Shown here piece after piece: positions 1 to 50,973 of a stretch of 50,973 nucleotides of DNA. Made by a program: the position numbers and the translations under genes. This stretch comes from Thermoanaerobaculia bacterium. Lineage in GTDB: Bacteria; Acidobacteriota; Thermoanaerobaculia; Thermoanaerobaculales; Sulfomarinibacteraceae. The notes under the pieces were generated by a model. That model was not told the DNA's origin and did not search any database. It saw only the letters and a list, made by a program, of their open reading frames with translations. Every line of letters starts with the position of its first letter. Within the stretch, counting starts at the first letter, position 1. Where the stretch lies: assembly GCA_027061805.1 (NCBI GenBank), contig JAMOWA010000040.1:1-50973 (forward strand), written 5' to 3'.

Positions 1-126
1 CCGCCAGCACCGCTCCGCGGGCCTCACACCCTCTCCCCTCAACACCCAGAAAGGAGGCCAGCCCACACCGTGAAAAGTGTCAAATCCAAACCGGCGATAC
101 TGTCCAACTGGAAACCGGCGTTGACA
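1..126 (-). mobile_element. Right end of an IS21-like insertion sequence (partial, runs off the window)
   Basis: Two imperfect direct repeats lie at 78-96 and 101-120 (TGTCMAA...AACCGGCG pattern), followed by a terminal TTGACA at 121-126. Read on the minus strand the element begins TGTCAACGCCGG. Multiple terminal repeats of this kind are typical of IS21-family ends; that assignment is from memory of the family. No transposase gene is visible because the element continues beyond base 1. The sequence abuts a transposase fragment of another family at 127, so it looks like an IS inserted within an IS. The direct repeats are seen; the family name is inferred. Confidence 0.5.
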
Positions 127-249
127 CTGATCCAGCCGCCCGAGGGAGCCGATGTACCGCTGCTTGGGGCGACCTGTCTCGGGATCACGGTAGGCCTCCA
201 TGATCTGGAGGTAGGTGCGCGGCCCGGAGCGGGTGATCTTCAAGTACAT
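127..249 (-). pseudogene. IS1634-type (IS4 superfamily) transposase, 5' fragment
   Basis: From ATG at 249 the minus strand encodes about 41 residues beginning MYLKITRSGPRTYLQ and ending in SLGRLDQ. This matches, from memory, the conserved N-terminus of IS1634/IS4-type transposases (M-x-x-K/R-x-x-R-S-G...Y-L-Q, then a G-R-L-D turn). Family-like sequence stops at 127, where IS21-like end repeats begin. The frame stays open to the window edge but is no longer transposase-like. The gene is therefore truncated by insertion after codon 41. A good promoter, TTGACA-18-TACTGT, sits just 6 nt before the ATG. Confidence 0.6.
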
Positions 250-255
250 GCCGGT

Positions 256-285
256 ACAGTACCATATCATACCGGACGGTGTCAA
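256..285 (-). promoter_or_regulatory. Promoter of the truncated transposase (leaderless arrangement)
   Basis: On the minus strand, TTGACA (285-280), an 18-nt spacer and TACTGT (261-256) precede the ATG at 249 by 6 nt. Transcription would start at or within 1-2 nt of the start codon. Confidence 0.5.
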
Positions 286-463
286 GGATCGCCTGCATTA
301 CACCCATGCCACTACGCCCCCTCCCGCAGATCCGAACCCCAACTCACTGAAAACACTCAGCCGACGACCCGGAAATCCCGGAAATCGCGCCTGAAACTGT
401 CGAACTTGGGTGACCGGGGACAAGGACAGAGACATGTGCGTGCCCGTGACCCCGACTCCCACA

Positions 464-603
464 CTGTCATCCCGACCGAGCGAGCGGAGCGAGCGAGTGG
501 AGGGATCTCCCCGTCCGTGGAGCACCCCCGGAACCGGAGGACGACGGCTTCGTCCGGGAGATCCCTCGACTCCGGCCCTGCGGGCCTCCGCTCGGGATGA
601 CAG
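464..603. repeat. Inverted-repeat interspersed element (CTGTCATCCCGA ... TCGGGATGACAG)
   Basis: Arms at 464-511 and 556-603 are inverted copies. The outer 12 bp (CTGTCATCCCGA) and inner 12 bp (GAGGGATCTCCC) match perfectly, with a diverged GC-rich middle and a spacer of about 44 bp. It resembles the 'TCATCCCGAGC...GAGGGATCT' non-coding repeats common in environmental bacterial genomes. The short frames crossing it on both strands have no family resemblance. The rest of 250-616 holds no gene I can support. Confidence 0.7.
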
Positions 604-616
604 GGAGGGGAGTGCC

Positions 617-964
617 TCACCGGAGGGGGTTCAGGTACCTCCACGCGATGGCGCGGACCTGGTCGAGGAGGTGGATGGCCGTGGCGGCCTGGCGGGCATC
701 GATGGCGCCCGCCCCGGCGAGGAGCCTGAGCTGGACGCCGGCCTCCCGGGCGGAGCCGTAGGCGATGCGCCAGTGGTTGGTTCCGGCCCGGCCTGGTCTT
801 CCCAGCCCCTCTGCGAGGTTCGAAGGGACGGACGAGGCCGAGCGCACCAGCTGTTCGGCCACGGGTCTCAGGCTCGCGGGAACCCTGCGGGCCAGCTTCA
901 GGGCGATGGACGCGGCCTCGAGGGCCAGGTCGAGGACGACGGTGTGGGAGCGCGTGCGGGTCAT
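617..964 (-). CDS. Four-helix bundle protein (23S rRNA intervening-sequence protein family)
   Basis: This 115-residue all-helical protein resembles the IVP/four-helix-bundle family encoded in 23S rRNA intervening sequences and at many chromosomal sites. Its biochemical role is unknown; family members form pentameric bundles. The family-typical stretch is AEQLVRSASSVPSNLAEG near residues 36-53, followed by amphipathic helices. I chose the ATG at 964 because GGAGGTGACC precedes it directly; a longer frame to 985 or 1087 lacks such a site. The gene has no operon partner. Its start codon and ribosome-binding site lie inside one arm of a 155-bp palindrome, and a repeat field lies just upstream. 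It sits in an accessory patch with IS debris, consistent with mobility. Confidence 0.75.
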   Translation of the reverse strand: MTRTRSHTVVLDLALEAASIALKLARRVPASLRPVAEQLVRSASSVPSNLAEGLGRPGRAGTNHWRIAYGSAREAGVQLRLLAGAGAIDARQAATAIHLLDQVRAIAWRYLNPLR

Positions 965-1116
965 GGTCACCTCCGGGTCGTTCATGCAGCTCCCACAGCC
1001 TCCGGGCGCCCCGGAGTCAAGGGTCGCGGCGTCCGCGCCGCGACCGCAGGCCTGCCCTTGACGCCGGGGCGCCCGGAGGCTACCCACCCAGACAGAACGA
1101 CCCGGAGGTGACCATG
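962..1116. repeat. 155-bp long palindrome covering the start of the four-helix gene
   Basis: Outer arms 962-982 and 1096-1116 are perfect 21-bp inverted copies, each carrying GGAGGTGACCATG reading outward. Inner arms 997-1023 and 1055-1081 match with one mismatch in 27. The centre, 1024-1043, is TCGCGGCG-TCCG-CGCCGCGA. The element could extrude as a cruciform or fold as RNA. The outward start signal on the plus strand opens only an 8-codon frame ending at a TGA, so only the left copy starts a gene. Confidence 0.85.
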
Positions 1117-1134
1117 GCCAGGCGCTCCCGCGCG

Positions 1135-1850
1135 TGGCCGTGACCGTGTCCCTGTCCCTGCCCCTGCCCCTGATCCTGCCCGTGCCCCTGACCCTGACCC
1201 TGTTCCGGTGGAGGACCGAAGGATGCCGTGGAGCATGGACAGGGACACGATCATGGACGGGGGCAAGGACAAGAACAGGGCCATGATCATGGACGGGGAC
1301 GGGGGCAAGAACGGGGACATGGTCATGGCCGGGGACGGGGACGAGAACAGGATCATGGACGAGGGCGGGGCCATGACCATGACCCTGATCGTGGCTGTGT
1401 CCCTGACCCTGCCCGTGCCCCTGACCGTGATCCTGATCCTGATCCTGTTCCGGTGGAGGACCGAAGGGTGCTGTGGAGCATGGACAGGGGCAGGGGCGAG
1501 AACAGGTACATGGTCATGGACGAGGACGTGGTCATGGCCGGGATCAGAGACACGATCAGGGTCACCGGTACGGATACGGACAGTGTCAGGGGCACGGGCG
1601 GGTGGGTGGGCGTCGCACCTCGCACGGCAGGGCGGAAGGCGTCGCACACCCGTGCGGGAGCGAGGCCGGAGGGGACGGGGACGGGGACACGATCATGGGC
1701 GTGGACAGGGACAAGAACAGGAGCAGGGACAAGGACATGGTCATCGACGATGGCGGGACCACGTCCGTGCCCGTGCCTGTGATCGTGCCCGTGACCCTGA
1801 CCGTGACCCTGATCCCGACCCTGACCCCGACCGTGGCGATTCTCCCCTGC
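1135..1850. repeat. Degenerate hexanucleotide repeat field with alternating strand polarity
   Basis: About 700 bp consist of imperfect 6-mers: blocks of CCCTGA/CCCTGT/CCCGTG type (about 1140-1205, 1375-1450, 1765-1845) alternate with complementary GGGACA/GGGGAC/GGTCAT blocks (about 1230-1370, 1480-1600, 1670-1745). The field can therefore fold on itself. A near-identical stretch of about 45 bp (CTGTTCCGGTGGAGGACCGA...) occurs at 1200 and again at 1445. All frames give low-complexity Asp/Arg, His/Gly or Pro/Val strings, so I call no gene here. Confidence 0.8.
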
Positions 1851-1913
1851 GCCCCTGCTTCCCGGGAGGGCGGGGGACGCCTTCACCTCTTCACGTCTTG
1901 ACCTCTTCACCGG
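1851..1913 (-). repeat. Composite repeat modules: octamer, palindrome, GTGAAGA heptamers (copy A)
   Basis: On the minus strand from 1913: CCCGGTGAAGAGGT, further GTGAAGA-type heptamers, then a CCCCCGCCCTCCCGGG segment, then CAGGGGCGCAGGGGAG, leading into the hexamer field. The same order occurs on the plus strand from 36034. The module overlaps the last two codons and stop of the helicase gene. Confidence 0.75.
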
Positions 1914-4642
1914 GTGTGCGGGGGGGCCAGCTCCACGCCCAGGAGCTCGGCCAGCTCCGCACGGTCCAGGACCTTCACCACGTCCTCGGTGGGGGCCACC
2001 ACGCGCTCCATGAGCTCCACCTTCCGGGAGATGATGGCGTCGATGCGCTCCTCGATGGTGTCCCGGGTGATGAGCTTGAAGACCTGGACGAACCGCTTCT
2101 GCCCCATCCTGTGGACGCGGTCGGTGGCCTGGTCCTCCCGGGCCGGGTTCCACCAGCGGTCGTAGTGGATCACCACCGAGGCCCCGGTGAGATCGATGCC
2201 CACACCGCCCGCCAGGAGGCTCGCCAGGAGGACCTGCTCGTGCTGGCCGGCGTTGAAGCGGCGGATCACGCGGCCCCGGTCCCTGGTGTCGCCGGTGAGC
2301 GCGAGGTGGGAGATGCCCCTCCGGTCCAGGTGCCGCTCGAGCACGCGGATCATCTTCACGTACTGGGAGAACACCACCACCTGCTGGCCGCTGGCCAGTG
2401 CCTCGTCCAGGATCTCGTCCAGGATCTCCAGCTTGCCGGAGGGAAGCGAGAGGTTGGGCTTCCCGAGAACGAGGGAGGGGTGGTCGCAGATCTGCTTGAG
2501 CCGCGTGAGGAGGGCGAAGATGTGGATGTACGGCACCTGGGAGCCGGGGTCCCGGAGCTGCTCCACGATGGAGGCCATCTGCCGGTGGCAGGTGGCCTCG
2601 TACAGCTCCCGCTGGGCCGGGCTCAGGTGGCAGAAACGGCGGTCCTCCACCTTCTCGGGGAGCTCGGACAGGACCTGCTCCTTGACGCGCCGCAGGGTCA
2701 GGATCGCCAGACGCTTCCGGAGCGCCAGGAGCTGGTTGTGGGTGGGGTTCCTGTGGGTCTCGCGGAACTGCCGCTCGGAGCCCAGGTAGCCGGGAGCGAT
2801 GAGGTCCACCACCGACCAGAGCTCGAGCAGGCGGTTCTCCAGCGGCGTGCCCGTGAGGGCGATCCGGTGGTCCGCGGGGATCCGGCGGGCGGCCCGGGCG
2901 GCCTTGGTGCGGGGGTTCTTGATGCGCTGGGCCTCGTCGAACACGGCCACCCGCCAGGTGCGCGAGGCCAGCTCCTCGGCGGAGCGCACCATGATGTCGT
3001 AGGTGGTGAGGACCAGCGAGGCCCTCCGGTCCATGCCGCTCAGGGAACGGCCGGAGCCGTGGTAGAGGTGGACCACCAGGTGGGGGGCGAAGCGGGACAG
3101 GAGGTCCTGCCAGTGCTCCATGACCCCCCGGGGACAGACCACCAGGCTCACCGCCTCGGGCTCCCGCTCGTGGACCAGGCACAGCAGACCCATGACCTGG
3201 TGGGTCTTGCCGAGGCCCATGTCGTCGGCCAGGAGGGCGCCGATGCCGAGCCGGTGGCGGTGCCAGAGCCAGGCGGTCCCCAGGCGCTGGTAGGGCCGCA
3301 GGTCCGAGCGGAGGTCGCGGGGTTGCACGGGTTCCAGGGGGACGGTTCCCCTCAGGGCCTCCGCCAGCTCCGAGAGCTCGCCGCAGCCGCCCTCCACCGG
3401 GACGTCGGACTCCGCCACGAGCCGCATGAAGGCCAGGCGGTCCCCGCGGAACACCCGGGAACGGCCGCGGTGGACCAGGGAGAATCCCAGCCGCTCGAAG
3501 GGGCTGAGGTCGGGCGCCCGGAGGATGACCTCCCCCTTCCTGGCGAAGCCGCGTTCCAGCAGCGATAGCACCTCGTTCCATGCGAGGTCCATCTCGACGG
3601 CCTTGAAGACCGGCCGGAGGATCACCTTTCCCGTCCTGTCGAGCTCCGCACGGATGGAGGACAGGACCGGCGCCACGGGCCGCCGGTAATGCTCGAGGGC
3701 GCCGCGCGGGTGGTACCAGCCCTTCTTGGTCAGCGTGGGATGGTCCAGGTTGAGGAAGCGGAGGGCCTCGTGGCCCGTGAGGCGGACGGGACCGCTCCGG
3801 AACCAGGGCAGCAGTGGCGTGTCGGGGTCCAGTGTCCGGCACAGGAGGCGCCCGATCCGGACCCACCGGCCCATGGCGTTGGCCCGCGCCTCCGCGAGGG
3901 AGAGGAAGCTGCCGTCGGGGAGGCGGTATCCCGGCTCGAGGACGATGGCGTTCTCCTCCCAGGTGGCCGTGAGGACCGGGGTCAGGCGCATCTCGGAGAG
4001 CTCGAGCTCGGCCAGGTCGGACTGGAGCCGGAGCCTGTCCAGCGACCGGAGCAGGGGGAGAGCGTGGGGGAGCACCGCGGTGGAGAAGGTCACCAACCGT
4101 CTGTCGCCCGAGGGCAGGGTGATGCGGATCCTGACCTCGTCGTCCTCGATGCGGGCGGTGGCCCGCCCCGACCGCTGGAGGGAGAGCTGGAGCTCCAGGG
4201 CCGCCCGCAGGTCGCTGCCACTCAGGTGGGTGAGGTCCACCCGTTCCGTGGAGGCTGCCGCCAGGGTGATGAAGGGGGTCCGGGACCGGCCGCGCCACAC
4301 CGTGCCGGGCCCGGAGCGGAGCATGGTGGGGCGCACGTCGATCCAGCGCAGGAGCACCACGCCGGCGTGCATGCAGGGCGAGGTGCCCTCGCCGCAGATG
4401 GAGCAGGCGTGCTCGAGGGAACCCTCCCTCCAGCCGTCCCGGATCACCACCGTGCAGGGGGGCTGAAGGAGTGTGGCGTCGAGCCCCTCGCCGGTCCACA
4501 GGATCTTCTCCACCACGCGGTCGTTGTAGAGGCGGCCCGCCCGCTGGGCCTGCTCTCCGGACATGCTCCCCAGGATGTCGCCCCTGGTGAGCTGGGCGAG
4601 CAGCGGGGTTCCCCCGGATCCGGCACCTCGTCGGCGAGCCAT
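1907..4642 (-). CDS. SNF2-family DNA-dependent ATPase/helicase with N-terminal SWIM zinc finger
   Basis: This 911-residue cytoplasmic Swi2/Snf2 ATPase probably translocates on DNA to remodel protein-DNA complexes; its partner is unknown. A SWIM-type finger lies at C80, C83, C90, H92, followed by a divergent middle region (about 100-440) seen in bacterial SNF2 proteins. The helicase core has Walker A DDMGLGKT (473-480), DEAQ box (569-572), LTGTPLEN (596-603) and C-terminal motifs FSQY, LAGGVGIDLTGA and DRVHRMGQ. The length is normal for SWIM-SNF2 proteins. The start at 4642 is preceded by GAGGGG at short spacing; a TAAGAT -10-like hexamer 8 nt upstream also permits a leaderless start. It stands alone between repeat fields, and its stop lies inside a repeat module. 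Confidence 0.93.
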   Translation of the reverse strand: MARRRGAGSGGTPLLAQLTRGDILGSMSGEQAQRAGRLYNDRVVEKILWTGEGLDATLLQPPCTVVIRDGWREGSLEHACSICGEGTSPCMHAGVVLLRWIDVRPTMLRSGPGTVWRGRSRTPFITLAAASTERVDLTHLSGSDLRAALELQLSLQRSGRATARIEDDEVRIRITLPSGDRRLVTFSTAVLPHALPLLRSLDRLRLQSDLAELELSEMRLTPVLTATWEENAIVLEPGYRLPDGSFLSLAEARANAMGRWVRIGRLLCRTLDPDTPLLPWFRSGPVRLTGHEALRFLNLDHPTLTKKGWYHPRGALEHYRRPVAPVLSSIRAELDRTGKVILRPVFKAVEMDLAWNEVLSLLERGFARKGEVILRAPDLSPFERLGFSLVHRGRSRVFRGDRLAFMRLVAESDVPVEGGCGELSELAEALRGTVPLEPVQPRDLRSDLRPYQRLGTAWLWHRHRLGIGALLADDMGLGKTHQVMGLLCLVHEREPEAVSLVVCPRGVMEHWQDLLSRFAPHLVVHLYHGSGRSLSGMDRRASLVLTTYDIMVRSAEELASRTWRVAVFDEAQRIKNPRTKAARAARRIPADHRIALTGTPLENRLLELWSVVDLIAPGYLGSERQFRETHRNPTHNQLLALRKRLAILTLRRVKEQVLSELPEKVEDRRFCHLSPAQRELYEATCHRQMASIVEQLRDPGSQVPYIHIFALLTRLKQICDHPSLVLGKPNLSLPSGKLEILDEILDEALASGQQVVVFSQYVKMIRVLERHLDRRGISHLALTGDTRDRGRVIRRFNAGQHEQVLLASLLAGGVGIDLTGASVVIHYDRWWNPAREDQATDRVHRMGQKRFVQVFKLITRDTIEERIDAIISRKVELMERVVAPTEDVVKVLDRAELAELLGVELAPPHTR

Positions 4643-4682
4643 AGCCCCTCATCTTAGCAGCCCGGCCGCCGGGGATCGAGTG

Positions 4683-4740
4683 GAAGCAGGGGTGCAGGGG
4701 AGCAGGGGAGCAGGGAGACAGGGGAGCAGGGGAGAGGGGA
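4683..4740. repeat. Octamer tandem repeat (AGCAGGGG type)
   Basis: About six imperfect copies of an 8-bp unit (GCAGGGGA/GCAGGGGT) lie between the divergently oriented 5' end of the helicase gene and the 3' end of elbB. The related unit GGGGCGCA is repeated at 44744-44791. Further downstream, at 4783-4800, two GTGAAGA-type heptamers and a GTGTCC...CCATCCGG segment echo the composite repeat. Confidence 0.7.
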
Positions 4741-4941
4741 CAACCGTTCACTGGAACAGGACAAGCTCAGGGCTCGGCTCGGAAGTGAAGAGGTGAAGAG
4801 TGGGGTGTGGGGGGTGTCCTTCCATCCGGGGAGGCCCGGTCCGGTGCGGCCGGGTCGCGTGACGCGGAAGAGACGAGGGAATCCGGCCCGCAGGGCCTGC
4901 CCGCGGGCCGGCCTCCCCCCTGGATCGCCGACCGGCCTGCC

Positions 4942-5601
4942 CTACGCCAGGTCCAGCAGGGCCTCCACGGTGCGGTCGATGCCCTCGGCCACCTCGGAGA
5001 TCCGCTGGCCGAGCATGTAGGCCGGCGTGGAGACCAGCTTCCGCTCGCGGTCCACCACGAACTCCTTCACGGGGCAGGCCACGTGCCGCGCCCCCATGGC
5101 CTCCAGTGCCCCGGCCGTGGCCTCGTCGGTGCCGATGGTGAGCTCGGGCGCCTCGCTGCCCAGGACCTTCGCGATGAGCGCCGGGGCGATGCACACGGCC
5201 GCCACCGGCTTGCCCTGGGCGTGGACCTCGCGCACGAGCCGTGCCACCTCGGGATGGACGCTGCAGTCCGCTCCCTTCACGGCGAAGTCGCAGAGGTTCT
5301 TGGCCGCACCGAAGCCCCCGGGGAGGATCAGGGCGTCCAGCTCGTCGGCCTTCACCGTGGCGAGGTCCCGGATCTCGCCGCGGGCGATCCGGGCCGACTC
5401 CACCAGGACGTTCCGCTCCTCGTCCCCGGCCACCTCGCCGGTCAGGTGGTTCACCACGTGCATCTGCGCCATGTCCGGCGCACAGAGGACCATCTCGGCG
5501 CCCCGCCGGTCCAGCGCCAGCATGGTCAGCACTGCCTCGTGGATCTCCGAGCCGTCGTACACGCCGCACCCCGAAAGGATCACACCAACCTTCTTGCCCA
5601 T
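4942..5601 (-). CDS. elbB: ElbB-type glyoxalase / DJ-1-PfpI superfamily protein
   Basis: This 219-residue cytoplasmic protein has the flavodoxin-like DJ-1/PfpI fold and is closest to ElbB (isoprenoid biosynthesis protein with amidotransferase-like domain). E. coli ElbB has weak glyoxalase activity and no firmly settled role. The nucleophile elbow is AAVCIAP with Cys137. LPGGFGAAKNLCDFA (about 94-107) and the ElbB-typical N-terminus KVGVILSGCGVYDGSEIHE are present. The ATG at 5601 follows AGGAGGTCTGGC. A TAGAAT -10 at 5639-5634 gives it a normal leader. The promoter lies back to back with that of the DUF2270 gene, so the two divergent genes share about 50 bp of control region. Confidence 0.9.
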   Translation of the reverse strand: MGKKVGVILSGCGVYDGSEIHEAVLTMLALDRRGAEMVLCAPDMAQMHVVNHLTGEVAGDEERNVLVESARIARGEIRDLATVKADELDALILPGGFGAAKNLCDFAVKGADCSVHPEVARLVREVHAQGKPVAAVCIAPALIAKVLGSEAPELTIGTDEATAGALEAMGARHVACPVKEFVVDRERKLVSTPAYMLGQRISEVAEGIDRTVEALLDLA

Positions 5602-5633
5602 GCCAGACCTCCTTCAGTGTCCTGTTGTCTGCG

Positions 5634-5682
5634 ATTCTACCGCGGGGCCGCCCTTGGGCCCGGCCGCGTCCACTGGTACAGT
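5634..5682. promoter_or_regulatory. Divergent promoters of elbB and the DUF2270 gene
   Basis: Minus strand: -10 TAGAAT at 5639-5634 for elbB. Plus strand: TTGGGC (5654-5659), 17-nt spacer, extended -10 TGGTACAGT (hexamer 5677-5682). The plus-strand -10 is 6 nt before GTG at 5689, so that transcript would be leaderless. Confidence 0.55.
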
Positions 5683-5688
5683 AGAGCC

Positions 5689-6351
5689 GTGAGCGGCCTC
5701 CCGCAACCACCGGGTCCTCCGCCGGACACCACGTCCGGGTTCCACACCTCCATGGTGCACCTCTACCGTGGTGAGATGAACCGTCTGACGGTCTGGCGGA
5801 AACGCCTTGACGTCACCTCCAACTGGGCCATCCTGCTGACCTTCGGGCTCACCACCTTCACCCTGGGCGATCCGCACATCCCCCACTTCATCCTGCTGCT
5901 GGGGATCGCCCTGCTGGTCATCTCCCTGCTCATCGAGGCACGGCGCTACCGTCACCTCCACCACTCCAAGTGGAGGGTCCACACCCTGGAGGCCGGCTAC
6001 TTCGCCCCGCTCCTGGAGGACGGTGGCCCGGACGACGGCGCCTGGCGCCGTATGCTCGCTGCGGACCTGAAATCTCCGCACCTCCAGATCGGCTGGTGGT
6101 GCGCCATCCGGGTCCGGCTCCGCCGGAATTACCTGCTGCTCCTCTACCTGATCACCGCCGTGTGGCTCACCAAGATCTTCATCCATCCGGCCAGTCCGCA
6201 CTCCACCGGAGAGCTCTACGGCCGCTTCGCCGTGGGGGAGCTCCTGCCACCGTGGTTCGTGATGGCCTCTGCCGTGGTCTTTGTCGTGGCCGCCTCCCTG
6301 GTGGCCTTCACCTGTCCCTCCGGAGAGGAGGTGGAGTTCTGGGGCCGTTGA
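5689..6351 (+). CDS. DUF2270 family integral membrane protein
   Basis: This 220-residue inner-membrane protein has four predicted membrane segments: two around residues 47-85 (WAILLTFGLTTF, FILLLGIALLVISLLIEARRYR) and two in the C-terminal third (YLLLLYLITAVWLTKIF, WFVMASAVVFVVAASLVAF). The RL.VWR.RLD.T.NWA and E.RRYR signatures recall DUF2270; no function is known for the family. I chose GTG 5689 because it is in frame and lies 6 nt after a good -10 box. Internal ATGs at 5752 and 5776 have no ribosome-binding site. It is divergent from elbB and followed by the cytochrome gene, which has its own SD and is probably separate. Confidence 0.75.
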   Translation: MSGLPQPPGPPPDTTSGFHTSMVHLYRGEMNRLTVWRKRLDVTSNWAILLTFGLTTFTLGDPHIPHFILLLGIALLVISLLIEARRYRHLHHSKWRVHTLEAGYFAPLLEDGGPDDGAWRRMLAADLKSPHLQIGWWCAIRVRLRRNYLLLLYLITAVWLTKIFIHPASPHSTGELYGRFAVGELLPPWFVMASAVVFVVAASLVAFTCPSGEEVEFWGR

Positions 6352-6425
6352 CCGGGATCAATGTTTCCCCTCTCCGGGGAGCGTACATTTGTCACGGAAA
6401 CGTCATGAACGAGGAGGTTGCCGTC

Positions 6426-7664
6426 ATGCGTCGACACTGGACCGGAGTCATCGTCCTTGTGGCCGTCGTCGCCCTCGTGTCCACCTTGCCCGCGGGCGCC
6501 GTGGGCTCCAGGTGCGAGGAGTGCCACGCCAGGATCACGCCCCTGCTGGTCAGGGATTTCAACCGCGGCAAGATGGCCGAGACCATGACCTGCGCGGACT
6601 GCCACGGTGAGGAGCACACGGGCGTGGACGACGCCGACAGGGCGACCCTGCCCACCATCGCCACCTGTCGGCAGTGCCACGAGGACCGGGCGGAGCAGTA
6701 TCTGAAGGGCAAGCACGCCAGGGGGTTCCTGGCCATCGAGGCGCTGCCCTTCACCCACGGCCAGCCGGATCCCTACGTGGCCGGGCAGAAGGGCTGCGGC
6801 GGCTGCCACACCCTCGGCCTCGTGGACCAGAAGGCACGGGAGAGCGAGAGCCGGAAGTACTACAGGTACGGCATGGACTGCCAGAACTGCCACACCCGCC
6901 ACGCCTTCTCCATGAGGGAGGCCCGGGAGCCCGAGGCCTGCCAGACCTGCCACATGGGCTTCGACCATCCCCAGTGGGAGATGTGGTCATCCTCCAAGCA
7001 CGGAGTGGCCTACCTCATGGACCGCAAGGCGCACCGGGGGCCCAGGTGCCAGGACTGCCACATGCCCGCCGGAGATCACCGTGTCCGGACCGCCGTGGGC
7101 TTCCTGGGCCTCGACCTGACCACCCAGGATCCCGAGATGCAGAAGTACCAGGCCTCCATCCTGAAGGGCCTGGGCGTGCTCGACGAGAAGGGGGAGTTCA
7201 CGCCACTGCTCGACGTGGTCAAGGCGGGCGACATGGTGCGCCTGGACAGGGCGGACTTCGACGCCGAGCGCAGGCGGATCACCGACCGGTGCAAGGAGTG
7301 CCACGGTGCCAGCTTCGTGGAGGCCAATATCAAGAACGCCGACCTGATGCTCAAGGAGATCAACAAGCTGTTTGCCGAGGCCATCGAGATCGTGGCCGGC
7401 CTGCGGCGCGACGGGATCATCGAGGTCAAGGAGGGCGAGGGGGTCTACCCGCAGCTCCTCCAGTTCTACGAGGTGGACACCCACATCGAGCAGATCCTCT
7501 ACGAGATGTTCATGGACCACCGCATGAAGGCCTTCCAGGCCACCTACCACATGAACCCCGACTACGCCACCTGGTACGGTTACGCCAAGATGAAGAAGGA
7601 CCTGGCCGAGATCAAGGAGCTGGACCGGGAGATGCGGGCCGCTCACGCGGCTGCGGCGAAGTAG
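6426..7664 (+). CDS. Exported octaheme c-type cytochrome, hydroxylamine oxidoreductase (HAO)-like
   Basis: The product (412 residues) has a signal peptide (about 1-25, cleavage near GAVG-S) and exactly eight CxxCH haem sites, at C30, C56, C81, C124, C152, C172, C208 and C289. The SSKHG motif at 189-193 and the long helical C-terminus with NPDYATWYGYAKMKKDL (377-393) fit HAO-family octaheme proteins. No CxxCK site is present, so it is not NrfA or a typical OTR. Family members oxidise hydroxylamine/hydrazine or reduce nitrite/hydroxylamine. Direction depends on a C-terminal tyrosine cross-link, which I cannot assign (Tyr380 and Tyr384 are candidates). The ATG at 6426 has SD GAGGAGGTT. No quinone-linked partner is adjacent, so the electron route is unknown. 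A terminator follows. Confidence 0.85.
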   Translation: MRRHWTGVIVLVAVVALVSTLPAGAVGSRCEECHARITPLLVRDFNRGKMAETMTCADCHGEEHTGVDDADRATLPTIATCRQCHEDRAEQYLKGKHARGFLAIEALPFTHGQPDPYVAGQKGCGGCHTLGLVDQKARESESRKYYRYGMDCQNCHTRHAFSMREAREPEACQTCHMGFDHPQWEMWSSSKHGVAYLMDRKAHRGPRCQDCHMPAGDHRVRTAVGFLGLDLTTQDPEMQKYQASILKGLGVLDEKGEFTPLLDVVKAGDMVRLDRADFDAERRRITDRCKECHGASFVEANIKNADLMLKEINKLFAEAIEIVAGLRRDGIIEVKEGEGVYPQLLQFYEVDTHIEQILYEMFMDHRMKAFQATYHMNPDYATWYGYAKMKKDLAEIKELDREMRAAHAAAAK

Positions 7665-7689
7665 CCGGGACCGGGAGCTCGAACACCTC

Positions 7690-7717
7690 GGGGGCGCTCA
7701 TCGAGCGCCCCTTTCTT
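7690..7717 (+). terminator. Rho-independent terminator after the octaheme cytochrome
   Basis: GGGGCGCT-CATCG-AGCGCCCC stem-loop followed by TTTCTT, 26 nt after the stop codon. Confidence 0.85.
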
Positions 7718-7857
7718 CGTGGTGACGGGGAGCGGCGACGGCGGCGGCAGGATCCGGGTCCGGCAACCCCCTTCCTCTCACGTCATCCGACGGCCCCCCG
7801 GGCGGGGGGGTGGTCGTCTCACGCTTCCCGCGGGATGTCCCGCGGCCAGGTGGACGT

Positions 7858-8889
7858 CTACTCCGTCCGGATCACGTGGGTCTTGGCGATCATGTCGTGG
7901 AGCCCGCGCCTGTCCGGGGTGAACAGGATCATCAGGAACCCGATGTTCATGGTGAACCCGTTCACCATGTACCCCAGGACCCTGAGGATCGCGGTGCCGT
8001 GGCCCGGGGGCTCCACGCCGTCGTCGCGGACCACCTTCAGGTGGAGGAGCTTCTTGCCGGGCGTGGCGCCGGACCTGGCCCAGAAGTGCACGAAGTACCC
8101 GATGGAAAGGGCGAAGGCCAGCAGGTAGCCGAGGCCCATCAGGAGGGCGCCCAGGGCCGGTACCTTCCGCATGAGGACGGCGCCGATGCCCCCGAAGACC
8201 AGCATGACGACGAGGATGCCCGCGGAGACGATGAGGCCGTCGATGAGGTAGGCGGCCAGCCGGGGGAGGAACCCGCCGTACTCGCCGCCCTGCTCCCACG
8301 AGGGTTCCGGCGCGAGGGGAACCCCCGGCGGGGTGGCGGAAGGGACGCTGACCGGAGGTGGCGGCACCGGAGCGGCGACAGGCGGTGGTGGCGGAGCGGG
8401 AGCGGCGACCGGCGGTGGCGGCGGAGCGGGAGCGGCGACCGGCGGTGGTGGCGGAGCCTGCGGAGGCGGTCCGGGGACCGCCTGTGGCTGTGCCGGGGTT
8501 GGAGGCGGCGGTGGCGGGGCCTGGGGGGCCGGGGGTCCCGGTGCCGGCGGCGCCATGGGCTCCACGTCGAACATGACCGTGGCCGCGGGTGCCTCCTCGG
8601 CCTCGAATCGGAGCTCCGCCCGCCCCAGCAGGACCACGTCGCCATGGCTCAGCAGCTGCTCCGTGATCCGCTTCTTGTTCACGAAGGTCCCGTTGGCGCT
8701 TCCCAGGTCCACGAGCAGCCAGCCGCCGTCGCCAGGCATGAGCTTGGCGTGCCGGCGGGAGACGGAGGGCTCGTTGAGCACCACCGTGTTGTCACGGGAC
8801 CGGCCGAGCGTGATCTCCTGGTCGTCGAATTCGATGACCGGGGTGCCCTCCCCGGCGACCTCCGCCTGGACGATGACGAGCTTGGGCAT
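7858..8889 (-). CDS. FHA domain - proline-rich linker - RDD membrane protein
   Basis: The N-terminal FHA domain (about 1-95) has GRS (29-31), SRRHA (44-48) and GSANGTFVN (63-71), the phosphothreonine-peptide binding residues. A linker of about 85 residues is almost pure Pro/Ala/Val and includes three copies of a 30-bp repeat. The C-terminal RDD domain (about 205-343) carries several membrane segments and GATPGKKLLHLKVV. The ATG at 8889 is preceded by AGGAGGTTTCCG; the upstream in-frame ATG at 8934 lacks one. Such proteins probably sit in the inner membrane and recruit phosphorylated partners, but no kinase is encoded nearby. GC-rich inverted repeats at about 7788-7852 follow the stop and may terminate transcription. 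Function is inferred from domains only. Confidence 0.88.
   Translation of the reverse strand: MPKLVIVQAEVAGEGTPVIEFDDQEITLGRSRDNTVVLNEPSVSRRHAKLMPGDGGWLLVDLGSANGTFVNKKRITEQLLSHGDVVLLGRAELRFEAEEAPAATVMFDVEPMAPPAPGPPAPQAPPPPPPTPAQPQAVPGPPPQAPPPPPVAAPAPPPPPVAAPAPPPPPVAAPVPPPPVSVPSATPPGVPLAPEPSWEQGGEYGGFLPRLAAYLIDGLIVSAGILVVMLVFGGIGAVLMRKVPALGALLMGLGYLLAFALSIGYFVHFWARSGATPGKKLLHLKVVRDDGVEPPGHGTAILRVLGYMVNGFTMNIGFLMILFTPDRRGLHDMIAKTHVIRTE
8371..8460. repeat. Three tandem 30-bp repeats within the FHA-RDD linker
   Basis: Units at 8371-8400, 8401-8430 and 8431-8460 differ by a few bases and encode a PPPPPVAAPA-like decapeptide on the minus strand. In-frame length variation is likely. Confidence 0.85.
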
Positions 8890-9005
8890 CGGAAACCTCC
8901 TGCCAACTCCCGGAACGAACCACCGGACCACCATCCCCGAGACCGGCCAGGGCGAGGCAATCCAGACGAGTCGTCCCCTGGCGTTCCTGCGAGCCTGTTT
9001 TTCTC

Positions 9006-9014
9006 AATATACCA
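9006..9014 (-). promoter_or_regulatory. Extended -10 promoter for the FHA-RDD gene
   Basis: Minus strand TGG-TATATT, hexamer 9011-9006, with the TGn extension and no clear -35. It predicts a 5' leader of about 110 nt before ATG 8889. The rest of 8890-9195 holds no gene I recognise. Confidence 0.45.
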
Positions 9015-9195
9015 CGGCGTCGCCGCGGTACGGTGCCGTGGAGCCGGCGGACTGGCACGGGGTGATGGTGTCCCGGATCATCGAGGCCATCAGCAGGTGG
9101 AACGGGTTGCGGCGGAGCCGGTAGAGAAGGGAGAGCGGGATCTGGAGCTGGCCGGACTCCCCCTTCGGGCCGAGGCTGCCCGGGTGGAGCAGGTT

Positions 9196-9241
9196 GGCAC
9201 CGCGGCCCGCCAGGAGGGAGGCCTGCTCCGGCCGCGGTGCC
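9196..9241 (-). terminator. Strong hairpin just after the porin stop codon
   Basis: Perfect 12-bp inverted arms GGCACCGCGGCC at 9196-9207 and 9230-9241, starting 4 nt past the porin-like gene's stop on the minus strand. There is no T-run, so it may stabilise the 3' end or act with Rho rather than terminate intrinsically. Confidence 0.5.
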
Positions 9242-9244
9242 GGT

Positions 9245-10480
9245 TCAGAAGAGGAGTTGCCACTGGAGGATCCAGCCGCTGGCCAGGTGGCCGGCCGTGC
9301 CGGTCCAGCGGGTGGTGTCTCCCGTGACCAGGACGTAGTTGATGACGATCCTGTGCCTCTGGAGGATGCGGGAGCCGCTGCCGAGGGGCGCCAGGTACCA
9401 GTTGAGGCCGAAAAAGATGTTGGCCAGTCTTGCGTCGGGGTGCCCCGGCTTGCTGGTTCGCGCCAGGTAGGGGCGCACCACGGCCTGGAGCGTGGGCAGC
9501 ACCATGAAGCCGGCCGACAGGTATCCGCACCGTTCATTCCAGCCGGACAGCCCCCGGATGTTCCGGCCATGGATCAGCTCGGCCTTGAGGTCCCACCGCC
9601 CCCGTTCCGAGGCGATGCCCACGTCCCAGACGGTGTAGTCGGCGGTTCGGGCCCCACCGGCGTCCTGGGAGAACCCCCACGACGTCTCCACGTGCAGGGC
9701 CGGGCCGCGGTCGAAGTGGAGCCTCACGGCCCCGGCCAGGGACTCGCCCACGAGGGAGGGGTGCCATCGCACCGCGCTGCTGCGCCCGGCGGGGTTGAAG
9801 ATCCCGATGTCGTACCCCCAGCCCCAGCCTTGCCGCTCGTGGCCGATCTCGAGGCCGTTGCACCGGGGCCCCTCGCGCCCGCGCCGGCCGATGAGGCGCC
9901 CGGAGAGCAGGAACCCCATGCTCCGCTCGAGCACCAGGCCCTTCTCCCCGGCCCGCTCGGCGATGTCGAGGTCCCAGCCGGGTACGCTGAACTCCATGCC
10001 CACGGGAATCCGGATCAGGCCGAGCCTCGCGAAGGCCGCGTCGGACCAGCGGTGGGCCACGAAGGCGCACTTGACCATGCTGGGAAGGCCACCCGGAGAA
10101 CTGGTGTGGGACTTGGAGAAGTCCAGGGCCAGCTTGCCGGCGATCGGTCCCTGGAAGTACATGAAGCCGAGCCTCAGGGTCTGGGCGCGGAAGAACGGCC
10201 CCCCGGCCCGTGACATTCCTGCTCCACCGCGGAGCTCCACCTGGGAGAGGCCACAGAGCGACAGCCTGAGGGTCTCTCCATCCACGTGTTCGGTGAGGGT
10301 GATCCTCGCCCCTGCCGGAGGGAGTGCCATCAGGTGGAGGAGCAGGACGATCACGGAAACGGACCGCCACAGGAACCGCGGACCGTGCGTGCGCTCGCCG
10401 CCTCCGGGGGCGGTGCCCGGTGACTCCAGGAAACCGCCCGTCCGGTGGTCGGCCCGTCTGGATCGCGGCGAAGGGACCAT
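9245..10480 (-). CDS. Outer-membrane porin-like beta-barrel protein (OprO/P-like)
   Basis: The product is up to 411 residues. A hydrophobic export signal is visible (SVIVLLLHLMALPPAGA, about residues 40-57), followed by alternating beta-strand-like segments. It ends in WQLLF with a terminal Phe, the usual outer-membrane barrel C-terminus. The signal is unusually far from the ATG at 10480 (SD-like GGGGGG), so a later start near residue 35-40 is possible. FFRAQTLRLGFMYFQGPIAGKLALDF and RIPVGMEF resemble phosphate-selective porin O/P-type proteins. The substrate is not deducible. It is divergent from the chemosensory operon; a link to that signalling is possible but unproven. No operon partner. 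Confidence 0.65.
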   Translation of the reverse strand: MVPSPRSRRADHRTGGFLESPGTAPGGGERTHGPRFLWRSVSVIVLLLHLMALPPAGARITLTEHVDGETLRLSLCGLSQVELRGGAGMSRAGGPFFRAQTLRLGFMYFQGPIAGKLALDFSKSHTSSPGGLPSMVKCAFVAHRWSDAAFARLGLIRIPVGMEFSVPGWDLDIAERAGEKGLVLERSMGFLLSGRLIGRRGREGPRCNGLEIGHERQGWGWGYDIGIFNPAGRSSAVRWHPSLVGESLAGAVRLHFDRGPALHVETSWGFSQDAGGARTADYTVWDVGIASERGRWDLKAELIHGRNIRGLSGWNERCGYLSAGFMVLPTLQAVVRPYLARTSKPGHPDARLANIFFGLNWYLAPLGSGSRILQRHRIVINYVLVTGDTTRWTGTAGHLASGWILQWQLLF

Positions 10481-10679
10481 CGTCCCCCCGGGCGGAGCAA
10501 TGCCCGTTCCAGGAGGGAACCACGGGCCGGCCAGCGCATTTCCGGGACGTGTTGAAATTACGTCTCTTCTGGGAGTGACAAACCGGGTGGGTGTGTTACC
10601 GGCCCGTTACAGCGGCCGGAGCGGGGGTTTCCAGTCGGAAGCCTCCGTGCGGCACACGCCGGGCTCCGATCCACTCCGG

Positions 10680-10708
10680 TTGTTCCAGCTGGTTCTCCCC
10701 TGTAGACT
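10680..10708 (+). promoter_or_regulatory. Promoter of the chemosensory operon
   Basis: TTGTTC (10680-10685), 17-nt spacer, TAGACT (10703-10708). It predicts a leader of about 65 nt before GTG 10780. The 300-bp gap 10481-10779 is otherwise the shared control region with the divergent porin gene; a minus-strand TTGTCA-15-TAATTT (581-555 of the 10-kb block) may serve the porin. Confidence 0.55.
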
Positions 10709-10779
10709 CGAGAGAGCATCGACCGCCGCCGCCTGCGGCCTGCGGGGTGCGGAGGTGGTCCGGGGAACGGGGGTACACC

Positions 10780-12738
10780 GTGTTCAGGACGTATGGAATC
10801 CAGCGCAAGCTCGTGCTTGCCATCGTCATCGTTCTTCTGCTCCTCCTGGGTGGCCTGGGGCTCGCCGCTGTCAAGTACATGGGTGACATGACCCGGTCCA
10901 GGGTGTACGGGGCGGCGCTCCGGAACGTGAACATCGGGGCTCGCCGGATCGTCGGCTTCCTCTCCGAGAGGTCACGGATCGTCCTGGCCCTGACGGAGGA
11001 TCCCCAGCTCCTCGACTGGGCCGAGGCGCGGAACAGTGACACCAGGGACCTCGGGGGTGATCGGGATTACCGTCAGCTCATCGAGTACCTGAGACGGCTC
11101 ACGGACTCGGATCCCATGGTGCTGTCGACCTTCTTTGCCCTCAACGGCACGGGGGAGTATTTCAGGGAGGACGGGAAGGTCGTTCCCGTGGAGGGGTACG
11201 ACGCCCGGACAAGGCCCTGGTGGAAGGACGCCGTTCGCGAGGACAGGCTGTACGTGGCAGAGCCCATCACGGACCTGGACCGCGGAACGGTCTCGGTGAC
11301 CGTCCAGACAACGTTTCGCAATGACGACGGGGCATTGCTCGGGGTGGCAGGAGTGGATGTGCTGCTGACCACCGTGGGCGAGGTGGTGAACCAGACCAAG
11401 TACGAGGGCGAGGGCGTGGGTTTTCTCATCGGTGGCGATGGGAAGATCGTCTACCACCCCGACGTGAAGGTGGGAGGTGACGGAGCCTCGGATCGTCCCA
11501 TGGCTGGCGAGGTGTTTGCCGACGGGAAGGGTTTTTCCGGAGCTCTCCAGCGGATGCAGGGGGGTGAGAAGGGTCTTGACCTCGTGACCTGGAAGGGGAA
11601 GCGGTACTATCTCTTCTTCGCCCCCGTGGTGGCCCACGAGCCGGCCATGAACTGGTCCCTGGGTCTCCTGATTCCCGAGGGCGTCGTGTCGGGCCCCATC
11701 AACCGGGTCAGGTTGACGTCGATGCTGGGCGTGCTGCTGATCATCGGAATCGTCACGATGATCCTGATCAGCCTGACGTCGTCGATGGTGGTGCAGCCGG
11801 TGAACCGCCTGGTGGAACGGTTCCGGGACATCGCCAGCGGCAAGGGTGACCTGACCCACACCGTCGAGGTGGACTCCCAGGACGAGCTCGGGGAGCTGGG
11901 GTCGCTGTTCAACACCTTCATGGCTGGCATCCGCGAGGACATCTCCTCGGTGGCCACCCTGTCGGAGACCCTGGCAGGTGCCTCGGACCACCTCTTCAGG
12001 CTTTCCCAGCAGATTGCCAGCGCCACCGAGGAGACCTCCAGCCAGGCGGGCATGGTGTCCGCAGCTGCCGAGCAGGTGAGCACCAACGTGCAGTCCGTGG
12101 CCACCGCCACGGAGGAGATGAGCTCCAGCATCCGTGAGATTGCCCGGAGCACCAGCGATGCAGCCCGGGTGGCCAACGAGGCCGTGGTCATCGCGGATGA
12201 CACGGTTCATCGTTTCGACGAGCTCATGTCCAGCGGTGACAAGATCGCCCAGGTGGTGGAGGTCATCCGGACCATCGCGGACCAGACCAACCTCCTGGCG
12301 CTCAACGCCTCCATCGAGGCCGCCCGGGCCGGCGAGGCCGGGAAGGGCTTCGCGGTGGTGGCCGGGGAGGTCAAGGCGCTGGCGAACCAGACCTCCGAGG
12401 CCACTGGAGAGATCGAGTCCAGCGTCCTGGCGATCCGGAAGTTCACCATGGCGGCGGGCGAGGCCATCGAGAAGGTCACGGAGATCATCGGCAAGATCAA
12501 CGAGATCCAGACGGTGATTGCCTCGGCGGTGGAGCAGCAGAGTGCCACCACATCCGAGATCGGCCAGAACGTGGCAGAGGCCGCGCGCGGGGTGGACGAC
12601 ATCGCCCGGAGCATCGCGAGCTTCGCCGAGGTGGCCCAGGAGACGGCCTCCGGGGCGAGCTCCATCCAGGAGAGTGCGGAGTCGGTGGCGGAGACCGCAG
12701 CCCAGCTCAAGGCCATCGTCGGGAGGTTCCGATTCTGA
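10780..12738 (+). CDS. Methyl-accepting chemotaxis protein with dCache sensor
   Basis: This 652-residue transmembrane receptor has TM1 at about 11-30, a periplasmic double-Cache sensor with RTRPWW (about 146-151) and [11 protein letters not shown]2 near 305-330, HAMP, then the signalling domain. The hairpin tip [20 protein letters not shown] lies at about 507-526. RTRPWW-type Cache domains often bind amino acids or related small ligands. No C-terminal CheR-tethering pentapeptide is present (ends GRFRF). GTG 10780 is the only in-frame start just before the TM1 leader; the preceding GGGGGT is a modest SD. It is the first gene of the operon hpt-cheAWYBR-cheX, so it is probably the dedicated receptor for this array. 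Confidence 0.93.
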
Positions 12739-12789
12739 TGGTTCCGGCGTGCTCCGCGGGTTGTGGTGTCGGCCCGGAAATGTGAAGGG

Positions 12790-13167
12790 ATGAGCGTGGA
12801 CGAGATCCTGGCCGAGTTCCTGGAGGAGGCGGGCGAGATGCTGGAGCAGCTCCGCACCGTCCTGGACGAGGCCGGGTCCGGTGGGAGGTTCCGGTGGGCG
12901 GACGCCTACCGCTCGGTCCACGTGATCCGTGGTGCGGCGGGTTTCCTCGCCATGCCCCGGGTGGAGCGGATCGCCGCGGCGGGCGAGCTGCTGTTCGGGC
13001 GGCTGGATTCCGATGCCATCGAGGTCTCCGGAGCATGTCTGGACGCAGGTCGGCGAATCCACCGGGCCCTCGATGAGCTTCTCGATGTGGTGGGCCAGGG
13101 GGGGGCGGAACCGCAGGGGGACGACACACCACTCCTGGAAGCGCTGCACCGGGTGGTGGGCACATGA
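12790..13167 (+). CDS. Stand-alone Hpt (histidine phosphotransfer) domain protein
   Basis: This 125-residue helical protein aligns by motif with Hpt domains. SVHVIRGAAGFLAM places the phosphorylatable His at residue 44, with Arg in place of the usual Lys (HxxRG rather than HxxKG). It resembles the P1 domain of the downstream CheA and could be a paralogous duplication acting as an extra phosphate acceptor or sink. The start is uncertain: ATG 12790 is abutted by GAAGGG with no spacing, while GTG 12763 would add nine residues. Its stop overlaps the cheA start (ATGA), so the two are translationally coupled. Confidence 0.75.
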   Translation: MSVDEILAEFLEEAGEMLEQLRTVLDEAGSGGRFRWADAYRSVHVIRGAAGFLAMPRVERIAAAGELLFGRLDSDAIEVSGACLDAGRRIHRALDELLDVVGQGGAEPQGDDTPLLEALHRVVGT

Positions 13168-15404
13168 CCGGCCGGGGTACCGGAGGCCAGGGTGGTTCCA
13201 TGGGTGAGCTGGATCCCATCGTCCGGGAGTTCCTGGCCGAGAGCCAGGAGAACCTGGAGCAGGTGGATCGGGACCTGGTGAACCTGGAGGGAGGCTCCAC
13301 CGACCAGGGATTGCTCGACAGGGTCTTCCGGGCCATCCACACCATCAAGGGGACCTGCGGCTTCCTCGGCTTTGGCAGGCTCGAGGCCCTCAGCCATGCC
13401 GGAGAGAGCCTGCTCGGGCACCTCAGGGACAGAAAGCGGAAGGTCACACCTGACATCTCGGCGGCCCTGATGGAAATGGTCGATGCTCTCCGGAGTGTCA
13501 TGCAGGCCATCGAACGGACCGGGTCGGACGAGAGGCCCGGAGTGGATCTCGACGGTCTCATGCAACGGCTCACGGACCTTGCCCCGGTGGAGGATCCGGG
13601 CGAGGCAGGACGTGGTGGTGGGATCGCCGGAGAGGGTGTCGGCAGCGGATCGGGAAGCCGGTCCGGTGGCGGAGCGGAGGGGAAGGTCGCGGTGGTGAAG
13701 GAGGGGGCGGACTCCTTCGTGCGGGTGGATGTGCGGGTGCTGGACCGGCTCATGGACCTGGCCGGAGAGCTGGTCCTGGTCCGGAACCAGCTGGTGGGGC
13801 GCGAAAACGGATCCCGGGAGCGTTCGCCGTCCCTGCAGCAGCTCGACGGCATCGTGGGAGAGCTCCAGGATGCCGTCATGAGGACCCGGCTCCAGCCCGT
13901 GAGCCGCATCTGGGGACGGTTCCCCAGGCTCGTGCGGGACCTGGCAGCAGCATGCGGCAAGATGGTGAAGCTCCAGATGGAGGGGGGATCCACGGAGCTG
14001 GACCGGAGCCTCATCGAGGCCATCCGGGATCCCCTCACCCACCTGGTGCGCAACGCGGTGGACCATGGCATCGAGGCTCCCGACTGCCGGTTGTCGGCGG
14101 GGAAACCCCTGGAAGGTCTCCTGTGGCTCCGCGCCTACCACGAGGCGGGCAAGGTGGTGATCGAGGTGGGGGATGACGGTGCGGGGATCGACACCGAGGC
14201 CGTCCTGGAGCGTGCCGTGGAACGGGGGCTCGTGTCACCGGACGCGGCACGGACCATGGGCCCCGGAGAGATCGAGCAGCTGATCTTCAGACCGGGCTTC
14301 ACCACCACGGAGACTGTCTCCCATCTCTCCGGAAGAGGCGTGGGCCTCGACGTGGTGCGCACCAACATCGAACGGCTGAACGGGCACGTGGAGGTGGAGA
14401 CCACACCGGGCGAGGGTACGGTGTTCCGCCTCACCATTCCCCTGACCCTGGCCATCCTTCAGGTCGTGGTGGTGGAGTGCGCTGGCCAGCGGTTCACCAT
14501 CCCGCAGGTGGCCATCTGTGAGATGATCCGACCGGGCGCTGCGGACAGTGGTCCGGGGATCGAGATGGTCCACGGCGCACCGGTCTTCCGTGTTCGCGGC
14601 CGCCTTCTCACGCTCGTGGATCTCGGTGTGGAGCTCGGGCTCCGTGAGGAGGTCGGGGACGATGGCGTGATCGTGGTGGCCGAGGCCGACGGGGGGGAGT
14701 ACGGCCTGATCGTGGACAGGGTGTTCGATACCCAGGAAATCGTGGTGAAACCGTTAGGCCGGCTCCTCGAGCATCTTTCCGTCTACGCCGGAGCCACCAT
14801 CATGGGCGATGGCCGGGTGGCCCTGATCCTGGACGTTCCCGGGCTGGCCCAGCGGACCAATCTTTCCAGCGAGGAGACCGTCGTGCCGGTTCCCCGGGAA
14901 GCGGAGAGTGTGGAGGAGGACCTTGAGTCGTGGCTGGTGTTCCGGAGCCCCGACAATGGCAGGATGGCGGTTCCCCTGCACCAGGTGGTCCGCCTGGAGC
15001 ACCTCCCGGGACACACCGTCGAGCATCTCGGGGGAAGCCGGGCCATCCAGTACAGGGGCGACATGCTCCCGCTGGTCTTCGTCTTCGACCATCTGGAGGA
15101 GCGGCGGAAGGTCAGGCGTGTGGAGCACGATGGGGAGCGCGCCCAGAACCTCGTGGTCTACGAGCACGGCGGGGGCACGGTGGGGCTGGTGGTGGGGCGG
15201 GTGCTCGACATCGTGAAGCAGACCGTGGCGGTCCGGCGTCCCTCGAGCCGCGAGGGAATCGTCGAGTGCGCCGTGATCCGGGACCGCCTGACGGAGATCC
15301 TGGATGTGGACTGGGTGGTCCGTGCGGCGGATCCCCCGGTGCTGGGACCGCCCTCACATCTCCTGGTGGTCCATGACGAGGGAGGGGACCAGTGGAGCAG
15401 CTGA
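13164..15404 (+). CDS. cheA: Chemotaxis histidine kinase CheA with two C-terminal CheW domains, no P2
   Basis: The product is 746 residues (734 if translation starts at ATG 13200). P1/Hpt carries AIHTIKGTCGFLGF with His59. A Gly/Ser-rich linker (about 155-172) stands where a P2 domain would be. Dimerisation follows, then the ATPase with N box HLVRNAVDHG (about 292-301), G1 DDGAGID (about 337) and G2 GRGVGLD (about 391). Two consecutive CheW-like domains (about 425-570 and 585-735) replace the usual one. The kinase autophosphorylates on the P1 His and passes phosphate to CheY and CheB. The absent P2 suggests direct transfer, and the extra CheW may change array geometry. Start overlaps hpt by ATGA; the end overlaps cheW by 13 nt. 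Confidence 0.95.
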   Translation: MTGRGTGGQGGSMGELDPIVREFLAESQENLEQVDRDLVNLEGGSTDQGLLDRVFRAIHTIKGTCGFLGFGRLEALSHAGESLLGHLRDRKRKVTPDISAALMEMVDALRSVMQAIERTGSDERPGVDLDGLMQRLTDLAPVEDPGEAGRGGGIAGEGVGSGSGSRSGGGAEGKVAVVKEGADSFVRVDVRVLDRLMDLAGELVLVRNQLVGRENGSRERSPSLQQLDGIVGELQDAVMRTRLQPVSRIWGRFPRLVRDLAAACGKMVKLQMEGGSTELDRSLIEAIRDPLTHLVRNAVDHGIEAPDCRLSAGKPLEGLLWLRAYHEAGKVVIEVGDDGAGIDTEAVLERAVERGLVSPDAARTMGPGEIEQLIFRPGFTTTETVSHLSGRGVGLDVVRTNIERLNGHVEVETTPGEGTVFRLTIPLTLAILQVVVVECAGQRFTIPQVAICEMIRPGAADSGPGIEMVHGAPVFRVRGRLLTLVDLGVELGLREEVGDDGVIVVAEADGGEYGLIVDRVFDTQEIVVKPLGRLLEHLSVYAGATIMGDGRVALILDVPGLAQRTNLSSEETVVPVPREAESVEEDLESWLVFRSPDNGRMAVPLHQVVRLEHLPGHTVEHLGGSRAIQYRGDMLPLVFVFDHLEERRKVRRVEHDGERAQNLVVYEHGGGTVGLVVGRVLDIVKQTVAVRRPSSREGIVECAVIRDRLTEILDVDWVVRAADPPVLGPPSHLLVVHDEGGDQWSS

Positions 15405-15826
15405 CCACGTTCCGCCTGGGCAGCCACTGGTGCGGCATCCCGCTGGAGACGGTACAGGAGGCGGTGGTGGCGGGTGAGGTGACCCCGGTCCCGCTGTCTC
15501 CGCCCGAGGTCGTGGGCCTGATCAACCTCCGGGGACGGATCATCACCGTGGTGGACCTGGCCCCTGTCCTCCATCTCGAGACAGCGGAGTCCGGAGGCGC
15601 CCGGATGCAGGTGGTACTTGACGGGACGTGGCGTGACGTGAGCCTCCTTGTGGATCGCATGGACGATGTGATCACGGTGGAGGAGGAGAATCTGGAGCCC
15701 CCACCGGAGACCCTGGACGAGGGCATCCGGAACCTGATCACGGGGGCGTTCGAACGGCCGGGAGGCATCGTGCTGTCCCTGGACCTGGAGCAAATCCTGG
15801 CCTCGGTGCTCGGGAGGGATCGGTGA
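15392..15826 (+). CDS. cheW: Chemotaxis coupling protein CheW
   Basis: This 144-residue protein consists of one CheW SH3-like domain (LTTFRLGSHWCGIPLETVQE, LINLRGRIITVVDLAPVL, DDVITVEEENLEPPP), the canonical scaffold linking receptors to CheA. GTG 15392 lies inside the 3' end of cheA, consistent with coupled translation. It is a third CheW module in addition to the two in CheA, so the array likely has unusual CheW stoichiometry. Confidence 0.93.
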   Translation: MEQLTTFRLGSHWCGIPLETVQEAVVAGEVTPVPLSPPEVVGLINLRGRIITVVDLAPVLHLETAESGGARMQVVLDGTWRDVSLLVDRMDDVITVEEENLEPPPETLDEGIRNLITGAFERPGGIVLSLDLEQILASVLGRDR

Positions 15827-15866
15827 CGCGACGGAGCTGGCCGTGCCATGCAATGTGGAGGTGGCG

Positions 15867-16238
15867 ATGCGGGTGCTGGTGATCGACGATTCGAGGGCCA
15901 TGCGGGCCATTCTCGGCAAGCTCATGTCCGAGCTCGGCTTCGACGTGGTGACGGCGGCCCACGGGCTGGAAGGCCTGGAGCGGCTGGAGGAGGACGATGC
16001 CATCCGCCTGGTGCTGGTGGACTGGAACCTCCCGGAGATGAACGGCTACGAGTTCACCCTGGCCGTGCGTTCGGACTCGGGCTACGATGACGTCCGGCTG
16101 ATCATGGTGACGACGGAGACCGAGCAGGCGAGCGTCCAGAAGGCGCTCGACGCCGGTGTGGACGAGTACGTCATGAAGCCCTTCACCCGGGAGACCCTGG
16201 TGGAGAAGCTCTCGCTCCTGGATCTCCTGGAGGAGTAG
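15867..16238 (+). CDS. cheY: CheY-like single-domain response regulator
   Basis: This 123-residue receiver domain has the acidic pair D7/D8, phosphoacceptor D52 in VDWNLPEMNG, a Thr at 82/83 and Lys104 in VMKPFT, so all catalytic residues are present. ATG 15867 is preceded by GGAGGTGGCG; the frame could extend to GTG 15843 but without an SD. It is the output regulator of this operon. With no flagellar genes nearby, the target could be a flagellar motor, pili or a non-motility process. Confidence 0.93.
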   Translation: MRVLVIDDSRAMRAILGKLMSELGFDVVTAAHGLEGLERLEEDDAIRLVLVDWNLPEMNGYEFTLAVRSDSGYDDVRLIMVTTETEQASVQKALDAGVDEYVMKPFTRETLVEKLSLLDLLEE

Positions 16239-16244
16239 GGGGCC

Positions 16245-17312
16245 GTGCCGAAGATCCGGGTTCTCGTGGTGGACGACTCGGTGGTGATCCGCCGGGTGGT
16301 GACCCAGCTGCTCTCGGAGGACGAGGATCTCGAGGTGGTGGGCACGGCGGCGAACGGGGAGATTGCGCTGGCGAAGGTGGACCAGGTCAGTCCGGACATC
16401 GTCGTCCTGGACGTGGACATGCCCGAGATGGACGGCCTGGAGACCCTCACCCACCTCAAGCTGAAGAACCCCGAGCTCCCCGTCATCATGTTCAGCGGTC
16501 TCACCGAGCGCGGGGCGGACATCACCCTGGAGGCTCTCTTCCGTGGAGCGCTGGACTATGTCACCAAGCCCGGGAACTTCAGTGATGCCGAGGCCGCTCT
16601 CGCCGCCATCCGCCTGGAGCTCATTCCCAAGATCAAGATCGTCTGCAAGCCCGTGCGGGTCCGGCGCCGCCCCGAGCGGATCACGCCGGCGCGGACACCG
16701 GAGCATGGCGGTGGGGTCGTGGATGCCGTGGTGGTCGCGGCATCCACAGGGGGACCGGCGGCGCTGGCCTCGGTCCTTGACTCCTTCCAGGGCCCGCCTC
16801 CCGTCCCGGTGCTGGTGGTCCAGCACATGCCTCCGGTCTTCACCCGGTACCTGGCCATGCAGCTGGCCACCAAGACGGGGCTCAAGGTGGAGGAGGGCAG
16901 GGACGGGGTGCCGGTCCGGCCCGGCGAGGTGTGGATCGCCCCTGGAGATCACCACATGCTCGTGGAGAGGGCAGGGGAGAGGGTCCGGCTGCGGCTGGAC
17001 CGTGGTCCCCGGGAGAACTCCCTGAGACCTGCCGCCGACGTCCTGTTCCGGTCTGCTGTCCGGGCCTGGGGTGGTGGCGTGCTGGGCATGGTGCTCACCG
17101 GGATGGGCCGGGACGGACTGCGCGGAGCGGAGGCGATTCACCAGGCGGGCGGGAGCATCGTGGTCCAGGACGAGGCCTCCAGCGTGGTCTGGGGCATGCC
17201 GGGCAACATCGTGGCCGGCGGCCTGGCCGACACGGTGCTTCCCGCGGACGAGCTGGGGCCGTGGCTGGTCGCCAGGCTCGAGGCCGGCCGGGAAGGCAGC
17301 AGGGACGGATGA
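16245..17312 (+). CDS. cheB: Protein-glutamate methylesterase CheB
   Basis: This 355-residue protein combines an N-terminal receiver (D9/D10, phosphoacceptor D56, K near 103 in VTKPGNF) with a C-terminal methylesterase/deamidase domain. Catalytic triad: Ser167 in AASTGGPAAL, His194 in VQHMPPVF, Asp290 in GMGRDGL. It demethylates receptor glutamates for adaptation and is activated by CheA phosphorylation. GTG 16245 is 6 nt after the cheY stop. The stop overlaps the cheR start by ATGA. Confidence 0.95.
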   Translation: MPKIRVLVVDDSVVIRRVVTQLLSEDEDLEVVGTAANGEIALAKVDQVSPDIVVLDVDMPEMDGLETLTHLKLKNPELPVIMFSGLTERGADITLEALFRGALDYVTKPGNFSDAEAALAAIRLELIPKIKIVCKPVRVRRRPERITPARTPEHGGGVVDAVVVAASTGGPAALASVLDSFQGPPPVPVLVVQHMPPVFTRYLAMQLATKTGLKVEEGRDGVPVRPGEVWIAPGDHHMLVERAGERVRLRLDRGPRENSLRPAADVLFRSAVRAWGGGVLGMVLTGMGRDGLRGAEAIHQAGGSIVVQDEASSVVWGMPGNIVAGGLADTVLPADELGPWLVARLEAGREGSRDG

Positions 17313-18124
17313 GGCCCGAGAGCTTCGCCTTTCTCCAGGATCTCCTGCACCGGGAGACCGGCATCGTCATGGACGACGGGAAGGAGTACCTGGTGCTCAC
17401 CCGGTTGCGGACCGTCGTGAGGAGCGAGGGCCTCTCGGGAGTGGACGAGCTGGTGGAGCTGCTCAGGTCGCGTCCGCGCCATCCGCTCCGCCGGCGGATC
17501 CTGGAGACCCTGATCACCACCGAGACGTCGTTCTTCAGGGACGTGCGTCCCTTCACGAGCCTCAAGGAGGTCCTGATCCCACTCCTCGTGGAGCGACGTG
17601 CCCCGAGCCGGACGCTCCGGTTCTGGTCCGCAGCCTGCTCCACGGGCCAGGAACCCTACAGCCTCGCCATGCTGATCCGGGAGCATTTCCCCGAGCTGGA
17701 AGAATGGCGGATCAAGATCCTGGCGTCGGATGTCTCCTCCGAGGTCCTGGAGCGGGCCCGGACCGGAATCTACAGCCAGATGGAGGTCAATCGCGGCGTG
17801 CCGACCCCGCTGCTGATGAAGTACTTCCGGAGGGAGGGGCTGAACTGGGTGGTGAACGGAGAGATTCGCAGGATGGTGGATTTCGTCGAGATCAACCTGG
17901 CTGGCGAGCTGCCGAAGCTCCCCGAGATGGACATCATCTTCCTGCGCAATGTGCTGATCTACTTCCGCGAGGATGTCCGGCGGAAGGTTCTGGAACGGGT
18001 GGCCGGGCTGCTCCGGTCTGACGGGTACCTCTTTGTCGGGGGGGCGGAGACGCTGATCACGCATCAGGATCTGTTCGAGCGGGTCCAGATCTCCAACACG
18101 TCGTGCTTCCGGCCCCGCCGGTGA
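17309..18124 (+). CDS. cheR: Chemotaxis protein methyltransferase CheR
   Basis: This 271-residue SAM-dependent methyltransferase modifies receptor glutamates. It has the helical CheR N-domain (about 1-75) and the SAM-binding domain with FWSAACSTGQEPYSLAML (about 103-120), LASDVSSEVLERARTGIY and FLRNVLIYF. ATG 17309 overlaps the cheB TGA. It opposes CheB. Since the operon's receptor lacks a C-terminal pentapeptide, CheR should act by direct recognition of methylation helices. Confidence 0.95.
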   Translation: MRPESFAFLQDLLHRETGIVMDDGKEYLVLTRLRTVVRSEGLSGVDELVELLRSRPRHPLRRRILETLITTETSFFRDVRPFTSLKEVLIPLLVERRAPSRTLRFWSAACSTGQEPYSLAMLIREHFPELEEWRIKILASDVSSEVLERARTGIYSQMEVNRGVPTPLLMKYFRREGLNWVVNGEIRRMVDFVEINLAGELPKLPEMDIIFLRNVLIYFREDVRRKVLERVAGLLRSDGYLFVGGAETLITHQDLFERVQISNTSCFRPRR

Positions 18125-18141
18125 CATGGGAGAATGGGATC

Positions 18142-18600
18142 ATGATTCACGAGGACGAGATTGCCCAGATCGTCACGAGCATCTGGACGTCGATTCTGGA
18201 CCGCATGGTCGAGGTGGACGAGACCTGCTGTGACGAACCGTGGTCCATGCCCGGCCGGACGCTCACCGGATGCGTCCAGCTGACAGGGGATTTCGAGGGG
18301 GCCACGCTGCTGTTCTGCACGGCGGAGCTGGCCCGCTCACTGGCCTCCGTGATGTTCTCCGAGGATCCCGAGAGCCTGTCGTCCGAGGAGATCCGCGATG
18401 CCCTGGGAGAGCTGGTGAACATGGTGGCCGGCAACATCAAGCCCATGCTCGAGGGAAGCTCTCGCCTGTCGCTGCCCTCGGTGGTGGAAGGCGCGGACTA
18501 CGAGGTCATTGTCCCTGGCAGCCGTGTGGTCTGCAAGGTGGGCTTTCGCTGCGAGGGCGAGCCGCTGCTGGTCACCTTCGTGGAGCGTCAGAACGGCTGA
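18142..18600 (+). CDS. cheX: CheX-type CheY-phosphate phosphatase
   Basis: This 152-residue protein belongs to the CheC/CheX/FliY family. The phosphatase helix motif is visible as E90-x2-N93 within DALGELVNMVAGNIK. One such motif and the small single-domain size fit CheX rather than CheC. It would dephosphorylate CheY-P and end signalling; no CheD or CheZ is encoded here. ATG 18142 has GGGAGAATGGG upstream, and the frame to 18103 would overlap cheR without an SD. It is the last gene of the operon, followed by 208 bp without a recognised gene before the convergent glycosyltransferase gene. Confidence 0.85.
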   Translation: MIHEDEIAQIVTSIWTSILDRMVEVDETCCDEPWSMPGRTLTGCVQLTGDFEGATLLFCTAELARSLASVMFSEDPESLSSEEIRDALGELVNMVAGNIKPMLEGSSRLSLPSVVEGADYEVIVPGSRVVCKVGFRCEGEPLLVTFVERQNG

Positions 18601-18808
18601 CCCCTCCGGGACGGCACGGGCAACAGTTGACTCCGACTTTCCGCGTGACACTCACCTTGCGAGGAACAGGGTGGCAGAGGAGAGGGGATGATCCTCGTCT
18701 CTTCATGGCGTTCCTGGCAGAGGGGCGGCCACCCCTTCACGAGCGCGGGAAAGGGGGGGGCAGACATCACCTGAGGCGGCCGACGTTGCGCGGGGACGGG
18801 CCCGGCGG

Positions 18809-19948
18809 CTACAGGCCGCGCTGCACCACCTCGTCCAGGAGGGCCTCGAGCTCGGCGGCGTGGCGGTCCCGGGTGAAGCGCCCCGCGGTCCGCGCCACGC
18901 CCTCGCGGAGCCGTGCCAGCACGGTCCCGTCCAGGGAGGCGAAGGCCGCGGCCAGGGCACCCTCGTCCCCCGGTGGGACCACGAGGCCGTTCTCCCCGTC
19001 CCGCACCACGTCCGTGATGCTGCCCGCCGCGGTGCTCACCACGGGAACGCCGTGGGCCATGGCCAGGGGAACCACCGCGGACTGGGAGGCCGCCAGGTAG
19101 GGCAGCACCACCACGTCGGCGGCGGCCAGCAGTCCGGGCATCCTCCACTCGGGCACCCAGGCGAGGTCCAGCCCCACCCGGTGCTCCAGGCCGAGCTCCC
19201 GGTGCAGCGTACGGAGCCGCTCCCCCAGCCCGCCCCAGGGCTCCCCGGCCACCAGGAGCCTCCACGGCGAGTCGTCGGGGAGCCGTGCGAAGGCCCTGAG
19301 CAGGACCTCCACGCCCTTGTAGGGCCGGATCAGGCCAACGAAGAGGGCCAGGCGCTCGCTCTCCCCCACCCCCAGCTCCTGCCGCACCGCGTCCCGCGGG
19401 GGGCCGGCATCCGCCCGGGGGAAGGCCAGGGGCCACGCCCGGACCGGCGTTCCGAAGCGGGACCTCCGGAGCTCCTCCGCAAGCAGCTCGCCGTGGGTGA
19501 ACAGCCCCGAGGCCAGCCCCAGCACCATCCGTCCCGCAAGGCGCTGCACCACACGCCGCTCGTGGTCCGCCACGTTGTGGACCACGACCACGGCGGGAGG
19601 CCTCTCCGGGGGTGGCCCCGAGAGGAGGTAGCACCACAGCGGCATCCAGGCCCACGTCCAGTGGGGCAGGATCCAGGCATCCGCGAACCGGTCCAGGGCC
19701 TCCCGGCGAACCGGACCCCATCGCCACGGCGAGAAGGGTTCCAGCACCGGCCGGGCCCCTTCCACCTGCGGGCAGGCCCCGGGATCGCGGTCGTCCCGGC
19801 CCGGGTAGAGCCAGCGGGGGTACTGGCGGAGGGGTGTGAAGAACCCCACCTCGTGCCCCCGCTCCCTCAGGGCGAGCACGAGGTCCGTGGTGGTCCTGGC
19901 GATGCCCCCCCGGAACGGGTGGCCCGGGCCGAAGACCAGGAGCCGCAT
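18809..19948 (-). CDS. GT4-type glycosyltransferase
   Basis: This 379-residue cytoplasmic GT-B enzyme has an N-terminal half with GPGHPFRGGIARTTTDLVLALRERGHEV. The C-terminal half has VGLIRPYKGVEVLLRAFARL, the DVVVLPYLAASQSAVVPLAMAHGVPVVST donor-site region with a Gln-Ser in place of the usual acidic E...E motif, and DGENGLVVPPGD. It probably transfers a sugar to lipid or glycan, with donor and acceptor unknown. The start ATG overlaps the stop of coaD (TGATG), so it is translated from the same mRNA and lacks an SD of its own. It is last in the S55/propeller/coaD/GT operon. Confidence 0.88.
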   Translation of the reverse strand: MRLLVFGPGHPFRGGIARTTTDLVLALRERGHEVGFFTPLRQYPRWLYPGRDDRDPGACPQVEGARPVLEPFSPWRWGPVRREALDRFADAWILPHWTWAWMPLWCYLLSGPPPERPPAVVVVHNVADHERRVVQRLAGRMVLGLASGLFTHGELLAEELRRSRFGTPVRAWPLAFPRADAGPPRDAVRQELGVGESERLALFVGLIRPYKGVEVLLRAFARLPDDSPWRLLVAGEPWGGLGERLRTLHRELGLEHRVGLDLAWVPEWRMPGLLAAADVVVLPYLAASQSAVVPLAMAHGVPVVSTAAGSITDVVRDGENGLVVPPGDEGALAAAFASLDGTVLARLREGVARTAGRFTRDRHAAELEALLDEVVQRGL

Positions 19949-20466
19949 CAGCGCGTGGGCGGGTGGGTCGCCTTCCGGTACCGGGCCTCCAGGTGGTGCC
20001 GCACGGCATCGGGCACCAGCCCCGTCACGTCGCCGCCCAGGGCCACCACCTCCTTCACGAGCCGGGAGGACAGGTAGGTGTACTCCTCCTTGGGGGTCAG
20101 GAAGACCGTCTCGGCCTGGGGGTAGAGCCGTCGGTTCATGAGCGCCATCTGGAATTCGTACTCGAAGTCGGAGACCGCCCTCATGCCCCGGATGATGATG
20201 GTGGCGTCCAGCTCCTTGAGGAAGTTCACCAGCAGCCCGGAGAAGCAGCGCACCTCCACCTGGGGTTCGTCCGCGAAGAGCTCCCGGATCATCTCCCGGC
20301 GCTCCAGCGGCGTGAACAGGGCGTCCTTGGAGGCGTTCTCGAGGATGCCGACGACCACCCGCGGGAAGATGTGGGCCGCCCTGTGGATGATGTCCACATG
20401 GCCCAGGTGGATGGGGTCGAAGGACCCCGGGTACACAGCCAGCGTCGCCGTGTCAGGTCTCGTCAT
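19948..20466 (-). CDS. coaD: Phosphopantetheine adenylyltransferase
   Basis: This 172-residue enzyme converts 4'-phosphopantetheine and ATP to dephospho-CoA. Nucleotidyltransferase motif GSFDPIHLGH has H20 and H23; RGMRAVSDFEYE and the C-terminal SSRLVKEV motif are present. It is slightly longer than the typical 160 residues because of N- and C-terminal tails. ATG 20466 has GGAGGAG upstream and overlaps the preceding stop by ATGA. An essential CoA gene embedded between a secreted propeller and a glycosyltransferase suggests shared transcription rather than shared function. Confidence 0.96.
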   Translation of the reverse strand: MTRPDTATLAVYPGSFDPIHLGHVDIIHRAAHIFPRVVVGILENASKDALFTPLERREMIRELFADEPQVEVRCFSGLLVNFLKELDATIIIRGMRAVSDFEYEFQMALMNRRLYPQAETVFLTPKEEYTYLSSRLVKEVVALGGDVTGLVPDAVRHHLEARYRKATHPPTR

Positions 20467-22562
20467 GGCGCCTGCTCCTCCACGGCTCCGGCCGTGGCCC
20501 GGTTGTGGTGGCGGTCGACGACCCGGACCACGAGCACGTGCCGTCCCGCTACCACCGGGATCCGGAACCGCTCCACCCCTCCGTCAGGGATGCCGTCCTC
20601 CGGCGTCATTCCGGTCCAGCGTTCCCCGTCCCGGGACCACTCGGCACGTGCGATGGAACTGCCGACATCACGGGCCTCCACGAGCCACGTCCCGCCGTCC
20701 CGCCGGATCGTCACCTCCGGCGGCGTGGTGTCCACGGTGAACCACCGGCTCAGGCCGGTGGTCTCCAGGGGCGCCGCGGGGTTCCGGGCCCTGTCCGAGG
20801 CGGTGATCCGGAATCGGTACCGTCCGTCGGGCACCGCCGTGACATCCACACCCAGCTGGGTGGCCTCCAGGTCGCGGCGCACCGGAAAGGTGAAACCGTC
20901 GGCCCGCTCGAGCTCCACGTCGAAGAGCAGGGGATCCCTGTTGGGATCCTCGGCCTTCCACGAGACCGTCCGGTACCCCACCCGCCAGTACTTCTTGCCG
21001 CGCCTGGTGGAGGCGGCCTTCCTGGTCTTCGTGCCGAGCACCGTGAAGATCCCCCGCTGGTCCGGGTGCTCCACCTGGACGAACTGTCCCGAGGGCGGAG
21101 GTGACGCCAGCCACACGGCACCGGGCTCCTCCACCGTGATGGATTTCAGGACGGGCGGGGCATTCACGGTCTGCCACGACACCTCCACGAGGTCCACGCC
21201 ATCCGCCGCCTCCCCGGGGATCTCGAGCTCCCACTGGAGCGAGGGGGCCGCGTGCAGCGGCACCACGCCCCCGGCCGCCGGGAGCCATCCGGTCCATGGC
21301 AGCCACGAGGCGTCGGGGTCCGCCGTGAGGCCAGACCGGAACCGGATGCGGACCCCCGCCGTGTCCGGAAGAACCCGGTACCGTCCGAAACGGGCCGGGA
21401 TCTTGAACCGCTTCACCGGGCTCCGGAACGTCCCGCCCCTGCGGGAGCCTTCGCCACGCAGGAGCACCGAGGCGGGCCCCTGGGTCAGCGCCACCTTCCC
21501 GCCGTCGGCGAAGGCCGCCACCTGCACCGCATCCACCACGGCCAGCCGGGTACCCCAGGCCCCTTCGAAGCGCCAGATCTCCCCCTCCCACCCCGTGCCC
21601 GCCAGGATGCCGCTGCCGTCCCACGCCAGGGCCGAGACCACCTGGTCCGCGAAACGCCGGACCGACAGCACCACGCCATCGGGGGTCACCCGCAGCAGCT
21701 CCGAGGAGGCGGTCTTCCCGTTGACCTTCGGGAGCTTGAGGTCACCCACCGAGGCCGTGACCGTGGCACCGTCCTTCGTGGTGCCGTCCTTCCGGGACGA
21801 GGTCCTGGTCTTCCGTGGCTCCCCGGGCTCGCCCACCACGGCCGCCGCCCAGATCACGCCGTCCGGCGCGGCCACCACGTCCGCGATCTCGGTGAAGGGC
21901 GTGTCCGCCACGACCCCCACCCTTCTGTCGGCATCCACCCGCATCACGTACCCCTTGCCGGAGGTCCCCACCACCAGCGATCCATCCCGGACCGCGAGGC
22001 ACCGGGCGTGGACGTCCGGAAGCTCCACCCACCGCTCGAGCCCGCGGCGGGTCACCCTGTAGAGGGTCGCGGGAGGACCGGCCGCAGCCACCGCCGTGTC
22101 CCCGAACCAGGCCAGATCCCAGATTCCCCCCTCGCCCAGCCGCCCGACCTCCTCCAGGGAGCCGGAGGTGAAACGGTAGAGGACCGCCGGGCCCACCGAG
22201 GCCACCAGGAGGTCACCGTCCGGGAGGGCCAGCAGGGCCGTCACCTGCTGCGAGGGCACCTCGGCCAGGACCTCCCTCCGGTCACCCGAGATCCGGACGA
22301 GCCGGGCAGGGTTGCCCGTTCCCGCCACGAGCGTGCCGTCGGGGAGCCTGACCGCCGCCAGGACCACGGGCTCCTCCAGGACGGCGACCGGCCGCCACGG
22401 GCTCGCCGGCACGAGCCGCCCGTCGAGGGTCAGCGCCACACCGTTGCCGCGGCCGCCGGCCAGATCGCTGGCGGTGTCCAGGATCCAGCGCTCGGTCTGC
22501 GTCGCACCTGCGGGAAACGACACGGCCAGCCACACGATCAATCCCAGAACACCCGGCCTCAT
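20463..22562 (-). CDS. Secreted beta-propeller protein with C-terminal Ig/FN3-like domain
   Basis: This 699-residue protein has a signal peptide (about 1-20, ...SFPAGA). Residues about 45-340 contain repeated WD/NHL-like blades (for example VLAAVRLPDGTLVAGTGNPARLVRI, VTALLALPDGDLLVASVGPAVLYRF). C-terminal beta-sandwich segments include DTTPPEVTIRRDG and GRYRFRITASDRARNPAAP. It is probably periplasmic or surface-located; no catalytic residues are evident. ATG 22562 has GAGGAGGGG and overlaps the S55 peptidase stop by ATGA. The fixed overlap suggests the propeller is a substrate, regulator or partner of the protease. The specific function is unknown. Confidence 0.8.
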   Translation of the reverse strand: MRPGVLGLIVWLAVSFPAGATQTERWILDTASDLAGGRGNGVALTLDGRLVPASPWRPVAVLEEPVVLAAVRLPDGTLVAGTGNPARLVRISGDRREVLAEVPSQQVTALLALPDGDLLVASVGPAVLYRFTSGSLEEVGRLGEGGIWDLAWFGDTAVAAAGPPATLYRVTRRGLERWVELPDVHARCLAVRDGSLVVGTSGKGYVMRVDADRRVGVVADTPFTEIADVVAAPDGVIWAAAVVGEPGEPRKTRTSSRKDGTTKDGATVTASVGDLKLPKVNGKTASSELLRVTPDGVVLSVRRFADQVVSALAWDGSGILAGTGWEGEIWRFEGAWGTRLAVVDAVQVAAFADGGKVALTQGPASVLLRGEGSRRGGTFRSPVKRFKIPARFGRYRVLPDTAGVRIRFRSGLTADPDASWLPWTGWLPAAGGVVPLHAAPSLQWELEIPGEAADGVDLVEVSWQTVNAPPVLKSITVEEPGAVWLASPPPSGQFVQVEHPDQRGIFTVLGTKTRKAASTRRGKKYWRVGYRTVSWKAEDPNRDPLLFDVELERADGFTFPVRRDLEATQLGVDVTAVPDGRYRFRITASDRARNPAAPLETTGLSRWFTVDTTPPEVTIRRDGGTWLVEARDVGSSIARAEWSRDGERWTGMTPEDGIPDGGVERFRIPVVAGRHVLVVRVVDRHHNRATAGAVEEQAP

Positions 22563-24337
22563 GTCCCCTCCTCACCCTCCCCGGGCACGTTCCCGGGGCC
22601 ATCGGTCCTCACCTTCAACCTGACCCTCACCGCCCCGGTGACCGGCTCGCCCAGGTCCACGACCCTGCGGGACACCACCCTGTGGGTGGCGGTCTTCACC
22701 TGGGAGGCACTCCCGGCCTCCAGCGCCAGCACCATGGAGGGCGGCGCCGCCACCGTGCCGCCGTCGAGCACCACCGAGGGCTCCTTCCGCTCCAGCGCCA
22801 GGACCAGTGAGCTCGCCGGGAGGAGCCGCCCCAGGAGCCGCAGATCGTCCCCGAAGGAGGCGGAGCGGAAGGGCCGGGCCTTGAGGTCGTACTGCGTCCA
22901 GGCACTCCCATCGCCCACCACCAGGTCCAGGCGACCGGCCGGCAGTCCCGCCGGGACCGTGATCCGCTCGGTGCGCCACACCTCGCCGCGGCCCCACCTC
23001 TGCAGACGCAGGCGAACCGCCAGCTCCTCGCCGGGGCGCACCACGGTCCTCTCCGGGATGGCTTCCACCAGCACGGTCCGGCGGATCTCCTCCCGGCTGG
23101 TGATGGTGATCCTGATCGTGGCGAGCGGCGGGCGCTCGAAGGGTGAAGCCTCGATGTACGCCACCACCGCCGCCGCCAGTGTGGCCACCTGGGCGGGAGC
23201 ATCCGGCCGGGACAGGGACTCGGAGAACGCCGCGCTCCGGCCATCCCCGAAGGCCAGGTCCACCGTCATGCCCAGGGTCTGCTCCCCGAAGGACCGGCCC
23301 CGGGCCGCGATGGAGGCGTTGGTCAGGTAGGCCACGAGGAGCGGCAGCAGCGACCGGTCCGGGACGGCCCTGTACCGGTAGGTGGCCTCGCCGGTCTCCA
23401 CCACCACCGGCACCATGGGAGCCGTCTCACCCACGAGGCCCCACACACCGCGGGCCCGGTCCACCCTGAGCGCCCCGATGTCGGGCCCCGCGGTGAAGAA
23501 CTTGAACGACGAGTCGAGGCTCGGGAGGACCGCCGTCACCCGGGCCGAGGCCAGCGGCAGGTCGGTGGACCCGGCCCCGAGGAAGGGGTGACCGAAGGCC
23601 CACACCTGGTTGCCACGCACCTCCGTGACGGTACCCCCCGCACTGACCACCGCATCGCCATCCACCAGGATGGCGGCCACCATGGACCCCGGGCGCAGGG
23701 GGGCCGCTCCGGCCTCCGGACTCCGCCCACCGCCCCCTCCGGTCACCATCCCCAGGCGGCCGAGACCCTCCTCCACCCAACCCGTGGGGGCGCCCGCCCC
23801 CAGCGAAAGGGCCAGGAGGCTCCGCCCCCGGGAGGGCCGGCCCGGCACGAGCCACCGCACCAGCTCCGGACCGAGACGGTCCTCGCGCCACGCCGACACG
23901 ATCTCCTCCATGGATGGCCGGTCCAGGCCCGGCGGTGGGGAGGAAGAGCGATCCGCCAGTCCGGCCATGCGCGAGAACGGTGTGACCCCGGCGATGGGCT
24001 CTCTGGAGAAGGCCCATCCGAAGGCCACGGCCCCCAGGAGCTTCCCACCCACGTACACCGGCGACCCACTCATCCCGGCGATGATCCCGGTGGCGGCGAA
24101 ACGGGGATCGTCCAGACGGACGAGCACCATCTCGCCCTCCGGTGTCGCACCGCCCTGGTGTCCGAGGATCGTCACCGGGAACTCCACCAGTTCCCCGCCC
24201 TCCATCTCGGTCACGCAGGTCCCCCGGGTCCCGGGCGGGATGGACGCCACGTCCTCCACCTCGGGTACCGTTGCGCCCACGGAAACGGCAAGGACCAGCG
24301 GCACCAGCAGGAACGGTATGAGGGCCGGGAGCTTCAT
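22559..24337 (-). CDS. SpoIVB-type S55 family serine peptidase, exported
   Basis: This 592-residue protein has a signal peptide (about 1-22). The S55 fold carries IIAGMSGSPVYVGGKLLGAVAFGW with likely nucleophile Ser90 and VWAFGHPFLGAG with His250, then a long beta-rich C-terminus. In Bacillus, SpoIVB processes SpoIVFA by regulated proteolysis in sporulation. There is no PDZ-like or sporulation context here, and this longer diderm version is probably periplasmic. ATG 24337 lacks an SD; TAGAAT ends 8 nt upstream, suggesting a leaderless transcript. First gene of the four-gene minus-strand operon with propeller, coaD and GT4. Confidence 0.85.
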   Translation of the reverse strand: MKLPALIPFLLVPLVLAVSVGATVPEVEDVASIPPGTRGTCVTEMEGGELVEFPVTILGHQGGATPEGEMVLVRLDDPRFAATGIIAGMSGSPVYVGGKLLGAVAFGWAFSREPIAGVTPFSRMAGLADRSSSPPPGLDRPSMEEIVSAWREDRLGPELVRWLVPGRPSRGRSLLALSLGAGAPTGWVEEGLGRLGMVTGGGGGRSPEAGAAPLRPGSMVAAILVDGDAVVSAGGTVTEVRGNQVWAFGHPFLGAGSTDLPLASARVTAVLPSLDSSFKFFTAGPDIGALRVDRARGVWGLVGETAPMVPVVVETGEATYRYRAVPDRSLLPLLVAYLTNASIAARGRSFGEQTLGMTVDLAFGDGRSAAFSESLSRPDAPAQVATLAAAVVAYIEASPFERPPLATIRITITSREEIRRTVLVEAIPERTVVRPGEELAVRLRLQRWGRGEVWRTERITVPAGLPAGRLDLVVGDGSAWTQYDLKARPFRSASFGDDLRLLGRLLPASSLVLALERKEPSVVLDGGTVAAPPSMVLALEAGSASQVKTATHRVVSRRVVDLGEPVTGAVRVRLKVRTDGPGNVPGEGEEGT

Positions 24338-24345
24338 GACAGGTC

Positions 24346-24351
24346 ATTCTA
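24346..24351 (-). promoter_or_regulatory. -10 box of the S55 peptidase operon (leaderless type)
   Basis: TAGAAT at 24351-24346, 8 nt before ATG 24337, with no Shine-Dalgarno. No convincing -35 was found. Confidence 0.45.
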
Positions 24352-24460
24352 CACGGACGGCGGCGGAGGACGGCGCGCCCGGCAGGGCCACCGGACGCAA
24401 TCGCCGTGTCCCGTCGCCGCGAACCGCCGCCGACCCCGACCCCGCCCTCCGGCATTGACG

Positions 24461-24466
24461 TACACT
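24461..24466 (+). promoter_or_regulatory. -10 box of the TPR/cNMP gene
   Basis: TACACT at 24461-24466, preceded by CATTGACG; 29 nt before ATG 24496, giving a leader of only about 23 nt without a clear SD. Confidence 0.35.
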
Positions 24467-24495
24467 GCCCTGCTTCGTACCATGGTGTTTCGAAC

Positions 24496-26214
24496 ATGGT
24501 CATGGACACGATTCATCCCCATCCGGCCCTCGTGGAGCGGATCATCGCCATCGCGCGGCGCCTGGCCACGGTGCACAGGTCGGCGGAGGCCGCCGATCTT
24601 CTCGAGGTGGCTGCCATGCTGTCATCCCGGGGAGCGGCCCTTCTCGAGGAGGCCCAGCAGCTCCGGGAGACCGAGGGGGGTGGAACGTTCGACCGGGAGT
24701 TCAAGCGGCGGAACCTCGAGTCCTCCCACGCCATCGGCATGGGCAATCTCTTCCTGAGCCGCGCGGAGCTCGAGCGCGCTGTGGAGATGTTCGACTTCGC
24801 CAAGCTCCGGACGCCGTACCACTACCTGGCCTACGCCGCCTCGGGTTTCCTCCACCTCAGGCACGGAGACCCGGCGACGGCGCTCCAGGAGTTCTCCCAG
24901 GCACGGCGCCTGAACCCCCTGGACCTCCGGCTCGCCGTGGAGACCTCCCGCGCGGCACTCCAGCTCGAGAGCTACGAGGTGGCCCTGGAGCACGCCGTGG
25001 ATGCCATGCTGCTCTCCCAGTGGGGGACCCACCGCGAGCAGGAACAGGACCGGCGGCGGGTCACCACACTGGCCCGGCTCTGCGGCAGGGATGACGCTGC
25101 GGTGGACGCGCTGATCAGCGAGCGGGCCAACGCCCTGCAGAAGGCGTGCGAGAACGTGGCGCTGTCACAGGCGCGGATCTTCTCCACCCGCCGCCTGCCT
25201 CCCGGGCCCGCACGCGTCCGGTCGACCGGCAGGGAGCGGGAGAAGCTCATCCACAGGGCCTCGGAGCTCCGGAGCATGGGCATCTTCAGCCACTTCGGCG
25301 ACGACCAGCTCATCGCCCTGGCGCGGCTCGTCAGGGAGGTCCGGTTCGAGCACGCCCAGGTGATCTTCCGGGAGGACCTGGAAGGACGCGATCTGTACCT
25401 CCTCCGGGAAGGCACGGTCCACGTCACGCGCAAGACGCCTGCCGGCACCCAGGTGCTGTCCACGCTGGGTCCCGGCTCGCTCTTCGGCGAGGTGGCCTAC
25501 CTGGATGGGGGCCGGCGATCCGCCACCGCCATCAGCGTGGGCGAGGGCTCCTTCCATGTGGTTCTCGCCTCTGACCTGGACAGGGCGATCCACGAGGACA
25601 GGGAGCTTGCTGCGGCACTCCTGTGGAGTTTCTGGCAGACGCTCTCGGAGAAGGTCCGTTCTGCCAACGCCCAGATGAACGAGCTCTTCGGACCGGTCTT
25701 CGAGGGCTTCGAGAGGCGGGTGGGACACGACACGGGTTCTCCGGTGTCCCTCACCACCCGGGAGAAGGTGGAGGTGCTCGAGGAGCAGGGCCTCTCGGCC
25801 CAGGAGCTCCGTCTCCTGGCCACCTACTCCCAGGAGGAGCGTTTCGAGTCCGGAGCTGTCGTCTTTTCCGAGGGTGAGCGGGGGGACAAGCTCTACATCG
25901 TGGTGGACGGTGCCGTCCGGATCTCCCGGCTGGTTCCCGGCATGGGCGAGGAGTGCCTCACGATCCTGGGGCGCGGTGAGGTCTTCGGGGAGATGGCCCT
26001 CATCGACGAGAAGCCGCGGTCGGCCGACGCCAGGGCCCACACGGGAGGACTCACGGTGTTCTCCATCAGCCGGGCGGTTCTCGAGGAGGTCCTCGCCATG
26101 GACCCCGACGCCGCGGTACAGTTCCTCTCCCTCCTGTGCAGGCTGTTGTGCCGCCGCCTCCGTGCCATGAACGACCGCCTGGTGGCGTGGAGGATCATGT
26201 CCGCCCACCACTGA
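24496..26214 (+). CDS. TPR protein with two cyclic-nucleotide-binding domains
   Basis: About 572 residues, no signal or membrane segment, so cytoplasmic. An N-terminal helical TPR-like region (about 1-210) contains HYLAYAASGFLHLRHGDPATALQEFSQARRLNP-type repeats (about 105-140). Two CNMP domains follow: GSLFGEVAYLDGGRRSATA (about 326) and GEVFGEMALIDEKPRSADA (about 494). Both phosphate-binding cassettes keep the FGE and R-S-A residues needed for cAMP/cGMP. There is no HTH, kinase or cyclase, so the output must be by protein contact. The start is uncertain: GTG 24406 is possible, but the -10 at 24461 makes ATG 24496 or 24502 likely. It is divergent from the S55 operon. Confidence 0.82.
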   Translation: MVMDTIHPHPALVERIIAIARRLATVHRSAEAADLLEVAAMLSSRGAALLEEAQQLRETEGGGTFDREFKRRNLESSHAIGMGNLFLSRAELERAVEMFDFAKLRTPYHYLAYAASGFLHLRHGDPATALQEFSQARRLNPLDLRLAVETSRAALQLESYEVALEHAVDAMLLSQWGTHREQEQDRRRVTTLARLCGRDDAAVDALISERANALQKACENVALSQARIFSTRRLPPGPARVRSTGREREKLIHRASELRSMGIFSHFGDDQLIALARLVREVRFEHAQVIFREDLEGRDLYLLREGTVHVTRKTPAGTQVLSTLGPGSLFGEVAYLDGGRRSATAISVGEGSFHVVLASDLDRAIHEDRELAAALLWSFWQTLSEKVRSANAQMNELFGPVFEGFERRVGHDTGSPVSLTTREKVEVLEEQGLSAQELRLLATYSQEERFESGAVVFSEGERGDKLYIVVDGAVRISRLVPGMGEECLTILGRGEVFGEMALIDEKPRSADARAHTGGLTVFSISRAVLEEVLAMDPDAAVQFLSLLCRLLCRRLRAMNDRLVAWRIMSAHH

Positions 26215-26243
26215 TGGCCGGAACGCCGACGATCAGTCCCCAC

Positions 26244-26418
26244 CCCGGATGATTCATGATGCTTCGACTGCGCGGTGCGATCCACCATTCCTGGCGGCGT
26301 TTTCTCGACTCGGTCGCTCGACGTGCCGCAAGCACGCCTTCGCTCCCTCGCCGTGCGGGAACACCACCAGCAACGGCGCCTCGCACCGCTCGCTCCGAAC
26401 CCTCGTGAACAATCCGGG
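26244..26418. repeat. Interspersed element with imperfect terminal inverted repeats
   Basis: CCCGGATGATTCATGA at 26244-26259 is matched (13 of 16) by the inverse of TCGTGAACAATCCGGG at 26403-26418. The interior has several short GC-rich hairpins and no gene. The right arm ends exactly at the VWA gene's stop codon. Confidence 0.55.
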
Positions 26419-28173
26419 TTACTTCTTGCGGCCCGAGGGGTTCACGCGAACCAGGGTCTTCGTGTAGGAGGCCTCGCGGGTCACCACGTCCATGAGCCCC
26501 ACCGCCACGTTGTAGGTCCCCGACTCCATCAGGAGGTTCACGTCGATCCCGAAACGCTCACGCCGGGCCTCCTCCCACTCGGTGGCCGGGATCCGGATCT
26601 CGTGCTCCTGGCGCTGCAGGTCGGACTGCCGTCCCTTGATGTCCCGTGCGGCGACAAACAGCACCACCCGGCCCACCTGGTCCTCGCCCTCCGGCAGCAT
26701 GGCCACCTTCCTGAGGGGGAATGAGATGTGGAAGGGCACGGTCCACCGGTCCGAGGTGGCCGGGGCCGGGGTGCCGGAGGTCACCTCCACGAACATGGGG
26801 TTGTGGTCCACGTCGAAGACCAGCGAGGTCATGACCATGTCCTGGACCCGCGTCTCCAGCGACTTCTCCACGTAGCGGCGACGGTACCGGACCCTGTACT
26901 TGGGGTGGTCCGGCAGCTCCACCTTGATGTAGTGGACCCTGTCGCTGCCCGACGAGGACACGGTGTAGCCGAGGGAATAGTACGTGAAGAGATCGTTGGC
27001 GATCTTCTGGAGGCCCTTCGAGAAGTTGTTCGTGTTGACGATGGCCTGCCCGCCCGTCTCTTCCGCCATGAACTTGAGCGAGTCCTGGTAGACGCTCCGC
27101 CCCGGTGTGATGGCCGTGAGGGTGGTCGTGGTCCTGCTCTCGGCCGAGATGTCGCTCTGGATCTGGAGACCCGCGGCATCGATGGTGTAGAAGCTCACGC
27201 CCTGGGCGTTGGCCGCCGAGGTCAGCGCCTCGAAGATCCGGCTCCGGTCGAACTGTGCCAGGAGCGACAGCACGCTGGTGTTCTGGAACACTGCAGAGAA
27301 CTGCTGGAAGAGGTCCGCCCCGGGCGTCATGGGGAGACCGTCAGAGATGTAGACGATGGACTTCCGGCCGTCGAGCCCCGACAGCATCGCGATCACCTGC
27401 CGAAGCGCTCCGGCACTGAACGTGAGATCGTTGGCCTCCTCGCCCGCGAAGGCCCGCATGAGCTCGTAGGCGCGCCGTATCTCCGCCGCATTCTGGCTGG
27501 CGGCCGTCGGCCGCTCGCGCTCCGCCTCGAGCGCCTGATTCATGATGTCCACGATCTCGGCCCGGGTGGAATCCTTGTCCGTCCGGCCACCGGTCTTCAG
27601 TCTCTGGTCCCGGAGCGCCGAGAGCACCTCGCGCACGTTGTCGGTGAACGGCACCTCGATCTTGAGGGAACGCTGGTAGCTCACCACCATCATCTTCACG
27701 GGCGGGTGCAGGTTCTCACGGACGAACTCCCGGACCGCCCGGAGCACCCGGTTCCGGTCCAGAGGCCTGATGTTCTGGTTGTCGATGTACAGAACCATGA
27801 AGATGGGTCTGATCTCGAGATCCTTCAGGTCCTCCGGGAGCGGCGTGGGCTCCGGCCGACCGGGAACGGGGAGCCTGTAATAGTGCCGGATGATGTCGTG
27901 GGTGAGAAGGGCGAAGTGACTGATGGGCATCTGGACGCCGTCCTGGTAGATGCGGAAGTCCTCCTTCGTCAGGTCGGTGACGGGGTTCCCCTTCCTGTCC
28001 CTGACGAAGACGTCCACGTTGACCACCGTCACCTCGGTCTCGTCGGAGAAGGTCAGGCCCCCGATGGGCTTCGGCGTGGGCGTCTCCTTCGTGCCGGCAC
28101 CCACGACACCAGGGACCCGGCCGAGCAGGCCAAGGGTCAGAACCACGACAAGCATCACGCTCCTGCGCCTCAC
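26419..28173 (-). CDS. Exported VWA-domain protein (VWFA-related Acidobacterial type)
   Basis: The product is about 584 residues. The N-terminus RRRSVMLVVVLTLGLLGRVPGVVGA is a signal peptide, followed by a beta-rich prefix (VNVDVFVRDRKGNPVTDLTKEDFRIYQDG) typical of the TIGR03436-style family abundant in Acidobacteriota. The VWA core has FMVLYIDNQN in place of a classical DxSxS metal site, so metal binding is doubtful, and later KSIVYISDGLPMTPG. GTG 28173 is chosen for its GGAGGTGACC; ATG 28224 would put the signal too far in. A -10 TACACT lies at 28198-28193. It is divergent from the tol operon. Function unknown; probably periplasmic protein-protein contacts. Confidence 0.82.
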   Translation of the reverse strand: MRRRSVMLVVVLTLGLLGRVPGVVGAGTKETPTPKPIGGLTFSDETEVTVVNVDVFVRDRKGNPVTDLTKEDFRIYQDGVQMPISHFALLTHDIIRHYYRLPVPGRPEPTPLPEDLKDLEIRPIFMVLYIDNQNIRPLDRNRVLRAVREFVRENLHPPVKMMVVSYQRSLKIEVPFTDNVREVLSALRDQRLKTGGRTDKDSTRAEIVDIMNQALEAERERPTAASQNAAEIRRAYELMRAFAGEEANDLTFSAGALRQVIAMLSGLDGRKSIVYISDGLPMTPGADLFQQFSAVFQNTSVLSLLAQFDRSRIFEALTSAANAQGVSFYTIDAAGLQIQSDISAESRTTTTLTAITPGRSVYQDSLKFMAEETGGQAIVNTNNFSKGLQKIANDLFTYYSLGYTVSSSGSDRVHYIKVELPDHPKYRVRYRRRYVEKSLETRVQDMVMTSLVFDVDHNPMFVEVTSGTPAPATSDRWTVPFHISFPLRKVAMLPEGEDQVGRVVLFVAARDIKGRQSDLQRQEHEIRIPATEWEEARRERFGIDVNLLMESGTYNVAVGLMDVVTREASYTKTLVRVNPSGRKK

Positions 28174-28192
28174 GGTCACCTCCAGAAGGGAG

Positions 28193-28198
28193 AGTGTA
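28193..28198 (-). promoter_or_regulatory. -10 box of the VWA gene
   Basis: TACACT at 28198-28193, followed by a short leader with GGAGGTGACC before GTG 28173. It is back to back with the tolQ -10 at 28258, leaving about 60 bp of shared control region. Confidence 0.5.
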
Positions 28199-28257
28199 GC
28201 ATTCCGGACGGTGACGCCTGGCACGGCCGGATCCTACCTCGGGCGGACGGAATTGCG

Positions 28258-28263
28258 TACAAT
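28258..28263 (+). promoter_or_regulatory. -10 box of the tol operon (leaderless type)
   Basis: TACAAT at 28258-28263, 6 nt before GTG 28270; no SD precedes that start. Confidence 0.55.
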
Positions 28264-28269
28264 GCCCCC

Positions 28270-28944
28270 GTGGAAATACTACGGTTCTTCGTCTCGACGG
28301 GGTGGGTGGCCAAGGTGGTCCTGCTCATCCTCCTGCTCTTCTCGCTGGCCTCCTGGTCGGTCATCCTGGCCAAGTGGAAGGAGCTGGGCTCCGCGAAGAA
28401 GGCGTCGGAGATGTTCACGAGGCGATTCCGCAAGGCCACGCGCCTCAACGACGTGGCGGAGTTCGCCACGAAGTACCGCACGGCACCGTTGAGCGCCCTG
28501 TTCCAGGCGGGCTACGCCGAGCTCGAGGCGCAGGTCCGTGCGGTTCGGAGGCGGAGTGGGGGAGACGATGCGGTGCGCCTCAGGAGCCTGGACGGCGTGG
28601 CGCGGGCCGTGGAACGGGCCATCGGCGCCGAGCAGGAACGGCTCACGCGGGCACTCCCCATGCTGGCCACCACCGCCAGCGTGACCCCGTTCATCGGACT
28701 GTTCGGCACCGTCTGGGGCATCATGAACACCTTCCGGGCCATCGGGGCCACGGGGTCCACCTCGATCCTGACGGTGGCCCCCGGCATCGCCGAGGCGCTG
28801 GTGAACACCGCCGCCGGCCTCCTCGCCGCGATCCCGGCCGTCATCGCCTACAACCACCTGCTGGCGAAGGTCCGGCACCTCCGGCGGCGCATGGACGACT
28901 TCGCCCTGGAGTTCCTGAACCTCGTGGACCGGAACTTCTCCTGA
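28270..28944 (+). CDS. tolQ: TolQ/ExbB-type proton channel subunit
   Basis: This 224-residue inner-membrane protein has three membrane segments: about 10-30 (VVLLILLLFSLASWSVILAKW), about 130-150 (PFIGLFGTVWGIMNTF) and about 170-195 (ALVNTAAGLLAAIPAVIAYN). The conserved TLGLFGTVWGIM-type and AL..TA.GL..AIPA motifs are intact. With TolR it forms the pmf-driven motor energising the Tol envelope-constriction system or TonB-like transport. GTG 28270 follows TACAAT by 6 nt with no SD. Followed by tolR with 3 nt spacing. Confidence 0.93.
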   Translation: MEILRFFVSTGWVAKVVLLILLLFSLASWSVILAKWKELGSAKKASEMFTRRFRKATRLNDVAEFATKYRTAPLSALFQAGYAELEAQVRAVRRRSGGDDAVRLRSLDGVARAVERAIGAEQERLTRALPMLATTASVTPFIGLFGTVWGIMNTFRAIGATGSTSILTVAPGIAEALVNTAAGLLAAIPAVIAYNHLLAKVRHLRRRMDDFALEFLNLVDRNFS

Positions 28945-28947
28945 GCC

Positions 28948-29361
28948 ATGGCGTTCAACTCCTCCTCCGACGACCTGGGCGAGCTGGCCGAGATCAACGT
29001 CACACCGCTGGTGGACGTGATGCTGGTCCTGCTGATCATCTTCATCATCACCGCCCCCATGCTCGTCCAGGGGGTCAAGGTCAACCTGCCCAAGCAGACG
29101 GCCCCCGCGCTCACCAGCAAGCACCAGGAGCCCCTGGTCCTCACCCTCACCTCGGACCGCCTCATCTACCTCGGCGACCAGCCCGTCCACCTCAAGCTGC
29201 TGGCCGAGCGCCTGGGCGCCGCGCTGGGCGGAACCCCACGCCCGGTCTACCTCAAGGCCGACGCGCAGCTGCCCTACGGTTTCGTGGTGAAGGTGCTGGC
29301 CGTTCTGGACCGGGTGGGCGTGGAGCAGGTGGGGATGGTGACCCGGCCCGAGGGACGGTAG
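28948..29361 (+). CDS. tolR: TolR/ExbD-type motor subunit
   Basis: This 137-residue protein has one N-terminal membrane segment (VDVMLVLLIIFIITAPMLVQG, about 19-39) whose conserved Asp in LVDVMLVLLIIF carries protons with TolQ. It also has a periplasmic domain (DRLIYLGDQPVHLKLLAERL, VYLKADAQLPYGFVVKVLAVL). ATG 28948 is 3 nt after tolQ; the next gene starts directly after its stop. Confidence 0.93.
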   Translation: MAFNSSSDDLGELAEINVTPLVDVMLVLLIIFIITAPMLVQGVKVNLPKQTAPALTSKHQEPLVLTLTSDRLIYLGDQPVHLKLLAERLGAALGGTPRPVYLKADAQLPYGFVVKVLAVLDRVGVEQVGMVTRPEGR

Positions 29362-30084
29362 ATGGACCCGGTGTCCCAGGTGCTCGAGGACCGGCGGCGG
29401 CTGATCCCCTCGCTCGCCCCCTTCGTGGTCCTGGCTCTGCTGTTCCACCTCGGGATCGCCGCGGCCATCGTCATCAGCGCCCGCCTGACGCCGCACCGCC
29501 CCATCCGTCTTCCGTCCGTCTCCGTCCGGCTCGTCCAGATGCCGGTGGGACGCAGGCCGCGGGGCCGGCAGGCCACGCGGCCCCGGCCCACGGCCGTCCC
29601 CACGGCGGCGCCGCAACCCACGGTGGCGCCCCAGCCCACGGCGCCACCGGCGAAGGTCGAGCGGTCGGCCACCGGGAACGCCATGGCCGACCTCGAGGCC
29701 ACACCTGCCCCGACCCCCCCCCCGGCCGAACCGGCCGCCGAGAGCGGAACCGGGGGGCGCGGTCTCGTCCTGGCCGGGGAGAGCACGGGCGGGGCTCCGG
29801 CCATCCCCGAGGACTTCCACTTCGCCTACTATGTGGAGCGCATGCTGGCGCTCATCGAGTCCCGCTGGTACAAGCCCCCCGCGCCCCCGGGGACCACGGC
29901 CCGGGTCCGGTTCAGGATCCTGTCCGATGGGCGGGTCACCGACATCGCCCTGGAGGAGAGCTCGGGGGTCCCCAGCTTCGATCGTGCGGCTCTCCGGGCG
30001 CTCTACGCCGCCAACCCGCTCCCTCCGCTGCCCCCCGCGTACCGGAAGCCGTCGCTGACCGTCCACCTCGCCTTCACGGAGTAG
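29362..30084 (+). CDS. TolA/TonB-like energy-transducing protein
   Basis: This 240-residue protein has one N-terminal membrane helix (FVVLALLFHLGIAAAIVISA, about 21-40), a proline/alanine/threonine linker (about 60-145) and a C-terminal TonB/TolA-type domain (VERMLALIESRWYKPPAPPGTTARVRFRILSDG..., about 158-240). It should span the periplasm and transmit TolQR motion to TolB or outer-membrane partners. Position between tolR and tolB argues for the TolA role, although the C-terminal domain reads as generic TonB_C. ATG 29362 abuts the tolR stop, with GAGGGACGG as SD. Confidence 0.85.
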   Translation: MDPVSQVLEDRRRLIPSLAPFVVLALLFHLGIAAAIVISARLTPHRPIRLPSVSVRLVQMPVGRRPRGRQATRPRPTAVPTAAPQPTVAPQPTAPPAKVERSATGNAMADLEATPAPTPPPAEPAAESGTGGRGLVLAGESTGGAPAIPEDFHFAYYVERMLALIESRWYKPPAPPGTTARVRFRILSDGRVTDIALEESSGVPSFDRAALRALYAANPLPPLPPAYRKPSLTVHLAFTE

Positions 30085-30087
30085 ATC

Positions 30088-31374
30088 ATGATGCGTGCCC
30101 GATGCCTCGCCGCCATCCTCGTTCTCGCCGCCGCCATGCCCGCCGCGGCCCAGCAGGACGAGCTCTACCTGGAGATCACGAGCCCCGGCCTGGCCCGGGT
30201 CTCCGTGGCCACTCCTCCCCTGCTGGTCCTGCCCGGCACGCCCAGTGACGTGGCCCGCGCGTTCCAGGACGTTCTCGACCGGGACCTGGAGGCGGCGGCC
30301 CCCATCGCCGTCCTGGACCCCAAGCTCTACGCCCTGGTGGAGGACGACCCGCGCCCCAAGGTCCTGTACGAGCGGTGGCGCTCCATCGGCGCCCAGTTCC
30401 TGCTCACGGGCACCATCGCGCGGGCCGGCGGACAGCTGGTGGTGGAGGCGCGGCTCGTGGACCTGGTCTCGGGTGAGTTCGCCTTCGCCAAGCGCTACCG
30501 GTCGGGGCTCAACGCCACACAGGTGATGGCCCACACCCTGGCCAACGACCTGGTGAAGGTGTTCACCGGCAGGCCGGGGCCGTTCCTCTCCCGGATCGTC
30601 TTCGTCTCCGACCGGACGGGGAACCAGGAGCTGTGGATGATGAACTGGGACGGCAGCGACCCCCGCCAGCTGACCAAGCACGGCAGCATCGCCATGGCCC
30701 CCGCATGGTCACCCGACGGGACGCGCCTGGCGTTCACCTCGTTCCTCAGGGGCAGGCCCGCCCTCTACCTGCTGGTCCCCCAGGAGGGCTACCTCAGGCC
30801 CCTGTGGAGCGGTGGCGGGGTGAACTCCTCGGCCACCTTCTCGCCGGACGGGAAACGGATCGCCTTCGCCTCCTCCAGGGACGGCAACGTGGACATCTGG
30901 GCGATCGGGGTGGAGGGTGGCACGCCACGGCGACTCACCGCCGCACGCGCCATCGACACCAACCCGGCCTGGTCGCCCAACGGCCGTCAGATCGCCTTCA
31001 CCTCGGCGCGTTCCGGCTCCCCCCAGATCTACCTCATGGACGCCGACGGCGCCAACGTGCGGCGGCTCACCTTCGATGGCGAGTTCTTCGACGAGCCCGC
31101 CTGGTCGCCCGACGGGTCCCACATCGTCTGCACAACCCGGGTGGAGGGGCGCTTCCAGCTGGCCACCATCGACGTGGCCACCGGCGAGGTCCAGGTGCTG
31201 CACGGCCCCGGGAACAACGAGGGCCCCTGCTTCTCGCCGGACGGCTCCATGATCGCGTTCTCCTCGGACCGCGGCGGTGCACCGCAGATCTTCATCACCG
31301 ATGCCCTGGGACGGCCCCGGCAGCTCACCACCCAGGGCCAGAACCACTCCCCCACATGGGGCGGCAGCCAGTGA
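30088..31374 (+). CDS. tolB: Tol-Pal system beta-propeller protein TolB
   Basis: This 428-residue periplasmic protein has a signal peptide (1-21, ...AMPAAAQ), the TolB N-domain (DVARAFQDVLDRDLEAAAPI...GAQFLLTGTI, about 50-115) and a six-bladed propeller of WD40-like PD40 repeats (AWSPDGTRLAFTS, TFSPDGKRIAFAS, AWSPNGRQIAFTS, CFSPDGSMIAFSS). It links the motor to peptidoglycan-associated lipoprotein. No pal or cpoB follows here, so those must lie elsewhere or be replaced. ATG 30088 has GGAG 6 nt upstream; ATG 30091 is the alternative. Confidence 0.95.
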   Translation: MMRARCLAAILVLAAAMPAAAQQDELYLEITSPGLARVSVATPPLLVLPGTPSDVARAFQDVLDRDLEAAAPIAVLDPKLYALVEDDPRPKVLYERWRSIGAQFLLTGTIARAGGQLVVEARLVDLVSGEFAFAKRYRSGLNATQVMAHTLANDLVKVFTGRPGPFLSRIVFVSDRTGNQELWMMNWDGSDPRQLTKHGSIAMAPAWSPDGTRLAFTSFLRGRPALYLLVPQEGYLRPLWSGGGVNSSATFSPDGKRIAFASSRDGNVDIWAIGVEGGTPRRLTAARAIDTNPAWSPNGRQIAFTSARSGSPQIYLMDADGANVRRLTFDGEFFDEPAWSPDGSHIVCTTRVEGRFQLATIDVATGEVQVLHGPGNNEGPCFSPDGSMIAFSSDRGGAPQIFITDALGRPRQLTTQGQNHSPTWGGSQ

Positions 31375-31413
31375 GCCATGGCGCGGCCTGATACCCTGGC
31401 TCGGGAGGTCACC

Positions 31414-31848
31414 ATGAGCGATCGGAAATACCGCCACCGCGGGTACATGGACGACGGCGACGACTGGGACCGGCCACGGGAGCGGCGCCGGGAGGGCCCC
31501 CGGAGCAGCGTGGACGGCGCACCCCGCGGGCGGGGAGTCGGGCTTCCCGCCGACGTGGTGTTCCGCTGCGCCGTGTGCGGGAAGAAGGTCCAGACGCTGG
31601 GGTCCATCGAGCCGGACAGTGTCTGCCCTGGGTGCGGCAAGCCCCTCCACAGCTGCACAAACTGCGCATTCTTCGATCCCGGCGCGCGCTTCGAGTGCCG
31701 GAAGCCCCTCGAGGCCAGGATCGGGAGCAAGGCCTCCGCCAACGACTGTCCCCACTACCAGCCCAAGACCGTCCGGGACCTCTCGTCGAGGGGGCCGGCC
31801 ACGCCGGACGACGCCCGCTCGGCCTTCGATGCCCTGTTCAAGAAATGA
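31414..31848 (+). CDS. Small cysteine-rich zinc-ribbon protein
   Basis: This 144-residue soluble protein has a basic, low-complexity N-terminus (about 1-45) and a cluster of zinc-ligand pairs: C52/C55 (CAVC), C71/C74 (CPGC), C81/C84 (CTNC), C95 and C112/H114. Two zinc ribbons are plausible. GARFECRKP and NDCPHYQP resemble small uncharacterised zinc proteins of diderm bacteria. ATG 31414 is preceded by GGGAGGTCACC; the frame to 31378 lacks an SD. It follows tolB by 39 nt in the same direction and may be cotranscribed. Function not recognised. Confidence 0.8.
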   Translation: MSDRKYRHRGYMDDGDDWDRPRERRREGPRSSVDGAPRGRGVGLPADVVFRCAVCGKKVQTLGSIEPDSVCPGCGKPLHSCTNCAFFDPGARFECRKPLEARIGSKASANDCPHYQPKTVRDLSSRGPATPDDARSAFDALFKK

Positions 31849-31935
31849 TGCGGCGGACACCCGGCGCACCGGCGCTCCGCCACACCGTCCTTCGCGGCCC
31901 GGCCGCGGACGCCTGAACCCTGGAGAGGACCACCC

Positions 31936-33240
31936 ATGACCACAGCACCTGGCTTCTTCCATCCTGCGGGCCGGCCGTACCGGTTCACGATCCTCTTCTT
32001 CGTCAGCCTGCTGACCTACGGGTCGTACTTCGCCTACGACTCCCTGGGCGCCATCGCCCCCACCCTGCTCAGGGTGCTGGGGGTGGACCGGAGCGCCATC
32101 GGCACCACCTACACGGTCTACAGCATTGCGGCCATCGTCTCGGTCTTCCTGGGCGGCCTCCTCATCGACCGGATCGGCACCCGCGCCGCGGCCACCATCT
32201 TCGCGGGCCTGGTGGCCCTGGGGGCAGTCATCGTCGCCGTGGCGCCGGACATCAACTGGATCTACGTGGGACGTTTCATCTTCGGCGCCGGGTCCGAATC
32301 CCTGGTGGTGGCCCAGAGCGCCATCCTGGCCCGGTGGTTCAAGGGCAAGGAGCTCGCGCTGGCCTTCGGCGTGGCGCTCACCATCAGCCGCCTGGGCACC
32401 CTGTTCTCCTTCAACACCGAGCAGCTCATCGCCACGTACTTCGGTGACTACAGGGCCGCCCTGTGGGCCGCCGTGCTGCTCTGCCTCGTCTCGCTCGGGG
32501 CCGCCCTGGTGTACTGGTGGATGGACCGACGTGGCGAGATGATCCTCGAGCTCGAGGACACGGGGGCCGAGGAGAAGGTGGTCCTCGGGGACATCAGGCG
32601 CTTCCCCGCATCGTTCTGGTACGTGGCCATCCTGTGCGTCACCTTCTACTCGGCCATCTTCCCGTTCACGGCACTGTCCACCGACTTCTTCCACGACAAG
32701 TGGGGCATGCCCCTGGAGGCCGGCGGAACGGGCTCGTTCCTCGAGCAGGTCTTCTCGAACTTCCTCCACATGTTCACCACGGCGGGCGGCACCACCAGCA
32801 TCATCATCTTCGCCTCCATGGTGTTTGCTCCGTTTGCGGGCTCGCTGGTGGACCGGATCGGCAGGCGGGCCACGCTCATGATCTTCGGGTCCCTGCTCAT
32901 GATCCCGTCCTACCTGGTCATGGCGTTCACCACGGTGCCTCCCCGGTGGCCCATGATGCTGCTGGGGGCCTCGTTCGTCCTCGTTCCCGCGGCCATGTGG
33001 CCCTCGGTCCCGCTCATCGTGCCCAAGGAGCTCACCGGCTCGGCCTTCGGGCTCATCACGATGATCCAGAACATCGGGCTCGCCCTCTTCCCGTGGCTCA
33101 ACGGCAAGCTCCGCGACGTGACCCACACCTACACCTCCAGCATGCTCATGTTCGCCAGCCTGGGCCTCGTGGGACTCGTGTTCGCCATCCTGCTCAAGCG
33201 TGCCGATGCCCGGGAGGGCGGTGTCCTCGAGCGTCCCTGA
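31936..33240 (+). CDS. Major facilitator superfamily transporter
   Basis: This 434-residue membrane protein has about 12 helices in two six-helix halves. The first-half loop LIDRIGTRAAATIFAG (about 75-90) and second-half LVDRIGRRATLMIFG are the MFS motif-A loops. The first half also has FIFGAGSESLVVAQSAILARWFKGKELALAFG, similar to oxalate/formate- or nitrate-type MFS carriers. The substrate cannot be read from sequence. The central insertion (about 235-290) includes a long periplasmic loop. ATG 31936 follows GGAGAGGACC. No partner gene indicates the substrate. Confidence 0.9.
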   Translation: MTTAPGFFHPAGRPYRFTILFFVSLLTYGSYFAYDSLGAIAPTLLRVLGVDRSAIGTTYTVYSIAAIVSVFLGGLLIDRIGTRAAATIFAGLVALGAVIVAVAPDINWIYVGRFIFGAGSESLVVAQSAILARWFKGKELALAFGVALTISRLGTLFSFNTEQLIATYFGDYRAALWAAVLLCLVSLGAALVYWWMDRRGEMILELEDTGAEEKVVLGDIRRFPASFWYVAILCVTFYSAIFPFTALSTDFFHDKWGMPLEAGGTGSFLEQVFSNFLHMFTTAGGTTSIIIFASMVFAPFAGSLVDRIGRRATLMIFGSLLMIPSYLVMAFTTVPPRWPMMLLGASFVLVPAAMWPSVPLIVPKELTGSAFGLITMIQNIGLALFPWLNGKLRDVTHTYTSSMLMFASLGLVGLVFAILLKRADAREGGVLERP

Positions 33241-33377
33241 GGGGAAGGTCCGGTTCCAGGCAGTCCTCGATTCAAGGGGTTGGCATTCTCCTGCCGAGCC
33301 GGACCGGCCCTGTTGCGGTATGCTATTCGCGGAAGGAATCGGTCCCCCGAAGCCCACGGGACCGGGACAGGACGACC

Positions 33378-34514
33378 ATGGGATTCGTCGGACGGCTCGA
33401 GGACCTGGCGGTCACGGATATCTTCCAGATCATCGCGCTTGGCAAGCGCACGGGGAAGCTGACGCTCACCCGCCGGAAGGAACAGGGCCTCGTGGTATTC
33501 CGCAACGGCGGCATCGTGTTCTGCCAGACCAACGCCGTCCACGAGACCATGGGCAGCATCCTGGTGAACCGGAACATCATCGACGAGGCCACGCTCCTTG
33601 CGGCGCTGGACCGGCAGCAGTCCAGCGAGGGACGTCCGCTCGGGAGCATCCTGGTGGAGATGGAGGCCATCTCACCCGAGGAGCTCCAGGCGGTGGCGTA
33701 CGAGCAGGTCAAGACGGTCCTGGCGGAGCTCCTCAACTGGGACAGCGGCGTCTTCCAGTTCGAGCCCGTGGAGCTGGACGAGGTCTTCAGCACCGCCTTC
33801 GATGCGAGCGAGTTCCTCATGGAGGACGGCTTCCGTCCCGAGGAGGTGCTCCTGGATGTCCTCACCCGGGTGGACCGGAGCCAGATGGAAGATCTCGAGG
33901 TGGAGGACCACGAGGCGGCCCCGCTGAAGACCCTGCGGGAGGAGCCTCCCTCCGCGGAACAGGAGAAACGGCCGGCACGGACCCGCGGTTTCGTCTCGCT
34001 CAAGGGCATCATGCGGGAGCTCAGGAACCGGCCGGTGACGTTCACGGGAGAGCTGACGCTCCTCCTCCTCCGGTACACCGCCGAGCTCGTCAACCGCTCC
34101 GTCCTCTTCGCCGTGAGGGGCGACACCCTGGTGGGAATCGGCCAGTTCGGCCTGGAGGGTGGCGACCTTCCTCCCGACCAGCGGGTTCGCTCCCTGGCCA
34201 TCCCCATCCACGCCCCATCCGTGCTCGGTGAGGTTGTCTCCAAGCGCGAGCCCTACCGCGGCCGCCTGGAGCGCACCCTCTGGAACAACGAGCTGATCCG
34301 GAAGCTCGGTGGCATGGTCCCCCGGGAGGTCATCGCGGTGCCCATCGTGGTGGACGGCGCCGTGGTGGCGGTGATCTACGGGGACAACCTGCCCTCCGAG
34401 ACGCCCATCGGTCCTACCGAGGGCCTGGAGCTCCTCATGCTCGAGGCCGGCCTCATCATCGAGAAGAACCAGCTGGAGGCGCAGCTCCGCAAGGTCCGCA
34501 CCGCCCGCAGGTAG
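33378..34514 (+). CDS. DUF4388 (PATAN) domain protein
   Basis: This 378-residue cytoplasmic protein begins with a DUF4388/PATAN domain (FVGRLEDLAVTDIFQIIALGKRTGKLTL, VFRNGGIVFCQTN, about 1-115), including the type II secretion GspE-N-like helical repeat (GSILVNRNIIDEATLLAALDRQ, about 55-76). The C-terminal half (about 215-370) is GAF-like (TAELVNRSVLFAVRGDTLVGIGQFGLEGG, VIYGDN). PATAN proteins act as adaptors with response regulators, so it may connect to two-component or chemosensory signalling. ATG 33378 has AGGAC upstream. A TATGCTAT -10-like stretch occurs near 33318. Partners unknown. Confidence 0.82.
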   Translation: MGFVGRLEDLAVTDIFQIIALGKRTGKLTLTRRKEQGLVVFRNGGIVFCQTNAVHETMGSILVNRNIIDEATLLAALDRQQSSEGRPLGSILVEMEAISPEELQAVAYEQVKTVLAELLNWDSGVFQFEPVELDEVFSTAFDASEFLMEDGFRPEEVLLDVLTRVDRSQMEDLEVEDHEAAPLKTLREEPPSAEQEKRPARTRGFVSLKGIMRELRNRPVTFTGELTLLLLRYTAELVNRSVLFAVRGDTLVGIGQFGLEGGDLPPDQRVRSLAIPIHAPSVLGEVVSKREPYRGRLERTLWNNELIRKLGGMVPREVIAVPIVVDGAVVAVIYGDNLPSETPIGPTEGLELLMLEAGLIIEKNQLEAQLRKVRTARR

Positions 34515-34588
34515 TCGACGGTGGGGTGTGGCGACCCCTTCGTCGCCTGGCAGGCCGGCCTCCTGATCACCGGGACCGTCTCGCCATC

Positions 34589-34629
34589 TGTCAAGTGAAC
34601 TTGACATCCTGTCAAGTTGGGTTTACATT
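34589..34629 (+). promoter_or_regulatory. Promoter and operator of the XRE regulator gene
   Basis: TTGACA (34601-34606), 17-nt spacer, TACATT (34624-34629), then 6 nt to ATG 34636. Overlapping the -35 is a perfect palindrome TGTCAAGT-GA-ACTTGACA (34589-34606), with a third half-site TGTCAAGT at 34610-34617, 21 bp from the first. The layout fits autorepression by the XRE protein and a leaderless mRNA. Confidence 0.75.
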
Positions 34630-34635
34630 ACATCC

Positions 34636-34854
34636 ATGAGACACGCGCTGACCAACCGCATCAGGCGCCACCGGGCCCTGGCAGGCCTCACCCAGGCGGA
34701 GCTGGCCCGCCGGGTCGGGGTGTCCCGCCAGACCGTGGTGGCCATGGAGAAGGGAAGCTACAACCCCTCGGTGACCCTGGCACTGCGGCTGGCACGGGAG
34801 CTCGGGGCCACCGTGGAGGAGCTGTTCACACTGGAGGCCGATCATGACGGGTAG
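34636..34854 (+). CDS. XRE-family HTH transcriptional regulator
   Basis: This 72-residue single-domain Cro/CI-type regulator has helix-turn-helix [24 protein letters not shown] (about 17-40), then [22 protein letters not shown], the common small HTH_3 form. It overlaps the following membrane-protein gene by 11 nt, a frequent pairing in which the regulator controls its own operon. The palindrome over the -35 suggests autorepression. No SD; a -10 box lies 6 nt before the ATG. Confidence 0.93.
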
Positions 34855-35521
34855 GAAACCGATTCTCGCCATCGCCGCGGGGTGGACCCTCGTGGTTCTT
34901 GCCCTGGGTGCACTGTGGAGAGTGGAGGCCCTCTCGCTGCTCCTGCTCCTGGGCCTCGTCATCCCGGCACTCGCGTCACTTCCCGGTGCGAACCGCGACG
35001 AGCGGGAGCGTGCCCTGGACCGGGAGGCCAGCCACCTGGCCCTGGGAGCCGTCTACCTCCTGGCGGTCGGGGTGGTGATCCACGCGCTGCTGGTCCGGGG
35101 GACCCACCCCGATCCCCGCTGGTACCTGGTCCTGGCCCTCCCCCTGCTGGTCCGGCCCCTGGTGACCGTGGGGCGGGGACGGGGGCCGCGGATTCTCGGT
35201 CTCGGTCTCGGCACCGCCATCGGAATCCTCTGGCTGGCCTTTGCCCTCCTGGGCCACGGACTCGGAACCGCAGGCCTGATCGAGAGTGCTGTGGGAGGGG
35301 CAATCCTTCTGGCAACGGCCCTGGGACGGGGGTGGCCCCGCGCGGGAGGAGTCCTCCTGGTGGCGCTGGGGGTCCTGTTCGCCGTGATGCTGGGGGCACG
35401 TCTCGCCCATGTCCCCGGTGCCACCGCGGCGCTCATGGTGCTGCTGCTCCCCCTGCCGCTGCTCGTGGCCGGGGGTGCGCTCCTCGTCTCGGGGACCGGT
35501 GAGCCATCGCCGGAGGAATGA
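34844..35521 (+). CDS. Multi-pass membrane protein paired with the XRE regulator
   Basis: This 225-residue protein has about six to seven hydrophobic helices (e.g. [91 protein letters not shown]). A cytoplasmic loop [22 protein letters not shown] recalls the DUF2178-like proteins that often follow XRE regulators. No transport motif seen. ATG 34844 lies inside the regulator gene, so translation is coupled. Confidence 0.75.
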
Positions 35522-35533
35522 AGGGAGGCCCCC

Positions 35534-36049
35534 ATGTTCCGAAGCCATGCCACAACATTCCTCACCGTCCTTGTCCTGAGCCTGGTCACCGGCGGGTGGG
35601 CCCCCGGCGGACCGGAGCCGTTCGCGGCCCTGGCCGGCTGCTGGAGGGGCTCCGCCGGGATCATCGTGTCGTGGTGCGACCAGAAGGACCTTCCCATCGA
35701 GCTCAGGATCCATCCCGACGGCCGGGTGGAGGGCACCGTGGGTGGCGCCACCCTCGTCGAGGCGAGGCTGGAGCACAACTCGGGATTCCTGGTGGCCCTG
35801 GGCAACTCCAAGCTGGTGATCCGAGGCAGGCTCGAGGGCGACATCGTCCCCGCCGAGTCCATCCGCAGGGGGACCGTCCGTCTCTTCCTCGACCCCTCCG
35901 AGGACGGGTCCGGGCTCACCGGCGGTCTTCGCACCGGGGGCTCCAAGTTCGGCGGCAGGAAATCCATGCAGCTCACCGCCAGCGACCTGGTGCTCCGCCG
36001 GTGTCCCGGAGGGGAAAGCCCGCCCACACCCCGCCCGGTGAAGAGGTGA
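35534..36049 (+). CDS. Small exported protein of unknown function
   Basis: This 171-residue protein has a signal peptide (about 1-24, TVLVLSLVTGGWAPG). The mature part is predicted beta-rich: CWRGSAGIIVSWCDQKDLPIELRIHPDGRVEGTVGGATLVEARLEHN resembles lipocalin-like or DUF-type barrels. Two Cys (37 and 48) could form a disulfide. ATG 35534 has GGGAGGCCCCC upstream. It lies 12 nt after the XRE/membrane pair and may share their transcript. The final codons and stop lie inside a GTGAAGA repeat module, so the C-terminal tail (...PRPVKR) may have been set by the repeat. Confidence 0.7.
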   Translation: MFRSHATTFLTVLVLSLVTGGWAPGGPEPFAALAGCWRGSAGIIVSWCDQKDLPIELRIHPDGRVEGTVGGATLVEARLEHNSGFLVALGNSKLVIRGRLEGDIVPAESIRRGTVRLFLDPSEDGSGLTGGLRTGGSKFGGRKSMQLTASDLVLRRCPGGESPPTPRPVKR

Positions 36050-36115
36050 AGACGTGAAGAAGTGAAGGTGTCCCCCCGCCCATCCGGAAGGGCGGGGGCG
36101 CAGGGACGAGGGGGA
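36034..36115 (+). repeat. Composite repeat modules: GTGAAGA heptamers and palindrome (copy B)
   Basis: CCCGGTGAAGAGGTGAAGACGTGAAGAAGTGAAG (36033 onward), then CCCCGCCC-ATCCGGAAG-GGGCGGGG, then GCGCAGGGACGAGGGGGAGAA. This is the same module order as 1913-1851 on the minus strand. It covers the stop codon of the exported-protein gene. Confidence 0.75.
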
Positions 36116-36119
36116 GAAC

Positions 36120-36212
36120 CTGTCACGGACACCGCCACGGACACGGTCAGGGGCAGGGACACGGGCACGGACACCGACGGGGAGCGGGGGAGCGGAGGCG
36201 CAGGGGAGAACA
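36120..36212. repeat. Degenerate GGACAC-type hexamer repeats with octamer-like end
   Basis: Hexamers such as GGACAC, GGGCAC and GGGGCA run from about 36125 to 36180, ending in GGAGCGGAGGCGCAGGGGAGAA. Related to the field at 1135-1850. The gap 36050-36658 contains only repeats and GC-rich sequence without a supportable gene. Confidence 0.65.
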
Positions 36213-36255
36213 TGCCGCATCCACCCTTGACATGCTCACTGGAAATGCTTCATTC

Positions 36256-36346
36256 GTTTCACGTTTCACGTTTCACGTTTCACGTTTCACGTTTCACGTT
36301 TCACGTTTCACGTTTCACGTTTCACGTTTCACGTTTCACGTCTCAC
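36256..36346. repeat. Heptamer tandem array (GTTTCAC) x13
   Basis: Twelve perfect copies of GTTTCAC plus a final GTCTCAC, with no spacers. The complementary unit GTGAAAC is one base from the GTGAAGA heptamers about 200 bp upstream. Not divisible by three in frame, so frames through it give period-7 peptides; I call no gene. Confidence 0.95.
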
Positions 36347-36524
36347 GAACGGGCCGATGCCGCACCCACCGACAGGATCGACTGGCGCCACCGCAGCGAG
36401 GGTTCGGGCGGAAGCGCGTCCCGGGGGCCCGCCGCGCGCAGGCCGCGGGGAGATCGGGCGCAGCCGTCCTGGCCCGAGCCCCGCGAGGGTAGGACGGCGA
36501 GCACGGCCCTCCCCGCGTGCCAAG

Positions 36525-36625
36525 CCGTCACGGACACTGTCAGGGACACGGTCGGGGTCACGATCGAGGCCAGGTTCGGGGTCACGGTCAAGGGAACGGG
36601 CGGGTGGACGGGTGTCGCACTGACG
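36525..36625. repeat. Second block of degenerate hexamers in the 36-kb repeat field
   Basis: GGACACTGTCAGGGACACGG continues in 6-bp steps to GGGAACGGGCGGGTGGACGGGTGTCGCAC. The last segment resembles GGGCACGGGCGGGTGGGTGGGCGTCGCAC at about 1590-1618, so the two fields share more than composition. Confidence 0.65.
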
Positions 36626-36658
36626 ATCCGAATCGACGGGCGCTACACCCGGCCCGGC

Positions 36659-37651
36659 CTACATCCCGAGGCTCTCCACCTCCGCCAGGCCCGAGAGCAC
36701 CTCCCGGCGGGCGGTCCCCACGGCCGCCGCCACCTCCGGTGCTGCCGCCTCTGCCAGGCGGAAGTCCACCACCGCGGAGCCCAGGGCGAAGCTCACAAGG
36801 TCGCCCTCCAGGGTCCCGGCCCAGGCCTCCTGCGCCAGGTAGAGCACCACGGCGGGAAGATCCACCACCACCACCCCCAGAAGCCCATCGCCCATGGTGG
36901 GTGCCACCTCGGGACTCAGCACCACCAGCGGTGCGTCGGCTGCCGAGCACGCGGCCGGCAGCCCCGGGGGCGGTCCCATGCCCCCGTAGAGCACGCCCGC
37001 CACCGACCCCTCCTCGAGCGACCGGACCGCCTGGGACGCCGACAGGGTGAGGACCACACCCGTCCCACCGGCCTCGATGGCGACGTGGGCACCCTCCAGC
37101 AGCCCCTCGCCCAGGTTCTCCCCGCCGGCCGGGATCACCACGGCCACCGTCCCCCCGCCCGAGGCCTTCCGCAGAGCCACGCCGGCCAGGTATCCCGCAC
37201 CCCGCAGCTCGAAGAGGACCGAACCGACGTTGGGTCCCCTCATCCGGCCCGGAATGGAGACGAAGAACGTCTCGGGGTAGGCCGTGGCCTCCTCGAAGAC
37301 CACATGATCAAAGTCCGGAAAGAAGCACAGGACCAGCTCCGGCCCCTCCCGGCCCGCCTCGCGGAGGCTCCTCAGCCGGGCCTCGCCCACGTCCACCGTC
37401 CGGAGGTCGGTGGCCGCGTCGAGCTCTCTCCGGACCGTGGCCAGACCCTCCTCCACCGCCCGCACCATGGAAGCCGGGGCCCGGCCATCCAGAAGGGCCA
37501 CCACGGAGAGGGCGGGCCGGGCCGGCGGAGGTGGCGGTTTCCTGCACGCCACCCCCCCCACCTCCACGAGCAGGACCAGGAACCCCGCGAGAGCCCCGGT
37601 GCACAGTCGAGCGCGAAGGCTCCTCATCGTGCCGCCGGACCGGAATACCAT
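36659..37651 (-). CDS. BMP/PnrA-like substrate-binding lipoprotein
   Basis: The product is about 330 residues. N-terminal hydrophobic signal and GVAC with Cys36 suggest a lipoprotein, though the lipobox is imperfect. The body fits the periplasmic binding fold of basic membrane proteins (PnrA/Med-type): SVVALLDGRAPASMVRAVEEGL, GPELVLCFFPDFDHVVFEEATAYPETFFVSIPG, GTVAVVIPAGGENLGEGLLEGAHVAIE. Such proteins bind nucleosides or similar ligands for ABC import. No permease or ATPase gene is adjacent. I chose ATG 37651 because GGAGGAACGCGC precedes it; ATG 37627 has no SD. It follows nif3 by 16 nt and probably shares its transcript. Confidence 0.72.
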   Translation of the reverse strand: MVFRSGGTMRSLRARLCTGALAGFLVLLVEVGGVACRKPPPPPARPALSVVALLDGRAPASMVRAVEEGLATVRRELDAATDLRTVDVGEARLRSLREAGREGPELVLCFFPDFDHVVFEEATAYPETFFVSIPGRMRGPNVGSVLFELRGAGYLAGVALRKASGGGTVAVVIPAGGENLGEGLLEGAHVAIEAGGTGVVLTLSASQAVRSLEEGSVAGVLYGGMGPPPGLPAACSAADAPLVVLSPEVAPTMGDGLLGVVVVDLPAVVLYLAQEAWAGTLEGDLVSFALGSAVVDFRLAEAAAPEVAAAVGTARREVLSGLAEVESLGM

Positions 37652-37667
37652 GCGCGTTCCTCCAGGC

Positions 37668-38426
37668 TCACACCGGGTTCGGAAGGTCCACGAACTCCAC
37701 CTCGAGATCGTGCTCCCGGGCCAGCCAGCGTCCGAGGGCCAGCACGCCGAAGCGCTCGGTGGCGTAGTGCCCCGCCGCAATGAAGTGGACCCCGTCCTCG
37801 GCCGCCTGGTGCAGCACCCACTCGGTGGCCTCGCCCGTGATGTAGGCGTCCAGGCCCGCCGTCACCGCCTGGTGGTACTGGGCCTGAGCCGCTCCCGTGA
37901 CGATCCCCACCGACGACACCGTGGACCGGTCTCCCTCGAAGACCTGCGGCTCCCGGTCGCAGACCTCGCCCACCGCCGTGAAGAGCTCGTCGGCCGGAAC
38001 GGGTTCGCGGAACACACCGCAGACGCCCACCGGGGCCCCACCGTGCTCTCCGAAGGGCTCCAGGTTCACGAGGCCGAGGCGCCGGGCGAGCTGGGCCGCG
38101 TTGCCCAGCTCCAGGTGGCGGTCCAGCGGCAGGTGGTAGGCCACCAGGGAGATGTCGTTGTCCAGCAGCAGCCTGAGCCGCTCCCGGAAGGAGCCCACGA
38201 TCCTCGGGGGCTCCTGGCCCTTCCAGAGGATGCCGTGGTGCACCAGCACCAGGTCGGCCTCCATGGCCACGGCCCGGGAGAACAGTGCTCGCGAGGCCGA
38301 GACCGCCGTGACGACCCGTTCCACCCGGTGACGACCCTCCACCTGGAGGCCGTTGGGACAGTAGTCGTCCACGGCCTCGGCCTCGAGGAGGCCGTCCAGC
38401 TCCGCGACGAGGGCAAAGAGATCCAT
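37668..38426 (-). CDS. Nif3-like dinuclear metal centre protein
   Basis: This 252-residue Nif3/YbgI-family (DUF34/NIF3) protein forms toroid hexamers with a two-metal site; proposed roles include GTP cyclohydrolase I type 2 and metal insertase, none general. Metal ligands are visible: HH (63-64) in LVLVHHGILW, the Asp in LPLDRHLELGN, and GHYATERFG in the C-terminal region. The insert typical of longer family members is absent, giving the short form. ATG 38426 has no SD; TACCAT lies 6 nt upstream, suggesting a leaderless start. Frames extending further upstream cross a gene remnant. Confidence 0.9.
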   Translation of the reverse strand: MDLFALVAELDGLLEAEAVDDYCPNGLQVEGRHRVERVVTAVSASRALFSRAVAMEADLVLVHHGILWKGQEPPRIVGSFRERLRLLLDNDISLVAYHLPLDRHLELGNAAQLARRLGLVNLEPFGEHGGAPVGVCGVFREPVPADELFTAVGEVCDREPQVFEGDRSTVSSVGIVTGAAQAQYHQAVTAGLDAYITGEATEWVLHQAAEDGVHFIAAGHYATERFGVLALGRWLAREHDLEVEFVDLPNPV

Positions 38427-38432
38427 GGACCC

Positions 38433-38438
38433 ATGGTA
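38433..38438 (-). promoter_or_regulatory. -10-like box of nif3 (leaderless type)
   Basis: TACCAT at 38438-38433, 6 nt before ATG 38426. The weakest of the series because only TAnnnT is conserved. Confidence 0.35.
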
Positions 38439-38522
38439 CCGCGGCGGCTCCGGGGGTGCTCCGTGTACCCGGCCGGACGACACGCCGGGGTCCGGAAGCC
38501 CACGGACCCCGGGAGGAACCCC

Positions 38523-38697
38523 CATGCCGGGTGCCATTCTCGACATCCCGCGGCCCATGCTCCCCGAGGTGAACACGAGCTCCAGTATCTTCGGCGAGAC
38601 CGTGGTACCGGGCGATCTGCCGGTCGGCGATCCGGTGGCGGGCATCGCCGGCAACCGGCGGGCCGCCCCCCACGGCCAGTGCTTCCTGGGGGCCCGG
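38523..38697 (+). pseudogene. glpK: Glycerol kinase internal fragment (decayed glpK)
   Basis: From about 38523 the plus strand reads PGAILDIPRPMLPEVNTSSS, then IFGE...LPVGDPVAGIAGN and then HGQCFLG. Intact glycerol kinases have (L)FGIPRSMLPEV-x-SS-x-x-x-GET and IPVAGIAGDQQAALFGQ at the interdomain region. Third codon positions are nearly all G/C here and lose that bias after 38700. Neither the N-terminal sugar-kinase signature nor the C-terminal half is present, and the catalytic GDQQ has become GNRR. I read it as a relic of an ancestral glpK. The remainder of 38427-38933 shows no other gene. Confidence 0.7.
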
Positions 38698-38921
38698 CAT
38701 TCAGGAACGGGGGGATCCGCGCCGGAAGGTCACTCCATGGCCCCGGCGCCAGGACATTTTCAGGTGGCTCAAGAGTCATGTTCTCCGGATCGGGAACCGG
38801 GTGATCTCGCCAGGGACGAGACCACGGACCATCGGGCCGGACAGAAGACAGAAGTTCGTCGGTATTCCCGTGCCGCAGCTCCGACCCTGCCCTCCAGTCC
38901 TGGGGTGCGGAGCTCGAAGAG

Positions 38922-38927
38922 TAGAAT
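38922..38927 (+). promoter_or_regulatory. -10 box of the nucleotidyltransferase operon (leaderless type)
   Basis: TAGAAT at 38922-38927, 6 nt before GTG 38934; no SD upstream of that start. Confidence 0.55.
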
Positions 38928-38933
38928 GAGACC

Positions 38934-41576
38934 GTGAAGCTCATCACCACGCACCTGTCGGCGGACTTCGACGCCTTCGCGGCTGCAGTGTGCACCGTCA
39001 GGCTGTACCCGGACCACCGGGTGCTGTTCCCGGGCTCCCAGGAGGCGGCGGTGCGCCGATTCCTGGCGGAGCAGCCCGTGGAGTACCCCGAGGTCCGGCT
39101 CCGGGAGGCCCGCAGGGAGCGGCTGGAGCACGTGGTGGTGGTGGACACGCGGAACCCGCGGAGGCTGGGCGAGGCCTGGGAGCTCATCCGGAGGGACCAC
39201 CCGACCGTGGTGCTCATCGACCACCACGTGGAGGAGGACGAGGCGCTGGGTGCCGACGAGATCGTGGCCGCCGAGGCGGGTGCCACCTGCACCGTGGTGG
39301 CGGGGCTCTTCCGGGAGCAGGGCCTGGAGCCCACCCCGGAGGAGGCCTCGCTGCTGCTCATGGGGATCTACGAGGACACCGGAGGACTCTCGTTCCGTGA
39401 CACCACTCCCGAGGACCTCCGGACCGCGGCGTGGCTGGTGGAGCGCGGGGGCTCCCTGGGCTGGGTACGCCGGTGGGTGCTGCGGGGCCTGGAGCCCTCG
39501 CAGTTCGAGCTGCTCAACCGCTTGCTGGAAGGGACCCACGAGGTGCTGCTCCACGGCGTCCCCGTGTCCATCGCCACGGTGGAGGTGGACCAGTACCAGG
39601 AGGAGGCGGCCTACGTGGTCCACCGGTGGATGGAGACCTTCGACCTCCCCGTGGCCGTGGCGCTGCTGGTCCGGCCGCCCCACATCAACATCATCCTGCG
39701 GTCCCGGCTCCCCGGCCTCCACGTGGGCCGGGTGGCCCAGCGCTTCGGGGGGGGCGGTCACCCCACGGCGGCCTCGGCCCGGGTCACGGGCCGCATGGCC
39801 GTGGAGGTGCGGGAGGAGCTGATCCGGGCCCTGGACGAGGAGCTCCCCCCGCCGGTGACGGCCCGGGAGGTGGCCCTGGGGCACATCTTCACGGTGCCGG
39901 CGTTCTTCACGGTGGAGCAGGCCAAGGAGCGGATGAACCACCTCCGGGTGAACGCCCTGCCGGTGGAGGAGCCCATGGGGGACCGCTTCACGGGCCTGGT
40001 GACGCGGCAGATCCTCGACCAGGCCCTGGCCCACGGCCTGGGCGACCGCCCGGTGAGCACGGTCATGCAACCCGAGGTGCCCGCCGTACCGGGCGACACG
40101 CCGGTGGAGGAGCTCCGCGACCTCTTCCTGGAGCGCAACTACCGCTTCGTGGTGGTGGAGGAGGAGGGGAGGCCCGTCGGGATCGTCACCCGCATGGAGC
40201 TGTTCCGGAGGCTCTTCGAGCTCCAGCACGCCGCCGGCGGGACGCTGGACAACCGGATCCGGGGGGTTCGCCAGGTGACCCAGTCGGTCTCGCGGCTGCT
40301 CCGCGAGGTGCTCCCGGTCTGGGTCCAGGAGGTGCTCCACGAGGCCCGGGCTGTGGCGGAGGCGCGGGGCGAGCAGGCCTACCTGGTGGGGGGCGTGGTG
40401 CGGGATCTGCTCCTGGGACGTCCCAACGAGGACGTGGACCTGGTGGTGGAGGGCGACGGCATCGCCTTCGCCCGGGCCCTGGCCGAGCGGACGGGCGGGA
40501 AGGTCCACCCCCACGAGCCGTTCCTCACGGCGGTGGTGACGCTACCCTCCGGCCACAAGGTGGACGTGGCCTCGGCCCGCACGGAGTTCTACCGCACACC
40601 GGCCGCCCTGCCCGAGGTGGAGACCTCGCTGATCCGCCAGGACCTCTACCGGAGGGATTTCACCATCAACGCCCTGGCCGTGGCCCTCTCGGGGGACCGA
40701 TTCGGCACGCTCGTCGACTTCTTCGGTGGCCGGAAGGACCTGAGCCACAAGGAGATCCGTGTCCTCCACTCGCTCTCGTTCATCGATGACCCCACCCGGG
40801 CCATCCGGGCCGTCCGCTACGCCCGGCGCCTGGATTTCACCATCGCCGCCGACACCCGGCACCTCATCGCCACGGCCCTCCGTGAGGGTGTCTTCGACCG
40901 CCTCTCGGGCCAGCGTCTCCGGGCCGAGATGGCTCTGCTGCTGGCCGAGCCCCACCCTCCGGCCTCCCTGGCCATGCTGGCGGAGCTCGGCCTGCTCGCG
41001 GCGATCGTGCCCGGGGTCCGCTGGGACGCGAAGCTGGAGGCATTCCTCCTGGAGGTCCAGAGCTCCGTGCGGTGGTTCGAGCTCGAGCGGCTCGGGGAGG
41101 TGCCCGAGCCGTGGTTCCTCTACCTGGGCGCCCTGACCCTCTTCGGTGACGAGGACACCCCGGAGCAGCTGGCAGCCCGCCTGGCCCTGGCGGGGGCCTC
41201 CCGGCGGACCTTCGTGGCGCTCCCGGAGTCGGTGACCCGGTTGAAGGAGGTCGTGGCCCGCGCGGGGCGGCGGAGCGGGAGGGTCCGTGCGGTGGAGGGG
41301 TCCGACACCACGGCGCTCCTCCTGGCCATGGCGGGACTGGATCCGGAGGGCCGGTGGCTCCTGGCGGACGCCGCGGAGGCCGCGGCACGCATCCGGCCCC
41401 CCATCCGGGGCGCGGACCTCCTCGAGGCCGGGGTGCCGCCCGGGCCCCACGTGGGGCGGGCCCTCCGGGCTGCACGGGACGCGCTGGTGGACGGCGAGGT
41501 CGACGAGGGTGGTGTGCTGGAGTACGCGCTGGAGAAGGCCGTGGCCCTCCAGGCCACGGGGGGAGGGGCCACATGA
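38934..41576 (+). CDS. cca: DHH-CBS-CBS-polynucleotide adenylyltransferase fusion (A/CCA-adding type)
   Basis: This 880-residue protein joins three parts. Residues about 1-310 are a DHH/DHHA1 phosphoesterase (D11, D13, D96-H97-H98, GGGGH 272-276). Residues about 325-440 form two CBS domains. Residues about 460-880 are a class II nucleotidyltransferase with LVGGVVRDLLLG (484-495), EDVDLVVEG and RRDFTINALAV. The same fusion is known from Geobacter-, Aquifex- and Thermotoga-type bacteria, often as an A-adding enzyme that works with a separate CC-adding enzyme. The DHH part may trim RNA or hydrolyse a dinucleotide, and the CBS pair may sense adenylates. GTG 38934 follows TAGAAT by 6 nt. It overlaps the next gene by ATGA. 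Confidence 0.93.
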   Translation: MKLITTHLSADFDAFAAAVCTVRLYPDHRVLFPGSQEAAVRRFLAEQPVEYPEVRLREARRERLEHVVVVDTRNPRRLGEAWELIRRDHPTVVLIDHHVEEDEALGADEIVAAEAGATCTVVAGLFREQGLEPTPEEASLLLMGIYEDTGGLSFRDTTPEDLRTAAWLVERGGSLGWVRRWVLRGLEPSQFELLNRLLEGTHEVLLHGVPVSIATVEVDQYQEEAAYVVHRWMETFDLPVAVALLVRPPHINIILRSRLPGLHVGRVAQRFGGGGHPTAASARVTGRMAVEVREELIRALDEELPPPVTAREVALGHIFTVPAFFTVEQAKERMNHLRVNALPVEEPMGDRFTGLVTRQILDQALAHGLGDRPVSTVMQPEVPAVPGDTPVEELRDLFLERNYRFVVVEEEGRPVGIVTRMELFRRLFELQHAAGGTLDNRIRGVRQVTQSVSRLLREVLPVWVQEVLHEARAVAEARGEQAYLVGGVVRDLLLGRPNEDVDLVVEGDGIAFARALAERTGGKVHPHEPFLTAVVTLPSGHKVDVASARTEFYRTPAALPEVETSLIRQDLYRRDFTINALAVALSGDRFGTLVDFFGGRKDLSHKEIRVLHSLSFIDDPTRAIRAVRYARRLDFTIAADTRHLIATALREGVFDRLSGQRLRAEMALLLAEPHPPASLAMLAELGLLAAIVPGVRWDAKLEAFLLEVQSSVRWFELERLGEVPEPWFLYLGALTLFGDEDTPEQLAARLALAGASRRTFVALPESVTRLKEVVARAGRRSGRVRAVEGSDTTALLLAMAGLDPEGRWLLADAAEAAARIRPPIRGADLLEAGVPPGPHVGRALRAARDALVDGEVDEGGVLEYALEKAVALQATGGGAT

Positions 41577-42247
41577 TCCCGGTGCTGCTCGCCCTGGCCC
41601 TCCAGACCTACGTGGTGCTGCCGACCCCCACCGGCGGCGAGGTGCCGACCCCGGGGCCCGTCCTCGAGGCGCCCATCCCGGTGGTGGAACGGATCGTGCG
41701 CCTTCCCGAGGGCACCACCCGCCTCACACTCTTCAACAACCGGGTGGCGGTGGTGTCCGTCCGGCCGGTGGAGGGCGAGCCGCTCCTGCGGCGCAGGACC
41801 CTCACCGCCACGGAGTACATCTCGTACCTGGAGGCCTTCTCCCAGATCGTGGAGGAGCTCCGGGCGATGGGGTCCGATCTCAACCGCCTCTCGGGGCGCG
41901 AGCCCGACGCCTTCATCACGCTGAACATCGGAACGGACGGGCCGCTGGAGGTCCGCTACAACACGCTCCAGGTGCCGGGCCTTGCCGTGGGGCGCCTGGA
42001 GGCCGTTCTCGACGACCTCCAGACCTGGGTGCGCGAGACCCCCGCGGCGTACGACGAGATCAACGCCTGGAAGCCCAGGGTGGGTGACCGGGTCCGCATG
42101 GTCACCGGCGAGACGGCTCGTGTGGAGGAGGTCCGGGAGGACGGCTCCCTGATCCTCCGCTTCGAGGACGTGGGGATCAACGAGCTGGTGGCCCCCTCGG
42201 GCCGGACCGGCCGCATCGCCGCCATCCTCGAACGGGGGACGCGGTGA
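41573..42247 (+). CDS. Conserved-looking protein of unknown function between cca and rsmD
   Basis: This 224-residue protein has a short hydrophobic N-terminus (MIPVLLALALQTYVVLPT) that may be a weak signal or anchor. The middle has beta-strand-like VERIVRLPEGTTRLTLFNNRVAVVSV, then a helical stretch (TEYISYLEAFSQIVEELRAMGSDLNRL). The C-terminus VGDRVRMVTGETARVEEVREDGSLILRFEDVGINELVAPSGR resembles a small KOW/SH3-like barrel. I do not recognise the family. ATG 41573 overlaps the cca stop and its own stop overlaps rsmD (GTGA), so it is locked into this RNA-processing operon. Confidence 0.75.
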   Translation: MIPVLLALALQTYVVLPTPTGGEVPTPGPVLEAPIPVVERIVRLPEGTTRLTLFNNRVAVVSVRPVEGEPLLRRRTLTATEYISYLEAFSQIVEELRAMGSDLNRLSGREPDAFITLNIGTDGPLEVRYNTLQVPGLAVGRLEAVLDDLQTWVRETPAAYDEINAWKPRVGDRVRMVTGETARVEEVREDGSLILRFEDVGINELVAPSGRTGRIAAILERGTR

Positions 42248-42792
42248 GGATCACCGGGGGCCGCTGGCGTTCCCGCCGGCTCAAGGGTCCGCCCCGGTCC
42301 ATGCCCCTCCGGCCCACCCCGGACGCACTGCGTGAACGCGCCTTCGCCGTGCTCGGGGACGAGGTGGAGGGTGCCTCCTTCCTGGACCTCTACGCCGGCA
42401 CCGGGGCCGTGGGCCTGGAGGCACTCTCGCGCGGCGCGGAGCAGGTGGTGTTCGTGGAGAGGCACCGTGGGGCCGCCCGGCTGCTGGAGGCCAACCTGGG
42501 TTCCCTGGGAGTGGGGCGGGACCGGGCGAGGATCCTGGTGCAGCCCGCCCTTGCGGCGGTACGCCGACTGGCCGCCCGCGGAGCCCGCTTCGGAATCGCC
42601 TGGGCCGACCCGCCCTTCGAGGCCTGGGAGGAGGGGCTCCGGGTTCTCCAGGAGGCGGCACGGCTCGGCCTGCTCGAGGTCGGCGGCCTGGCCTGCCTGG
42701 AGTGCCCGGACCGGGCCGCCATCGAGCCCGGGGAGCTCGAGCCCGTCAGGGAGCTGCCCGGGGGAGCCTCCCGCGTGGTGCTCTTCCGCTGA
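42244..42792 (+). CDS. rsmD: 16S rRNA (guanine966-N2)-methyltransferase RsmD
   Basis: This 182-residue SAM-dependent methyltransferase has N-terminal RITGGRWRSRRL, RPTPDALRERAF, SAM motif FLDLYAGTGAVGLEALSRGA (about 47-66) and catalytic DPPF at 122-125. It methylates G966 (E. coli numbering) of 16S rRNA during small-subunit assembly. GTG 42244 overlaps the upstream stop. It usually neighbours coaD; in this genome coaD is 22 kb away in an unrelated operon. It converges with mrp with a 26-bp gap holding a short GAGCGG/CCGCTC hairpin. Confidence 0.95.
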   Translation: MRITGGRWRSRRLKGPPRSMPLRPTPDALRERAFAVLGDEVEGASFLDLYAGTGAVGLEALSRGAEQVVFVERHRGAARLLEANLGSLGVGRDRARILVQPALAAVRRLAARGARFGIAWADPPFEAWEEGLRVLQEAARLGLLEVGGLACLECPDRAAIEPGELEPVRELPGGASRVVLFR

Positions 42793-42818
42793 GCGGATAC
42801 CGCTCCGCGGTCGTGGAG

Positions 42819-43904
42819 CTATCCGAGCCTCTCCACCACGGCCCGGGCCACCTTCGCGAAGGCCCGTGCCGCCTCGGATTCGGGGCTCTCCAGGACGATG
42901 GGCCTGCCGGAGTCGCCGCCCGAGACGATCTGGGGGTCGATGGGGATGGCCCCGAGGAAGGGGACCCCCAGCTCGTCGGCGGTCCGCTCCCCGCCCCCCT
43001 TCCCGAAGATGTGCTCCACGTGGCCGCAGGAGGGGCAGGTGAAGTGGGACATGTTCTCCACGATGCCCAGCACCGGGACGTCCATCTTCGTGAACATGGC
43101 GAGGCCCTTGCGGGCATCGATGAGGGCCACGTCCTGGGGCGTGGTCACGATGACGGCACCGCTGACGGGCACGTTCTGGCAGAGGGTGATGGACACGTCA
43201 CCGGTCCCCGGCGGCAGGTCCACCACCAGCTCGTCCAGCTCGCCCCACTGCACGTCGCCCACGAACTGCTCCAGGGCCTTCATGAGCATGGGCCCGCGCC
43301 AGATCACGGGCTGGTCGGCCTCGATGATGAGGCCCAGGGACATCATGCGGACGCCTCCCGGGCCCGTGACCGGCATGATCTTCCCATCGGCCGTGGCCAT
43401 GGGCTGACCGCCGCCGAACATGAGCTGCTGGGACGGGCCGTAGATGTCGGCGTCCAGGAGGCCGACCCGGTGGCCCAGCCCCGCCAGGGCCAGGGCCAGG
43501 TTGGCGGCCACGGTGGACTTGCCCACGCCGCCCTTGCCGGAGGCCACGGCCACCACGTGCTTCACGCCGGCGATCCTGTCGGCCCAGGTGGGTGCCGCCT
43601 GGCTCCCCACCTGGGGCCCCGGCGCCCCGGCCTGGGGAAGCGAGGGACCCTGGGGTGCCGGCACGATCCTCACGTCCACGTCGACCCGCTCCACCCCCTC
43701 CAGGGGCTTCAGGGCGTTCTCCACCGCTGTCTTCACGGCCTCGGCCCCGGCGGGGGTCCCCCCCCGGAGGGCCACCGCGAGCCGCACCGAGGTCCCGTCC
43801 ACCTCCAGCTGGCGGATGACCCCGGCGTCCTCGAGGGAGAGGGTGGTGCCGGGGACTGTCACCTGGCGAAGGGCCTGACGGATCGCATCGTGGTGATGGG
43901 TCAT
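42819..43904 (-). CDS. mrp: Mrp/NBP35-type Fe-S cluster carrier ATPase
   Basis: This 361-residue cytoplasmic protein has an N-terminal MIP18/DUF59-like domain (about 1-82), then a P-loop ATPase with deviant Walker A ASGKGGVGKST (121-131), DADIYGPS and DLPPGTGDV. The CxxC pair near 289-292 (FTCPSCGH) bridges a 4Fe-4S cluster at the dimer interface. It delivers Fe-S clusters to apo-proteins. ATG 43904 has AAAGGAGCTTCCC. Followed in the same direction from plsC by 44 nt, so probably cotranscribed. Confidence 0.95.
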   Translation of the reverse strand: MTHHHDAIRQALRQVTVPGTTLSLEDAGVIRQLEVDGTSVRLAVALRGGTPAGAEAVKTAVENALKPLEGVERVDVDVRIVPAPQGPSLPQAGAPGPQVGSQAAPTWADRIAGVKHVVAVASGKGGVGKSTVAANLALALAGLGHRVGLLDADIYGPSQQLMFGGGQPMATADGKIMPVTGPGGVRMMSLGLIIEADQPVIWRGPMLMKALEQFVGDVQWGELDELVVDLPPGTGDVSITLCQNVPVSGAVIVTTPQDVALIDARKGLAMFTKMDVPVLGIVENMSHFTCPSCGHVEHIFGKGGGERTADELGVPFLGAIPIDPQIVSGGDSGRPIVLESPESEAARAFAKVARAVVERLG

Positions 43905-43948
43905 GGGAAGCTCCTTTCGGGGGCCGGGAGGGCCGGCGGCCGTGGTGT

Positions 43949-44722
43949 TCAACCGGTGTCCTCCCCCTCCCCATTCCCGGCATCCGGGATGTGCCCCGTG
44001 GGACCGCGGAGGTGGTCGATGGCGCGCCGGGTCTCCTCCATGAGCGCCTGGCGCTCGCCCGTGGACCGGTCCGCGGTGGGGATGGGCTCCCCGATGCGCA
44101 CGGTCACCCGCGTCAGGGGCCGGATGAGGCGGCTGCCGGAGGGCAGGGCGATGCGGGCCCCCTCGATGCCGACGGGGAGGATGGGGTAGCGGGAGCGCAG
44201 GGCCAGCAGGAACCCGCCCCTCTGGAAGGGGAGGAGCCGCCCGTCCTCCGTCCGGGTCTCCTCGGGGAAGAGCAGCAGCGAGCTGCCCTCCCGGGCCTGG
44301 CCGGAGGCCTTCCGGAACATCCCCGGGGCGGTGGAACGGTCCGCGCGGTCCACGGGGATGAAACCCAGGGCGCGCATGGCCCATCCCAGGAACGGGAGGT
44401 TGAAGAGGGACTTCTTGGCCAGGAACCGGGCCCGGAGCCGGGCCGGGAGCGCGGCCATGAGCGCGGGGATGTCCACCGCGGACTCGTGGTTGACCATGAT
44501 GACGTAGCACCGGGAGAGATCGAGGTTCTCCGTGCCCTCCACCCGGAGCCGGACCCCGGCCACCAGCACGATGAGCCGGGCCCACCACCGCGCGAGGTAG
44601 AGCCCCACCCTGCCCCCCGGCGAGAGGGGCTTCACCACCACCGCGGCGCTGCCGAAGACCACCGTGAACAGGACGGCCAGCGGCCACGCCACGACGCTGA
44701 AGAGGAAGCTCGTAACCCGCAT
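43949..44722 (-). CDS. plsC: 1-acyl-sn-glycerol-3-phosphate acyltransferase (PlsC family)
   Basis: This 257-residue inner-membrane enzyme has an N-terminal membrane segment (SFLFSVVAWPLAVLFTVVFG), acyltransferase motif NHESAVD with H79 and D84, FIPVDR, FPEETRT (152-158) and LPVGIEG. It acylates lysophosphatidic acid in phospholipid synthesis. ATG 44722 is chosen; the frame runs upstream through the octamer array to 44842 and gives APAPLRPC-like repeats, which I regard as non-coding. No SD; TACAAT lies 7 nt upstream, suggesting a leaderless mRNA. Confidence 0.92.
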   Translation of the reverse strand: MRVTSFLFSVVAWPLAVLFTVVFGSAAVVVKPLSPGGRVGLYLARWWARLIVLVAGVRLRVEGTENLDLSRCYVIMVNHESAVDIPALMAALPARLRARFLAKKSLFNLPFLGWAMRALGFIPVDRADRSTAPGMFRKASGQAREGSSLLLFPEETRTEDGRLLPFQRGGFLLALRSRYPILPVGIEGARIALPSGSRLIRPLTRVTVRIGEPIPTADRSTGERQALMEETRRAIDHLRGPTGHIPDAGNGEGEDTG

Positions 44723-44729
44723 GGCGGGT

Positions 44730-44735
44730 ATTGTA
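44730..44735 (-). promoter_or_regulatory. -10 box of plsC-mrp (leaderless type)
   Basis: TACAAT at 44735-44730, 7 nt before ATG 44722. The position of a -35 would fall within the adjacent octamer array, so repeat number could affect expression. Confidence 0.5.
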
Positions 44736-44743
44736 ACCGCCCC

Positions 44744-44791
44744 GGGGCGCAGGGGCGCAGGGGCGCAGGGGCGCAGGGGCGCAGGGGCGCA
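44744..44791. repeat. Octamer tandem array (GGGGCGCA) x6
   Basis: Six perfect 8-bp copies start 9 bp upstream of the plsC -10 box. Unit related to the AGCAGGGG repeats at 4683-4740 and the GCGCAGGGG ends of the composite repeats. Confidence 0.95.
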
Positions 44792-45076
44792 GGAACGTGA
44801 TCGCGGTCGGGGACCCGGACGTACCAACGCAAAGGAAAGCATCCCGACACAGACGACGTGGCAATCTCAGAATTGCCGAGGCGTTCGTGCACCGATGACT
44901 GGCCGTCGGAGCCCTGGTGGCTCAGTCTGGTGTGTTTCGTTTCCCCTGGTGAGTTCTCGCCCTGTCAGGGGTTGTGGAGGGAAGGGTTGTGGTGCAGTGT
45001 TGGGGGATGGATGGTGAGGCACCGGATCGTGAGGCGGAGCTGCTGGCCGGGGAGCTGGCGGGGATTCGAGACCGCC

Positions 45077-45175
45077 AGACCCGGCGGCGTGGATCCGAGG
45101 ACCTACTTCCGGGAGGCCGCCATCCGGACCATCACGGAAGCCGGAACCGTGACCCTCCCCAAGGACCTGACCTGC
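45077..45175 (+). pseudogene. Possible IS66-type transposase C-terminal remnant
   Basis: The frame reads GVDPRTYFREAAIRTITEAG, then TVTLPKDL, with strong G/C preference at third positions. IS66-family transposases carry a similar G-V-x-P-R-x-Y-x-R-x-x-x-x-R-I segment near the C-terminus; this is from memory and the match is short. No other part of the gene is visible, and the rest of 44792-45260 holds nothing I recognise. Confidence 0.35.
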
Positions 45176-45261
45176 CAGAACCCGGATCCCAGGCACACAT
45201 TCCCTCCCGGGCGTCAAGACGGGATCGGGCAAGGATGTACGACCTTCCAGCTCCCCGGGGT

Positions 45262-45290
45262 TTGACCTGACGGGTACCAGACAGTAATGT
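45262..45290 (+). promoter_or_regulatory. Promoter of spoVG with long leader
   Basis: TTGACC (45262-45267), 17-nt spacer, TAATGT (45285-45290). It predicts transcription from about 45297 and a leader of about 235 nt before the spoVG ATG at 45531. Confidence 0.6.
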
Positions 45291-45298
45291 GGGGGCAT

Positions 45299-45322
45299 CA
45301 CGGTGGACCCGTGTCCACCGTG
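45299..45322 (+). promoter_or_regulatory. Perfect 10-bp hairpin at the 5' end of the spoVG leader
   Basis: CACGGTGGAC-CCGT-GTCCACCGTG. It begins at or just after the predicted start site, so it could be an operator for a dimeric regulator or a 5' RNA stem-loop. Confidence 0.5.
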
Positions 45323-45530
45323 GGAGTGTCGCGGAGCGATCTGGAGCTGTCCGTGCATGGACCGGAACACCCGGACATGACAGCGGTTGGAGCCTTTTCT
45401 TCTGCGGGATCCCGCTCCGGTCGGGGCCCTGCGGTGCTGCGTGGGACCCGCGCTCCGCGACCCAGACATGGTGCCGGGGGGTGCGCTTCCACGGGGGCGT
45501 GCCACCGGATCGCCGATTCGGAGGGCCCGT

Positions 45531-45926
45531 ATGGAAATCACCGAGGTTCGGATCAGCCCGGCCAGGGGCGGCAAGGTCAGGGCGTTTGCCAGCATCGTGA
45601 TCGACGACTGCTTCATCGTCAACGACCTGAGGGTCATGGAAGGCCGTGAGGGGCAGCTCTTCGTGACCATGCCGGCGCGGAAGATGCGCAACGGGCAGAT
45701 GCGGGACATCGCCCACCCCCTCAACTCGGAGACCAGGAAGCTCGTCGAGGAGCGTGTTCTCCAGGAGTTCCAGGTGGCGGTGGACAACCTCGTGGTCCCC
45801 GAACGGACGGGCTCCGGAGGGGGTGAGAGGCGCCAGGACCGTGACAGGCCGCTGAACAGGCTGGCCACGAAGCTGTTCTCGGATGACTACTGGACCGGTG
45901 GAGGTGAGCGTCCCGGGAACGGCTGA
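45531..45926 (+). CDS. spoVG: SpoVG-family RNA/DNA-binding regulator
   Basis: This 131-residue cytoplasmic protein has the SpoVG core in residues 1-85 (MEITEVRISPARGGKVRAFA, VIDDCFIVNDLRVMEG, FVTMPARKMRNGQMRDIAHPLN). A basic, charged extension of about 40 residues is absent from the usual 85-100-residue members. SpoVG proteins bind nucleic acid, mainly RNA, and act as global regulators. ATG 45531 has GGAGGGCC. An in-frame extension to 45387 is ignored because it lacks an SD. In many bacteria spoVG precedes ispE and prs; here tRNA-Gln and prs follow but ispE is missing. Confidence 0.92.
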   Translation: MEITEVRISPARGGKVRAFASIVIDDCFIVNDLRVMEGREGQLFVTMPARKMRNGQMRDIAHPLNSETRKLVEERVLQEFQVAVDNLVVPERTGSGGGERRQDRDRPLNRLATKLFSDDYWTGGGERPGNG

Positions 45927-45964
45927 CCGGTTCCGGAGGGGCTTCGGTCCGGGGCTCCGGAGCG

Positions 45965-45992
45965 TTCCGGACGTCCCGACATCATGTATACT
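45965..45992 (+). promoter_or_regulatory. Promoter of tRNA-Gln
   Basis: TTCCGG (45965-45970), 16-nt spacer, TATACT (45987-45992), 10 nt before the mature tRNA 5' end. Confidence 0.6.
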
Positions 45993-46002
45993 CTGCCGCG
46001 CT

Positions 46003-46077
46003 TGGGGCGTCGGCAAGCGGTAAGCCACCGGTCTTTGGAACCGGCATTCGCAGGTTCGAATCCTGCCGCCCCAGCCA
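46003..46077 (+). tRNA. tRNA-Gln (anticodon TTG)
   Basis: 75 nt with acceptor TGGGGCG/CGCCCCA, anticodon loop CTTTGGA (46033-46039, anticodon TTG), T-arm GGTTCGAATCC, discriminator G and genomically encoded CCA (46075-46077). It closely resembles bacterial glutamine tRNAs. It lies 16 nt before prs and is probably processed from a joint transcript. Confidence 0.97.
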
Positions 46078-46093
46078 GGGATGACGGACGACC

Positions 46094-47041
46094 ATGCTGA
46101 AGGAACATCCTCTTGCCGTGTTCTCGGGCCGGAGCAATCCGGCGCTGTCCCAGGCGATCTGCGACTACCTCCAGATCGAGCCGGGGAAGATCAGCCTGCG
46201 CAACTTCTCGGATGGCGAGATCTACTGCCAGATCGACGACAACGTGCGCGGGGCGGATGTCTTCATCGTGCAGTCCACGGGTACGCCCGGCAACGAGCGG
46301 CTCATGGAGCTGCTCATCATGCTGGACGCCTTCCGGCGGTCGTCCCCCTCGAGGATCACGGCGGTCCTTCCCTACTACGGGTACGCCCGTCAGGACCGGA
46401 AGGACAAGCCGAGGGTTCCCATCACGGCCAAGCTGGTGGCCAACCTGATCACCACGGCCGGGGCCAACAGGCTGCTTACCATGGACCTCCACGCATCCCA
46501 GATCCAGGGCTTCTTCGACATCCCCGTGGATCACCTCTACGCCGCACCGGTGCTCATCGAGGCCATCCGCTCCGGGGAGCTGGCCCGCCTGACGCTGGTC
46601 TCCCCCGATGCCGGGGGCGTGGAGCGGGCGAGGGCCTTCGCCAAGAGGCTCGCGGCGGACCTGGCCATCATGGACAAGCGGCGGCCCGAGGCAAACAAGG
46701 CGGAGATCATGAACGTGATCGGTGACGTGGCGGGCCGCGACTGCGTCATCATCGATGACATCATCGACACGGCCGGGACGCTCGTGAAGACGGCCGAGGC
46801 ATTGAAGGAACGGGGGGCGAGGTCGGTCCACGCTGCGGGAGTGCACGCGGTCCTGTCCGGACCCGCCATCGAACGTATCAACAACAGCGCCCTGGAACGG
46901 GTGATGGTGACCGACACGCTGATGCTCGGTGAGGATGCCGCGTGCTGCCCGAAGATCGAGCAGCTGTCCGTGGCCGTCCTGCTGGGGGAGGCGATCCGGA
47001 GGATCCACGAGGGCGCGTCGGTCTCCAGTCTGTTCGTCTGA
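46094..47041 (+). CDS. prs: Ribose-phosphate pyrophosphokinase
   Basis: This 315-residue cytosolic enzyme makes PRPP from ribose 5-phosphate and ATP for nucleotide, His and Trp synthesis. Visible are FSGRSNPALSQAI (N-terminus), the catalytic/flexible-loop YYGYARQDRKDKPR, DLHASQIQGFFDIPVDHL (about 132-149) and the PRPP loop DDIIDTAGTL (about 219-228). Full family length. The SD before ATG 46094 is weak. Transcribed with the tRNA-Gln and followed by rplY. Confidence 0.97.
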   Translation: MLKEHPLAVFSGRSNPALSQAICDYLQIEPGKISLRNFSDGEIYCQIDDNVRGADVFIVQSTGTPGNERLMELLIMLDAFRRSSPSRITAVLPYYGYARQDRKDKPRVPITAKLVANLITTAGANRLLTMDLHASQIQGFFDIPVDHLYAAPVLIEAIRSGELARLTLVSPDAGGVERARAFAKRLAADLAIMDKRRPEANKAEIMNVIGDVAGRDCVIIDDIIDTAGTLVKTAEALKERGARSVHAAGVHAVLSGPAIERINNSALERVMVTDTLMLGEDAACCPKIEQLSVAVLLGEAIRRIHEGASVSSLFV

Positions 47042-47066
47042 GGGGCCCGGAGGGAGCAGGAGAAAG

Positions 47067-47765
47067 ATGACCCAGACCAAGAGTGACATCGTGATCACCG
47101 TGGAGCGCCGCAAGGACACCGGCAAGGGTGCCGCGCGCCGGCTCCGCCAGGAGGGGAGGATCCCCGGCGTGGTGTACGGGGGAGACAAGGAACCGTTCGC
47201 CATCTCCGTCGACCGGCACGCGGTCCAGGAGCTCCTCAGGCAGGAGGCGGGCGGCAACACCATCTTCCTGCTGAAGCTCAAGGGGGCCAAGCAGGAGCGG
47301 CGCGCCATGATCCGGGAGATCCAGATCGATCCCCTGACGCGGCAGTTCATCCACATCGACTTCATCCGCGTGACGCGTGGACACAAGCTCAACGTGACCG
47401 TCCCGGTCGAGCTGACGGGCGACAGCGTCGGGGTGCGGCACGGTGGTCTCCTGGACTTCGTGACGCGGGAGATCCAGATGGAGGTGCTGCCCCGGGAGCT
47501 CCCCGACAGGATCGAGCTGGACATCAGCGACCTGGACGTGGAGCAGCACATCACGGTGGGTGAGCTCGAGGATCTGCTGCCGCCGAGCGCCCGCCTCCTG
47601 GATGATCCGTCCAGGGTCGTGGTCACCATCGCGGCACCTCGCGGCAAGACCGCCGAGGAGGAGGCCGAGGAGGCCGCCGCGGCCGAGCTCGTGATCACGG
47701 AGCAGGCGGAGCCCGAGGTGATCCATGGCAAGGGCCGCGAGAGCGAGGAGGAAGGTACCGAGTAA
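47067..47765 (+). CDS. rplY: 50S ribosomal protein L25/general stress protein Ctc
   Basis: This 232-residue CTC-type L25 has an N-terminal 5S rRNA-binding domain (about 1-98; [20 protein letters not shown]) and a C-terminal TL5-like beta domain (about 100-190; [22 protein letters not shown]). An acidic, Ala/Glu-rich tail follows (about 195-232). ATG 47067 has GGAGCAGGAGAAAG. The long CTC form is standard outside gamma-proteobacteria, and the order prs-rplY-pth is widely conserved. Confidence 0.96.
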
Positions 47766-47768
47766 CCC

Positions 47769-48356
47769 ATGGGTATCGAGCTTGTGGTGGGCCTGGGGAA
47801 CCCCGGCGAGGAGTACGCCGGGACCCGTCACAACGTGGGTTTCCGGGTGGTGGACGAGGTGGCCCGCCGGCTCAGGGCCGGGTCGTGGGAGCGCCATCAT
47901 TCCTCGGAGGTGGCGGTCTCCACGCGGGGTCCCCGGGTGTGGCTCGCCAGGCCGAGGACCTTCATGAACCGCTCGGGAATGGCGGTGGCGTCCCTCCTCG
48001 AGGGGCTGGACGTGCCCCCCTCCCGGATGCTGGTGATCGTGGACGACGTGGACCTTCCCGTGGGGAGGATCCGCCTCCGCCCGTCCGGCGGACCGGGAAC
48101 CCACAACGGCCTGCGGGACATCGTGGACCGGATCGGCCCCGGGTTCGCCCGCCTCCGCCTGGGTGTGCGCGGCGAGACGCCGTGGAACGACCTGGCGGAG
48201 TACGTGCTGTCGCCCTTCGACGAGGAGGAGCAGCCGGCCGTGGAGGAGATGATCAGGCTGGCGGCGGATGCCGTGACCGTCAGTGTTTTCGAGGGGCTCA
48301 GGCGGGCCATGAACCGCTTCAACCAGCCCCCTGTCACCAAGGAAACCGTGAACTGA
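47769..48356 (+). CDS. pth: Peptidyl-tRNA hydrolase
   Basis: This 195-residue enzyme recycles peptidyl-tRNA released from stalled ribosomes. Active-site residues N11, H21 (GTRHNVGF), N67 (TFMNRSG) and D92/D93 ([11 protein letters not shown]), with [17 protein letters not shown], are all present. ATG 47769 is 3 nt after rplY. Next gene begins 11 nt downstream. Confidence 0.97.
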
Positions 48357-48367
48357 AGGAGGAGCCC

Positions 48368-50410
<2,043 letters not shown>

Positions 50411-50436
50411 CGCCAGGAGCGGAAGCGTGACGCACG

Positions 50437-50464
50437 GCCGGCCCCTCGGGGCCGGCTTTTTCTT
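50437..50464 (+). terminator. Rho-independent terminator after hppA
   Basis: Perfect 9-bp stem GCCGGCCCC-TC-GGGGCCGGC followed by TTTTTCTT. Confidence 0.92.
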
Positions 50465-50973
50465 GGTGAGGAGGTGAAGAAGGACCCTCCCTCGGCTGGC
50501 GGGGGTCCGACGCCCGTCCCCCCTCCCATGCCAGGGTGGGTACGGGTGTTGTGATGTGAGGGTGCCTGTCTTTGTCGTTGGATCTGTTCCTGACGCTGCC
50601 CCCGAAACTGATCCCAGACCTGGCCCTACCGGTGCCGCCGGATCCGTTCCCGTGCCCGGATCCGGTGCATCGTGGTCCTTCCCGAATGGAAGTGGTTCGT
50701 TTCTCCGGGATTCCACGGACACGGGGAGGTGTGGACCTCCAGCCGGGGCCTGGCTTCAATTTCATCCAGGCGTGAACCCGGCTTTGAAACCGCCTCCTGT
50801 ACTGCCCGGAGGAATGGTGCCAATCTCCAGGCCCGGAACGGGTCACAGGCGTCTGTTGCTACTTCGGTGATGGGAGGGTGACCCTGACCAGGTTTCCTGG
50901 AACTGCTGAAAACTCTGCCAGAGGGGCAAGCTGGAGACCATCTCCATTGATGACGGGGAAGTACTCTGCTGGC
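50465..50973. other. Gene-poor end segment with decayed repeat and lower G+C tail
   Basis: GGTGAGGAGGTGAAGAAGG at 50465 echoes the GTGAAGA modules. From about 50580 to 50670 sequence shows a 6-bp rhythm (GTTCCT-GACGCT-GCCCCC...) like a worn hexamer field. The last 100 bp are less G+C-rich than the rest. There the plus strand reads FLELLKTLPEG in one frame and LETISIDDGEVLCW in another, possibly a frameshifted relic running off the window. I cannot name it. Confidence 0.35.

Follow-up and report, generated by a model that had tools for sequence, protein, structure and literature searches.

The window, a 50,973-nucleotide stretch of DNA from a Thermoanaerobaculia bacterium, is contig C40 of a 3.10 Mb genome in 68 contigs that is 96.85% complete. 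Eight genes on the same strand occupy positions 10780–18600 in the order mcp, hpt, cheA, cheW, cheY, cheB, cheR and cheX, with gaps of no more than about 60 bases or with overlaps. Pfam confirms the domain make-up of all eight. They are listed here together with one gene further along the window.

10780..12738, plus strand: methyl-accepting receptor (MCP) with TM, periplasmic dCache_1, TM, HAMP and MCPsignal hairpin (Pfam)
12796..13167, plus strand: stand-alone Hpt of the CheA-P1 type, motif HVIRG (PF01627, E 7.8e-11)
13164..15404, plus strand: CheA with P1 (HTIKG), low-complexity linker, H-kinase_dim, HATPase_c and two CheW domains (Pfam)
15392..15826, plus strand: CheW (Pfam)
15843..16238, plus strand: CheY, a single receiver domain (Pfam; alternative start ATG 15867)
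16245..17312, plus strand: CheB, receiver and methylesterase (Pfam)
17309..18124, plus strand: CheR methyltransferase (Pfam; start ATG 17309, ATGA overlap with cheB)
18142..18600, plus strand: CheX-type CheY-P phosphatase (Pfam; start ATG 18142, motif in GELVNMVAGN)
33378..34514, plus strand: DUF4388 protein, inferred candidate output partner, with homologues that neighbor the che cluster in relatives

The initial annotation had described one receptor, a CheA without P2 but with two CheW domains, a separate CheW, an extra Hpt with an HxxRG motif and a CheX, all overlapping or tightly spaced, and on each of these points, coordinates included, it is borne out. The receptor gene is single, and Pfam finds no P2 match in CheA. 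In the NCBIfam scan the Hpt had no match, and no CheA or CheW model exceeded its cut-off. For the Hpt we prefer the start GTG 12796 over ATG 12790 and GTG 12763, on the basis of a Shine-Dalgarno-like GAAGGG sequence and of the homologues. CheA starts at ATG 13164, in an ATGA overlap with the Hpt stop, or at ATG 13200. The acidic pair, the phospho-acceptor Asp and the Lys motif of CheY are all visible by eye, as are the catalytic motifs of CheB and CheX, the latter being presumably of the ExxN type. A scan of the region for promoters and terminators found nothing; the absence of terminators fits a single operon without proving it. Two side observations concern other proteins of the window. A single reading frame at 38934-41573 fuses DHH, DHHA1, CBS and poly(A) polymerase head domains, and the protein at 7861-8934 on the minus strand joins an FHA domain to a C-terminal RDD membrane domain.

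The domain order of CheA is P1-P3-P4-CheW-CheW, and each CheW model scores 191 bits. A survey of actinobacterial flagella, in its excerpted text (PMC10746217), gives as marks of the F5 chemosensory class the A-W...B-R gene order, an extra CheW domain on CheA and 38H receptors. The A-W...B-R order is present in the window cluster. According to the excerpted text of PMC10782961, more than half of CheAs lack P2 and about 8% carry two CheW domains, nearly all of these being F5; we therefore do not regard the three CheW modules as unusual. Orthologues of the two-CheW CheA were found in 13 other genomes among the 59 searched. All 13 loci have CheW, CheY and CheB after CheA; CheR was detected at 12 of them and CheX at 10, and contig ends cut short two of the three that lack CheX. 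The receptor points to the same class. Its coil, counted from the tip Glu to the C-terminus, is 134 residues long, as in all four family MCPs and in all nine MCPs sampled from actinobacterial F5 loci, with which it aligns gap-free. Two of three Pelosinus MCPs have 155 residues, while the third and the MCP of contig C51 are uncomparable. The coil length equals that of F5-linked 38H receptors, a label that is the general statement of the excerpted PMC10746217 and not a value recomputed for these MCPs.

The CheA phylogeny called for by the initial annotation supports the assignment in part. A tree of 99 CheA cores places the CheA of the window in a clade of 36 rows (SH-aLRT 97) with its family relatives and the actinobacterial F5-type CheAs; the clade also holds CheAs from Verrucomicrobiota, Myxococcota, Acidobacteriota and Cyanobacteriota, among others. 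A separate clade holds the alphaproteobacterial two-CheW CheAs and has no supported join to the actinobacterial and window clade, so that a single F5 clade is unrecovered. The assignment thus rests on architecture, gene order and receptor length, with partial support from phylogeny. We explain the cluster as an F5-class chemosensory operon whose CheA lacks a receiver domain, and consider this explanation, taken as a whole, fairly probable. The class itself is defined by phylogeny and architecture, and the letter F names its usual output, flagellar motility. The initial annotation had set its reading against an ordinary flagellar class of identical layout. The class is indeed one named as flagellar, but the layout is not identical, because the solo Hpt lies outside the usual F5 arrangement.

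The presence of CheX is not odd either. Sixty-six CheAs with a match to a second CheW model passed the locus filter, in which the second match could coincide with the first CheW (at least L112 and L150 have a single CheW). CheX was found at 19 of the 39 filtered loci whose CheA has no fused receiver domain and was absent from 26 of the 27 whose CheA has one; we treat this as a pattern rather than a test, as the rows are related and 8 of the 39 receiver-less loci also lack a detected CheR, so some loci are cut. None of the three features, a P2-less CheA, three CheW modules and CheX, is out of the ordinary in an F5 system whose CheA has no receiver domain.

The solo Hpt has a narrow distribution. 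A profile built from three solo Hpts detects such proteins in 3 of 37 genomes of the order (E 2e-59 to 1e-63). Among the matches listed, all others sit in frames of 449 to 942 residues, and the best of them (1e-21) is the P1 of a two-CheW CheA. The solo Hpts form one clade with support 100 and a stem length of 1.63 in a tree that is built on few columns and has many open forks. The CheAs of the three hosts, which span three genera, also form one clade (support 99, CheA tree). Pairwise identity among the three Hpts is 43-52%. A short gene that adjoins cheA and forms a single clade could be a decaying relic of a P1 duplication, but the frame is intact, the core motif is conserved across three genera and the predicted fold is compact and confident; we consider decay very improbable.

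The active site of the solo Hpt is distinctive. His, Lys, Gly, His and Glu at the equivalents of positions 48, 51, 52, 67 and 70 (which we take as E. coli CheA numbering) are found in 94 of 94 CheA P1 domains, a set biased to canonical P1s since, beyond the 14 orthologues, only rows matching the P1 model at E <= 1e-4 were compared, a filter that drops weak Hpts, the one in the C51 CheA among them. The same positions are His, Arg, Gly, Ala and Glu in all three solo Hpts. Both K51R and H67A thus leave the K51-H67-E70 network incomplete, with Glu kept. In alignments the Lys and His are also conserved in the solved P1 domains of Thermotoga, E. coli/Salmonella and Rhodobacter CheA3. These two changed residues, together with the fast divergence seen in the long stem, could suggest a non-catalytic decoy or inhibitor that binds CheY or the P4 domain of CheA and tunes flux without carrying phosphate. 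We find this improbable, as all three proteins retain the phospho-accepting His, the Gly after it and the Glu at 43-52% pairwise identity.

The predicted fold is P1-like. AlphaFold2 models the solo Hpt as a five-helix bundle (pLDDT 94), and the top PDB matches of the model are CheA P1 domains, the first being the CheA3 P1-CheY6 complex (TM 0.89), although no match reached E 0.001. Motif and model together give the helical bundle and the HxxK/RG His of the CheA P1 type. By its sequence, the solo Hpt belongs to the CheA-type P1 domains but has diverged from them, retaining the phospho-accepting His and the Glu equivalent to E70. In Thermotoga CheA the network reportedly tunes the reactive His, and the Glu is said to matter most. 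From the kept His and Glu, the P1-like model and this work we expect the Hpt His to be phosphorylatable, with a changed donor preference. The protein is most likely an added phospho-acceptor, a putative relay or sink. The phosphate branch or sink suggested in the initial annotation is a possible reading. As the residues around its His are unlike those of every compared CheA P1, we favor the CheY-P side as the source of phosphate: the Hpt may be loaded from a response regulator such as CheY-P rather than directly by CheA, which we propose tentatively. Direct loading by CheA could also occur, because K51R is conservative and other Hpt families function without an H67 equivalent.

In one form of direct loading the solo Hpt would be a second CheA substrate, phosphorylated in trans by P4 and feeding CheY or CheB, so raising the phosphotransfer of the P2-less CheA. 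The P1-type predicted fold, the retained His and key Glu, and the overlap or abutment of hpt with cheA are consistent with this, and the excerpted text of PMC10782961 states that an Hpt domain works when freed, and that its overexpression can offset the lack of P2. Nevertheless, the two residues altered near the His in all three solo Hpts are the ones invariant in every compared CheA P1, and eleven relatives that share the CheA architecture manage without a solo Hpt. We regard a second-substrate role as somewhat unlikely. A stand-in for a missing P1 was rejected, since CheA has its own HTIKG P1.

The genome gives some indication of the output. The initial annotation had noted no flagellar genes nearby, and this extends to the whole genome: FliG_C, the sole flagellar marker behind our inference of flagellum absence, was found in 0 of 59 related genomes, this one included, while the same search was positive in 4 of 14 control genomes. 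The flagellar motility in the name of the class therefore probably has no counterpart here. Pilus genes are likewise lacking among the scanned genes of the window, as had been noted, but the type IVa pilus genes pilB, pilT, pilC, pilS, pilR, pilM, pilN and pilO and a pilQ-like secretin lie on contigs C60 and C11. The description of the array as self-contained is right in part: the genome has one other MCP and, as the proposed search for further che clusters revealed, one other cluster. The whole genome contains two MCPs and five CheW-domain matches, three of the latter in the 10780-18600 cluster. The second cluster lies on contig C51 (7150-12520 of locus L022, C51:2000-19000) and comprises CheW, MCP, a CheA with receiver domain and CheR; CheB was not found at this cluster. 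Its MCP has a C-terminal sensor-like region and its CheR a long C-terminal extension.

A further lead comes from the gene neighborhood. A DUF4388 protein of about 400 residues adjoins the cluster or lies within a few kb of it in 7 of 13 relatives. In L056, L061 and L063 its gene is the immediate neighbor of cheX; in L059, L060, L064 and L065 it is part of a module that also encodes a receiver protein and a CheX-like protein. This module, which lies 3' of cheX on the opposite strand and is conserved in part in L057, comprises a DUF4388 protein, a single receiver protein and a CheX/CheC-like protein. In the same four loci the CheX/CheC-like protein has an N-terminal extension, and a second DUF4388 protein carries a V4R-like or receiver-like region. 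The homologue in the window is 15 kb from cheX. Nearness by chance is possible, as the genome itself has 13 DUF4388 matches. We take DUF4388 to be a relative of PATAN, a domain found in pilus regulators of cyanobacteria. A connection of DUF4388 with pili is a lead drawn by analogy with these cyanobacterial PATAN proteins. In the excerpted text of the review PMC7690835, the pilus motor is given as the presumed target of PATAN response regulators.

The FliG result, the type IVa pilus genes and the DUF4388 neighborhood together suggest that the output is probably not a flagellum and possibly pili. The system could instead, like ACF-class systems, control a non-pilus output (c-di-GMP, gene expression or polysaccharide). 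The scanned window genes include no pilus gene, and Pfam finds no output domain inside the operon, which agrees with such an output; the pilus machinery elsewhere in the genome, the lack of detected FliG and the DUF4388 linkage argue against it, and we hold it as a possible but not preferred alternative.

In the mechanism that we propose, the MCP would sense a small molecule via its dCache domain and form an array with CheW and with CheA, which would contribute its own two CheW domains. CheA would phosphorylate CheY and CheB, CheR and CheB would adapt the receptor, and CheX would dephosphorylate CheY. The output would probably be a surface machine other than a flagellum, with type IV pili as one possibility and the DUF4388 partner as a possible link. 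The solo Hpt would accept phosphoryl groups and act as a relay or sink between response regulators. The most specific version, an F5 array rewired to type IV pili via DUF4388 with a free-Hpt His-Asp-His-Asp relay from CheY-P to another response regulator in one clade of a flagellum-less lineage, is in our view quite improbable. Overall, the operon is of an ordinary F5 type; what sets it apart is its unusual setting and an accessory Hpt, confined to one clade, whose active site is distinctive. If this is true, a class named for flagella works in a lineage without a detected flagellar switch gene, which is relevant to the way in which chemosensory arrays come to serve new outputs. The solo Hpt would then be a natural P1 paralogue that kept His and Glu and lost two otherwise invariant neighbors, and would be useful for asking which residues make P1 a CheA substrate as opposed to a general phospho-carrier.

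A search of the open-licence literature turned up no earlier report of a flagellum-free lineage with an F5 system, nor of a complete CheA accompanied by an additional free Hpt, and a literature search on the P1 hydrogen-bond network and on orphan Hpt proteins in che systems gave nothing on point. Some loci carry Hpt domains in other arrangements. In Pirellula L147 a separate Hpt gene precedes a two-CheW, receiver-bearing CheA; we rejected it as a parallel since its Hpt protein (7148-7975) continues into a further C-terminal region, STAS-like on visual inspection. We also rejected L094, whose CheA spans two ORFs, because the split lies inside CheA itself and is probably a frameshift. Within che clusters, L139:14083-15045 (Nitrospinaceae) encodes an Hpt-CheW fusion and L108:13849-14850 (Bdellovibrionaceae) an Hpt fused with a receiver domain. 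In L082 (Planctomycetaceae) and L123 (Deltaproteobacteria, Myxococcota) CheA has two fused Hpt domains.

The known F5 systems of Azospirillum, Rhodospirillum centenum, Caulobacter and Actinobacteria likewise have a two-CheW CheA, the A-W...B-R order and a receptor of 38H length, and some actinobacterial and other F5 loci include CheX as the window does. The window differs in its extra stand-alone Hpt, in the lack of detected FliG in its genome and relatives and, compared with most of the alphaproteobacterial F5 members, in a CheA without a receiver domain. The top structural match of the Hpt model, the P1 of Rhodobacter sphaeroides CheA3 (PDB entries 3kyi/3kyj), keeps the active-site Lys and His where the solo Hpt has Arg and Ala in the alignment; CheA3 does not autophosphorylate, as the excerpted text of PMC10782961 states. 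The bipartite CheA systems described there (Berry et al. 2023) also place a single-domain Hpt gene beside cheA. However, in the systems of that excerpt the Hpt replaces an absent P1, whereas the window CheA retains an intact P1. Multi-Hpt CheAs, mainly of the ACF and Tfp classes and also that of L082, share with the window the use of more than one Hpt per chemosensory kinase system, but their Hpts are fused in one chain, usually with a receiver domain, while the second Hpt of the window is a free protein.
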